Virus record (IMG/VR): IMGVR_UViG_3300021964_000136
Span: 1 to 45,173 of that record
DNA: 45,173 nt
Direction: 5' to 3' (one strand)
Source: a virus
A program made the translations under genes and the position numbers. Under the pieces are notes generated by a model. It made no database searches, was not told the DNA's origin, and was given only the letters and a program-made list of their open reading frames with translations. Within the stretch, counting starts at the first letter, position 1, and each line of letters begins with the position of its first letter. This document shows positions 1 through 45,173 of the stretch, piece by piece.

Positions 1-65
1 GTACTGGGTTTGTATTACTAATGTTTGCATAATTAAACTCTCCTACCTTTTTAATTTATACAACT

Positions 66-94
66 ATTATACTAAAATACTGGGTCAAGGTCAA
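66..94 (-). promoter_or_regulatory. sigma70-like promoter, class I
   Basis: On the minus strand TTGACC (94-89) and TATAAT (71-66) are separated by exactly 17 bp, and the -10 is preceded by TTTTAG. The downstream leader contains GGTAGGAGAG. It points out of the left end, so it drives a gene beyond the window. Confidence 0.8.
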
Positions 95-100
95 CCTTTT

Positions 101-343
101 TTACCGGTTTTTCTGGATTAATTTGTCCTTTATTACACCATTTATATCGGTGTATTGTGTATTAAAATACTTTTTGGCAGGATATGTAGGTGGCATCCAG
201 TCAATGATTATAGTTCTTTTATATATGAATTTAAGCCAAACTTTTTTGCCATTTGTTAATGTGCGAGGCTTCCATGCAAATACTTTGTACCAGTTTGAAT
301 ATCTTGGTTGGGTTGGGTTATGGGCACTCTGATCTAGTGGCAC
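101..343 (-). CDS. small conserved phage protein, unknown function
   Basis: 80 residues, basic and rich in aromatic residues (WYKVFAWKPRTL, then KKVWLKFIYKR). The pattern resembles small proteins I associate with T4-like marine phages, but I cannot name a function. It starts directly at the stop of the sulfotransferase-like gene, so it is probably the last gene of that transcription unit. The class I promoter at 66-94 begins just after its stop codon. It has no signal peptide and no membrane segment. Confidence 0.6.
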   Translation of the reverse strand: MPLDQSAHNPTQPRYSNWYKVFAWKPRTLTNGKKVWLKFIYKRTIIIDWMPPTYPAKKYFNTQYTDINGVIKDKLIQKNR

Positions 344-1245
344 TAGTCCTCTCTTAGTGTAACATCACCTATCTTAAGACCCATAGTGTTTTGTAAGAAC
401 ACACCTCTATTTTTGCCTTCCGGCATAAATCTATAACTTAATGCATCGGCAAGTAGTATTTTTCTATTACCATAAAATTGTTTTAAGGGCCAATTTGACA
501 TCATATCTCCATAAGCATCTGAACTAGGCTTTGGCATTTCGCCTACATTACGACTTGGTGAATCATCTTCAACCAACCAGTCTCTGTTATAACCAAATGT
601 TTCAAAGTCCCAATCATAAAAATTATATACCAAGTCTAATATTTCTTGCGTATTTTCACATTGCTCATATATTAGTCGCCAATCCATTTCACTTTGATTT
701 AGTTTTCTTGCCCACGGAGTTTCATTCTGCATTGCAACATGTTTCACATAACCATAGTCCTCGTGAAATCTTTTTCTAGTATAATCAAAAATTTCTTCTA
801 GACGCTCGTAGCAACCAATGTAATCAACTCGTAATTTTGCATCTTCATCTACTAAGTAAAGAATTTGCGGTGTCTTGTGCATACCCCATAAAGAGGTTAC
901 AGTTACAGGATCAAGGTATGTGAGTACATTTGAGGCATCTTTAGGACGACCTTCAAATCTCCACCTGCACCAATATTCAAAAGTCATGTCAGCCGCCGCT
1001 AAAGGACCTGCTCTACCCCAACGCCATAAACTAACTTCTCTAGCATACGGGTTTCGAATAATACTTAATTTAGTATTTGCATCAGGATTATCTAAAAAAT
1101 AACATGCTGTTTGTACAGGACTATGTGTATCAAATATTTCTATATCAGTATTGGTGCCATAGTTTTCTAAAAAAACTTTATATGATTTACCTCCAGTTCT
1201 GGGTATATGAATGAATAATAAATCTTGTTCAGGTAAGTAAAACAT
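343..1245 (-). CDS. sulfotransferase-family protein
   Basis: 300 residues. The N-terminus has the PAPS 5'-phosphosulfate loop pattern of the sulfotransferase family: LLFIHIPRTGGKSY at about residues 9-22. A second family block, SIIRNPYAREVSLWRWG at about residues 61-77, matches the 3'-phosphate binding region. Such enzymes move sulfate from PAPS to a hydroxyl or amine, often on a glycan, but the substrate cannot be read from sequence. The start overlaps the stop of the upstream gene (TGATG), which suggests coupled translation. A second, shorter family member lies at 17114-17704. The fold call is good; the reaction is inferred. Confidence 0.7.
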   Translation of the reverse strand: MFYLPEQDLLFIHIPRTGGKSYKVFLENYGTNTDIEIFDTHSPVQTACYFLDNPDANTKLSIIRNPYAREVSLWRWGRAGPLAAADMTFEYWCRWRFEGRPKDASNVLTYLDPVTVTSLWGMHKTPQILYLVDEDAKLRVDYIGCYERLEEIFDYTRKRFHEDYGYVKHVAMQNETPWARKLNQSEMDWRLIYEQCENTQEILDLVYNFYDWDFETFGYNRDWLVEDDSPSRNVGEMPKPSSDAYGDMMSNWPLKQFYGNRKILLADALSYRFMPEGKNRGVFLQNTMGLKIGDVTLRED

Positions 1246-1562
1246 CAGTCTTCAAATTTATCTAATAATTTATTTGTTTCATCAGTAACATATTTTTCTA
1301 CTTTTTTAATATTTAGAAAAATCTCTACAGATTCAGTTTCGTTATTCCATAATTTAGACAGGGGTGTGTCCACATTAGGATTTAGTGGAATTGCTCCTTC
1401 TATACTGGAACCTAGTTTCTCACCTGTATTACCATTCTTATCAGTTACAACTACTTTGTCAACAAAGTTACTAGGTATTTCTGTCGTAAAAATATCTTTC
1501 AACAATTTGTCGAAGTTGCTAAGTTGGGAATTGTGAGTAAGGATTATTTTCCTTTTACTCAT
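1245..1562 (-). CDS. hypothetical protein
   Basis: About 105 residues, hydrophilic, with a lysine-rich N-terminus (MSKRKIILTHNS) and an acidic C-terminus. I recognise no family. I prefer the ATG at 1562 because GGGAG lies just upstream; a TTG at 1571 would add three residues. It lies between the gene at 1572-2204 and the sulfotransferase-like gene, overlapping the latter by TGATG. Confidence 0.55.
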   Translation of the reverse strand: MSKRKIILTHNSQLSNFDKLLKDIFTTEIPSNFVDKVVVTDKNGNTGEKLGSSIEGAIPLNPNVDTPLSKLWNNETESVEIFLNIKKVEKYVTDETNKLLDKFED

Positions 1563-1571
1563 ATCTCCCAA

Positions 1572-2204
1572 CTATATCGCTGATTTCTTTGGTCTGCCTG
1601 GTTTTGGCTTTGGCCTTAATTCAGGTGCTCTTGCGTATGCTTCTTCTCTTTTACTATTAGCATCTGCAATCATTTGCTGTTGAACTCTTTCAACATCCTG
1701 CTCAATCATATTAGCCTGTTCCAATAAACCCTTTGCAATACCTAATTGTTCTTCTGCTTCTCTTTCTGATAATTGTCTAGGTCTTTCAACTTGATTAATA
1801 GCATCAATCTCAGATGTATCAGCAAGATTAGGTTTATCTGCTTCTTTACCTGCTTCGATTGTTGCAATTGAATCATTAAGAGCAGTTAATGGTACTTCGT
1901 CTTTTGGAGTAGGTAACATTATAACTTCGCTTACAGGTGCTTTGGTAATCATACCATCTGCGTGTAAGGCCTGTAACATTACTCTACCATCGCTAAAGTT
2001 TCTGCCGTTTAGGACCTGTGCTAAATCGCTATTTGTCTGTGCTTCATCGCTATCTACAACTGAAATTAATTCATCATGTTGAGTAGCACTAAGTTCGCCT
2101 GACATAATTAATAGAGCATTTTCTGGTTCACCCGGAACTTCTCTAAATAGCACTAGACACTTTCTTTCGTTCCATTTAGCAACGTGTTTTGTTATACTTG
2201 GCAT
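1572..2204 (-). CDS. conserved phage hypothetical protein
   Basis: About 210 residues. The N-terminal half (MPSITKHVAKWNERKCLVLFREVPGEP) looks globular. The C-terminal third is a charged, Glu/Gln/Arg-rich probable coiled coil (about residues 145-195) ending in a Pro/Lys-rich tail, KPKPGRPKKSAI, with an AT-hook-like GRP core. The ATG at 2204 is chosen because AAGGAG precedes it by about 6 nt; an upstream in-frame ATG lacks such a site. It directly follows the 98-residue gene upstream and may share its late promoter. DNA or virion association is possible but unproven. Confidence 0.6.
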   Translation of the reverse strand: MPSITKHVAKWNERKCLVLFREVPGEPENALLIMSGELSATQHDELISVVDSDEAQTNSDLAQVLNGRNFSDGRVMLQALHADGMITKAPVSEVIMLPTPKDEVPLTALNDSIATIEAGKEADKPNLADTSEIDAINQVERPRQLSEREAEEQLGIAKGLLEQANMIEQDVERVQQQMIADANSKREEAYARAPELRPKPKPGRPKKSAI

Positions 2205-2205
2205 A

Positions 2206-2502
2206 TTATTCTCCTTCTGCAGGAGCCTCTGGCTCTGCTGGTGCATCAGCCTCTACTTCTGCTTCTGCTTGTTGATTTTGTGCAACTATATTAAGAAAAT
2301 TATTTAATCTATCAAAAACAGCACCTACTTGTGATGCTTCTGCACCTCTAAATGCTCCTCTGCTTACTGCTAAATCAACGATTTGTAATAATGCATTGAG
2401 TTCCTCAAGGCTTAATGAGGCCTGTTGTTGCTCAGGTGCATCTCCTTCTACTGATTGTTCAACTTCTTCGTTTACAATCTCTGTGTTTTCTGTATCTGCC
2501 AT
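2206..2502 (-). CDS. small acidic phage protein
   Basis: 98 residues. Acidic, low-complexity ends (Glu/Ala/Pro-rich, ending APAEPEAPAEGE) flank a central helical core, SLEELNALLQIVDLAVSRG followed by AFRGAEASQVGAVFDRL. This core resembles small proteins found in many T4-like marine phages whose function I do not know. The ATG at 2502 has a strong GGAGG about 6 nt upstream. An AATAAATA late-type element lies about 30 bp before the start. Confidence 0.65.
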   Translation of the reverse strand: MADTENTEIVNEEVEQSVEGDAPEQQQASLSLEELNALLQIVDLAVSRGAFRGAEASQVGAVFDRLNNFLNIVAQNQQAEAEVEADAPAEPEAPAEGE

Positions 2503-2531
2503 TTTTTCCTCCAATGGTAATTTACAAGTAT

Positions 2532-2539
2532 TATTTATT
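2532..2539 (-). promoter_or_regulatory. possible T4-like late promoter
   Basis: Minus-strand AATAAATA resembles the T4 late -10 element. The predicted start, about 6 nt downstream, gives a short leader carrying GGAGG before the gene at 2502. Confidence 0.4.
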
Positions 2540-2550
2540 AACTGATGTTT

Positions 2551-3321
2551 TTATGTGAACGATAAAAAGGTCTCAATTGCTAGTTGATTGTAGTTATTAA
2601 AGGTCATTTTGGCACCACTAAGTGTACCACCTTTACCACTACCTGTATCTAGGAATATTACCCTTTCTTCTTTCTTAGTATAATATACTAACGGCATTTT
2701 TAAATTGTCTTCGAAGTCAGGCTCACTTTTTAATGGTGATCTGTCGTGTCCAACAAATACTATTTTACCCTTAGGTATTGCTTCGGCCCAATCATATACT
2801 CTGTGAGCATATGGCTGACCTTGCCACATAACTGTTTTAGTATTATCAACCTGTCCGTATAAGAATACACTTTCCATAGACTTCTTGGTGATCTTTTTGG
2901 TTTCCCAAAACTCAGGGTGTACACCGCCATGTGTAAAGAAAAAGTTCTTATAAGTAACAAAGAAAGGTTGTTGTGGAGCAATTTCAAGTACAAGATCTTT
3001 AAATAAGTCAATACCAAAATCCACTCTAGCAAGTGTATCTCTTTGTGCCTTACCTAATTTAACATCATTGCCTTTTGCCCAACGAAACATTTTATTATCG
3101 TGGTTGCCTTGTATAATAGTACCGTGTCCAGCATCAAGTATTTCTTTTGCTAACAACATGGTTTCTAAAGGCTTAGGACCGTAATCCAATATATCACCTA
3201 GTTGCAGGTAATATAAATTGTGTTTACGAGCATATGAATATGAAGTAGCAAAGTCAGAGAAAACTGAATGGACATCGCCCACTACTAGTAAACCTTTGTA
3301 ACCTTCTAAATTAAGTTCCAT
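2551..3321 (-). CDS. calcineurin-like metallophosphatase
   Basis: 256 residues with the ordered metallophosphoesterase signature: GDVHS (D16, H18), LGDILDYG (D43), GNHDN (N73, H74), a later FTHGGVH and VGHDRS near residue 190. These residues bind two metal ions, so hydrolysis of a phosphomonoester is expected. The family includes phage protein phosphatases and bis(5'-nucleosyl)-tetraphosphatases; the substrate is unknown. It is a single-gene unit with its own class I promoter at 3352-3380 and a GAGTAGGAG leader. Confidence 0.85.
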   Translation of the reverse strand: MELNLEGYKGLLVVGDVHSVFSDFATSYSYARKHNLYYLQLGDILDYGPKPLETMLLAKEILDAGHGTIIQGNHDNKMFRWAKGNDVKLGKAQRDTLARVDFGIDLFKDLVLEIAPQQPFFVTYKNFFFTHGGVHPEFWETKKITKKSMESVFLYGQVDNTKTVMWQGQPYAHRVYDWAEAIPKGKIVFVGHDRSPLKSEPDFEDNLKMPLVYYTKKEERVIFLDTGSGKGGTLSGAKMTFNNYNQLAIETFLSFT

Positions 3322-3351
3322 AACTCCTACTCAACTACTTAATACACTATT

Positions 3352-3380
3352 ATTATACTAAAAATAAGGGGTAAAGTCAA
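3352..3380 (-). promoter_or_regulatory. sigma70-like promoter, class I
   Basis: TTGACT (3380-3375), a 17 bp spacer ending in TTTTTAG, then TATAAT (3357-3352). It reads into the metallophosphatase gene. Confidence 0.8.
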
Positions 3381-3383
3381 CTG

Positions 3384-4457
3384 CTATTTCCAGTAACTTT
3401 CTAATTTTCCGTCTCTAACTAGGTCTTGGCTCACACAATGTGGACCACCTGCTAGTGTTCTCATATGACGCATTTGGACAGGCACAGGTGTTACGCCATG
3501 TTTTTCCATGGCTTTCATTAAGTGTATTTCATCATCAGGTACTAATACATGCTGTGGATCTATGCTGAGTACGTTCATGCCAATCCAACTACTTGCTGGA
3601 GCATAATCTTCTAAACATGGTTGTCCAACACACATATCATCGTCATACCAAATAATATCCCAACCTTTGTATATAGCAGGCACCCTGTCTGCATCTACCC
3701 TACTGGCATTCAGTATTACCAATCCAGGTCTTAGTGGCATAATTGTACTGTCGACATGTGCCCAACTGTATAAGTCATGCATCATGTGTACCTTAAAGTC
3801 GGGGCCTAGTGCGTTCTGTAACCACTTAGCACCCATTTCATTACCAGTATTGGATATCAAGTATAGTATATCGTAACCCATGCGTATGAGGTTAGCAGGG
3901 TCTAGTATAGGTTCGTTGTTATTTACACTTGGGTCTCTGCCTGGCTGTATTTTAAATAAACTGTCATCTAAACGTGGCTTAGGCATTTGTAACCAATTAG
4001 CACCACCCATCATCTTCTCTTGGAATAGGTCTCTGAATAGAAAGGTTTCGTGATACCTTGCTCTCAAACTCATAGCACCTTCTATGATTTTGTCACCTAT
4101 CACAGTAACACTATCACGTGGACAGTATGCTTCGTATTGGTCTGTGTCCCATAAGCCGTTGCTAACGTTCGCTGTAAAGTCTACAGCATTTAGGTTAGGC
4201 CTATGTACCTTTACACCGAAATCGTTGCTTAGAACGTTACACAATGCGTCTAAATCCTCTTCTGCTTCGGTATATACATGCTCTGGGTATCTACCCTTAG
4301 GCATTTGTGCATACTGTTCAGCACTTAGATTGGCATAGTTGGTTGCGTGGTGCGAGAGGTCACCATGAGGAATATTGGCGTCTACGGCCGTTCCTATTAT
4401 TACTTCTTTGAGGGGATCCCATTCATTACAGGACCATAGAATGTTATTCTGCGTCAT
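3384..4457 (-). CDS. amidinotransferase (glycine/inosamine amidinotransferase-like)
   Basis: 357 residues, close to the usual length for the family. The N-terminus, NEWDPLKEVIIG, is typical. The catalytic triad appears intact: Asp186 in EPILDPANLIRMG, His234 in WAHVDSTIMPLRPG, and nucleophilic Cys341 in AGGPHCVSQDLVR. Family members transfer the amidino group of arginine to glycine (creatine pathway), an inosamine phosphate (streptomycin pathway) or another amine; the acceptor here cannot be deduced. It is the last gene of the unit started at 6031-6059 and overlaps the preceding gene by 14 bp. It is an auxiliary metabolic gene unexpected in a core phage region. Confidence 0.85.
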   Translation of the reverse strand: MTQNNILWSCNEWDPLKEVIIGTAVDANIPHGDLSHHATNYANLSAEQYAQMPKGRYPEHVYTEAEEDLDALCNVLSNDFGVKVHRPNLNAVDFTANVSNGLWDTDQYEAYCPRDSVTVIGDKIIEGAMSLRARYHETFLFRDLFQEKMMGGANWLQMPKPRLDDSLFKIQPGRDPSVNNNEPILDPANLIRMGYDILYLISNTGNEMGAKWLQNALGPDFKVHMMHDLYSWAHVDSTIMPLRPGLVILNASRVDADRVPAIYKGWDIIWYDDDMCVGQPCLEDYAPASSWIGMNVLSIDPQHVLVPDDEIHLMKAMEKHGVTPVPVQMRHMRTLAGGPHCVSQDLVRDGKLESYWK

Positions 4458-4779
4458 GTGTAGTATTTACTACTACTGACTCAATTGTGCCTATATTATC
4501 TGGTTTTTTGCTGGGTGCTCTGGCTAACTCTATAAATGTAAGCATGTCACCGGTGTTCTCAAAGTAAATTCTCCATATATTGTCGCTACCAAGTGTAGAC
4601 ATATAGAGTAAACCTTGTCCATACTCATCGAAGTGCGATACTAAATCAAATATAGTATCGTCTTCTGTTGTATTAGAATAAATGCAAATTTTGTTTTTCA
4701 TTAGGTTCTCATAGGTTGGAGTACCTTTCAAACCTTCTAGTTCACCTACACCTAATTTTTTACTTACGTGAATCTTCAT
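4444..4779 (-). CDS. hypothetical protein
   Basis: 111 residues, no family recognised. The start overlaps the stop of the metallopeptidase/VWA gene as ATGA, and the end overlaps the amidinotransferase start by 14 bp, so the three are very likely translated from one message. The sequence is soluble and mixed alpha/beta in character (MKIHVSKKLGVGELEG; then IYFENTGDMLTFIELARAP), with no membrane segment. Confidence 0.65.
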   Translation of the reverse strand: MKIHVSKKLGVGELEGLKGTPTYENLMKNKICIYSNTTEDDTIFDLVSHFDEYGQGLLYMSTLGSDNIWRIYFENTGDMLTFIELARAPSKKPDNIGTIESVVVNTTHDAE

Positions 4780-6002
4780 GCTTTATATTTTACCGATACA
4801 CCGTATGGTGCTTCTGGAGTTCTGCCACCGTAGCCAGAACCATGAATTATAAACAATGTATCACAGTATGTTTCATCGCCCCAACTACCCCATGGGTAAC
4901 CATCTGTGAATACAATTAACTTCTGTGGTACAATGTCTTCCTCTTTGAGTCTATCAAACATACAATCAAACTCAGTACCGCCACCGCCTTCAATTTCAAT
5001 ATCATAAATGTCATCTACGTTAGTAGAATCAAACTCATGAATAGTGTATGTAGATGTGTCAAAGAAACAAAGTCTAAGTTTGAAGTTAGTGTATTGCTCC
5101 ATGCAACCTTTTACTTCGCTTAGAAGGTCTCTAAGCATTTCATCTGACATAGAACCGGAACTATCAATAAAGCAGAACACATCTAAGTCTGTGTCGTAGT
5201 CCATACCAGGAAGGTAAACGTGTTCAGCAATACCTTTTCTAGCAGGTCTCATAAATGTAAAGTCATTCTTTACAACACTTTGAATATTGGTAGCAAGTAA
5301 CTCTCTCCAATCTAACTCAGGATTAGTAAGATCCTTAATCATCTTTCTAACGCCATTAGGAAGATCTTTGTTACCAGCACCTTTGGCCGCATTCATTACG
5401 GCTTCTTTTACTTCGTCATTGATCTGTTGTCTTTCTTCTTTAGAATACTTTGGTGGCCCGTCTTGTTGATCACCACCTTCACCTTTACCTTCAGCACCTT
5501 GACCGTCACCATCTTCATTACTGAAGTCTAAATGCATGTCAAGTGTTTCTTCAGTAATCTTTTCTGCGTTCTCGTACAAGTCGTCGTATATCTCATCTGA
5601 AATCCAGTTTTGATATTTGTAGTCAAAACAGATATTAACTTTGGTAATTCTCTTACCAATATTATTTTCAACTAAGTCCATGTTCACAACATAGTCATTT
5701 GCTATGTTCCAAAGACGAGGATCTCTATTACCACGTCTATCCATGTGATCATAAACATTATGGAGAACCTCATGACCCATTAAAAAGATAAGTTCGTCAT
5801 CATCTAATGACTGGATAAATTCTGTATTATAAAAAAAGTATCTGCCATCTGTTGCGGCAGTCGGGCACCAATCGGATGCTTCTTGTAATTGTAACCTAGT
5901 TGCTAAGTTACCAAAGAAACCATTCTTAAGAAGTAATTGCACTCTAGCAGTTATTAATCTGTCCTTTACTGCTTGATCTGTATTTTGTGCTAAATTGTTC
6001 AT
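4776..6002 (-). CDS. putative metallopeptidase with VWA-like domain (DUF2201 type)
   Basis: 408 residues. The N-terminal domain has a zinc-protease HExxH (FLMGHEVLHNVYDH, about residues 74-87), as in DUF2201 N-terminal putative metallopeptidases. An acidic Gly-rich linker (about 155-190) leads to a von Willebrand A-like domain whose MIDAS motif is DSSGSM (in CFIDSSGSM, near residue 280), followed by GGGGTEFD and VFTDGYPWG. Such proteins usually work with a MoxR-type AAA+ ATPase, and one is encoded just upstream at 6159-7238. Its own class I promoter and a TAGGAG site precede it. Whether the protease site is active is not known. Confidence 0.85.
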   Translation of the reverse strand: MNNLAQNTDQAVKDRLITARVQLLLKNGFFGNLATRLQLQEASDWCPTAATDGRYFFYNTEFIQSLDDDELIFLMGHEVLHNVYDHMDRRGNRDPRLWNIANDYVVNMDLVENNIGKRITKVNICFDYKYQNWISDEIYDDLYENAEKITEETLDMHLDFSNEDGDGQGAEGKGEGGDQQDGPPKYSKEERQQINDEVKEAVMNAAKGAGNKDLPNGVRKMIKDLTNPELDWRELLATNIQSVVKNDFTFMRPARKGIAEHVYLPGMDYDTDLDVFCFIDSSGSMSDEMLRDLLSEVKGCMEQYTNFKLRLCFFDTSTYTIHEFDSTNVDDIYDIEIEGGGGTEFDCMFDRLKEEDIVPQKLIVFTDGYPWGSWGDETYCDTLFIIHGSGYGGRTPEAPYGVSVKYKA

Positions 6003-6030
6003 TGTGTGTTCTCCTACAAACTATACTTAT

Positions 6031-6059
6031 ATTATACTAAAAATTACCAGAGAGGTCAA
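6031..6059 (-). promoter_or_regulatory. sigma70-like promoter, class I
   Basis: TTGACC (6059-6054), 17 bp, TATAAT (6036-6031) preceded by TTTTTAG. It drives the metallopeptidase, the 111-residue protein and the amidinotransferase. Confidence 0.8.
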
Positions 6060-6081
6060 CCTATTATTTGGATAAAAGGAT

Positions 6082-6104
6082 GGGGGGACCGTAAAGATCC
6101 CCCC
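6082..6104 (-). terminator. hairpin terminator after the AAA+ ATPase gene
   Basis: Six G:C pairs (6082-6087 with 6099-6104) extend by an A:U, a U:G wobble and a C:G pair around a 5-nt loop. The wobble forms only in minus-strand RNA (it would be C/A on plus), and CCTTTT follows on that strand. This fits termination of the 6159-7238 gene before the next promoter. Confidence 0.65.
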
Positions 6105-6158
6105 TTTAGTCTGTGCCGCTATGTAGGTTGTAGGAGTAACAGGCGACACAGGAACTAA

Positions 6159-7238
6159 CTAGTCGATGTTCATATACTTACCGTATCTTTCAACCCACTC
6201 ATCGATACGTTCAACATCTGCAAAGTCTACATCAATATCATACTCGCTCAATGCAATTTTACAACCAAGTACACACATTTCTGGTTCAAAGTTATCCATT
6301 AAGAAGTTAATGAAGTTATTAAACGACGATGTGAGTTCTTTGTCATCACCACTATCTTGGATATTCTTAAGTTCGTAACTCATACCAACTGTAAGAGCAT
6401 ACTTTGAAGATATCTCAAGTTTCTTCAACTCCTTGACCTTACCTGAAAGGATTTCAGAAGGCTTAGGAAGTTTAGAAGCATTCTTCTTGTGATTCATAAA
6501 CTTAATTGCCATGCCTTCGCCAACCAAACCTGTAACAATATCCATTTCCTCTTCATGAGTCATGTCACTGTCTTCCAGCATTTGGCTAACGAATGCCCAA
6601 GACCTTGGAGTAGCAAAACTCCTACTTGAACTCTTTGGATCAAAGTCAAAAAGGTCTTGTTTAGCAAAAGCCAAGTAACCAACAACATCTGGGTTGATAT
6701 CATTATCAACTGCCCAAGACTGCCAATCGTCATGATTAACTTCAACTTCTAAGTGAAGGAATCTGTTTGCTAAAGGACTTGGCATCCTGTAAGTAACACC
6801 TTTATCAGTGTCTCTGTTACCAGCCGCCGCAATTACCACGTTATCTGGTAATTGATATTGTCCAACTCTACGGTTAAGAATCAACTGGTAAGCAGTTGCC
6901 TGCACACTTGGAGGTGCAGAGTTAAGTTCGTCTAAGAACAAGAAGACAGTTTCATACTGGCTAGCAAGTTCTTCTGATGGTAGTTCGGCAGGTGCCGCCC
7001 ACATCATTTTGTTAGTGTCCTCATCTCTGTAAGGATACCCTTTGATATCTGTTGGGTCTAGCAAAGCCATTCTCAAATCAATTAAAAGGTTATTACCTTC
7101 TTCAGCGATCTGAGCCAGTACGTCGGACTTACCAACTCCTGGAGGACCCCAAATAAATACAGGACGTTTTTTATTAAAAGCACGTTTGATGTGGCTCTTT
7201 GCCCTGCTTAGTTTTACTGTTCGAATGTTATCTGACAT
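6159..7238 (-). CDS. MoxR-type AAA+ ATPase
   Basis: 359 residues. Walker A is GPPGVGKSD (about residues 31-39), Walker B is VFLFLDELNSAPP (about 95-107), sensor 1 is IAAAGNRDTDKG (about 136-147), and the PSPLANRF block carries the arginine finger region. This matches MoxR/CobS-like AAA+ proteins, which remodel partner complexes together with VWA-domain proteins. The partner is probably the metallopeptidase/VWA protein encoded directly downstream; the two are separated by a terminator and a promoter, so they can be expressed at different levels. Its own promoter is at 7274-7302. Confidence 0.88.
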   Translation of the reverse strand: MSDNIRTVKLSRAKSHIKRAFNKKRPVFIWGPPGVGKSDVLAQIAEEGNNLLIDLRMALLDPTDIKGYPYRDEDTNKMMWAAPAELPSEELASQYETVFLFLDELNSAPPSVQATAYQLILNRRVGQYQLPDNVVIAAAGNRDTDKGVTYRMPSPLANRFLHLEVEVNHDDWQSWAVDNDINPDVVGYLAFAKQDLFDFDPKSSSRSFATPRSWAFVSQMLEDSDMTHEEEMDIVTGLVGEGMAIKFMNHKKNASKLPKPSEILSGKVKELKKLEISSKYALTVGMSYELKNIQDSGDDKELTSSFNNFINFLMDNFEPEMCVLGCKIALSEYDIDVDFADVERIDEWVERYGKYMNID

Positions 7239-7273
7239 ATAATTACTCCTACGAAATTATTTAATATACAACT

Positions 7274-7302
7274 ATTATACTAAAAAACCTGACCAAGGTC
7301 AA
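7274..7302 (-). promoter_or_regulatory. sigma70-like promoter, class I
   Basis: TTGACC (7302-7297), 17 bp, TATAAT (7279-7274) preceded by TTTTTTAG. The -35 lies inside the 3' end of the preceding gene. The leader has CGTAGGAG. Confidence 0.8.
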
Positions 7303-7495
7303 CCTTTTCTTTGTTATTTTTCAAATTAAATGTTAATTCAACCAAATAGCCTAGTTCTTGCAACTGTTCTAACCTAAGGAATACATCGCTATCAGAATAG
7401 ATCTTAGGGTCAGATATCCAATTATGTTTACCTGCCCTAGCACTGAACTTATCTAAATAGCGAAGTTTATAATCCAAAGACTCAACGTATTCCAT
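7280..7495 (-). CDS. small hypothetical protein
   Basis: 71 residues (MEYVESLDYKLRYLDKFSAR...), no family recognised. It is coupled to the upstream gene by a TAATG overlap. Its 3' end contains the -35 element of the AAA+ gene promoter, so its last codons serve two roles. Confidence 0.6.
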   Translation of the reverse strand: MEYVESLDYKLRYLDKFSARAGKHNWISDPKIYSDSDVFLRLEQLQELGYLVELTFNLKNNKEKVDLGQVF

Positions 7496-7965
7496 TATGC
7501 TGTTTGTTGAACACCTGAAAGAACATCACTAGTGATGTCCTTGAAACCCCATTTATCAACAATGTTATATGAATCTTCTACTGAATCATACACAATGTCG
7601 CCTACTGAAAGAGAGTGCATGTCACGATATGTAACAACCTCACCATCTTTCCTAGTGAACGTCTTCATTTTGAAACCACTTACGAATGTGTCGAACCACT
7701 GATCTAAACCAGTGTCGTCATCATAGTAGTAACCATTCAAAATTTTGAATACTTCTTCTAAGTTGCTGTCTTCAAATTGAGCAACTTCGCAAACTTGGGT
7801 ATAATGATTAAACATTTCTCCCTTGAAACCTTCGGCACCATGCATCACTTCCATGTGTGCATTGTACTCAGGATATTTTTCAGCGGCACCTGTGTGTCCT
7901 CTGTCATTAGAATTAACGAAGTCTGTTACTTCGTCACTTAACTTGATTTGAAATACTTTATACAT
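7495..7965 (-). CDS. hypothetical protein
   Basis: 156 residues, acidic and soluble (MYKVFQIKLSDEVTDFVNSN at the start). It is the first gene of a two-gene unit with a class I promoter at 7999-8027 and a GGTAGGAG leader. No motif points to a function. Early expression is suggested by the host-like promoter. Confidence 0.65.
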   Translation of the reverse strand: MYKVFQIKLSDEVTDFVNSNDRGHTGAAEKYPEYNAHMEVMHGAEGFKGEMFNHYTQVCEVAQFEDSNLEEVFKILNGYYYDDDTGLDQWFDTFVSGFKMKTFTRKDGEVVTYRDMHSLSVGDIVYDSVEDSYNIVDKWGFKDITSDVLSGVQQTA

Positions 7966-7998
7966 AAAAACTCCTACCTTTTTACAAATTATGCATAT

Positions 7999-8027
7999 AT
8001 TATACTAAATTTTGTGGGTATGGTCAA
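7999..8027 (-). promoter_or_regulatory. sigma70-like promoter, class I
   Basis: TTGACC (8027-8022), 17 bp, TATAAT (8004-7999) preceded by TTTAG. It drives 7495-7965 and 7280-7495. Confidence 0.8.
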
Positions 8028-8064
8028 CCTATTTCCGTAAAAATTGTATGATTTTCGCACAAAT

Positions 8065-8072
8065 GATAAATA
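8065..8072 (+). promoter_or_regulatory. T4-like late promoter on the plus strand
   Basis: GATAAATA on the plus strand, identical to the element before several structural genes on the other strand. The predicted start near 8078 would make a leader of about 107 nt before the 41-residue ORF. Confidence 0.5.
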
Positions 8073-8076
8073 CTTC

Positions 8077-8116
8077 TGTAACACGATTGTAACATAGAGT
8101 TTGATAGTCTGTAACA
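8077..8116 (+). repeat. three phased TGTAACA repeats
   Basis: TGTAACA occurs at 8077-8083, 8088-8094 and 8110-8116. The spacings are 11 and 22 bp, so all copies face the same side of the helix. They overlap the predicted late start and could be protein-binding sites or RNA elements. Confidence 0.45.
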
Positions 8117-8160
8117 GAGCCCATTAGGGATGAAGTTACTGCAAACCTACTAGCAGTTTT
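8110..8160 (+). promoter_or_regulatory. structured 5' leader, possible cis-acting RNA
   Basis: Within the leader, GTAAC (8111-8115) can pair with GTTAC (about 8135-8139) around an inner CCC-ATTA-GGG hairpin. A second stem CTGC/GCAG follows. The layout (compact junction, then a short ORF) recalls glutamine-responsive 'downstream-peptide' RNAs of marine cyanobacteria and phages, but the conserved core of that class is not clearly matched. Treat as a candidate structured RNA only. Confidence 0.35.
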
Positions 8161-8184
8161 GTTAGAATATCACAGGAGAATAAC

Positions 8185-8310
8185 ATGGCGAAGTCCTTAG
8201 GAATAGTAGCCAGTGCAACTCATCGTTTCGCATTGGTCACTTGGAAAAAATTAGATACACTGATGAAATCAGGTCGTATGGAAAACGTGCAAAATATTAT
8301 TGCATCGTAG
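8185..8310 (+). CDS. 41-residue protein on the opposite strand
   Basis: ATG at 8185 with CAGGAG about 6 nt upstream, TAG at 8308-8310. The product begins MAKSLGIVASATHRFALVTW and ends MKSGRMENVQNIIAS. It is basic, with one amphipathic stretch and no membrane segment. It is one of only two plus-strand genes found, with its own late promoter, leader and terminator, so it forms a complete separate unit. I recognise no family. Chance is less likely because of the good ribosome site and the terminator 12 nt after the stop. Confidence 0.65.
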   Translation: MAKSLGIVASATHRFALVTWKKLDTLMKSGRMENVQNIIAS

Positions 8311-8321
8311 ACACAACCACT

Positions 8322-8348
8322 AAAAAAGGGTCCTAGGACCCTTTTTTT
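8322..8348. terminator. bidirectional terminator
   Basis: A6-GGGTC-CTAG-GACCC-T7 is symmetrical, so it can end transcription from both sides. It lies between the convergent 8185-8310 (plus) and 8365-8577 (minus) genes. Confidence 0.85.
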
Positions 8349-8364
8349 ATACAGAACCAAATAC

Positions 8365-8577
8365 TTACTTTTCGTTTACGAATGCGTAAAGTTCTTGTGC
8401 TGTGCTTATTACCTCATCAGTAGAGATAGCAATAACAGGTGCTTTTTCACCTTTTCTATCTTCTTCTGGAATGCTGTAAAATGAATGTGTGGCTTGATCT
8501 CTGTTATTTTCTAACAGTCCCATTGCCATACCTAAGATATCGGTTCGTAGTTCGAACCCACTTTTTCCTTGTGACAT
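8365..8577 (-). CDS. small conserved T4-like phage protein
   Basis: 70 residues. The start, MSQGKSGFELRTDILGMAMG, resembles a small protein seen in many T4-like marine phages (a GFELR motif plus a predicted helix), of unknown function. AAGGAG lies just upstream of the ATG. A weak AGTAAATA element at about 8625-8632 might be its late promoter. It ends at the bidirectional terminator. Confidence 0.65.
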   Translation of the reverse strand: MSQGKSGFELRTDILGMAMGLLENNRDQATHSFYSIPEEDRKGEKAPVIAISTDEVISTAQELYAFVNEK

Positions 8578-8627
8578 AATTTTCTCCTTGTGTGTCAGTG
8601 TGTATGTACGTTAATGTACATTAATAT

Positions 8628-9032
8628 TTACTCGGAAGGTTCGTCTTTGGTAGGATTTTTTGGTTTGCGAAGACCTTGTAACCATTTTTCCAAGTTCTGA
8701 CCTTTCAGTTTAAGTATAATTGAATCCTTTTCACTGAATAGCACTAACTTCTTATTGTCTACAAAGTAAGGCCATTGCATAGTTTGATCTAGTTTAACTA
8801 CTGCTTTGTTTGACAGTTTAAAGTTGTCTAGTTTAAAATTGTAGCATGTAAAACTCTTTTCCATAAGTGTTAAACCATACTTAGTAAGCCTAACTCCAAT
8901 AACCTTATTACCTCTAATCCTATGATTTTTAAAAAACAAAGGCATTATGTCAAGTACAGAATACTGACTGATATCTAATTCTTGCTTGATTTTATCTACT
9001 ATTTTATATTGTAAACTATTTTGAATTGCCAT
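8628..9032 (-). CDS. hypothetical protein
   Basis: About 134 residues, basic, beginning MAIQNSLQYKIVDKIKQELD. No family recognised. The ATG at 9032 is preferred; a second ATG at 9044 is possible, and both overlap the end of the upstream gene at 9016. It has no signal peptide or membrane helix. Confidence 0.6.
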   Translation of the reverse strand: MAIQNSLQYKIVDKIKQELDISQYSVLDIMPLFFKNHRIRGNKVIGVRLTKYGLTLMEKSFTCYNFKLDNFKLSNKAVVKLDQTMQWPYFVDNKKLVLFSEKDSIILKLKGQNLEKWLQGLRKPKNPTKDEPSE

Positions 9033-9330
9033 TTTTGACTTCATCTTCACTAACAATAGGTCCGCTTTCTAATTTAACTACACAAAATTCTTCTGTGTTA
9101 AATTGTTTGTTTAGACGCTCTGCTAAGTTAAATGCATGTCCAGGATTAGAAAAACTAGTTTTCTTATACTTCGGTCCAGGATAATCTAAGTAAGAATGCA
9201 TGGTTCTTAGATTAATTGGCGAACCTTGAAAGAACACACTAAAAACGTTTCCAGCCGCTAGTACCTGCTCTGTTTTATAATTTGTAGTATCGTGATGCTC
9301 TAAAATCACTGTTGGTTTTGGTCTACTCAT
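9016..9330 (-). CDS. conserved T4-like phage protein, unknown function
   Basis: 104 residues. MSRPKPTVILEHHD, then YPGPKYKKTSFSNPGHAFNL, then a C-terminal FCVVKL, looks like a conserved hypothetical of marine T4-like phages. The ATG is 13 nt from the predicted late start, with GGAG in that short leader. Function is unknown; the late promoter suggests a late role. Confidence 0.65.
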   Translation of the reverse strand: MSRPKPTVILEHHDTTNYKTEQVLAAGNVFSVFFQGSPINLRTMHSYLDYPGPKYKKTSFSNPGHAFNLAERLNKQFNTEEFCVVKLESGPIVSEDEVKNGNSK

Positions 9331-9348
9331 GTATGTCTCCTGTACTTT

Positions 9349-9356
9349 TATTTATC
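9349..9356 (-). promoter_or_regulatory. T4-like late promoter
   Basis: GATAAATA on the minus strand; the predicted start at about 9343 gives a 13-nt leader with AGGAG before the ATG at 9330. Confidence 0.6.
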
Positions 9357-9378
9357 TAAAAAGCAGTTAAAACATACT

Positions 9379-9609
9379 TTAACTAATTAGTTTTGACCTA
9401 AGAAGATGCTGAAATCCCCCTATTCTTTCTCCATCTACGAATATTTGTGGTACAGTATTAACGTCATCTCCGCAACTTTCGTAGAATTGTGTGCGTTTAT
9501 CGTCATCATCTAATACTGTTTCTGTGTATTCATATCCATTAAGTTCTAGCACTTGTTTAGCCATAGTGCTATATGGACATGTGGTTTTTGTGTAAATTTT
9601 AACTATCAT
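9379..9609 (-). CDS. glutaredoxin
   Basis: 76 residues, normal for a small glutaredoxin. The active site is Cys11-Pro-Tyr-Ser14 (TTCPYSTMA), so it lacks the second cysteine of the classical CPYC site and may act as a monothiol enzyme. The cis-proline motif TVPQIFVDG (Pro54) and the glutathione-binding GG (about 64-65) are present. T4 and relatives encode glutaredoxin-like proteins that reduce ribonucleotide reductase, a plausible role here. Its start overlaps the stop of the preceding gene by 11 bp. Confidence 0.9.
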   Translation of the reverse strand: MIVKIYTKTTCPYSTMAKQVLELNGYEYTETVLDDDDKRTQFYESCGDDVNTVPQIFVDGERIGGFQHLLRSKLIS

Positions 9610-9895
9610 TTTGCTTTAACATATACCAAGTAAACTTTGCATGGTCCTCTTTTGTTTTAAAACTCACGAATGCTCTATCGTCTTTGTGTGGATCAGTTAT
9701 GTAAGGTTGTGTTCTTTTGAACCACCAACCAAATCCATTTGGTATATTATCTTCGCACCATTTTAAGTAATGATGATTTATACCATAACTGGGCATTTTG
9801 TAGTTGTATTTATATTTGGCGTTGTATGTGCCTTTGTTAAAACTCACGAAACCATGTTGCCTTGTTAAAAAACTAGAACCTGCCGCCATCGGCAT
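9599..9895 (-). CDS. hypothetical protein
   Basis: 98 residues (or 96 from the ATG at 9889), rich in Tyr, Trp, Phe and Lys: KWCEDNIPNGFGWWFKRTQ, then DDRAFVSFKTKEDHAKF. It shares an aromatic FKTKEDH-like C-terminal pattern with the protein at 10021-10542 (FNTKDELRFRL), but relatedness is only a guess. It overlaps the 56-residue gene upstream by 23 bp. Confidence 0.6.
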   Translation of the reverse strand: MPMAAGSSFLTRQHGFVSFNKGTYNAKYKYNYKMPSYGINHHYLKWCEDNIPNGFGWWFKRTQPYITDPHKDDRAFVSFKTKEDHAKFTWYMLKQNDS

Positions 9896-10043
9896 CTAAC
9901 GTCAATGATTTCTTTGGTTTAATTTCCTCTACTTTAGATACATCATTTAATGCTTCTAGCAAATCATTAATATCTAATGTTACTTGAGTACTTCCAATAG
10001 ACTTATAGTATTTGAGATTTTCAATCAGAGTTTTTAATTTCAT
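9873..10043 (-). CDS. 56-residue hypothetical protein
   Basis: A complete short frame: ATG at 10043, TAG at 9873. It begins MKLKTLIENLKYYKSIGSTQ, continues VTLDINDLLEALND and ends LTLDADGGRF. It fills an otherwise empty gap and overlaps both neighbours (23 bp each), the usual arrangement here. A GAGAA lies directly upstream. Amphipathic helices suggest a small folded protein of unknown role. Confidence 0.6.
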   Translation of the reverse strand: MKLKTLIENLKYYKSIGSTQVTLDINDLLEALNDVSKVEEIKPKKSLTLDADGGRF

Positions 10044-10542
10044 TTCTCTTGATCTTATTAAGTTCTTTGAGTCTGAATCTTAATTCATCTTTGGTATTAA
10101 AAGGACCTTCGTACCCATATTGGAATAGTGTACTTGCTTTAGGACAGTAACCATGTTTCCAGCCTTTTTCAAAGTTAATAGCATACCAACCTGCCGCATA
10201 CAATACATCGCTATTTGCAGTTTTACTGAATAACGGTACATCTTTTGTGTATTCAGGATGGTCAGATGAAATTAGTTCAGGTGATGGAAATGGTATTTCA
10301 AATCCTGCAATAAACATCTTATCTGGCTGTATTGCACTTTCAACGGTTTTCTGTTGGAATACTTTAGCACCAAAATATTTTTCTACTGCTCGGTCGCTTT
10401 TAAATTTTTCCTTAATATCACTTGCCAAGTATTCATAATCACCTTGGACATTTTGATACAGGACTCCGACATTACCGCGATGCTGATCTATAACCAACCA
10501 ACTTGCGTCATCAACCTTTTTAATTGTTGCTTTCTTACTCAT
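10021..10542 (-). CDS. hypothetical protein
   Basis: 173 residues, no named family. MSKKATIKKVDDASWLVIDQ at the start, ASDVLYAAGWYAINF-like aromatic centre, and a Lys/Arg-rich end (RFRLKELNKIKRNEIK). The start overlaps the previous stop as ATGAGTAA, and AAGGAG precedes it by about 6 nt. Probably cytoplasmic. Confidence 0.65.
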   Translation of the reverse strand: MSKKATIKKVDDASWLVIDQHRGNVGVLYQNVQGDYEYLASDIKEKFKSDRAVEKYFGAKVFQQKTVESAIQPDKMFIAGFEIPFPSPELISSDHPEYTKDVPLFSKTANSDVLYAAGWYAINFEKGWKHGYCPKASTLFQYGYEGPFNTKDELRFRLKELNKIKRNEIKNSD

Positions 10543-10714
10543 TTATTTCTCCTTTTATCAACTCTCGTTGTCTTGTTATTTGTCCTGTTCTTTTATTTGT
10601 TGTTGATGTACATTGAAATACTGTTTTACCTTTATCAGGTGATTCAAATGTAACCAACGTTTCTTCTGGACCATACTTTATGGCATCCCATATTTTTCTT
10701 ATTGTTTCTGACAT
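10535..10714 (-). CDS. 59-residue hypothetical protein
   Basis: ATG at 10714, TAA at 10535. It begins MSETIRKIWDAIKYGPEETL and includes KTVFQCTSTTNKRTGQITR. It overlaps the end of RNase H by 16 bp and the next gene by 8 bp, and fills the only gap between them. The composition is that of a small soluble protein. Function unknown. Confidence 0.65.
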   Translation of the reverse strand: MSETIRKIWDAIKYGPEETLVTFESPDKGKTVFQCTSTTNKRTGQITRQRELIKGEINE

Positions 10715-11691
10715 GCGTTAAGTATTTCTCCAAATTCTGTTGCGGCATCTGTAAGTTTAGGCATATTCCATTTGTTACAGAACTTCATAAAATGTATTCC
10801 TACGTTTTGTACTTTATCCTTATTAGATGATTCTTCAAATACTTCTCTGATAGCAGTTTTAATTTCATCTGGTTGTTGTGTAAGATCAATGAGTATTTTA
10901 TTACGTTCAAAGTCATCTATAACTCTATGTTCTTCCTCATTGTGATCTACCCAACGTTGTAGCATGAAGTTATTGTAATCAAAGCCACCGCGTTCCATAT
11001 CAGCAAATGCTTCTTGCATACCTGTTTTATTCTTACTGCCTTTCTTTCTAGCACCAGGAAAAGCAGAGAAGATATTATCTGATGTATCGCCTCTAACACA
11101 CTTTTCAAACAGTAACCATTTAGGATCTGGTACTGCTTTAGGCTCTTGTGTTTTTTTATCAATAGCACGTTTCATAGTCTTTGCTTCGTATATACCATCT
11201 ATCCTTACTATTTGATCTGTTACACCATTATATTGACTAATGTTATTGCTTATAAGTTGATAAAAGTCACTATCTGTGCTTACAATAATATGTTCATCTT
11301 GTGGGTGTTCTTGTGTCCACATAGCAATCAAATCATCTGCTTCTGCTTGTGGTTGATGTAGCACACTACAATTCGTCTTAGTTTTTAAGAACTCAACGAA
11401 TTCGTCGTATGCTTCAAAGAATATTTCATCTTCTTCTTGTTGACTAGGAGACCTTTGATCCATTGTGACCTTTCTATTCTTCTTGTAAGGCTCATAGAAG
11501 TCTTTACGCCAACTTCTACCTTCTAAGCAGAATATTACATGATCGCCATCAAACTCTCTCCACACCTTCTTTACACTATTAAACATAATGTGCATTGCCA
11601 TACCAACTTTCATATCAATGTCGCTAGTACGAGCAGTCACATGCTTTGCTCTAAAGAACATATTAAGTGTGTCAACTAGAATGTATTTCAT
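10699..11691 (-). CDS. rnh: T4-type RNase H (5'-3' exonuclease, FEN1 family)
   Basis: 330 residues, near the size of the T4 enzyme. Metal-binding acids of the FEN1/PIN family are in order: Asp7 (YILVDTLNMFFRA), the QPQAEADDLIA block (Glu117, Asp119, Asp120), VSTDSDFYQL (Asp140, Asp142) and VRGDTSDNI (near residue 205). The enzyme removes RNA primers and adjacent DNA from lagging-strand fragments. It is coupled by overlap to the upstream 137-residue gene. Confidence 0.92.
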   Translation of the reverse strand: MKYILVDTLNMFFRAKHVTARTSDIDMKVGMAMHIMFNSVKKVWREFDGDHVIFCLEGRSWRKDFYEPYKKNRKVTMDQRSPSQQEEDEIFFEAYDEFVEFLKTKTNCSVLHQPQAEADDLIAMWTQEHPQDEHIIVSTDSDFYQLISNNISQYNGVTDQIVRIDGIYEAKTMKRAIDKKTQEPKAVPDPKWLLFEKCVRGDTSDNIFSAFPGARKKGSKNKTGMQEAFADMERGGFDYNNFMLQRWVDHNEEEHRVIDDFERNKILIDLTQQPDEIKTAIREVFEESSNKDKVQNVGIHFMKFCNKWNMPKLTDAATEFGEILNACQKQ

Positions 11692-12104
11692 TATTCCTTT
11701 GCTTCTTTGTCTTCATCTGTCACTGTTATAACATCACTTGGAGCAGGATTCATATCTTGCATACCAAAGTCCATGTCAGCCATTTCTTGTTGTAATATGG
11801 TTCTACATAAGTCATTGAACCAACCATTTACAATATCATCATCACTTTTGCCACTATAACCGTTTGTTTGTAACATTGTAACAAATTGCTCGTTAAAGTC
11901 AAGTTCAACAAAGCCTTTCTTAGGATTTATTGGATCAACATCCATTTGCAATACGTTTACATACGGCTTATCTTCGATAGTGGCAAGTTCTTTTTCTAAT
12001 TCGCCGCCTGTTAAATCTCTTTTAGCAATAGCAATACGTCTATCCTTTTCGTTCTTGAACCACAGTTTAGGGTCCATCATATCTTTAAACTTCATCTTTG
12101 CCAT
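11691..12104 (-). CDS. conserved phage hypothetical protein
   Basis: 137 residues, acidic, beginning MAKMKFKDMMDPKLWFKNEK and ending in a charged tail. No family recognised. It ends exactly where RNase H starts and its start overlaps the zinc-finger gene by 20 bp, so it may have a replication-related role, which is only context inference. Confidence 0.65.
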   Translation of the reverse strand: MAKMKFKDMMDPKLWFKNEKDRRIAIAKRDLTGGELEKELATIEDKPYVNVLQMDVDPINPKKGFVELDFNEQFVTMLQTNGYSGKSDDDIVNGWFNDLCRTILQQEMADMDFGMQDMNPAPSDVITVTDEDKEAKE

Positions 12105-12237
12105 CTTCTTTCTCCTTTAATTGTTGATAGTATGTTAGGCTACAACTAGCACCACAAAATATTTTAGTTTTATCAGCAGTATGATATTTTATATCTAAAT
12201 ACTTAATAACTTTACCACAAATAAAACACGGATACAT
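12085..12237 (-). CDS. 50-residue putative zinc-binding protein
   Basis: ATG at 12237, TAA at 12085. The sequence starts MYPCFICGKVIKYLDIKYH and contains FCGASCSLTYYQQL, giving a Cys-x2-Cys pair and a Cys-x3-Cys pair about 20 residues apart, a likely treble-clef or ribbon metal site. The C-terminus is charged. The start overlaps the previous stop as TAATG. Binding of zinc and nucleic acid is inferred from the cysteine spacing. Confidence 0.65.
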   Translation of the reverse strand: MYPCFICGKVIKYLDIKYHTADKTKIFCGASCSLTYYQQLKEKEDGKDEV

Positions 12238-12707
12238 TATGCAGGCACCATTTCATATATTTTTTTTATTCTGCACGGCATTGTTGCGTGTCTACCAAAT
12301 GTAATTGGTGTAATAATGTCGCCAACTGTGATAAATGTAAACGAACCAAGTGTATTTTTAAAAAGTAATTGGTTTGCAAAATCTATATCCCAGCATCTAC
12401 CATAAAACTCTATAATAATTTTTTTACCTTTATTCATTCTTAGTATAAGTTGATCCTTATTGTTGTCCCATTTCCAGCCTCTAATCTGATTTGTATTAAT
12501 AGATCTAACTTTAATATCATCTTTAGTAACTGGAACACCATGTTCAGTGTAACCAACTATGCCTATAGGTTCACCAGTTGTACTGTATAATACTTCGGTC
12601 TTTGATTTAGTATCACCCAATGCTACCACAGATATAAACATTACAAACATACTCAAACTAATTAATACTGCCCACGGACTTTTAATATTCAATTTAATTC
12701 TACTCAT
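12237..12707 (-). CDS. membrane-anchored or exported protein, DUF6491-like
   Basis: 156 residues. A hydrophobic N-terminal segment (WAVLISLSMFVMFISVVALG, about residues 12-31) follows a basic MSRIKLNIK, so the protein is anchored or secreted. The C-terminal part (GRCWDIDFANQLLF, VGDIITP, PCRIKKIYEM) resembles the DUF6491 pattern of small periplasmic proteins with two conserved cysteines, here Cys104 and Cys146. AGGAG precedes the ATG. The role is unknown; a change to the host envelope is possible. Confidence 0.6.
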   Translation of the reverse strand: MSRIKLNIKSPWAVLISLSMFVMFISVVALGDTKSKTEVLYSTTGEPIGIVGYTEHGVPVTKDDIKVRSINTNQIRGWKWDNNKDQLILRMNKGKKIIIEFYGRCWDIDFANQLLFKNTLGSFTFITVGDIITPITFGRHATMPCRIKKIYEMVPA

Positions 12708-12716
12708 AAACTTCTC

Positions 12717-13607
12717 CTATTTGCCAATAGCATTACCATAAATGTGTACGTGAACTCTACTAGTGTAATTGTATCCACGTTGTATGGCTTCATCGGCTAT
12801 GCTGGCCTCTGTTTGCACAAGGCCTTCAAAGGTGCCGCCAACTCCCATAATCCATACAGGGAAGTTACAGCCGGCATCTCTAAATGCTTTAGTGTGTTCT
12901 TCTACTTCTCTCCAACTTTCATCTGTGCCATTTACCACATACTTCAATTGACCATGTGGACTTACTTCAGCATATCTGCCTATTACTTCTGGCTTGATTG
13001 CTTTCTTGTTCTTCTCACCAGCAGTACTCCACAGTTTAGGACTTAAACTCCAGTACCATTCAGAACCATTGGCCCAGGCTGGATATTCACGTTGTATGTA
13101 TTCAGCAAACTCGTCTGTGATAGGCTTTGTGCCATTTGTTTCTACAGTAACATTCATAGGTTGATTGTTTCTGCGTTTAAATTCTTCTATAACTTGCATC
13201 ATACCAGGCTGTGTGTTTTTAAGCATTGGCTCGCCGCCTGTAAACACCATGTGTACTGGTTGTTGTGTAACTGGGTGTACAAACTTACCATGCGGTAGAA
13301 GTGCTGTAAGTTCGTCTACGGCCTCTTCTACAGTTTTATCAGTAATTAAATGTTTATACTTCTTACTCCAAGTATAACTGCTATCACAACCTTTTTCAAA
13401 CACAGGCAAATCAAATACATTGTCTATATTTGTAATATCTATTGTTTCATATGGTAGTTCATATGTGCTAGGGTCTGTTGGGTCTTTTTGTCCAAAGCCA
13501 TTGCATTGTAAGTTACATAGGAAAAATCTCATCCACAGACTAGGTATGCCTACATACTTGCCTTCGCCTTGTGCAGAATAAAATGTTTCGCTATACTTTA
13601 ATGTCAT
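12717..13607 (-). CDS. queE: QueE, 7-carboxy-7-deazaguanine synthase (radical SAM)
   Basis: 296 residues. The family start (YSETFYSAQGEGKYVGIPSLW), a TGGEPML motif (about residues 123-129) and VTVETNGTKP identify QueE, which converts CPH4 to CDG in 7-deazaguanine synthesis. The iron-sulfur motif is unusual: Cys31-x3-Cys35 is followed by GFGQ instead of a third nearby Cys, and the likely third ligand is Cys74 in FEKGCDSSYTW. FolE is immediately upstream, QueD and DpdA elsewhere in the window, so the pathway is consistent. Confidence 0.88.
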   Translation of the reverse strand: MTLKYSETFYSAQGEGKYVGIPSLWMRFFLCNLQCNGFGQKDPTDPSTYELPYETIDITNIDNVFDLPVFEKGCDSSYTWSKKYKHLITDKTVEEAVDELTALLPHGKFVHPVTQQPVHMVFTGGEPMLKNTQPGMMQVIEEFKRRNNQPMNVTVETNGTKPITDEFAEYIQREYPAWANGSEWYWSLSPKLWSTAGEKNKKAIKPEVIGRYAEVSPHGQLKYVVNGTDESWREVEEHTKAFRDAGCNFPVWIMGVGGTFEGLVQTEASIADEAIQRGYNYTSRVHVHIYGNAIGK

Positions 13608-14297
13608 TTATGTACCGCAGGAATATTGTTGTTGTAATTTAATGTTATCCATAAATTCTTTCTTTGTACCAGGATCATCAAAGAAAGCACCTTCTAATAC
13701 AGTTGTTTGTGTTAAACTACTATGTGCTAACACACCTCTGTTCTCTACGCAACCATGTGTTGCTTGTATGTAAACACCTAAGTTTTGACTGCCAGTTGCT
13801 TTCATAATTTCTCTAGCAATATCATTAGCAAGTTCTTCTTGTAATGTACCTCGTCTTGCACACCATTGTGCAATTCTTGTATATTTGCTTAAACCAATAA
13901 GTGTCTCTCCAGCAATAATACCAATGTATGCTACACCTTTTACTGGCTGGTGATGATGTGAACACATACTTTGTATTTCACTTCTCACAACCAACATACC
14001 TTTGTAACCTTCTTCTATGTCATTAGGAAATGCTGTGGCATTAGGCATATTGTTATATCTACCCCACATAAGTTCATTGATATACATTTTAGCAAGACGT
14101 CTAGCAGTACCTTGACTGTTAGGGTCGTTAAATCTATCAATAATAAGTGTGTCTAGCACACCTTCAAAATGAGGAATAAGTTCTTCAATAAGTGCTAGGT
14201 CATCGCCTTCATCCATAAATTTAGCAACATTATCACTTGCCCAATACTTTGCTCCGGCTTCTTTAATTCTTTGTGTAATTTTATCACTTACCTTCAT
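13608..14297 (-). CDS. folE: FolE, GTP cyclohydrolase I
   Basis: 229 residues. Zinc and active-site motifs are MCSHHHQPV (Cys and His) and ATHGCVENRGV, with GLSKYTRIAQWCARRGTLQEEL between them. They match type I GTP cyclohydrolases, with HGCVENRGV replacing the more common HLCMMMRGV. The enzyme makes dihydroneopterin triphosphate from GTP, the first step to queuosine-type bases and folate. Because queE follows directly and queD is nearby, the deazaguanine role is more likely. QueF is excluded: its nitrile-reductase motifs are absent. Confidence 0.9.
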   Translation of the reverse strand: MKVSDKITQRIKEAGAKYWASDNVAKFMDEGDDLALIEELIPHFEGVLDTLIIDRFNDPNSQGTARRLAKMYINELMWGRYNNMPNATAFPNDIEEGYKGMLVVRSEIQSMCSHHHQPVKGVAYIGIIAGETLIGLSKYTRIAQWCARRGTLQEELANDIAREIMKATGSQNLGVYIQATHGCVENRGVLAHSSLTQTTVLEGAFFDDPGTKKEFMDNIKLQQQYSCGT

Positions 14298-14487
14298 TTT
14301 GCTTTTCCTTGATTTGTATTTTTAATTCTTCTATTTCTCTTTTTAATTCTAATTTTTCTAGTTTTAGAGGATTAACTATTTCGTTTGAAGTGTAATCGTC
14401 CTCTAATATAATAATTTTTTCATCTAATGCTCTATGCCTTTCTTCAAGAACCTTAAGATGATTGCTGAGACTTTTTGATGTACTCAT
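14284..14487 (-). CDS. small coiled-coil protein
   Basis: 67 residues, nearly all helical, with heptad-like Leu/Ile spacing: LKVLEERHRALDEKIIILED and LKLEKLELKREIEELKIQIK. It probably forms a dimer or trimer. No enzyme motif. It overlaps folE by 14 bp at its end and the next upstream gene at its start. Confidence 0.65.
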   Translation of the reverse strand: MSTSKSLSNHLKVLEERHRALDEKIIILEDDYTSNEIVNPLKLEKLELKREIEELKIQIKEKQNEGK

Positions 14488-14650
14488 TGTCTTCCCTCAA
14501 AATACCGTTTTCCCAATTCTCTACAACGTCTTGTGCATAGTGTATTGACTTATCTCTAACGTCGATTTTGCCAAAGGCTTCACCATCTTTCATAAGATGT
14601 ACTATATAACCAGCACCATCTATGTTTACTATCTCTGCTGTTTTATTCAT
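14453..14650 (-). CDS. small hypothetical protein
   Basis: 65 residues from the ATG at 14650 (MNKTAEIVNIDGAGYIVHLM...), chosen because AGGAG lies about 11 nt upstream. A GTG at 14695 would add 15 residues and overlap the phosphoribosyltransferase gene. No family recognised. It overlaps the coiled-coil gene by 35 bp. Confidence 0.55.
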   Translation of the reverse strand: MNKTAEIVNIDGAGYIVHLMKDGEAFGKIDVRDKSIHYAQDVVENWENGILREDNEYIKKSQQSS

Positions 14651-14682
14651 GTTATCGTGTTCTCCTGTATAGCCACCGCACA

Positions 14683-15171
14683 TTATCTCCACCACTCTTC
14701 ATATGGAAACACTATCCAACGTTCTTGATCGGGTAGTACATTGTTAGCAGTAAATTCAACTTTGTCAAAACTGCTAGACTCTTTATCAAACAATGTAGCA
14801 TATCTAATATCTTGGTGTGCGTAAACCATTTTATTAGATATACTGTCTACATAGTCTGTAATAACTCTATCAATACCTTGTAGTGTTGTGCCAGTATCAT
14901 TAATATCATCAACAACTAAAATTGTCTTATCCTTATATTTAGATAAAATGTGTATTAGTGTTTCAGAATCTTCGATTGCACCGTCTCTTGTTTGCCAGCG
15001 GAATGCTTCAAACGGTACTTCGTAGTAATGACTCATCATTACTCCAAAAGGGTATGCGCCTCTTCCAGGACCAATTATAACCTCAGGCTTGTAACTTTCA
15101 TGTGCCATTTCTCGCACTATGATTCTACAATCTCTGTTTAAGTCGTTCCAACTATAATATAGTTTATCCAT
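14683..15171 (-). CDS. phosphoribosyltransferase
   Basis: 162 residues. The PRPP-binding signature is ILVVDDINDTGTTLQGI (about residues 85-101), and the N-terminal VIIGPGRGAYPFGVMMSHYY is a type I PRTase loop region. It most resembles the hypoxanthine/xanthine-type purine salvage enzymes, but the base is not certain. The message probably starts on the A of the ATG, because TATAAT ends 7 nt before it. Confidence 0.82.
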   Translation of the reverse strand: MDKLYYSWNDLNRDCRIIVREMAHESYKPEVIIGPGRGAYPFGVMMSHYYEVPFEAFRWQTRDGAIEDSETLIHILSKYKDKTILVVDDINDTGTTLQGIDRVITDYVDSISNKMVYAHQDIRYATLFDKESSSFDKVEFTANNVLPDQERWIVFPYEEWWR

Positions 15172-15177
15172 GTTCTT

Positions 15178-15206
15178 ATTATACCATTTTTCGTGGCCAA
15201 TGTCAA
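15178..15206 (-). promoter_or_regulatory. sigma70-like promoter, class II (leaderless)
   Basis: TTGACA (15206-15201), 17 bp, TATAAT (15183-15178) with TGG directly before it (extended -10). The expected start coincides with the ATG at 15171. The spacer begins TTGGCCAC, as in the promoter at 21069. Confidence 0.75.
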
Positions 15207-15207
15207 C

Positions 15208-15780
15208 CTATCTTTCAAAATCATTTTCTAATAAATCAAATTCGACTTTATCAAAATCATCTAGATTGATTTTTTTAACTTCTTCCATAATATCTCTATT
15301 AGTCATCTGTAAAAATATTTTTAACTCTTTGAAAAACCCACTATCTAAAACAGGATTAAGTATTTCACTGTCATTAGATACATTGTAATTTTCAGTGTTA
15401 AGTTTTTGACTTAATTTTAATACTACACCAAAAGTCATTTTTAAACCTTCAGTAAGCATATCTTCAAAATCAGTAACTTTCTTGTATTTAAAAATATATC
15501 TATTAAGCATTCTTAAATAAAATTCTGCTGATATTTCATCAAGTTTAACTGATATTTTGTTGTCTTCAAAAATAACTTCTTTAAACACAGATAAATGTCC
15601 TTGATCAAAATCAACATTATTACAGAAAAAATGTATAACTTCCCCAATTTCTTTATCAGTAATAGGAAATTTATTTTTAACTAATTCTAAATTATCGCCT
15701 TTACCTATTGCACCAACGATAGACATTACAGGTGTGCCTGTCCTATTGATAACATTTACTGATTTTCTTTTTCCTATCAT
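15208..15780 (-). CDS. hypothetical protein
   Basis: 190 residues, very rich in Lys, Asp and Glu. It begins MIGKRKSVNVINRTGTPVMS and is mostly helical after residue 90. No family recognised. It is coupled to galE by an ATGA overlap. The stop is immediately followed by the class II promoter of the next unit. Confidence 0.62.
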   Translation of the reverse strand: MIGKRKSVNVINRTGTPVMSIVGAIGKGDNLELVKNKFPITDKEIGEVIHFFCNNVDFDQGHLSVFKEVIFEDNKISVKLDEISAEFYLRMLNRYIFKYKKVTDFEDMLTEGLKMTFGVVLKLSQKLNTENYNVSNDSEILNPVLDSGFFKELKIFLQMTNRDIMEEVKKINLDDFDKVEFDLLENDFER

Positions 15781-16772
15781 TTATTTTTTATAGCCTTGTT
15801 TTTATTGTCTACCCAAAACTTAGAATGTGCAAACATATCATCTAATGTATATGTTGGTTCCCAATCTAATAATGTTTTGGCTTTAGAAATATCTCCACAT
15901 AAGTACGATGGATCTCCTGCTCTTCTAGGACCTACTTCGTATTTTAGACTCTTACCTACCACATTCTGTGCTGATATGATTAAGTCATGTATACTAAATC
16001 CTGTTCCTGAGCCTAAGTTTACAATACCACTTTCACCGTCATTATCTAAATGCTCTACTGCTTTAAGTTTAGCATTTGCAATGTCTTGTATATGACAGTA
16101 ATCTCTAATGCAAGTACCGTCCTTAGTATCATAATCATCGCCACAAATATTAAATACCTCGTCATTTGTAATCTTATCAATAATGATAGGCATTACATGA
16201 GTTGCTGGATCTTGTGTATAACCATTTTTACCTTCTGGGTCTGCACCAGCGGCATTAAAATATCTTGTACTAATATAATTTAACCCATATGCTTTGTTGT
16301 AATCTTCTAACATAAGTTCTGTCATATGCTTACTCATTGCGTACGGACTCATTGGCATTGGTGTTAAAGTTTCTGCAAATGGTTCTTTGCTATCTCTTTC
16401 ACCATACACACTACTAGAACCGCTAAAGATAAAGTTTTTAATTCCTGCTTTAACACACATATCTAATAGTGCTTGAGTACCTGACACGTTATTTTTATAA
16501 TACTTGCCAGGGTCAATAATACTATCAGGAACAACATGGCTGGCCGCTAAATGTATAACCGCTTTTGGTTTAAACATTTCAAGAATGCCTGCTGTAGTTG
16601 TAGCCTGAAATTCATGTGGAAATAAAGTAGCACCTTCTGGTAGTGTCCACTTTCTGCTCGTGTTAGTATCTATGACAATTACGTCATAACCTTCGTTTGC
16701 AAAAGTTTTACTTACCTGTGCACCAATAAAACCAAGTCCGCCTGTAATAACAACTGTTGGTTTATCACTCAT
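15777..16772 (-). CDS. galE: UDP-glucose 4-epimerase-like protein (GalE/SDR family)
   Basis: 331 residues, usual length. The NAD-binding TGGLGFIGAQ (about residues 10-19), IDTNTS, SGSSSVYG, and the catalytic Tyr144-x3-Lys148 (SPYAMSKHM) are intact, followed by STRYFNAAGADPEG and GSGTGFS. The epimerase interconverts UDP-glucose and UDP-galactose, feeding glycosylation of the host surface or the phage. Other UDP-sugar epimerases are possible. Confidence 0.88.
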   Translation of the reverse strand: MSDKPTVVITGGLGFIGAQVSKTFANEGYDVIVIDTNTSRKWTLPEGATLFPHEFQATTTAGILEMFKPKAVIHLAASHVVPDSIIDPGKYYKNNVSGTQALLDMCVKAGIKNFIFSGSSSVYGERDSKEPFAETLTPMPMSPYAMSKHMTELMLEDYNKAYGLNYISTRYFNAAGADPEGKNGYTQDPATHVMPIIIDKITNDEVFNICGDDYDTKDGTCIRDYCHIQDIANAKLKAVEHLDNDGESGIVNLGSGTGFSIHDLIISAQNVVGKSLKYEVGPRRAGDPSYLCGDISKAKTLLDWEPTYTLDDMFAHSKFWVDNKNKAIKNK

Positions 16773-16929
16773 CTTTATTTTCCTCCTTTGGATCTAAGAG
16801 TCCGCCCCAATCCTCTATCTCGTCAACTGGTTCTGTAAGTGAGCCAGCCGGCCTAGATTTTGTAGGTTGGACTACTATCTCCTTGTCTCCTCTCTTTTCA
16901 GTGAAAGGAATACGTTTAATGTTAGGCAT
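16765..16929 (-). CDS. small hypothetical protein
   Basis: 54 residues from the ATG at 16929 (MPNIKRIPFTEKRGDKEIVV...) with an acidic, Pro-rich, probably disordered tail. The ATG overlaps the previous stop by 8 bp, favouring this start over an upstream in-frame ATG at 16953. It overlaps the galE start by 8 bp. Function unknown. Confidence 0.55.
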   Translation of the reverse strand: MPNIKRIPFTEKRGDKEIVVQPTKSRPAGSLTEPVDEIEDWGGLLDPKEENKDE

Positions 16930-17104
16930 TATTTTTTGCGTCTTGAATCTCACCTCTTCTAACTTTCGCTAGTTTAGTAATTTCCATTAATGCCTTCCTT
17001 GCTCTTGTTGCCGATGCTTTTACGCCTTGGCCTTCTTTAAATTTTTCATTTTCGCTTACATACTCTTCGAAAAGTGCTTTAATTTTTAAATGTGTCTCTG
17101 TCAT
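16922..17104 (-). CDS. histone H1-like (Hc1-type) small protein
   Basis: 60 residues, helical and basic at its C-terminus. The stretch KASATRARKALMEITKLAKV resembles the N-terminal half of chlamydial Hc1 and of Hc1-like nucleoid proteins (xxRARKxLxEIxKLAKxxRxEI). The lysine-rich tail of Hc1 is missing. It probably binds DNA or a protein partner through a helical pair; the link to Hc1 is by pattern only. GGAG precedes the ATG. Confidence 0.55.
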   Translation of the reverse strand: MTETHLKIKALFEEYVSENEKFKEGQGVKASATRARKALMEITKLAKVRRGEIQDAKNNA

Positions 17105-17113
17105 AATTTTCTC

Positions 17114-17704
17114 CTATATGTTTTTAAATTGTACAGATTTAATTAAATCGTAATCGGCTTTATATGCCTGCCTAATTACTGATTCATTAACGTTATTAAC
17201 AATATTAATTGATTGCATCAAACGTTTTGTTGCGTCAATACTGAAACCATATTCAGTATTGATTTGATTATAAATATTTTTATTATAATAAAAATAATCT
17301 ATGATAGGTTCAGCACTATATTTTTTTATAATGTCAAACATATCAATTAAAAAACCTTTTTGTGGTTTAAAATGTGCATCATTAGATTTTAAATAAAATC
17401 CTTCATCACCAAAATCAAAAGAAACATAGTTTGTTTGAGGTTCTACTTCTCTCCAACCTAAGTACATATTAACAGTACTAATAAATCTTTCTATTGGATC
17501 TCTCAATATCACTATAAACCTTCCTGGACATTTTTCTTCTTCCCATAGTGTAATTCTTTTCCAGTCGCTATTTGTTTTTTCATAATCTCTAATTACACTT
17601 GTAGCACACTTAGGTACTAATAAAAAGGCAATGTCCTCTTTTTCATTATATACACAATCACCTGGCATAGCATTTGTGTATTTGTTATCAATTGATGTCT
17701 CCAC
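17114..17704 (-). CDS. sulfotransferase-like protein
   Basis: 196 residues from a GTG that overlaps the queD stop (TAGTG). The PAPS loop is LLVPKCATSVIRDY (about residues 28-41) and the second block is VILRDPIERFISTVNMYLG (about 65-83). It lacks the C-terminal third of many family members. An ATG at 17668 would shorten the N-terminus by 12 residues. Substrate unknown; the GalE and glycosyltransferase genes nearby make a glycan target plausible. Confidence 0.7.
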   Translation of the reverse strand: METSIDNKYTNAMPGDCVYNEKEDIAFLLVPKCATSVIRDYEKTNSDWKRITLWEEEKCPGRFIVILRDPIERFISTVNMYLGWREVEPQTNYVSFDFGDEGFYLKSNDAHFKPQKGFLIDMFDIIKKYSAEPIIDYFYYNKNIYNQINTEYGFSIDATKRLMQSINIVNNVNESVIRQAYKADYDLIKSVQFKNI

Positions 17705-18138
17705 TATTTTAAACTTTCGAATACATCATCTATTGCATCTATATCCTCAAAATCTGGTCCATCCATATCTTCTAATGGATACTCCATTTCGCAACCGTTT
17801 TCATTATCTTCGGCTACGGATATTTTAAGCCAACGACCTGGATATTTTGCCATTATTTGTTCTGCTAAGTCATCTGCGATCATCTCGCATGACTTATAAT
17901 CAAGTTGGAGAATAGCATCTCTATACTGATTCTCCAACCATCTTTTAAATTGTATGAATTCAATATCTCTGTCATCATGAAACACTTCTATCCACACTTT
18001 AAAGTGGAATGTGTGTCTATGAGGATAACCTAGAAAACTAACGTCATACTCGTCGCCAGTTGCTAGATTAGGATCTTCTAATGCCGCAGGATACTTGTGT
18101 ATACCTTCTTTACTAAATGTTACCCAAATACTTCTCAT
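17704..18138 (-). CDS. queD: QueD-like, 6-carboxytetrahydropterin synthase family
   Basis: 144 residues. The zinc-site HRHTFHFKVWIEV matches the HGH-type block, EFIQFKRWL matches the DF/lk block, SCEMIADDLAEQI matches the conserved helix, and SVAEDNENG matches the catalytic Glu end. The N-terminal His is in GIHKYPAAL. These identify the 6-pyruvoyltetrahydropterin synthase family. With FolE and QueE present, QueD (dihydroneopterin triphosphate to CPH4) is the best call. The sequence is divergent, so some uncertainty remains. Confidence 0.78.
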   Translation of the reverse strand: MRSIWVTFSKEGIHKYPAALEDPNLATGDEYDVSFLGYPHRHTFHFKVWIEVFHDDRDIEFIQFKRWLENQYRDAILQLDYKSCEMIADDLAEQIMAKYPGRWLKISVAEDNENGCEMEYPLEDMDGPDFEDIDAIDDVFESLK

Positions 18139-18148
18139 ACAATTCTCC

Positions 18149-18346
18149 TTATACTATGTTTGTTGCTTGTGGTCCTTTCGCACCTTCAGTAACATCATAT
18201 GTAACTGCTTGATCTTCTTGTAAAGACTTATATCCATCACCTGCTATTGCTGTATGATGTGCGAACACATCTTTACTGCCATCGTCTGGTGCTATAAATC
18301 CAAATCCTTTACTTGAATCAAACCATTTTACTTTTCCTGTCGCCAT
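18149..18346 (-). CDS. cspA: cold-shock domain protein
   Basis: 65 residues, full CspA length. RNP1 is KGFGFIAPD and RNP2 is DVFAHHTAI, with GKVKWFD at the start and GPQATNIV at the end. It binds single-stranded RNA and DNA and can keep messages unfolded. It is preceded by the 30-residue frame and GGAAA. Confidence 0.93.
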
Positions 18347-18347
18347 T

Positions 18348-18440
18348 CTATTTTCCTCTTTTTGAAGTATTACCTTCGTTATTAAATTCTAAAGGTACTT
18401 CCTTCAAAACTACATGTCCATATGGACAATGTTCTTTCAT
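18348..18440 (-). CDS. 30-residue possible protein
   Basis: ATG at 18440 overlapping the upstream stop (TAATG), TAG at 18348, [20 protein letters not shown] then [11 protein letters not shown]. It contains CPYGH, compatible with a small metal site or chance. It is so short that translation is uncertain, though it exactly fills the space before cspA. Confidence 0.4.
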
Positions 18441-18847
18441 TATTTTTCCTTATTCTTAACGGTCAATTCTAATCCATTATAAACTAACCATTCAGTATCT
18501 TCATAAGTCCAACCTGCTTCTTCTAATGCCCAATGACCATCTTCTTCCATAATGTTTTCTGCTTCTTCTACAAGTTCAGCATCAGCAGGACCTACGAATT
18601 CCCAATCGTTTGTGTGTCCTTGTCCAGACTCTACAAATTCCCAATCAAAATACATATTCATATCTACAGAATCATCATCTAATGGTGGAAGTATCATTTT
18701 CATCTGTTCTTCAGTACCAACAAAAAACCACTCGCCACCGGTATAGCCTTCAGTGTAAGAAAATACAGTTCCGTCTTTAATGTAGATAACTCTTTCCACT
18801 AAACTTTTTTTGTTTTTAGGTTTTAAAATATATGTTTTTTCAATCAT
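18440..18847 (-). CDS. hypothetical acidic protein
   Basis: 135 residues from the ATG at 18847, which overlaps the preceding stop (ATGATTGA) and is preferred over in-frame starts up to 18886. Rich in Glu and Trp (MNMYFDWEFVESGQGHTNDW; later WALEEAGWTYEDTEWLVYNG). No family recognised. No membrane segment. Confidence 0.6.
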   Translation of the reverse strand: MIEKTYILKPKNKKSLVERVIYIKDGTVFSYTEGYTGGEWFFVGTEEQMKMILPPLDDDSVDMNMYFDWEFVESGQGHTNDWEFVGPADAELVEEAENIMEEDGHWALEEAGWTYEDTEWLVYNGLELTVKNKEK

Positions 18848-19001
18848 TGTCTTTCTTCTTATTACGTTCTTCATCTGCCCAACCACTTTCTATATGTAAT
18901 CCTGCAGGAAGACTTCCTTTTAATTCTTTTAGTTCTTTAAGTATCTTATCAACACCTTCATCTATTGCTTTTTTAATCTGTGTATTAGTAGGATGACCCA
19001 T
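18840..19001 (-). CDS. 53-residue hypothetical protein
   Basis: ATG at 19001 overlaps the outer-membrane protein stop (TAATG); TGA at 18840-18842. It starts MGHPTNTQIKKAIDEGVDKI and contains LKELKELKGSLPAG, a short amphipathic helix. It joins the two neighbouring genes in one coupled chain. Function unknown. Confidence 0.55.
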   Translation of the reverse strand: MGHPTNTQIKKAIDEGVDKILKELKELKGSLPAGLHIESGWADEERNKKKDND

Positions 19002-19669
19002 TACCACTTAACTCCTATTGTAACACCTAAAATATTATTGTCAATTGGATCTTCTGTATAAGTGTTTGTTATGCCTAAGACTAATCCATTGTCAAAGTTG
19101 TAATTTAATGATGTTTCATTCCTCACATAGTCTTCTGCTTCATCACCAAACTCGACCAAATACTTGTTGGTAAAGTTTACCTTGTCAGACAGTTTATAGA
19201 AAAACCATAAACTGTTTCTGTAAATTATTTCATCTACTAAGTCACTAGTTAAGTAACCTATTGAAAACTCATTACTTGCTTTGAATTTTTCAGTTCTCAA
19301 TAACTTGTAACCATAACCGATTGCCATACTGATTCTTTGTTCGTCTGTTCTGAACTTGTCAACATCATATGTAGATGTATTAACTATATAATGTTTTGGA
19401 GCAAAAGTATAAATTAACTTGGTATTTACATATAACTCGTTGGTAGTTTCAACATCACTTTGTGTTTGATACATATAATCTACTTCAACTCCTCTTTGCC
19501 ATTTGCCTGTTTCTACAGAATTATCAATTGCCAATTTAAAAGTAGCATCGTCACTATTAATAAATGTGCCGCCAAGTTTAACACCACCAGTTGCATACGC
19601 ATTTAATGATACTAAAGTTAGTACCGCAACTGCAAATAAAAACAAAACTGCTTTTTTAATTCTGCTCAT
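19001..19669 (-). CDS. outer-membrane beta-barrel protein (DUF481-like)
   Basis: 222 residues. A signal peptide (MSRIKKAVLFLFAVAVLTLV then SLNAYA, cleavage after AYA) leads to alternating beta-strands typical of a barrel, and the protein ends in VTIGVKW, an aromatic C-terminal outer-membrane targeting signature. The pattern resembles the DUF481 family of bacterial outer-membrane proteins. A phage copy could change or hide a receptor on the infected cell. A 58-residue membrane protein gene overlaps its start. Confidence 0.75.
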   Translation of the reverse strand: MSRIKKAVLFLFAVAVLTLVSLNAYATGGVKLGGTFINSDDATFKLAIDNSVETGKWQRGVEVDYMYQTQSDVETTNELYVNTKLIYTFAPKHYIVNTSTYDVDKFRTDEQRISMAIGYGYKLLRTEKFKASNEFSIGYLTSDLVDEIIYRNSLWFFYKLSDKVNFTNKYLVEFGDEAEDYVRNETSLNYNFDNGLVLGITNTYTEDPIDNNILGVTIGVKW

Positions 19670-19832
19670 CGTTCTCCTTTATTGGGTTATCATAGTAATC
19701 ATGTGTACCTGCTCTATACCTTGCTTTCCTTTCAGAAACAAGTATACTACTCATATAGGCAAAGTATGCCGCCGCAATAACAAATACAATTCCTATAAAA
19801 AAGTTTACAACTGTCATAAATGCTTCAAACAT
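19656..19832 (-). CDS. 58-residue single-pass membrane protein
   Basis: ATG at 19832, TAA at 19656. One strong hydrophobic segment (FFIGIVFVIAAAYFAYM, about residues 11-27) is followed by a basic and polar tail. It overlaps both the glycosyltransferase end (8 bp) and the outer-membrane protein start (14 bp). It could be a small inner-membrane partner. GGAGAACG lies in its end and serves the next gene. Confidence 0.62.
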   Translation of the reverse strand: MFEAFMTVVNFFIGIVFVIAAAYFAYMSSILVSERKARYRAGTHDYYDNPIKENDEQN

Positions 19833-21048
19833 ATTTTGCCTTTGCTACCTTTCTTCTGTAATGCTGTCTATCTCTTTGTTGCTCTAGACCTAAACCAGAT
19901 ATTACTTTAAGTGTTCTTTCTATTGTACCATTTTGATAATCGCTTATCTTACCTAAACTATATTCGCTTAGGTTATCTGTATTAATATCATCAAACATAT
20001 TAGACAGTTTACTAATACAGTCTTCCATGCTCCAAGGAACGTACAAGTGTCTGCCATTGTTAGCAAATACTTCTGGGAAACTTCTATAAGCAGGATATAG
20101 TGTGAGTGTACCTAATGTATCTGCTTCGCTTACTGTATTGCTTACCCAGTCTTGCAAGGCACAATTAAATAATACTTGACTGTCTGCTAGTAAGTTATAG
20201 TAATCGTTTTTCTTTAAGCCTGTGTAGATCTTAAAGTTAGCAGTATTGCCTGCTTGTAATTCTAATGCTCTATCAACATACTCTTGATCTGAACTTTTTA
20301 GTTCTGGGTGTCCACAAAATATAGCAAACTCAACTTCAGGATCTATTTTGTAATAGGCTTCTGCTAAGTCCATATAAAAGTGTGGTTGCTTCTCATCATC
20401 CCAACGTGCCGCAAAACCAACTCTCTTTGTTCTTTCTTTCAATGGCTTAGGATTAGGAACCCGCTCTTGTACTTCGCTTTTACCAAACGGCAAACCTGTT
20501 ACATATATAGGCTTTTTAAATCCTGCTGTTCTTAAGTGTGCAACAAATTCTTCACTTGCTACACATATACCTGTAACAAACTCATCTACCATTTGTTCAT
20601 ATCTACGCATCCAATCAAACATGCCTTCTCTAATAAGGAAGTCATCTGGGTCTGTTGTTTGTGCTAAGAATCTTAAGAATACTTTAGGTCTGTATTCAGG
20701 TGGAGATTGATCCATTATGTAAGGCAAACATTCTAAGCCTGGTGTAAACATATCTTCATAAAAGATAACATCATCGCTAGTAATTTCACCGTTCTTCATT
20801 TTCTGTACTAAGTTCATTGTTTGACTTAGACTGTAATAACTTCTACCATGTGCGTCTAACACACTACCTGTAACGATTGCTTTGCTGTTATCTAATTCTT
20901 CGCCTTCGATAATTTCATAATCAATGCCATGCTCTTTGAAAACACGCTCGTTCCATTCTTGTAATTGTAATGTATACCTTGCTTCATAAGACTCTAGTCC
21001 CATGTAGAACAGTTTACGCATGTTTATATCATAAACTCCATCACTCAT
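19825..21048 (-). CDS. glycosyltransferase, GT-B type
   Basis: 407 residues. The C-terminal half has the Rossmann nucleotide-sugar domain pattern: KRVGFAARWDDEKQPHFYMD, VEFAIFCGHPEL, a YYNLLADSQVLFN stretch and the acidic SEADTLGTLTLYPAYRSFPE, typical of group 1 transferases. The N-terminal half is a less conserved acceptor domain. The acceptor may be a host surface glycan, a phage protein or phage DNA. Class II promoter at 21069-21097. Confidence 0.78.
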   Translation of the reverse strand: MSDGVYDINMRKLFYMGLESYEARYTLQLQEWNERVFKEHGIDYEIIEGEELDNSKAIVTGSVLDAHGRSYYSLSQTMNLVQKMKNGEITSDDVIFYEDMFTPGLECLPYIMDQSPPEYRPKVFLRFLAQTTDPDDFLIREGMFDWMRRYEQMVDEFVTGICVASEEFVAHLRTAGFKKPIYVTGLPFGKSEVQERVPNPKPLKERTKRVGFAARWDDEKQPHFYMDLAEAYYKIDPEVEFAIFCGHPELKSSDQEYVDRALELQAGNTANFKIYTGLKKNDYYNLLADSQVLFNCALQDWVSNTVSEADTLGTLTLYPAYRSFPEVFANNGRHLYVPWSMEDCISKLSNMFDDINTDNLSEYSLGKISDYQNGTIERTLKVISGLGLEQQRDRQHYRRKVAKAKYV

Positions 21049-21068
21049 ATAGATTCTCCATAATGTTA

Positions 21069-21097
21069 ATTATATCATATTTTGTGGCCAATGTCAA
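21069..21097 (-). promoter_or_regulatory. sigma70-like promoter, class II
   Basis: TTGACA (21097-21092), 17 bp, TATAAT (21074-21069) preceded by TGA. The spacer begins TTGGCCAC as at 15178, but here the leader of about 14 nt holds GGAGAA. Confidence 0.75.
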
Positions 21098-21099
21098 CC

Positions 21100-21606
21100 T
21101 CAATCTATCACCTCGTCTTTGGTATATTTGGCCCAGTCCGTAAATACTTTTCTGTCTTGTAGTTCATGTAAACTATGACACCAAACACCTGGATTAGTTG
21201 CTTTAAAGTCTTTGTCATCTAGTTTGAGTGTCGCATTGTAATTGAATTGATTAATGTAAGGCAACTTAACACTTATCATTGGTATAAATGTACTATACTC
21301 AGTCCAACCACATTCTAATACTTGTTCTGCTAAAGTTACATCAAAGTCTAGTGTAATCCAAATATCATCTTTTAGTAGACTTGTAACTAGTTCGTCCCAA
21401 CCCCGCCAATCTTTTTCAGTTGGTGGATTAAAACTTTGGTTAGCACCTAGATAAATGTGCGGACAACCGCTATTAAGTGCCCTAGCAAGTATTTCCTCTT
21501 TTGGTTGATACCCAACTACAAACAAAGTCTTTTGACCATAAGCAGGCGTATGCTCTACTTCAGTGCCTATAAAAAACTTTGTATCCTCGTGACCTTCTCT
21601 ATCCAT
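21100..21606 (-). CDS. hypothetical protein next to the DpdA unit
   Basis: 168 residues, soluble alpha/beta (FFIGTEVEHTPAYGQKTLFV, HIYLGANQSFNPP, WITLDFDVTLAEQV, ISVKLPYINQFNYN). The repeated short beta-strands followed by acidic turns suggest a TIM-barrel fragment, but I recognise no family. It is the last gene of the polymerase-clamp-DpdA chain and overlaps the oxygenase gene by 8 bp. Its conservation with DNA-modification genes would be informative. Confidence 0.62.
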   Translation of the reverse strand: MDREGHEDTKFFIGTEVEHTPAYGQKTLFVVGYQPKEEILARALNSGCPHIYLGANQSFNPPTEKDWRGWDELVTSLLKDDIWITLDFDVTLAEQVLECGWTEYSTFIPMISVKLPYINQFNYNATLKLDDKDFKATNPGVWCHSLHELQDRKVFTDWAKYTKDEVID

Positions 21607-22225
21607 TTACTACTTCTCTTTTATTAAATTTATTAACTAAATTTTTTTGTTTAAAGTTCCTATCTTTAACTTCTCTAGAAAAACCTAAGTATACGGTAAT
21701 TCTAAATGCATCAGTACTAGCAAGTGACTGTATAGAATGCCACATTGTAGCAGGAAATACAACTAACCTATTGAAACTATTCTCAACAAGTATACTGTCT
21801 TCTTTAGATGTGCCTAAAAAGAACCCACCCATTGTATCTTTGAACTGCGGGTTAGCAAACCAAAGAACTACCATACCATTATTTCTATCTGTATGGCCAA
21901 CAAATTTATCATTTGCTGTTATTAAGTTTATATGTGCTCTGCATAAATCAACGTATCTTAGATCAGTGCCATAGAGTTTGTTATATTCTTCTACTAATGG
22001 CATAATAGTTTCAGACATATTAAATATATCTTCTACATCTGACAATTCCAAACAATGACAAAGTAAAGCCTCACCGTTTTCTACTTCTTCTACTGCATAT
22101 CTAAAGTCTGCTTTATGCTGATAATAGTCTAACCACTTATCTAATATATCTTCATTGAAAAAATTATCAATAATCGCTACTGGTTTATTGTTAATTTTAT
22201 CATTAAAGTAATTAGTAACTGACAT
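21599..22225 (-). CDS. 2-oxoglutarate/Fe(II)-dependent oxygenase-like protein
   Basis: 208 residues from the ATG at 22225 (GGGGAT upstream); a TTG at 22237 is less likely. Iron ligands appear as His111-x-Asp113 (FVGHTDRNNG) and His163 (ATMWHSIQ), with Arg175 (FRITVYLGF) for 2-oxoglutarate, in a double-stranded beta-helix pattern. Such enzymes hydroxylate protein, small-molecule or nucleic-acid substrates. Its place two genes after dpdA raises the possibility of a base-modifying step. Confidence 0.78.
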   Translation of the reverse strand: MSVTNYFNDKINNKPVAIIDNFFNEDILDKWLDYYQHKADFRYAVEEVENGEALLCHCLELSDVEDIFNMSETIMPLVEEYNKLYGTDLRYVDLCRAHINLITANDKFVGHTDRNNGMVVLWFANPQFKDTMGGFFLGTSKEDSILVENSFNRLVVFPATMWHSIQSLASTDAFRITVYLGFSREVKDRNFKQKNLVNKFNKREVVNG

Positions 22226-22412
22226 ATCCCCAACCAATTAATTTATCTTGATAGTCTACACCTTCTTCAAGGTCTACAAGTCTAACAGGCATTGTTTTAC
22301 CGTCTTTAGTTTCTACTATTTCCATTGTTGCACCATTCTCCAACACATGAAATTTTACGTCATGTCCTTCAAATGTGTATGTACCACTGTATGCTTTATT
22401 ACTCACCGTCAT
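22212..22412 (-). CDS. 66-residue hypothetical protein
   Basis: Starts MTVSNKAYSGTYTFEGHDVK and has a compact beta-rich pattern (KFHVLENGATMEIVETKDGK). It overlaps dpdA (14 bp) and the oxygenase gene (14 bp), so it is likely co-translated with both. No family recognised. Confidence 0.62.
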   Translation of the reverse strand: MTVSNKAYSGTYTFEGHDVKFHVLENGATMEIVETKDGKTMPVRLVDLEEGVDYQDKLIGWGYVSY

Positions 22413-23940
22413 AGTCGGCCCTCATTATGTCTTCTTGCATATCCGCTTCACTGTCACCTGACTCATATTCGTCAGTTTCAAATAAAGCACCAAATGTAGA
22501 TTGCTCTGCACTACCATCTGAGAAACTAATCTCCTTTAAAAACTCTTTGTTATCTTCTAACATCTGTCTTGCATTTGTGTTATTAGGATCTAATACTTCT
22601 TCTGCAAAACTTTCAAACATTAAAATAGTACCTGGAACATAAGGCGAAGTTTCATTACTTACACTACTGCCTTTAACTTTCTTCCAGTTCTTCCAATGTG
22701 TAGGTGTTCTGTGTTTCTCCATATCAGCAAGTCTATTTGCTTCTTGCGTTGCTGTAATGTGATTGTAAACACTATGACCCATATAAAGTGCATAACTTAG
22801 TGTGTCCCAACTAGTTGTAGTCTCTTTACCATTCCTATTAACATCACCATGTCCTAAAACACAGATGTCACCAACAGTTAGTCTACTCATTATAGGGGAA
22901 TGTGCAAAAGGCATAGGCATCTTTGATCCTTTGAGATCTTTGTTATCGAATGCTCTATCCATAAAGTATCCGAATCGCTTGGCTCTAAACTCATTATGTG
23001 TGTAGGTTTGGCCATATGCTGTATTAACAAAAGGTGATGCCGCATCAAATGAAAGTGTAACATTAGGATTGTCATATTTTCTCAACTGTCTTTGGATACT
23101 AGTAAGGTGACATGCCCAATTAAGGCGTCCAGTACCCAAGAAGTGTATCCAATCCTTACCTTCAAGTAAACCATCTTCTCTAAGATCCAATAGTCTACTT
23201 AACACACTATACATGTGTTTCATATTGATACCAGCGAATGCGTAACCCTCTAAGGTTCTATTCTCATCACCGTATGCTTCTTGCACAAAACTTTTATTGG
23301 AAAAATGCTTTACTGCATCATACCATATTTTGCTATTCTCTTCGTTACTACCACTTAACACATTTAAGAACTTGGTAGCACCTGGTGTTCTGTTCCTCAT
23401 AAAATAGTCTAAATTAAGTAGACTAATGTCTAGTGTGTCTTGAAATTCTGTAAGTCCTGTCCTTTCGCTTAGTTTACCAACTGCCGCAAAAGCAGGAACA
23501 TCTAATGTCATACTCCAGTCTGCTGTATGCTCTAACCATGTAAGTATCTTATTACAAAATGCTGTTCTTACAGGATCATTAGGATCTTTAGCATTGCTCC
23601 AGTCCATTTTAATAACACCTGTGGCAAGTTGGAAACCACCTGAGTCTCCTAGTATCATAGTTTTACTACGATCTCTACCTTGTATCATTGGCTCACGTTC
23701 ATCGCTTTTAACAGGATCTAAGTGAGCATGTCCACCTGAGTAAAGACCCCATGGGTAATGATAATAACTGTTCTCAGGATCAAGGAAGTTCATACCTTGT
23801 GTGCCTTTTTCAAAGCCTTCAGGGCATCTCCATTCACTTGGATTAGCATCCATTTTCTGTAATTGCGTTACATAGAACCCACTAATGGCGGGCAGGTAAA
23901 CTGCCCAATCCTGGTGCTTCTTTCCTAAATCTTCTGTCAT
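22399..23940 (-). CDS. dpdA: DpdA-like DNA-guanine transglycosylase
   Basis: 513 residues. The tRNA-guanine transglycosylase fold is shown by ILGDSGGFQLATG (Asp99) and LSFDAASPF (Asp299), the two catalytic Asp positions, with TLDVPA, FAGINMKHM and HFLGTGRL between. It is longer than bacterial Tgt and shows no clear Tgt zinc-site cysteine cluster, which fits the DpdA group that inserts 7-deazaguanine into DNA. It starts 2 bp after the clamp stop and is co-directional with clamp and polymerase, so expression with replication is likely. The precise base cannot be inferred without QueC and other enzymes. Confidence 0.83.
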   Translation of the reverse strand: MTEDLGKKHQDWAVYLPAISGFYVTQLQKMDANPSEWRCPEGFEKGTQGMNFLDPENSYYHYPWGLYSGGHAHLDPVKSDEREPMIQGRDRSKTMILGDSGGFQLATGVIKMDWSNAKDPNDPVRTAFCNKILTWLEHTADWSMTLDVPAFAAVGKLSERTGLTEFQDTLDISLLNLDYFMRNRTPGATKFLNVLSGSNEENSKIWYDAVKHFSNKSFVQEAYGDENRTLEGYAFAGINMKHMYSVLSRLLDLREDGLLEGKDWIHFLGTGRLNWACHLTSIQRQLRKYDNPNVTLSFDAASPFVNTAYGQTYTHNEFRAKRFGYFMDRAFDNKDLKGSKMPMPFAHSPIMSRLTVGDICVLGHGDVNRNGKETTTSWDTLSYALYMGHSVYNHITATQEANRLADMEKHRTPTHWKNWKKVKGSSVSNETSPYVPGTILMFESFAEEVLDPNNTNARQMLEDNKEFLKEISFSDGSAEQSTFGALFETDEYESGDSEADMQEDIMRADYDGE

Positions 23941-23942
23941 GT

Positions 23943-24686
23943 TTAACTCTTAGCAGGTAATATGTATTTGTATTCGCCTAAGCCACTGTCAATCACAATT
24001 TGCATTGCACCTGCGTTAGCAAAACTAACAGTACAATTTGCACTATCGCTTAGTCTTAGAATACTTAATGCTTTGTCTATTTCCCATTTCCAGTTGCCAG
24101 ACAGTTCGCCTTCAACATTATTATTAATAGGAAGTTTACCTTTATCACCGGCACCTTCACCAATGCTAAAATATAAAGCACCATCTTCTGTACTTGGAGA
24201 AAACACTGGTTCAAAGCCACCTAACACACCATTGAAGTAACCTAAGTCTTTTAAGTTCTTCTGTGACGGTGTAATAGTAACGTCCCATGGTATCTCTTTC
24301 ATTGTAACAGATTTTAGTTGCTGATTAATAACATCTGCTAACATAAATCTATAACTACCTGTGTGTCCTTCTGCACTTGTGAAACTAATCTGTACAGGAA
24401 TATCGTCTCCATTCCTGCTTTGTGTTTCTACATTTACAGTAGAACCTTCATCTACAAATCCTGGAAACTTTAAGTATCCATCTAGTACACTCATTCTACT
24501 AAGACCTACTGTTTGGTCTACAAAGTCTGCTACAGGATTGTGTAGTTTACCTTGCAGGATAACAGTTTTGTCTGCATCCATGGCCTCTATAGTTGTACTT
24601 TCAGCAGTACCACTAATTTTAACCTGTTCAATAAAGCCTAAGGCGTGGGTGTGCCTTAGAATGTCTTTAAATATATCTTTTATCAT
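23943..24686 (-). CDS. 45: sliding clamp, DNA polymerase accessory protein (gp45-like)
   Basis: 247 residues, slightly longer than T4 gp45. Positions such as SRMSVLDGYLKFPGF and the C-terminal FANAGAMQIVIDSGLGEYKY fit the gp45 two-domain clamp fold. It lies just after the polymerase gene, as expected, and forms a trimeric ring that tethers polymerase. A CCTAAATA element near 24715-24722 might be a weak late promoter; co-transcription with polymerase is also possible. Confidence 0.8.
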   Translation of the reverse strand: MIKDIFKDILRHTHALGFIEQVKISGTAESTTIEAMDADKTVILQGKLHNPVADFVDQTVGLSRMSVLDGYLKFPGFVDEGSTVNVETQSRNGDDIPVQISFTSAEGHTGSYRFMLADVINQQLKSVTMKEIPWDVTITPSQKNLKDLGYFNGVLGGFEPVFSPSTEDGALYFSIGEGAGDKGKLPINNNVEGELSGNWKWEIDKALSILRLSDSANCTVSFANAGAMQIVIDSGLGEYKYILPAKS

Positions 24687-24776
24687 ATGTTGTCACCTCT
24701 TACATTAAAGTTATTATTTAGGCCTTTACACCTAAAAAGTTTATAAATCCTGGCCGTTTGATACCTAACGACCAAG

Positions 24777-27482
24777 TTAATCATTAAAATTAAATAAACT
24801 ATGGAATGTATTGCTGGTATCTGTTGCTGACAAATCCCATTTAAGTACATTCAATAAGTTTTCTACTTTCTTATCAACTACTGCTTCTTCCATTGAATCC
24901 TCATCAAAAGGCAGTTGTTTAAACCAATCTGGTATATGCATTTCGTCTGTAGGATATGCAATACTAGTATATCCCATAGCATTGCTTTTTAACCTACACA
25001 CAATAACTTTCATACCGTCTGTTATTTGCATACTGTATTGATCACTATTTGCTTTTAGCATGTTATTCCAATTAATACTTGCTCTTACATGTCCAGGAAT
25101 CATTACTTTCTTTTCGTCTTTGAGTTTTTCTAACTTGTATAGACTGGCACTCTTATTCATACTGAATGCTTTATTGTATGTTTCTGTGTAATATGTTAAG
25201 TTGTTTACCCTTTTGGGCATACCTTTCTTCCAAGGTTCCATTGCTTTAAACTCTTTCTTAAACTCCCTAACACTTGCAAGTACCTTTGTTTCGCCGTCGC
25301 CGTTTAGTGTTTGTCCTAATATATCACTTAGGAAATCTTGTACAAACTCAGGTGTGTCTGACCTCTTGAGATCTAACCCCATAACTTTTAGTTTGCCACC
25401 TTCTGGTTGCCAACCTTCTAAGTCTAGTACATTGATAGCATATCTTTTCTTAGTAATAAAGATACCTGCTCTACCAACAACTTCTCTACCTGCTTTAAGT
25501 ATGTTACCTTGACTGATTGATATATTAAAGGCCTTATTTGCAAAACCTGGAAAAGAGGCACTTACTGTATCTGAAATATTATCATACAATGCAATAGCAC
25601 TATCCATATCTAATTCAATGTTTTGTTTTTTGCTTATTTCATGAGCACTAAAATACACAGAGTCAGTATCACCATAAACAATAGTGTCGCCAGTGTGATC
25701 ATATTCACCAGTCAGCATTTTGTTTGTTTCTGCTCCCATGTGTCTAGTAATTGCTCTGCCAGTTAATGTTGTACTTTGTCCTATCCTATGGTCAAAGAAC
25801 CTACTGCCTGGATTACAAATAGCACCATATGTACTGTTAAGTAAAATCTTTCTAACTAACTGTCTCTTATCCCAGAATGCAATCTCTTCTGGATCTGTTG
25901 CGGCTTTCTTTTTTGCTTGTAGTTCTTGTCTTTCTGAGTACCATTTCTCTAATAGGCCTGGGATAATACCTTGCACATCTGTTCTATATATAGTACCATT
26001 TGCACTAATGCACCAAGGTTCTTCACTGTTAAACAGCATGTTATACACATCAGCACCTTTTACACTAACTTCTCTTTTGTCTTCTAAGTCTAATATTAGT
26101 GGCTTGTCTACATCTTTTGCCATAACCATTTCGTATTCATTAGTGCCAAATTTACCTGCCCAAGCATCTGCAAATGATTTTTTCTCTAATTGCATTTTTT
26201 GTTTGATTTCTGCGTTAGTGTATTCTTGCCTAAGTTGTCCTACAATAGTTTCAGGAGCCATATTCAATGCTCTAATCACACTTGGATACAGACTGTTTAT
26301 GTCCATTGATCCTACCCATTCATGCATACCTTTCTTAGGAAATGCCACATAGGCACCTGCTACTGTATGCCCCCAAGGGTTATCTGAATCTTTAGTTCTA
26401 TTTCTATCAGGAACAACCATGCCACGTCTGTGTGCTTCATTGACTATTGCTTGGTCAATAGTCTGTACCGCACCCATTGTTACTGGAAGTAATACTGTAT
26501 TTTGATGTGCAATCTCACTGGCAAGACTTATAAACTGCAACTTGTCATCTAGTTTCTTAAGTAGCATTGTGTCTTGTATGTTATACTCTAAGAACAGTTC
26601 AAAGTCGTGATTGTATAGTCTGTCTAAACTACCATCATACACAACTTTCTTTTCACCTACTTCCATTTCGCCAATGTAGTCTAGTCTATAACTATGGCGT
26701 TCTTCATAGTTATACTTTCTGTACAGTTGCATATAGTCTAAGTGTACACGACCTACTAAGTCATATGTTTGTGTTTCTCTACCATGATTAACATATTCTC
26801 TTTTAACAATATTCTTATCAAGTAAACACAGACGCCTTGTTTCGCTTTTACCTAGTACTTTGATAATTCTGTTTACGGTATAAGGAATATCATAACCTTC
26901 ACTGTTCCAGCCACTTAGTATGTCTGCATCATCTATAAGACTAAGGAAAGCATCTAGCATTGCTTTTTCATTACCAAATAAGATAGTGTCGCCTACATTA
27001 TCTGCAATCTTTTGTGCTTGTTCCCAATTAAGTGTTTTAGGTGGAACTGCTAAACATACTATTTTATCCATCCAGTCTAAGTAAACACTGATACTAGTGA
27101 TAGGCATAAATGCATCTTCAGGAGAACTATAACCTCTTTCAGGGTCAAAGTCTACCTCAATATCAAAAAAGCATTTGTGTAAGTCTGGTGCATCCATGCC
27201 CAAGTAATGATCTGCTAACACTCTGTTTACAGGCTTTAGGTCGCTTTCGTATGTTTGTTTGTTTTGATATAGTGCTACATTGCGTTTAAAGTCTTTCCAG
27301 TTGTTTGCTGTAATCTTGCTAACTGGGTCACCGAATACACTATGCTGTTTGCCTTTAGGATCATCTACATAAAAGTAGTACCGCATAGGGTGATCAATGA
27401 TCTTGCGTTCGCCCTCTTTAGTACGTTCAACGACTCTTACTATGCCTTTGTTCTGTTCAAAAACTGCGTCAACGTAACTCAT
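24777..27482 (-). CDS. 43: DNA polymerase, family B (gp43-like)
   Basis: 901 residues, equal to T4 gp43. The exonuclease motifs are FFDIEVDF, SGWNSEGYDIPY and EYNIQDTMLLKK. Polymerase motifs are SMDINSLYPSVI (A), KILLNSTYGAICN (B) and YGDTDSVYF (C), plus a KKRYA block. All catalytic acids are present, so it should be an active proofreading replicase. It overlaps the upstream 86-residue gene by 14 bp. A 90-bp gap separates it from the clamp gene. Confidence 0.96.
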   Translation of the reverse strand: MSYVDAVFEQNKGIVRVVERTKEGERKIIDHPMRYYFYVDDPKGKQHSVFGDPVSKITANNWKDFKRNVALYQNKQTYESDLKPVNRVLADHYLGMDAPDLHKCFFDIEVDFDPERGYSSPEDAFMPITSISVYLDWMDKIVCLAVPPKTLNWEQAQKIADNVGDTILFGNEKAMLDAFLSLIDDADILSGWNSEGYDIPYTVNRIIKVLGKSETRRLCLLDKNIVKREYVNHGRETQTYDLVGRVHLDYMQLYRKYNYEERHSYRLDYIGEMEVGEKKVVYDGSLDRLYNHDFELFLEYNIQDTMLLKKLDDKLQFISLASEIAHQNTVLLPVTMGAVQTIDQAIVNEAHRRGMVVPDRNRTKDSDNPWGHTVAGAYVAFPKKGMHEWVGSMDINSLYPSVIRALNMAPETIVGQLRQEYTNAEIKQKMQLEKKSFADAWAGKFGTNEYEMVMAKDVDKPLILDLEDKREVSVKGADVYNMLFNSEEPWCISANGTIYRTDVQGIIPGLLEKWYSERQELQAKKKAATDPEEIAFWDKRQLVRKILLNSTYGAICNPGSRFFDHRIGQSTTLTGRAITRHMGAETNKMLTGEYDHTGDTIVYGDTDSVYFSAHEISKKQNIELDMDSAIALYDNISDTVSASFPGFANKAFNISISQGNILKAGREVVGRAGIFITKKRYAINVLDLEGWQPEGGKLKVMGLDLKRSDTPEFVQDFLSDILGQTLNGDGETKVLASVREFKKEFKAMEPWKKGMPKRVNNLTYYTETYNKAFSMNKSASLYKLEKLKDEKKVMIPGHVRASINWNNMLKANSDQYSMQITDGMKVIVCRLKSNAMGYTSIAYPTDEMHIPDWFKQLPFDEDSMEEAVVDKKVENLLNVLKWDLSATDTSNTFHSLFNFND

Positions 27483-27729
27483 TTAATTTGTCCGAATATT
27501 TTAACATAAATTTATATTTGCTTGCCTCTGTTATAAACTTTGCATATACTTTTGCAACTGGTTTATAACTGCTTTCAAAGTCTACTTCTTTAGAAAAGGT
27601 TGCTTCTTCACCAAATGCAAAGAAAGGAATCATTGTGTCATGCAACCTATCTTCAAAGATGTGCTCATAGTCAGCATCATCTGTCCATTGCATGTCAAAT
27701 AAATATACCTTTTCTATAGTCAGACTCAT
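27469..27729 (-). CDS. hypothetical protein upstream of the polymerase
   Basis: 86 residues, beginning MSLTIEKVYLFDMQWTDDAD, no family recognised. TATACT ends 7 nt before the ATG, so the message is predicted to be leaderless. Overlap with the polymerase start by 14 bp suggests coupling, and it may set polymerase expression. Confidence 0.62.
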   Translation of the reverse strand: MSLTIEKVYLFDMQWTDDADYEHIFEDRLHDTMIPFFAFGEEATFSKEVDFESSYKPVAKVYAKFITEASKYKFMLKYSDKLNELR

Positions 27730-27735
27730 ATTAGT

Positions 27736-27763
27736 AGTATAACAGATAGATCTATATTGTCAA
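27736..27763 (-). promoter_or_regulatory. sigma70-like promoter, class II (leaderless)
   Basis: TTGACA (27763-27758), 16 bp containing ATAGATCTAT, then TATACT (27741-27736) with TGT before it. The predicted start is the A of the ATG at 27729. It drives the polymerase, clamp and DpdA unit. Confidence 0.6.
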
Positions 27764-27789
27764 CCTGTTTTTAGTTTATTGGTCCTGTT

Positions 27790-28056
27790 TTATAAGTGAT
27801 CTTTACCAACTGCGGCTAGAATAGTTTCTAGTGCATCAAACTTATCTGTTTCATCGGTAAATGATGCCTTATGAGCAACTTTAACTGCTTTCATAAGGAT
27901 TGCAGGTTTAATGTCCATTTCTTCTGCTATTGCTTTAACAGTTTCTCTTAAACCTACTTGGAGTGATTCTACTTCATAAAGGACTTGGTCTCCTTCCTGA
28001 ACTAGTTTTTTAAGTCTTGCGACTTCTTCTTGATTGAATGTTTTATTGAACGCCAT
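27790..28056 (-). CDS. dsbA: DsbA-like double-stranded DNA-binding protein
   Basis: 88 residues, the size of T4 DsbA. Positions such as LKKLVQEGDQVLYEV, an ETVKAIAEEMDIKPAILMKA helix pair and a charged ALETIL tail match DsbA's helical pattern and order. T4 DsbA binds DNA near late promoters. It has its own class I promoter at 28092-28120. The homology is by pattern, not by a strong motif. Confidence 0.68.
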   Translation of the reverse strand: MAFNKTFNQEEVARLKKLVQEGDQVLYEVESLQVGLRETVKAIAEEMDIKPAILMKAVKVAHKASFTDETDKFDALETILAAVGKDHL

Positions 28057-28091
28057 ATTAATCCTGTGTGTATGTAATTAATTATCTAAGT

Positions 28092-28120
28092 ATTATACTA
28101 AAAAAGTAGATTGTGGTCAA
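28092..28120 (-). promoter_or_regulatory. sigma70-like promoter, class I
   Basis: TTGACC (28120-28115), 17 bp, TATAAT (28097-28092) preceded by TTTTTTAG. It drives the DsbA-like gene. Confidence 0.78.
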
Positions 28121-28123
28121 GTA

Positions 28124-28429
28124 CTAATATTCAGTACTGGCCTCAAAGTCCCAATCGACCACATCTAATTCTTCTGCAAGTATTTCTGCAATTTGTGTAC
28201 CTTCTTCAGCACTAATATCATCTTCAGTTAATACTTCGTATACTTGTACATCATCTGATTCATAGTGGACTACTTCTGCTTTTACTTTGTTGCCACTGCC
28301 ATCAAATGATGAAAATACTTTGGTTGGAACAACACTTTGTACTATGTCAAAGAAGTCTACAATATCATCACGTGATATTTCATCCTCTACGACTATTCTT
28401 ACAAAATGTTTTCTTACCTTATCTACCAT
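28124..28429 (-). CDS. hypothetical acidic protein
   Basis: 101 residues, very acidic (VVEDEISRDDIVDFFDIVQS near the start; ending VVDWDFEASTEY), no family recognised. The start follows the EF-hand gene by about 5 bp. The -35 of the dsbA promoter lies just after its stop. Possibly a DNA mimic or a small partner protein; neither is supported by a motif. Confidence 0.6.
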   Translation of the reverse strand: MVDKVRKHFVRIVVEDEISRDDIVDFFDIVQSVVPTKVFSSFDGSGNKVKAEVVHYESDDVQVYEVLTEDDISAEEGTQIAEILAEELDVVDWDFEASTEY

Positions 28430-28434
28430 AGTAA

Positions 28435-28761
28435 TTACTTACCTTTACTAAATGCTTGAGCACCAAAGAAGGCGGCAACAATACCTGCTACTGCTACAAA
28501 GTATGTAGCGGCCATGTCACCTAGTATTTCACTTGCTTGATTTAAGCCAGCCAATACTGCTATTACTACTGCAAAAGGATATAACAACATACCACTTAGT
28601 GCAAACCAAGCCATGCTACGTTGAGCATCTCTCATTGCATCTAAGTCTTCAAGTTCTTTTCTTTTGAACTCTAGGTACATTTGCTCTTCTGCTTTTGAAA
28701 CCTTTCCATCTCCATTTGTATCAGCCGGATGGTGTATTGCTGTATTACTTTCGTCTGCCAT
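28435..28761 (-). CDS. EF-hand membrane protein, holin-like topology
   Basis: 108 residues. A complete 12-residue EF-hand loop, DTNGDGKVSKAE (about residues 14-25), is followed by a charged helix and two hydrophobic segments (about 51-72 and 82-101) ending in a basic tail. Similar small EF-hand membrane proteins occur in T4-like marine phages with unknown role. Two short membrane spans beside a fibre gene make a holin or lysis modulator possible; calcium sensing is suggested by the loop. Confidence 0.65.
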   Translation of the reverse strand: MADESNTAIHHPADTNGDGKVSKAEEQMYLEFKRKELEDLDAMRDAQRSMAWFALSGMLLYPFAVVIAVLAGLNQASEILGDMAATYFVAVAGIVAAFFGAQAFSKGK

Positions 28762-28774
28762 TTATGTTCTCCTA

Positions 28775-30868
28775 CTAACTTATGACTGCTCTGTCTGTTA
28801 CTCTTCTCCAGTTAGTGCCATCACTAAATGCCATTACTGGACCCCCTGTGTCATTGGTTACATAAATCATATGCCCAATGTATGCAGATGCATCAGGTAC
28901 TGATAGTACTGCATATCGTGGAAACTCAACTGGTCCTCCACTTGTTTCAACTACACCGTAATCACTATTTACTAATGCTACAACGGTATCAGTTAATAAA
29001 CCGTAGTCGATTGTGTTTGTTGTTGAACTAGTAATCAATCCGTAATCGCTTACTGTTTCAAATATAGGCGATGATACAATACTTGCATCAACTTCACCGA
29101 ATGTTAAATTGCCAGTAAGTTTCGCATCTATGGCACTATTTGCTCTTGCATCTGTAAAGTAAAGGTTTGTAGAACCTTCTTTGATATCATCTGAATCTTG
29201 TGTTGCTAATACAGAAGTAACTCTAGCATCTGCTCTTGCATTTGTAAAGTATAAATTTGTTGAACCTTCACTTAAATCATCTGAATTGTTATCATCTAAA
29301 TCAACTTTGTTGGTACTTTCTGCTTTTGAACTTCTGTTTTGTGTTTTGGACTGGAATCTTCCGTCAGAACCTTTTTTGAGGACAACTGCATCGTCACCGT
29401 CACCCAAATGTATTTCGTCTACAACAAGTTTTCTTTTAATACTGCTGTTTGCAGAATCAGTAAAATCAACTTCGTCATTACTGTTAATACTGATTGCTGT
29501 TGTGCCTAAATTGATAGTACTACCACTTAGATATAAATCTTTAAATCTGTTTGAACTGGTTCCTAAATCGTAAACTTCGTTTGCTGTGGGAACAATATTA
29601 CCTGTTATGCTTACATCTTTTACACTGAATGTGGTTCCTTGTTTTCTTGTGACCAATACCATATCATTAGCAGTATATCCTGCATCAACACTGGATTGCT
29701 CACTGTTTACAACTGTGTTCACAGTTACATTGTCTTTTTGTGAACTGGCTCTTGGAATAACTTCCATATCAATTGTAACAGACCCATAAATTGTGCCTAA
29801 TGTTTTGAATGCAAAAATAAATCCTGCTGTGGTTGTTTCTTTGGTCCACAGTTGAGGATCTAGATATCTACCACCATTGTATTCTTCATCATAGGTTATA
29901 GTCCAGTCAAGGTCTGGTAATGTGTTACTTCTCAATGCGGCATTAAAATAAACTGTGTGAGTTTCACCAGCATTTTGAGCCGTCATACGACCAACCACTT
30001 GATAGTTTTGGCTGGCGCCACTTGGTATAATTGTTACTACTTTTTGATATTCACCGTTACTAAAGTAACTACCATTTGAAGCACCAGTGTATCTCTGGTT
30101 AAACTTCATTATGTTTGAATTTTGGAACTCAACAGTATTGTATGTTGCTGTTCCTGTGATGCTTAAATCTGTAAATTCACTTGAGAATGTTATGCCACCA
30201 CTTCCATCAGTTTGTAAAAACTGTCCAGCAGTCCCATCTGATGTTGGCATAGTGTAAGAGCCGTTTACAATTAGTGTGTTTGCTCTAACAACGTTAGGTG
30301 CTCCATTGGGTGCTATACTTCCTGTTACATTACCACTTAGGTTACCAACAAAAGCACCAGCACTAAATGTTTGACCATTAACAGTCCATTCGCCTTCATC
30401 TTCGTCCCAACGAAGGTACACATTACTTTCGTTACCTCTGTTTACTAATATTCCTGCGTTTGCAGTTGCGGGTTGGTTGGAAGGAAGGTCGCTGTTTAAA
30501 ACTATTTCATTGTCAGCAATATTGAGAGTTTCTGTATTGATTATAGATTGAGTACCGTTTACAATTAAATTACCTGTTATGGTAACATCATTTGCAAACG
30601 TATTATCTGTATCGACTCTGGCAAAACTTGTACTATTGATACCATCTAGTGTATCAGCATCGCCTACAGTTAGTTTGCTCCATGCTACAGAACCGTCACT
30701 TACCGTTGCAATTTTTATTAGTGTATTGCTTGAATCGAACCAAAGATCACCTGTCGAGATATTATCAACGTCACTGGGTGCGTCAGATGTCCCGTACAGT
30801 CTAGAACCGCGTTTGCCTATTCTAAAACTGCTTTGCGAGGTACCTTTGGCATTCATTATGATTGCCAT
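28775..30868 (-). CDS. tail fibre or structural protein
   Basis: 697 residues, low in Cys, rich in Ser, Thr, Asn and Gly, beta-rich. Repeated modules (VTITGNLIVNGT; NLYFTNARADARVTSVLATQ and NLYFTDARANSAIDAKLTGN) are typical of phage fibre proteins. The C-terminal part after residue 600 is more globular. A late promoter at 30955-30962 precedes it, with an unusual hairpin-rich leader. The start, MAIIMNAKGTSQSSFRIGKR, is preceded by GGAG. Confidence 0.78.
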   Translation of the reverse strand: MAIIMNAKGTSQSSFRIGKRGSRLYGTSDAPSDVDNISTGDLWFDSSNTLIKIATVSDGSVAWSKLTVGDADTLDGINSTSFARVDTDNTFANDVTITGNLIVNGTQSIINTETLNIADNEIVLNSDLPSNQPATANAGILVNRGNESNVYLRWDEDEGEWTVNGQTFSAGAFVGNLSGNVTGSIAPNGAPNVVRANTLIVNGSYTMPTSDGTAGQFLQTDGSGGITFSSEFTDLSITGTATYNTVEFQNSNIMKFNQRYTGASNGSYFSNGEYQKVVTIIPSGASQNYQVVGRMTAQNAGETHTVYFNAALRSNTLPDLDWTITYDEEYNGGRYLDPQLWTKETTTAGFIFAFKTLGTIYGSVTIDMEVIPRASSQKDNVTVNTVVNSEQSSVDAGYTANDMVLVTRKQGTTFSVKDVSITGNIVPTANEVYDLGTSSNRFKDLYLSGSTINLGTTAISINSNDEVDFTDSANSSIKRKLVVDEIHLGDGDDAVVLKKGSDGRFQSKTQNRSSKAESTNKVDLDDNNSDDLSEGSTNLYFTNARADARVTSVLATQDSDDIKEGSTNLYFTDARANSAIDAKLTGNLTFGEVDASIVSSPIFETVSDYGLITSSTTNTIDYGLLTDTVVALVNSDYGVVETSGGPVEFPRYAVLSVPDASAYIGHMIYVTNDTGGPVMAFSDGTNWRRVTDRAVIS

Positions 30869-30896
30869 TCGTTACTACTCTCCAATATGTACTTGT

Positions 30897-30946
30897 CTAG
30901 CATTCTGCTAGTCTACATGTAAACATGTAGTCAAATCCTATTAGGA
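30897..30946. repeat. three successive perfect inverted repeats
   Basis: CTAGCA-ttc-TGCTAG (30897-30911), CTACATGT-aa-ACATGTAG (30913-30930) and TCCTA-t-TAGGA (30936-30946) lie back-to-back between the divergent late promoters. They fall in the leader of the minus-strand fibre gene, so its RNA could form a chain of three short hairpins. Confidence 0.7.
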
Positions 30947-30954
30947 CTTAACTA

Positions 30955-30962
30955 TATTTATC
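30955..30962 (-). promoter_or_regulatory. T4-like late promoter
   Basis: GATAAATA on the minus strand, about 87 bp before the fibre gene. Predicted start near 30949, so the leader covers all three inverted repeats. Confidence 0.7.
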
Positions 30963-30967
30963 TTTTT

Positions 30968-30975
30968 TATAAATA
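30968..30975 (+). promoter_or_regulatory. T4-like late promoter on plus strand (leaderless)
   Basis: Exact TATAAATA. If its last base is -6, the start is the A of the ATG at 30981, predicting a leaderless message. Confidence 0.6.
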
Positions 30976-30980
30976 TATGT

Positions 30981-31649
30981 ATGAGTACAGAATACACTAA
31001 ATGGACGGTAGATAGAATACTAGATACATCACCAATCGAAACTGACAAACTACATGTAATGGATGTAGAAAACTTTATGCATCCTGATTTGTACGCACAG
31101 GTACAAAACTGCATACCATGGAATCAATGGCAAAATGAAGAATTACCAGGCAGACATGGGTATCATATAGGACCAGATGAGTCACAAGAAGCATTACAAA
31201 TAGCCACTGAATATGTGTACAGAAACCAAGAGGTTTTAGATGCAATAGGTAATGTAATGAATATGTCAAGTAAAGTAAATATCAATCAACCGTTTATGTG
31301 GATGGACACAAACAAAAATTCTGTACATGATGTTCACGTAGACCACCCTTCATACTACTATACAGTTCAGCATTCATTAGCAGATACTGATGAATTTGCA
31401 CACACAGGTACTATGTTTTGGGAAGTTGATTGTGCTTATGATCAAGCGATTGACGAAGGATTAGATCCTACTTTTGGCGAAGATAGTAAATTAGTACGAA
31501 TGGGTCACCAAATGCCTTATGTTCCTAATAGGGCATACATATTACCAAGAAGCAGTAAAGGTTGGCATAGTTGTCCGGACCTTACTTTAGAGCCAGACAC
31601 TATGCAAAGGGTTATGGTTTATTTAATTGCTACTCTTCAGAAAACTTAA
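30981..31649 (+). CDS. 2-oxoglutarate/Fe(II) oxygenase-like protein
   Basis: 222 residues. His119-Val-Asp121 (VHDVHVDHP) and His196 (SSKGWHSCPD) can bind iron, and Arg210 (MQRVMVYL) can bind 2-oxoglutarate, in a beta-helix context. It differs from the other oxygenase here (21599-22225) and is one of only two plus-strand genes. Its end overlaps the convergent gene by 20 bp. Modification of a virion protein is possible, given the late promoter; the substrate is unknown. Confidence 0.68.
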   Translation: MSTEYTKWTVDRILDTSPIETDKLHVMDVENFMHPDLYAQVQNCIPWNQWQNEELPGRHGYHIGPDESQEALQIATEYVYRNQEVLDAIGNVMNMSSKVNINQPFMWMDTNKNSVHDVHVDHPSYYYTVQHSLADTDEFAHTGTMFWEVDCAYDQAIDEGLDPTFGEDSKLVRMGHQMPYVPNRAYILPRSSKGWHSCPDLTLEPDTMQRVMVYLIATLQKT

Positions 31650-32379
31650 CTCTATTCAAGTAAGTTTCACACCCACGTGACATTTTACCAATAGTGTGAT
31701 CTTTAACGAATGCTGTGAGTGAAACTATATCACCAACATCAGCATTAGATTTATGTGAAAAGAATTTTACAATGTTGTAATCACCTTCTTTGGCAACATA
31801 CAAATAACTGTTACTTCTCCATATAAATTTCTTATGAAGGATTTCAAGATTAAATGTTTCACGTTCATTTAGTGTACCAACATATTGACTATGTTGTGCA
31901 AGTTCTTTTTCCATTTTATTAAATGCACGTTGCTTTTGACCATTTTCATAAACACTAGGTAAACTTGCAATAATACCAATATCTTTGTATTGCACAAATT
32001 CCTTATTGATAAGACCTAAGATTGATTTTTCAAAGTCACTGATATCACGTTTGATTGCTTTAAGACTAAGTCCTTTGAAATACTTAACCATGTGATCAAC
32101 ATTTTCACTATCGCTTTCGATAACTGAGATATCATTATAATATGTATCTAGTGTTTTATTAATACTAGATGTTTTGAATTTTTCAATACCTAAGTGGTTA
32201 TTGATAATGAAAAGGTTAGGTAGTTGCTTTTGATAACCATTATCATCTTCTTCGATGTTGGCATCCTTTTTGATATAACCACCATTTACTCTGTTTACGG
32301 CTACTGACAAAGAAAGAAGATCAGTTAAACTATACTGATCTTCAAACCACTTGCCTGATTTTGCTTTAGCAACATTCAT
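31630..32379 (-). CDS. hypothetical protein with possible OB-fold end
   Basis: 249 residues from the ATG at 32379, preferred since GAGGA lies about 9 nt upstream; the ATG at 32388 is too close to that site. The C-terminal part (TLNERETFNLEILHKKFIWR; NIVKFFSHKSNADVGDIVSL; TAFVKDHTIGK; CETYLNRVKF) has the strand pattern of small OB-like domains in phage nucleic-acid proteins, a weak match. It overlaps the convergent oxygenase gene. Confidence 0.6.
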   Translation of the reverse strand: MNVAKAKSGKWFEDQYSLTDLLSLSVAVNRVNGGYIKKDANIEEDDNGYQKQLPNLFIINNHLGIEKFKTSSINKTLDTYYNDISVIESDSENVDHMVKYFKGLSLKAIKRDISDFEKSILGLINKEFVQYKDIGIIASLPSVYENGQKQRAFNKMEKELAQHSQYVGTLNERETFNLEILHKKFIWRSNSYLYVAKEGDYNIVKFFSHKSNADVGDIVSLTAFVKDHTIGKMSRGCETYLNRVKFSEE

Positions 32380-32380
32380 A

Positions 32381-32755
32381 TTACACATTCCTCAAAACAT
32401 ATCTACCTTCAACAACATCATCTCTAATACTGCCGTCTTTGTTTCTAGCAGGTGATTTACTTGCATGAATAACATTTGAGTAATCTGCAGGGTTAATGCC
32501 TGTTCTAGTATAAACACTATCACATACTCTTTTTACCATCACATTTCTGTGAGCAGTATTGATACCAGTTGGGTATTCGCTACCTTCTGGGTGATCAATG
32601 TTTTCTTCGTGATTGTACCACATGCTTTCTAATCCAGTAAGTTGGATATTGTAACTAGGCAATGCCTTGTCAATCAAAGTAAGCGAACTAATCCAGTAAC
32701 CTAGTGGTGCTGTAATTTTATCTTTGCTTTGATTTGTTGTATTTAAGTTTTGCAT
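32381..32755 (-). CDS. hypothetical protein
   Basis: 124 residues, soluble, beginning MQNLNTTNQSKDKITAPLGY. No family recognised. It is the first gene of a two-gene unit with a class I promoter at 32796-32824 and the leader GGTAGGAGG. It pairs with the OB-like protein by close spacing. Confidence 0.62.
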   Translation of the reverse strand: MQNLNTTNQSKDKITAPLGYWISSLTLIDKALPSYNIQLTGLESMWYNHEENIDHPEGSEYPTGINTAHRNVMVKRVCDSVYTRTGINPADYSNVIHASKSPARNKDGSIRDDVVEGRYVLRNV

Positions 32756-32795
32756 AAAGACCTCCTACCGTCTGTTTTTGCTAAATTATGTATAT

Positions 32796-32824
32796 ATTAT
32801 AGCAAATTCTAGGGTCGAGGTCAA
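32796..32824 (-). promoter_or_regulatory. sigma70-like promoter, class I
   Basis: TTGACC (32824-32819), 17 bp, TATAAT (32801-32796); GC replaces AG just before the -10. It drives 32381-32755 and the gene after it. Confidence 0.75.
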
Positions 32825-33417
32825 CCGGTTTTTACAATTAAATTGTAAATTTCTTCCCAAGTTTTACATACACTTGCATCACCTTTGTAATGCATATTGT
32901 GTCCATGTTCAACTAAGATACCTTTTAGACCAGCATCTATGCCCCAGTCAACATTCTGTGGTTTGTCTTCTATCCAGTATGCTCCTGGGTATTTTTTACC
33001 AAACTCTAGTAATATTTCATCCTTGTCTGCACCTGTATCTAAACAGATAACTTCTTTAAAACAGTCGTCGCCAAACAGTTTATTCAAGTTCTTAGTTCTA
33101 AGTTCTTGTGCATAAGGGTCTAAACTCAAACTTGTAATTGCTACAAATTGATATTGATGTTGCTCGTGTAACTTCTTAACAAAGTATTGAGCATCACGAA
33201 GTGGAGGAAGGAATCCTATTGCCGCACTTTCATTAAAGTTTTTGATTACTTGATCACCAGTAGAGTCGTTTCTTAGATCAAACTTTTCTCTAATGCTGTA
33301 ATGTAACCTGTGATTTTCTACTGGAAAGTGTCCTCTGTGTTCCATCCAATTATGGAATGCAAACTCCCAGTCCAATACTACGCCATCGCAATCTGTCAAT
33401 ATAATTTTATTTTTCAT
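32821..33417 (-). CDS. HAD-like phosphatase
   Basis: 198 residues from the ATG at 33417 (an upstream in-frame ATG at 33432 lies before the predicted transcription start). Motif I is DCDGVVLDW (nucleophile Asp near residue 9), motif II AITSLS (about 93-98) and the C-terminal YWIEDKPQNVDWG supplies motif IV acids. The HAD family includes nucleotidases such as 5'(3')-deoxyribonucleotidase; that function fits phage nucleotide metabolism but is not certain. Confidence 0.78.
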   Translation of the reverse strand: MKNKIILTDCDGVVLDWEFAFHNWMEHRGHFPVENHRLHYSIREKFDLRNDSTGDQVIKNFNESAAIGFLPPLRDAQYFVKKLHEQHQYQFVAITSLSLDPYAQELRTKNLNKLFGDDCFKEVICLDTGADKDEILLEFGKKYPGAYWIEDKPQNVDWGIDAGLKGILVEHGHNMHYKGDASVCKTWEEIYNLIVKTG

Positions 33418-33423
33418 ACATGT

Positions 33424-33452
33424 ATTATACATTCTTTTATCCTCTGTGTCAA
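33424..33452 (-). promoter_or_regulatory. sigma70-like promoter, class II (leaderless)
   Basis: TTGACA (33452-33447), 17 bp, TATAAT (33429-33424). The start predicted 7 nt after the -10 is the A of the ATG at 33417. Confidence 0.75.
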
Positions 33453-33460
33453 GTCAAAAG

Positions 33461-33482
33461 AAAAGCGACCGAAGTCGCTTTT
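33461..33482 (-). terminator. hairpin terminator
   Basis: AAAAGCGAC-CGAA-GTCGCTTTT forms a perfect 9-bp stem with a tetraloop. It ends fibre-gene transcription (33522-35267) just before the next promoter. Confidence 0.85.
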
Positions 33483-33521
33483 CTAAGTTGTTTTTGATTA
33501 GCCTAAACTATTCAAATGATA

Positions 33522-35267
33522 TTATACATATTTGTATTCAACAACACCTGTTACAACACCACCAGTTGGTGTAGCACTTGTTGATCCGTCACTTTGAACG
33601 AACTCAACCTGTACTGCCGCATTTTTAGTTAGCGAACTTGCAAAAGGTAAGTCAACAACATAAGTTCCAACTGCAATGTCGTTAGTTGTAGCCGCCGCTA
33701 GTACATTACCTGCACCTGCGTTGTCTTTAACTAACATACCGTCTACTGAGCCACCTGCTAATAATGTAGTAACATTTAGAATAACTCTACTTGCGTAATA
33801 AGTTCTTCCTGCAACGTTAGGTACTGTACCAATATTAAAAGTAGCATCACTGCTGTTTGCTGTGAAACTTGCTCTTAATGTAAGGCCATCGCCACCGTTA
33901 TTTTCTACATAGTCAACAACTGCCGCTGAAGTTGGAATAGTAGTATCGTTATCGTTACTGCCAATTCCATCTGCTTCGTCAACAAACTTAGTGATTGCAA
34001 TGCTTTCACCACTGTCAGTTAATGTACCAAATGATACAATTCCTGATGCTGTGACATTTACTAATCCAGTAGCACTACCAGAACTAATAGAAGCAGTTCC
34101 ATCTGTTAATGTACCTGCTGATACCTGACCACTAAATGTAGCCGCTGTCATATCTGATAATGTTTGATCCATTGCAAAAGTAACGTCATCTGCTGAGTTA
34201 CTTGAAGTAATGTTTCTGCCACCTAATAATTTTAACTTATCACTTGCTAATGCAACTACGTTATCCGCCGCGTCATCTGACTGGATAGTCAATGATGTTG
34301 CGATTGATACTTCTGACGCCGCTGTTATACGACCTTGTGCATCAACTGTAAAAGTTGCTACATTAGAAGCATCACCATAGTCACCTGCTGTAACGGCTGT
34401 ATTGTCTAGGTTTAATGTTACACTACTTGCGCCGGAGGCTGATGTTATACCAGTTCCACCTGCGATAGTTAATGTACCACTATCTAAGTCTAGAGTTCTT
34501 CCTGTGCCGTCGTCACCTGTAAATGCTAAGTCATCGTCTCTGTCTAAGCCATCGACGTATGCTTTCATATTGGTGTTTGCAGTATTAACATACGTGAGCA
34601 TGTTACTGTTTGCTGTTGTAATAGTACTGTTTAAAGTAGAAACTTCGCCATCAACAAAAGCCTTCACACTTTGTTGTGTTGGTACAGCAGTAGCACTATC
34701 TGAAGCCATATTGTCTTCATCTAGGAATGCTGTAATTGACGCACCACTGGCACCAGTAAAACTAGAACCTGTGATTCCAGCCGCCTGCATGTCAGCCGCA
34801 GTAAAAGTTAAAGCACCTGTTGAAGAACCTGTGAAAGATCCTGTTCCAAATACTACTTTATCTGCTGATTCGTCCCAACCAACAAATACGTTGTCGCTGT
34901 CGCCTCTTTCGAAAACGAGACCAACATCGTTTGAAGGTGTACCAGTTGTGCCTGTACCTAATTCTAGTAAGGCATCACTGATTGTTGTATTAGTTGAACT
35001 AACAGTTGTGGTTGAACCATTAACCGTTAAGTCACCTGTAATGACGGCGCTACCGTTAACAGTAACACTACTTGATGTTATATCGTCTGAATTTAATGAT
35101 CCTTGGACGTCAACGTTGGCGGCTCTAATAGCCTTTAGTGTTGAACCATCTGACCCTGTGAATTCGTATCTATCGCTACCACTTACCCACTTAAATCGTC
35201 CACCACCTTTGCCAAGTTGTACATCGTTGGATATACCTTTTAGACCAAAATTCTTTACATCTGCCAT
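33522..35267 (-). CDS. fibre/structural protein
   Basis: 581 residues from the ATG at 35267 (AAGGAG upstream; an upstream in-frame start at 35303 lacks such a site). Rich in Gly, Ser, Thr, Asp and Ala with fibre-type repeats (AVITGDLTVNGSTTTVSS near residue 60; SITTANSNMLTYVNTANTNM-like helical stretches mid-protein). The C-terminal 130 residues look like a separate beta-rich head. It shares the NGST/VNGT module with the fibre protein at 28775-30868. Late promoter at 35364-35371. Confidence 0.78.
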   Translation of the reverse strand: MADVKNFGLKGISNDVQLGKGGGRFKWVSGSDRYEFTGSDGSTLKAIRAANVDVQGSLNSDDITSSSVTVNGSAVITGDLTVNGSTTTVSSTNTTISDALLELGTGTTGTPSNDVGLVFERGDSDNVFVGWDESADKVVFGTGSFTGSSTGALTFTAADMQAAGITGSSFTGASGASITAFLDEDNMASDSATAVPTQQSVKAFVDGEVSTLNSTITTANSNMLTYVNTANTNMKAYVDGLDRDDDLAFTGDDGTGRTLDLDSGTLTIAGGTGITSASGASSVTLNLDNTAVTAGDYGDASNVATFTVDAQGRITAASEVSIATSLTIQSDDAADNVVALASDKLKLLGGRNITSSNSADDVTFAMDQTLSDMTAATFSGQVSAGTLTDGTASISSGSATGLVNVTASGIVSFGTLTDSGESIAITKFVDEADGIGSNDNDTTIPTSAAVVDYVENNGGDGLTLRASFTANSSDATFNIGTVPNVAGRTYYASRVILNVTTLLAGGSVDGMLVKDNAGAGNVLAAATTNDIAVGTYVVDLPFASSLTKNAAVQVEFVQSDGSTSATPTGGVVTGVVEYKYV

Positions 35268-35363
35268 TTTGATTTTCTCCTTGGAGTGTTTGAGGGTATT
35301 CAACTCCCTCTTTCAATTTTTACATTGTTCCGGAATAATGTGTACTGATGTATTGTGTAATAG

Positions 35364-35371
35364 TATTTATC
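35364..35371 (-). promoter_or_regulatory. T4-like late promoter
   Basis: GATAAATA on the minus strand. The leader of about 90 nt includes a GAGGG/CCCTC hairpin (35292-35310) before the AAGGAG. Confidence 0.65.
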
Positions 35372-35411
35372 TTTCTGCCAGAATAAGTGGCAAAAATCGT
35401 ATTAGAATAGA

Positions 35412-37424
35412 TTAAATATATGTGACTTTTACGGTGGCATTACCGGCTGTTGCGCCGTAATGATTAATTCTGAAGTTTACTTCTAATTCATCTGTATTAG
35501 AAGAAGGCCATACATACTCTGGATTTGTTATGTATCCACCTGCTGAGCCAGGATCATTGTCGTCTTGACCATGTAAGAAATCTGTATCTACTGTGGTACC
35601 AACTTCCATTGTGGCCTCTTGTGAACCACCTGTGAATGCTGTGTGTACTTCTACACTAACACTTTGTATTTTACCACCTGGTGATACGTTACCTAAGTCA
35701 TAATTTTGACTGTTACCAAACCCACTTATAGGTGCTGTTACGTTGTATGTGAGCGTCTGTGCGTCGGTATTAGCACTATCTTGGTCACTTACCTTAGTCC
35801 AACTACTACCATCCCATAAATACAATGCCCATTCACCAACACCGTTATCTATAACGTATGCTTGGTCACCTGTTGTAGGTGACAGTGAGTTTCTAGAACT
35901 TATATCTGAAACAACTGTAACACTAGCACTTCTAATACCTTGCTCTACATTCATTGCTAACGGGAACATACCGTTGTGTACACTGAATATACCTGCATTG
36001 TTTTCAAAATTACCTGTGCTGTCAAAGATGTCAATTGGTCCACCGTCGGTTCTTGTGAGTTTTAGTTTGCTACCTGTACTTGCTGATGTAAAAGAAGGTA
36101 ACCCAGAAACATTACTACTACCTACAAATGGATTACCGTTAACATCATTTGAATTATTATATATGTTAATAGCATTACCGTTTGCTTCTGTAAGTGTTAA
36201 TTCACTACTAGTAAATGTAGCAGTTAAATTAGGAATACTTGCGGCATTAATATCAGTTGCCATGTCTTCTGGGATAGCAACTGCAATACCGTATGCACTT
36301 TGTCCTGCGGCATTAGTAGTAAAGTTTACTGTTGTATTACCACTACCGCCATTAAAAATAGCACTAAAGGTTGTATAACCGCCAACTAGTCCGTATGCTG
36401 TTCCACTAGCACTCGAAGTCACAGTTGTTGGTGCTGGTGACGTATTTGCTGTGATACTTGTACCACTAAGTCCGTTTATTTGACTTACAGTTTCTGATAA
36501 TGTACTACTAAAGCCTGCTCCATTAAATGTGTGACTTACACCATTAAATTTAACTACTGTACCATCTGGTATTGTTGGGTTTATTGCTGTACCAATTGTG
36601 CTAGTTTCTACAGCATCAGCAATCTTTAAGAACATTATTTTACCTGTATCAGATGTAGTTAAATCTCCATCTGTATCTGCGTAAATAAAATCTCCTGCTG
36701 AACCAGGTATTGCTGGTACAAAGTCTATAATTCTATTGTTAGGCGAAACCATAAACGCATCCGGACCCGGTCCGCTTTCAACTACAACACCAAAACTCTT
36801 ACTAACAAGAGCGGCATTAGCCTTAACAAATGAACCGGTATCACTAACAGCAATAACATCACCTACACTAAAACCATGTGCGGTTTTTTCTAGTAAGTAA
36901 TTTAATTGTGGATTTAAGTATTGGAATCTACTGTTTACGTTTGCATAAAAGTCTGAACTAACAATACCACTTGGAAGTGGATCTAACATTGGGTGCCCAC
37001 TTTCATTAAGTGTGAATACTACAGCACTACCAGTACCAAATATACCAGTACCTGTACTACTTTTAAATGTATTATAACGTGCTACGTCTTCAACAACACA
37101 AGTTACTGAACTAGCACTTTTATTTGAGACAGAAGTAATTTTTAGACATTGCCCTGTGGTTGCTCCTGCTATCCAGTCACCAACTGTTACATCAAGTCCG
37201 TTAAACTCTCTGTCTTTTCTAGTTAAGTGAGAACCATGTGCTTGAGATGTAACTGAAAACACAATAGTCCATTGATAAAATTTTGGTGATGATCCACCTG
37301 AGTACCATCTATCTGCTGAGCCATTTGCGTGTGCCCATTGCTTTTTACCTGTAATGCTACTTACACTTACACCTAAAACTTTATTTGGTACATTGAGTTC
37401 TATTTGACTAGTCTTATAAGACAT
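35412..37424 (-). CDS. large structural protein
   Basis: 670 residues, rich in Ser, Thr, Gly and Asn, with repeated beta-strand units and no catalytic motif. It begins MSYKTSQIELNVPNKVLGVS and contains a recurring pattern of VSHTFNGAGFSSTLSETVSQ and ANTSPAPTTVTSSAS type. The end (about 560-670) looks like a compact jelly-roll-like domain. It starts 2 bp after the collagen-like fibre stop, so the two are co-translated. A baseplate or fibre role is inferred from context. Confidence 0.72.
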   Translation of the reverse strand: MSYKTSQIELNVPNKVLGVSVSSITGKKQWAHANGSADRWYSGGSSPKFYQWTIVFSVTSQAHGSHLTRKDREFNGLDVTVGDWIAGATTGQCLKITSVSNKSASSVTCVVEDVARYNTFKSSTGTGIFGTGSAVVFTLNESGHPMLDPLPSGIVSSDFYANVNSRFQYLNPQLNYLLEKTAHGFSVGDVIAVSDTGSFVKANAALVSKSFGVVVESGPGPDAFMVSPNNRIIDFVPAIPGSAGDFIYADTDGDLTTSDTGKIMFLKIADAVETSTIGTAINPTIPDGTVVKFNGVSHTFNGAGFSSTLSETVSQINGLSGTSITANTSPAPTTVTSSASGTAYGLVGGYTTFSAIFNGGSGNTTVNFTTNAAGQSAYGIAVAIPEDMATDINAASIPNLTATFTSSELTLTEANGNAINIYNNSNDVNGNPFVGSSNVSGLPSFTSASTGSKLKLTRTDGGPIDIFDSTGNFENNAGIFSVHNGMFPLAMNVEQGIRSASVTVVSDISSRNSLSPTTGDQAYVIDNGVGEWALYLWDGSSWTKVSDQDSANTDAQTLTYNVTAPISGFGNSQNYDLGNVSPGGKIQSVSVEVHTAFTGGSQEATMEVGTTVDTDFLHGQDDNDPGSAGGYITNPEYVWPSSNTDELEVNFRINHYGATAGNATVKVTYI

Positions 37425-37428
37425 AGTA

Positions 37429-40400
37429 TTACTCCGCCATCACAAACGTTATCCAAGCATGGGTGCTTGTTCCAAACGATCTACTTGCTCCTGTAATACC
37501 TTCTGATACTTTTAAGTCTACATTAGCAACACTTGAGAAACTACCAAAAGCAGTTGGTGATCCACTACTTCCACCTCCGTCAACAGTTCTTGTAGTCCAA
37601 TCACTACTGATAGCATTAAAGTTATATTTATTTTGTGAATAATTGTAACCATGAGCCATAATTGCTACTGGCGGATAATCAAATCCTGTAAATTGTACTT
37701 CTATTTCGCCACCTGCGGCACTTGTAACTGTTGTTGCGTTAATGCCTGCTGTAGCATCAGATATACTTGCTAATTCACCTGATGTGTTGTAGTTTAATTT
37801 TAATCTTTCATATGTGTTACCGCGTGTTACGGAACCACCGCCACCGCCGGCTCCAGGTTCACCTTTGTCACCTTTAGTACCTGCGGCACCATCTGATCCA
37901 TCTGATCCTGCTGGACCTGTTGGACCGGCTACTGTACTGGCATCGCCCTTAGCACCTTTATCACCTGCAGGTCCTTGTGGACCTGTTGGACCTGTATTAC
38001 CGTCACTACCTGCTGAACCCTGTGGTCCAGTATCACCTTTTTGTCCTTTATCACCTGTTGGTCCAGTTGGGCCACCTAATTCACCTTTGTCACCCTTACT
38101 ACCTGTTGGTCCTACTGGTCCTACGTTACCCTGCGGCCCTGTTGGCCCTGTAGCACCTGCTGAACCCTGTGGTCCAACTTCACCCTTAGTACCCTGTCCA
38201 CCTTGTGGTCCAGTAGCACCTTGAGGTCCTAATTCTCCTTTTTGTCCTTTTGCACCATCATTACCAGCATCACCCTGTGGGCCTTGTGGTCCTGTGGCAC
38301 CTTTGTCTCCAGTGGCTCCTTGTGGTCCTGTTGGTCCTGCTACTGTACTATCAGCACCAGTATCTCCTTTGTCTCCTTGTGGTCCTGCTGGTCCAGTTGC
38401 ACCAGTTGGTCCTGTTGCTCCTGCTGGTCCTTGTGGTCCTGCTACTGTACTATCAGCACCAGTATCTCCTTTGTCTCCTTGTGGTCCTGCTGGTCCTTGT
38501 GGTCCTGCTACTGTACTATCAGCACCAGTATCTCCTTTCTGTCCTTTATCTCCAGTAGCACCTGCTGGGCCTTGTGGTCCTGTTGGTCCAGTTGCGCCTT
38601 GTGGCCCAGTTGTTCCAACTTCGCCTTTTGCTCCGTCATTACCTGCAACACCTTGTGGTCCTATATCGCCTTTTGCTCCAGTAGGTCCTGTTGATCCTTG
38701 TGGTCCTGTTGGTCCTGTAGCACCAGCATCGCCTTGATCACCTTTATCTCCAGTATTTCCAGCAACACCTTGTGCTCCTTGGTCTCCTTTTGATCCTTTG
38801 TCTCCATTGGCACCTGCTGGACCGGTGTTACCTATAGTACCTTGCGGTCCAGTGGCTCCTGTTGCGCCTGCATCTCCTACTTCGCCTTTTTGACCTTTTG
38901 CTCCGTCACTACCTGCAGGTCCAGTTGCTCCAGTTTCACCCTTAACTCCTGCACCACCGCCCCCAGTAGCATCGATTGTAATTGTTTGTGCATTGCTATC
39001 TGCTGATATTGTTGCATTAGCACCTGCAATAAATGTTAATTGGTCTGCGGCTACATTTGCTACAACACTATTACCACCTTGTACACTTACAGTTTTAAAT
39101 GCTTCGCTGACACTACCGCCACCACCACCTGCACCTGTGTTAGAAATTGTAATTGTATCATTGTTAGCATCAGATGTTATAGAAATACCACTACCTGCCG
39201 TAATGTTTAATGTATCATTATTGTTTTCTGCTATTATTGTATTTTGACCTGCTACTGCAATATTTTTAAATACACCGTCTTGTACACTAACTTGATTGAT
39301 TGTTAATGTATCACCAGATAATGAAGTAGAAATATTTGTTCCACCGACAATATTAAATGTATCGTCTTTGGCACTGGCATCTGTTGAACCAGTGTCACCT
39401 ACAAAAGTTTTATAAAATCTTAATGCAGATATATTAGAACTAACTGCTGTATTAACTTCTGCTTTAGTATACTTGTCAATGCTACTGTCGTTAAGTGTAG
39501 CATCTATTGTAATTGTATCTGTTCCTGGGTTAGCAGTAAAACTAACATTGCTACCGCTAACTAAATTAAGTGTATCATTATTATTGTCTGCAATAATAAG
39601 TGTGCCATCTGCACTAACGTTTTTAAATACGCCTGTGACAGCATCTGTTTTTGAAATCTGTATAGTATTGTTCGCAGTATATTGATTTATACCAATGCCT
39701 GTTCCACCCTCAAATCTAATTGCGTGGGTGGCACTTGCGGCACTGATTGTGTTTGCTGAACCCACACTAGTAACTGTGCTTATAGCATTTTGTAATTGTG
39801 CTGATGCAATATTGGCATCAACTTCTGCTTTGCTGTAAACACCTAAATTTGTTCTTGCTGTTGCGGCATTTGGTAAGTCACTTAAATTATTTGTTTTAAT
39901 AACTGCATTTGCTAATGTTGCCGCTGTTACAGTTATTCCGCCATCAACTAAATTAACGGCCGAGTCTGCTGTACCTCTAAATCTATTAGCATAAATGTTA
40001 AGATATTTGTAATTGCTGTTACCAATGTCATATGACATTGTGATATCTGGCATACTAGTAGCATTTTTAGGTATATAATTTGCTAAGTTGGCACTAAGTT
40101 GACTTGGACTTATACCACCTGTATTTAGAGTAGTCCAACTAACTGCACCTGAACCATTGGTTACAAGTACTTGCCCGTTTGTACCATCTGAAGTTGGTAA
40201 TGTAAATACATTTGCAACTGTTAAACTTCTATTTTGGTTTATCTTTAATGCAGGTGTTGTGCTACTTGCACTACCTACATAAAATACAGTACTGTTTGCA
40301 CTTCTAACTTCAATATGACCATCACTGCTTTTTGTTTGTAATAATAAACTATGTTGTGAACTGAGTTCTACATCTGCGGCATCGTTTGAACTAATAACAA

Positions 40401-40848
40401 ATCTTGTTTTAGCATCAAACCCTGCACTTTGGCTGTTAGTAGGATAGTTTGCGTTATTAAATACACCTGCGTATGCTGTGATATTAGCATTATCACCAAA
40501 GTTTCTACCTGAGAAGATATTTGTATTGCCATTCACATTGTGAATGCTTAATGGTGTTGGTAGTGTATATGCTGTTGAAGAAACAGTAATAACGTTTGCA
40601 GATTCAGTTACAGTAGTTGCACCGGAACCTTGAATCTTTTTAAAGTTTAATTGCGAACCGTCTTTTGCTGAGAATAAGCCTATTCCAGAAGCACCTACAT
40701 TGCTACCACCTGTAACGGCGGCGTTTGCATCTGCAGAAACACTATCTTGTGCTACAAAAATTCCTTGCGTAGAATCGTAAACTAGGATCTGATTATCGGT
40801 GATCCCGTCTATATTAAAAGTTAAATTATCTCCTGTTACATTTGGCAT
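37429..40848 (-). CDS. collagen-like tail fibre protein
   Basis: 1139 residues. The N-terminal 630 residues are fibre-like beta modules, residues about 631-1000 are Gly-X-Y collagen-like repeats (GPQGPAG, GPTGPQG, KGDKGE) and the last 135 form a globular end. Four STVAGP interruptions break the Gly-X-Y period. Such regions form triple helices, so a trimeric fibre is expected. A late promoter lies at 40879-40886. DNA repeats coding for STVAGP blocks could allow length changes by recombination. Confidence 0.88.
38333..38538. repeat. near-identical DNA repeats in the collagen region
   Basis: A unit of up to about 62 bp begins at 38333, 38435 and 38501, encoding a [10 protein letters not shown] block. 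The third copy diverges after about 38 bp. Offsets of 102 and 66 bp keep the frame, so recombination between copies would change fibre length without a frameshift. Confidence 0.75.
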
Positions 40849-40878
40849 AGTATTCCTATTCTAATTGCAATTATAATG

Positions 40879-40886
40879 TATTTATC
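40879..40886 (-). promoter_or_regulatory. T4-like late promoter
   Basis: GATAAATA on the minus strand, 31 bp before the collagen-like fibre gene, whose leader carries AGGAAT. Confidence 0.68.
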
Positions 40887-40898
40887 AACAAAGTTGAT

Positions 40899-41258
40899 TT
40901 AATTGCTTAATAAAATTTGTGAGATACTACCGTATGATAAGTCGTATGTACTGCCATCGCCGACTCCTGCTCTATCAAGAACGGCTCTTAGGTATACATA
41001 ATTACCTTTAAATGTGTGAATTTCTGTGCCTGTGGTTGCAGATGCTTTTTCTATAAGTTTAATATCGCCCCAATCGGCTGATTCTGGCGTTAAAGATAGT
41101 GTGCCTTGTAGTTTAATCTTGCCCACAAAAGCATTTAACTTTACACTAACGGAATGAATACCGTCCGTATAACCGAAATAACTATCTGCTTTGATTTTTT
41201 CGCCAGTTAAACTCATATTATCACTTGAGTTTCCTAGCATTTCTAATGTTCTTCTCAT
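40899..41258 (-). CDS. small structural protein
   Basis: 119 residues from the ATG at 41258, chosen as GAGG is 6 nt upstream; a TTG at 41270 is possible. Beta-rich (VSVKLNAFVGKIKLQGTLSL, THTFKGNYVYLRAVLDRAG-like). It lies next to the collagen fibre with its own late promoter, so a small virion or fibre-tip protein is likely; no family identified. Confidence 0.65.
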   Translation of the reverse strand: MRRTLEMLGNSSDNMSLTGEKIKADSYFGYTDGIHSVSVKLNAFVGKIKLQGTLSLTPESADWGDIKLIEKASATTGTEIHTFKGNYVYLRAVLDRAGVGDGSTYDLSYGSISQILLSN

Positions 41259-41273
41259 AAGTAGCCTCAATTG

Positions 41274-41281
41274 TATTTATC
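41274..41281 (-). promoter_or_regulatory. T4-like late promoter
   Basis: GATAAATA on the minus strand. Predicted start 41268 gives a 10-nt leader with GAGG before the ATG at 41258. Confidence 0.65.
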
Positions 41282-41307
41282 TCAATAAGGCACTTATGAG
41301 AATGTTG

Positions 41308-41781
41308 TTAAACTTGTTCGAGTCGAGTCATCAGCCTTTCAGCACGGTTAGTCACTTGTTTGTACCATCTTGAATCTCTACCTTCTATTGCGGCAGTTTT
41401 CCAGTCTTCCTTGATGATTGCGGCATGCATTTTCTTAAACTTGCTTAGTCTAGTTCTACCCATGTTGAACATCATATTAACCAAGATTTGCTGGACTTCG
41501 TCTGGTAAGTCTCCAAATACCCCTTCTTCGTATAATAACTCACATTCAGATATTGCTGTGTCAAGGTCTTTTTCAAAACATTCTTTAACACGTTCTTCTG
41601 ATACGGGTGTTCCAACTTCTGCTCCATTCTCTGGATCGGTGTCGAGGACCAAATGGCCCACTCCAAAAGTTGGGTATCCCAAGTGGTCGAGGTAGACTTC
41701 ATTGACTACTCCTTCGTCTATTTTAAGTTGCTCAAAAACTGCTTCTCTATCTAATTTTGTGTCTCTTCCAAATAATCCCAT
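41308..41781 (-). CDS. e: T4-type lysozyme (GH24 endolysin)
   Basis: 157 residues, near T4 lysozyme (164). The catalytic Glu-8x-Asp-5x-Thr triad appears in the KIDEG...YLDHLGYPTFGVGHL region (about residues 17-37), nearly the order of T4's LRIDEG...YKDTEGYYTIGIGHL. The C-terminal DSRWYKQVTNRAERLM matches the T4 end. No signal peptide, so release needs a holin. AGAGGAA precedes the ATG. It cuts peptidoglycan at the end of infection. Confidence 0.93.
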   Translation of the reverse strand: MGLFGRDTKLDREAVFEQLKIDEGVVNEVYLDHLGYPTFGVGHLVLDTDPENGAEVGTPVSEERVKECFEKDLDTAISECELLYEEGVFGDLPDEVQQILVNMMFNMGRTRLSKFKKMHAAIIKEDWKTAAIEGRDSRWYKQVTNRAERLMTRLEQV

Positions 41782-42333
41782 TTATAATTCCTCTAGTGTT
41801 ACAACTTTATATATCTGCTCTGTTTTACCAAGTGATAGTTGTAGTTTGGCAACATCTTTTTTGTTGCTCATGTAAATTGTAGTTTTCCATCTATCTTTAG
41901 TAGTGGATATCCTAGCATCCATATTAAGATTTTGTACCTTATCGCAAAACTTATTCGACGGCATAATCTTATATGTCATGTATCTATATTTATTAAAAAA
42001 TAGTTGACGCCTTAATAATTTAGTGTCAGAAATAACTACATTATATTCTTCTGGTGAACGTATACCTTCTACACTAATAATACTATCTTTAAAATTTTTA
42101 ATAAACTTTTTGGCTACATTACTGTCTGCAAAATATGTAGTAAAATTTTTATTCCATGCAAATTTCATTGTGTCCCAACAATGCAAATTTTGAAATGCAT
42201 AAATGTCGTTCATTATCATAGCATCGTGTATTAGCCAATTGCCTTTAATAACTACTTTGATATGATACTTGTTCCACCAAAGTTTAAAAGACGGCTGTAT
42301 ATCTATGCCTGCAATACGTTTTCCTAAATTCAT
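41782..42333 (-). CDS. hypothetical protein between ClpA and lysozyme
   Basis: 183 residues, basic, aromatic-rich, beginning MNLGKRIAGIDIQPSFKLWW. No motif recognised. The ATGA overlap with the ClpA-like gene suggests coupled translation, and lysozyme follows directly. It has no membrane segment or signal peptide. Confidence 0.62.
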   Translation of the reverse strand: MNLGKRIAGIDIQPSFKLWWNKYHIKVVIKGNWLIHDAMIMNDIYAFQNLHCWDTMKFAWNKNFTTYFADSNVAKKFIKNFKDSIISVEGIRSPEEYNVVISDTKLLRRQLFFNKYRYMTYKIMPSNKFCDKVQNLNMDARISTTKDRWKTTIYMSNKKDVAKLQLSLGKTEQIYKVVTLEEL

Positions 42334-44507
42334 TTGACAGTGAATTCAAACTGCTCAATATAATCTACAAGTACTGTGCCTTCTTCAATTTTATCAAACA
42401 GTATTTTTTTACTAATAGGTTTCTTAACAACATCTTCGAATAGTCTTTTCAAAGGCCTTGCACCCATGCTAGGTTCAAATCCGTTGTCTGCAATATACTT
42501 CTTAGCCGCTTTGGTTAGTTCTATACTAATTTTGCTGTCATTACTAGCAAGTAATTCGTTTGTTTCTTTAACAATCTTATCAATAATAAGATTGACTTCT
42601 TTCATGCCAAGTTTATTAAACTTAACATAAGAGTCTATTCTATTTCTAAACTCTGGTGTGAAGAAACTTTTAACTGCTTTAATATCTGTGTCTGTGTGTG
42701 ATGTTTCACCAAATCCAATCTTGCTTGTTTCTGCCTTTGCGGCACCTAAGTTACTGGTCATTATAAGTGTAACATTACTGAAGTCTACAGTTTTACCTGT
42801 TGCACCTGTAAGCCTGCCATCATCCATTACTTGTAACAATACTTGTAATACTTCTGGTGCGGCTTTCTCTACTTCATCTAGTAGCAATACACAATTAGGA
42901 TTCTTATCTATTTCAGATAGCAACATGCCTTGTCCTAGTTCGCCTTCTGCGTGTCCAACGTAACCTGGAGGAGCACCAATAAGTTTGCTGACACTATGTC
43001 TTTCCATATACTCTGACATGTCAAACTTAACTAGTTTAATATCTAATTCGTCTGCTAATGCTCTTGCTGTTTCTGTTTTACCTACACCTGTTGGTCCTAC
43101 AAATAGGAATGTACCAATTGGTTTATTAGGCTCTCTAAGTCCTGCTTTACTAACAAGAATACTTTCTACAAGTTTATCTACTGCTTCGTCTTGCCCAAAT
43201 ACTTTCTTTTTAATCTTTTTATCTAGATTCCTAAATCCTTTTGTGTCTTTGATGTCAACAACTTCTTCTTTGATCTTTGCAAGTTTAGATACTTGTAATA
43301 CAACACCGTCTAGTTTGACAACTTTTTTTCCTAATACTTTAGCAACTGCCCCAGCGGCATCCACAATATCTAATGCCTTGTCAGGAAAGTATTTGTTTTT
43401 AACATATCTATCTGCTAGTTCACATGCTTTTTCAATAGTGCCTTCCTCATACTTAACTTTGTGGAACTCTTCATAATGTGATTGTAACCCTTTACATATT
43501 GCAATGGTATCTTTGAGTGTGGTTTCTTCTACATCAAGTCTAGCAAATCTACGCATTAATGCTCTATCTTTCTCAAATGTACTAGCAAATTCATCTGGTG
43601 TTGTTGCACCAATACATAATAGTTTACCTTTGCCCAGCATTGGCTTTAACATGTTTGCCGCATCTACTTGACTGCTACCAGCACTACCGGCACCCATAAT
43701 CATATGTATTTCATCAATGAAAAGAATTGCATTTTCATTTTTTGATATTTGATCAAGTACGCCTTTGAGTCTTTCTTCAAAGTCTCCTCTAAACTTTGTA
43801 CCTGCTAACATTGTGCCTACATCAATTTGAAATACAGTTTTATCTTCTAATGTTTTAGGTACTTGTTTATTAATAATTTTCCAAGCCATACCTTCTGCTA
43901 TTGCAGTTTTACCTACGCCTGGCTCACCTACTAAACACACATTATTCTTTTTACGTCTAGCAAGTATTTCTACAACATCAGTTACTTCTTCTTGTCTACC
44001 AATGAGCGGATCTATGCCACCATTGAGTGCTTCTTCATTTAAGTTTTTAATGTAATCGTGTTCTTCTTCAACTAGTTCACCGTCAGTTACTTCTCCCAAT
44101 ACGTCTAGTAAATTTTCTCTATGACATCCATTGACACTGAGAAAATATGCACCATGGGAATTTTCTTCATTTGTAATGCTAACTAACAGATCTATTGCAG
44201 ATATTTTATCTCTACCATTAAAAATACTTTGTGCAAATGCTCTTTGAAATATTCTTTCTACAGCCATGGTTTTTCTAGGCTTACCAACAGCACCGCCATC
44301 AGATTTTAAATTATTATATTGTTCATCATTGAGGTATGTAACAAGGTCTGCTTCTAATTGTTTAATTTCAACATTACATTCTTTAAGTATTTTTTTAATC
44401 TCGTTGTCTTTAATTAGTGCAAGGACCAAATGCTCTACAGTCATATATTCATGATTAAACTGATTAGATATTTCGTATGCTTCTTCAATGATTCCGTCTA
44501 TGTTCAT
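42330..44507 (-). CDS. clpA: ClpA-like AAA+ unfoldase
   Basis: 725 residues, slightly shorter than bacterial ClpA (about 758). A Clp N-domain (about 1-140) is followed by two AAA+ modules: Walker A GEPGVGKTA (194-202) with FIDEIHMIMGAG, and GPTGVGKTE with VLLLDEVEKAAPEVL. Both Walker A Lys residues are present. IGFG (in ETSKIGFGETSH) lies at the ClpP-docking loop, so it may feed host ClpP. A DnaJ-like co-chaperone gene lies directly upstream, 8 bp away. It could redirect host proteolysis or serve virion assembly. Confidence 0.92.
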   Translation of the reverse strand: MNIDGIIEEAYEISNQFNHEYMTVEHLVLALIKDNEIKKILKECNVEIKQLEADLVTYLNDEQYNNLKSDGGAVGKPRKTMAVERIFQRAFAQSIFNGRDKISAIDLLVSITNEENSHGAYFLSVNGCHRENLLDVLGEVTDGELVEEEHDYIKNLNEEALNGGIDPLIGRQEEVTDVVEILARRKKNNVCLVGEPGVGKTAIAEGMAWKIINKQVPKTLEDKTVFQIDVGTMLAGTKFRGDFEERLKGVLDQISKNENAILFIDEIHMIMGAGSAGSSQVDAANMLKPMLGKGKLLCIGATTPDEFASTFEKDRALMRRFARLDVEETTLKDTIAICKGLQSHYEEFHKVKYEEGTIEKACELADRYVKNKYFPDKALDIVDAAGAVAKVLGKKVVKLDGVVLQVSKLAKIKEEVVDIKDTKGFRNLDKKIKKKVFGQDEAVDKLVESILVSKAGLREPNKPIGTFLFVGPTGVGKTETARALADELDIKLVKFDMSEYMERHSVSKLIGAPPGYVGHAEGELGQGMLLSEIDKNPNCVLLLDEVEKAAPEVLQVLLQVMDDGRLTGATGKTVDFSNVTLIMTSNLGAAKAETSKIGFGETSHTDTDIKAVKSFFTPEFRNRIDSYVKFNKLGMKEVNLIIDKIVKETNELLASNDSKISIELTKAAKKYIADNGFEPSMGARPLKRLFEDVVKKPISKKILFDKIEEGTVLVDYIEQFEFTVK

Positions 44508-44515
44508 AATAGTAT

Positions 44516-45173
44516 TTAATTATTTCTCCTGCGTTCTTGTATAATTCTTTGTATAAGTCTTAAATGTTCATTATTAATATTATTTGGCGGCTCTACATTA
44601 ATTTGTAATATAAAATTGCCAACAATACTGTTATTAGGATTTGTAAATCCTTCGCCTCTCAAACTAAGTCTGCTATTAGGCCTTGTTCCTGCAGGTACAT
44701 TAACTGATAACATTCTGCCACTTATATGTCTTACCCTTATGGTTGTGCCTGTTACTGCTTCAAAGTAATCAACTTCTGCTATACCAATTAGATCATTACC
44801 ATCTTTTGCAAACTCTCTATGTGGTTGATGTCTAACTCTAACAAATAGATCACCTGGAGGTAAATTAGGATCACGTTGCGGACCTTTGCCATGTATAGTA
44901 AATCTAGTACCGTCATTTACACCTGCTGGTATCTGTAAATCTATTATACCAGTACCAACATCTATTCGTTGAGTTGTACCAGTGTATACTTGCTCTAATG
45001 GTAACACTAAATCTGTTTGGGCATCCATGTTCTGTTGCCTACGTTGCTGTCTATGACCAAATATATCACCAAATATATCAGCAAATGGATTACTTTGTCC
45101 ACCAAAAGGATTGCCACTACCAAACGGATTAGGATTATCATACTCTGCACGTTTTTGTGGATCACTGAGTGTT
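44516..45173 (-). CDS. DnaJ/CbpA-type co-chaperone, 5' end cut by window
   Basis: Open at the right edge. In frame before the internal Met at 45028, the sequence reads LSDPQKRAEYDNPNPFGSG, the end of a J-domain, then a Gly/Phe-rich NPFGGQSNPFADIFGDIFG. The rest is the C-terminal substrate-binding domain (VYTGTTQRIDV; GTRPNSRLSLRGEGFTNP). No CxxCxGxG zinc repeats follow, so it is the CbpA class, not DnaJ class I. The J-domain HPD motif must lie beyond the edge. It would stimulate host DnaK and perhaps act with the ClpA-like protein. Confidence 0.88.
   Translation of the reverse strand, partial: TLSDPQKRAEYDNPNPFGSGNPFGGQSNPFADIFGDIFGHRQQRRQQNMDAQTDLVLPLEQVYTGTTQRIDVGTGIIDLQIPAGVNDGTRFTIHGKGPQRDPNLPPGDLFVRVRHQPHREFAKDGNDLIGIAEVDYFEAVTGTTIRVRHISGRMLSVNVPAGTRPNSRLSLRGEGFTNPNNSIVGNFILQINVEPPNNINNEHLRLIQRIIQERRRNN

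Follow-up and report, generated by a model that had tools for sequence, protein, structure and literature searches.

A micropeptide unit of marine phages with a T4-type late promoter, a putative PhoB-type operator and a counterpart beside a PhoB/PhoR-like pair in SAR86

A short transcription unit recurring in marine phages is probably a copy, carried by phages, of a gene that serves as the output of a PhoB/PhoR-like two-component system of the SAR86 type. The window analysed here, meaning the whole stretch of DNA, is a 45,173-nt IMG/VR virus record (45 kb) with a T4-like DNA polymerase and tail genes. Two points, drawn from sequence comparison and missing from the preliminary description of this DNA, carry this reading: the TGTAACA repeats of the unit resemble a PhoB-type operator, and its peptide belongs to a family that SAR86 encodes beside a PhoB/PhoR-like pair. 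The phage operator is made of the same 11-bp-phased TGT(A/C)ACA repeats as those found 5′ of the SAR86 micropeptide gene. More tentatively, and with doubt outweighing conviction, we propose that a lytic phage has put a host two-component output micropeptide behind a late promoter that starts at the host regulator's operator. Host signalling would then gate a late gene whose product feeds back on the sensor kinase, giving a captured feedback loop.

The unit runs on the plus strand in the order late promoter, phased repeats, folded leader, 41-codon ORF and terminator. Its genuine neighbours are all on the minus strand, with a divergent gene (7495–7965, start 7965) on one side and a convergent gene (8365–8577) on the other. 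The preliminary description had presented an isolated plus-strand unit opposed to all its neighbours, complete with late promoter, well-initiated 41-codon ORF and strong terminator, and every element proved to be in place (8065–8072; 8174–8310, including AGGAG; 8322–8347). The terminator (8322–8347) is symmetric, with arms AAAAAAGGGTCC/GGACCCTTTTTT and a perfect, self-complementary inverted repeat AAAAAAGGGTCCTAGGACCCTTTTTT; it is probably bidirectional, serving the convergent minus-strand gene too. Outside the unit, a divergent sigma70-like promoter (7999–8027, minus strand; TTGACC-17-TATAAT, 11/12) belongs to the neighbour gene 7495–7965. Minus-strand promoter-plus-leader repeats, ~76–79% identical, were observed at 34–101, 6015–6065 and 7965–8034; several copies also occur in relatives, resembling a dispersed early promoter cassette. 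Elsewhere in the window, a MoxR-type ATPase (4776–6002; best match PA5oct-like Pseudomonas jumbo phages, 50%) is followed by a VWA-like protein (6159–7238), forming a RavA/ViaA-like pair in a phage, and a QueE-like radical SAM protein (12717–13607; phrog_2076) suggests 7-deazaguanine DNA modification.

The octamer NATAAATA, which defines a T4-type late promoter when found upstream of the same phage's late genes, lies at 8065–8072 (plus strand) as GATAAATA. Exact copies of GATAAATA occur six times in the window; the other five all lie 23–104 nt 5′ of same-strand ORF starts, and the genes behind them include tail-fibre and structural genes. Across the 41 aligned units ATAAATA is invariant (41/41), 3–5 nt ahead of the repeats. 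These form a box at 8077–8094 (half-sites TGTAACA at 8077–8083 and 8088–8094), the single perfect copy of TGTAACA-N4-TGTAACA in the window, which conforms to the Pho-box repeat (7-bp TGT(C/A)A(C/T)A direct repeats, 4-bp spacers, 11-bp period) and lies at the expected transcription start. Scored against a PhoB matrix derived from ChIP-seq data (59 E. coli sites; PMC10294691), the box reached 13.8 bits, the top site of the window, in comparison to a median of 14.0 for the 59 E. coli sites. By matrix score alone, ~1.5 equally good sites are expected per window-sized random sequence. The case for specificity comes from recurrence across contigs: all unit contigs (46/46) carry the box, in almost every case as a single copy, and the reversed control gave 2. 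The TGTAACA repeats are thus read as probably a PhoB-type operator, the putative target of a regulator. Three TGTAACA copies at 11 and 22 bp had been described, and copies at 8077, 8088 and 8110 are indeed present, but the copy at 8110 is an arm of leader hairpin P3 and does not extend the operator, whose true third 11-bp register (8099) is degenerate in this unit. TGTAACA arrays of 11-bp period were also seen in four unrelated viral contigs, 5′ of an ORF beginning MAQNGGGRGW, and occurrences of the 18-mer of the box in unrelated loci were set aside as belonging to a different context.

Initial loci were collected via neighbouring genes; similarity starts at the late promoter, and the unit is located at differing genomic places in relatives. 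A pattern for the ORF start, which did not select for the repeats, returned 62 stretches representing 49 distinct units, all of which (49/49) had NATAAATA, 3–5 nt and two TGTAACA-type half-sites. The reciprocal pattern, ATAAATA-N4-box, which did not select for the ORF, was run on 2.9 million viral contigs and returned 53 stretches (43 distinct). The same ORF start followed in 38 of these 43 loci and a version with one change in three; of the remaining two, one carried another core peptide and one was cut off. The unit is a recurrent cassette in ~50 distinct marine phage loci. Comparison with related phages had been suggested earlier, lack of conserved stems or ORF counting against the unit; both stems and ORF are conserved. 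Searches of the INPHARED cultured phages with the unit, three peptide queries and the secreted protein described below gave no meaningful match, the short queries limiting sensitivity, and neither box nor peptide was found in the 148 of 156 kb read of phage C48C1, which has the nearest regA. Among the 46 unit contigs PstS was found in none (0/46) and phoH in 13.

The ORF (8185–8310, plus strand, ATG 8185) follows a Shine-Dalgarno sequence AGGAG (8174–8178), GGAGAA being nearly invariant in the unit alignment (A1), and its 36 homologous short ORFs are all open. Selection at the protein level was evident in the ORF core (pN/pS 0.41; 0.30 among close pairs). Synonymous divergence (pS) was 0.114 in the first nine codons (8185–8211) versus 0.696 in the core, so the leader's constraint on nucleotides may reach past the start codon; the low value is partly biased by the search pattern, and the independent promoter-plus-box scan recovers the same start. 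The core micropeptide (WKKLDTLMKSGRMENV, 8242–8289) belongs to a family defined in the present analysis, of 26–28 aa with the motif [FW]xKFxxxMKSGRxxKV, to which the window ORF conforms (alignments A2, A4) and which has stand-alone homologues of 26–30 aa in phages and SAR86. In eight units the first product is a secreted protein of at least ~100 aa, and a stand-alone peptide of 26–33 aa comes next; in several of these two-gene units the secreted-protein gene ends immediately before the peptide ATG or overlaps with it. By this comparison the window ORF is the fused form, the start of the secreted-protein gene (MAKSLGIVA) being joined to the core peptide.

Stand-alone core peptides with the box were found in four further phages. 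Many marine phages have the core peptide but no box; the gene then follows regA, a 2OG oxygenase gene or a terminase gene, or it follows or overlaps phoH, so peptide function does not depend on the operator. One group of five loci includes a core micropeptide directly 3′ of the phage phoH, and in another group it lies after regA and before hsp20. The peptide is predicted to form a single basic helix (pLDDT 72), which does not discriminate between roles, and the core has no evident membrane-spanning segment. Pfam and PHROGs gave nothing useful for the peptide, including no Pfam match at E ≤ 10 to the DUF1127 or MgrB small-protein families, and a fold search with the secreted-protein model gave no significant match.

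One unit, L231, has kept the box and lost the leader hairpin. Together with the presence of the box in all units, and with phage copy number climbing late in infection, this would suit a DNA decoy, whereby replicated phage genomes titrate the host regulator via the operator and the peptide is secondary. We consider such titration distinctly unlikely, as each contig has only about one box, and promoter, leader and selected ORF are all conserved although a decoy would need none of them.

The core peptide was also found in SAR86 chromosomes among public genomes, with matches down to E = 3e−14. There its gene directly follows the genes for a response regulator and a histidine kinase, and gspC–gspD lie 3′ of it. 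The peptide occurred in 24/199 genomes of the SAR86 order (E ≤ 1e−3), ~20 of which shared the synteny of PhoR-like kinase, peptide and gspC/gspD, and in 0/368 other genomes of the wider Gammaproteobacteria. For the regulator, the best NCBIfam model was PhoB (239–243 bits, under the equivalog cut-off of 296); for the kinase, the best models were PnpS, WalK and PhoR (PhoR 229–253 bits, under its cut-off of 334). Three to four repeats of 11 bp (TGTCACA/TGTAACA) are arrayed in the gap between kinase and peptide, and the strict box occurred at one place per genome in 6/6 whole SAR86 genomes, always at the peptide locus. Across 13 distinct SAR86 promoters, TTTAC is fixed 28–30 nt before the box (35 in one) and a TATAAT-like hexamer ends immediately before it; the SAR86 operator, like the phage operator, thus appears to lie over the expected start site. 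Most SAR86 boxes precede the peptide without a phage-type leader. At least one SAR86 genome shows the two-gene phage layout: its locus L398 has the order kinase, box, secreted protein, peptide remnant and gspC, and the L398 secreted protein matches that of a phage unit (L210, E = 2e−21). In L398 and a second locus (L363) of the same SAR86-order genome, the peptide frame after the secreted protein appears shifted by one base, through assembly error or decay. PstS was not found in five SAR86 genomes, nor PhoU in six (some incomplete), so the pst/phoU hallmark of a classical Pho regulon is missing there and the pair may sense something other than phosphate. A search of SAR86-order genomes for infected cells, with the DNA polymerase of the window as query, gave one distant match (30% identity) and no infected SAR86 cell, and SAR86 is for this reason a presumed host.

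The same box does occur elsewhere in the position of a classical activator site. It lies, in identical form, ahead of pstS in other phages, where five pstS-like genes show TGTAACA-N4-TGTAACA with TAAATA ~10 bp downstream, the classical Pho promoter layout. In the wider SAR86 order it is also found ahead of secreted proteins and TonB receptors, four of the latter having a −10 TATAAA ~12 bp after it. These promoters, and the PhoB control of cyanophage genes (PMC10976474), would be in keeping with classical Pho-box activation, in which host PhoB~P switches the unit on from a sigma70-type −10 after the box and the peptide is a phosphate-starvation product, like cyanophage pstS. For the present unit we regard activation as unlikely. 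No −10 element ~10 bp after the box was conserved in the 41 phage units, and the 13 SAR86 peptide promoters showed no −10 excess after it; the SAR86 box runs into the Shine-Dalgarno sequence, leaving little room, and the phage has a late promoter in front instead. Another candidate role for the product is in late lysis, as an antiholin or in superinfection exclusion, the micropeptide gene having simply borrowed its regulatory DNA from the host. A late promoter, a predicted single basic helix and an N-terminus derived from a signal peptide would all suit such a product, yet the core lacks an evident membrane-spanning segment and, in host chromosomes, the gene is found at a signalling locus rather than a lysis locus, which makes this role very improbable.

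The leader (8078–8164, plus strand) is predicted to form one long nested hairpin, a topology predicted in nearly all of the 41 leaders (family mean folding z −2.3). Fold prediction gives an outer stem P1 (8079–8083/8160–8164 and 8085–8090/8153–8158) and a stem P2 (8095–8097 plus 8099–8103/8142–8149), enclosing the inner hairpin P3 (8111–8139; GTAAC/GTTAC 8111–8115/8135–8139, CCC/GGG 8120–8122/8127–8129). Covariation was scored on P3, the alignment over P1 and P2 being unreliable, and reached 0.513 versus 0.199 ± 0.019 in shuffled alignments; 91% of P3 cells were paired (73% shuffled, 32–43% when slid), with two-sided changes in 8/9 pairs. The compensatory stem changes proposed earlier as a sign of structure, and which characterise an unclassified cis-acting structured RNA, are therefore present in P3. 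The nested hairpin of the preliminary description is borne out by the family fold and P3 covariation and not by the single sequence, as the window leader alone is unremarkable (z −0.59; −1.68 with exact ends) and structure is evident only at the family level. Rfam covariance models gave no match to the unit at gathering score and nothing relevant at E ≤ 10, which excludes glnA and Downstream-peptide RNAs. The earlier remark that no class matched clearly agrees with this search, whereas the likeness to riboswitch-small-peptide units finds no relevant model and no sign of a ligand. Its suspicion of a structured RNA or a small peptide was well placed on both counts, given leader covariation and protein-level selection on the ORF core.

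Could the leader account for the repeats? If TGTAACA were kept as part of P1 of a cis-regulatory RNA (a riboswitch or protein-binding leader), the long nested fold with its P3 covariation, and a nucleotide constraint reaching into the first nine codons, would be expected. However, both TGTAACA copies are nearly invariant in spite of variable 3′ partners, a constancy that base pairing by itself would not demand; most SAR86 boxes precede the peptide with no such leader, L231 has the box without the hairpin, and no Rfam class applies. We therefore hold this explanation to be quite unlikely.

Under the preferred reading, that of a copied two-component output gene, the phosphorylated host response regulator would bind at ~+1 to +29 and block late transcription, and we propose that synthesis of the peptide would then fall late in infection, while the regulator is inactive. 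Repression is suggested by the position of the operator, which in phage and host alike spans the expected start site. The leader hairpin may shield the mRNA 5′ end and present the ribosome site. The peptide, as a basic helix, might modulate the sensor kinase or the regulator and so keep host signalling in a condition that benefits the phage; this action is proposed from genetic linkage and by analogy with DUF1127–PhoR and MgrB–PhoQ. In the window phage, the two-gene form of secreted protein plus peptide would have collapsed into one 41-codon fusion. Regulator binding and SAR86 as the host are likewise put forward from sequence comparison.

If correct, this would reveal a micropeptide family that the abundant, uncultured SAR86 of the ocean share with the phages presumed to infect them, linked to a two-component pair whose streamlined host genomes seem to lack the usual phosphate machinery. 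It would provide a concrete, testable target for the SAR86 pair and, for phages without an assigned host, a candidate marker of that host. The phage would have copied a regulatory output together with its operator, not a metabolic gene, and may be tapping into, or tampering with, host signalling.

Several known systems share parts of this arrangement. The glnA and Downstream-peptide RNAs (RF01739, RF01704; PMC2864571) likewise occur in marine microbes as structured 5′ leaders ahead of short conserved ORFs, but their covariance models do not match here. DUF1127 small proteins (YjiS, Agrobacterium SDPs) bind PhoR (PMC12501420) and, like the present peptide, are short, basic and associated with the PhoB/PhoR pathway; the present peptide has no Pfam match to them at E ≤ 10, and its gene adjoins the kinase and is phage-borne. 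MgrB, the feedback inhibitor of PhoQ (PMC8404706), is similarly tiny and belongs to the regulon of the very kinase that it restrains, a control that for the core peptide is presumed. MgrB, however, is a membrane protein of the PhoP regulon, whereas no membrane segment is evident in the core peptide, and the operator of its gene overlies the start site. PIT4, from Pseudomonas phage LSL4, is a phage protein aimed at host histidine kinases (PMC10714779), as the core peptide may be, but it is an early gene, and the abstract does not report likeness to host output genes or operators. Also comparable are the cyanophage genes under host PhoBR control, namely pstS of P-SSM2 and genes of S-PM2d (PMC10976474), in which a phage gene also carries a host PhoB-type box. 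The repeat differs (TGTAACA here, PyTTAAPyPy(T/A) in cyanobacteria), as does the cargo: pstS is found in 0/46 unit contigs, the box comes after the promoter, and the gene would be the host pathway's own micropeptide.
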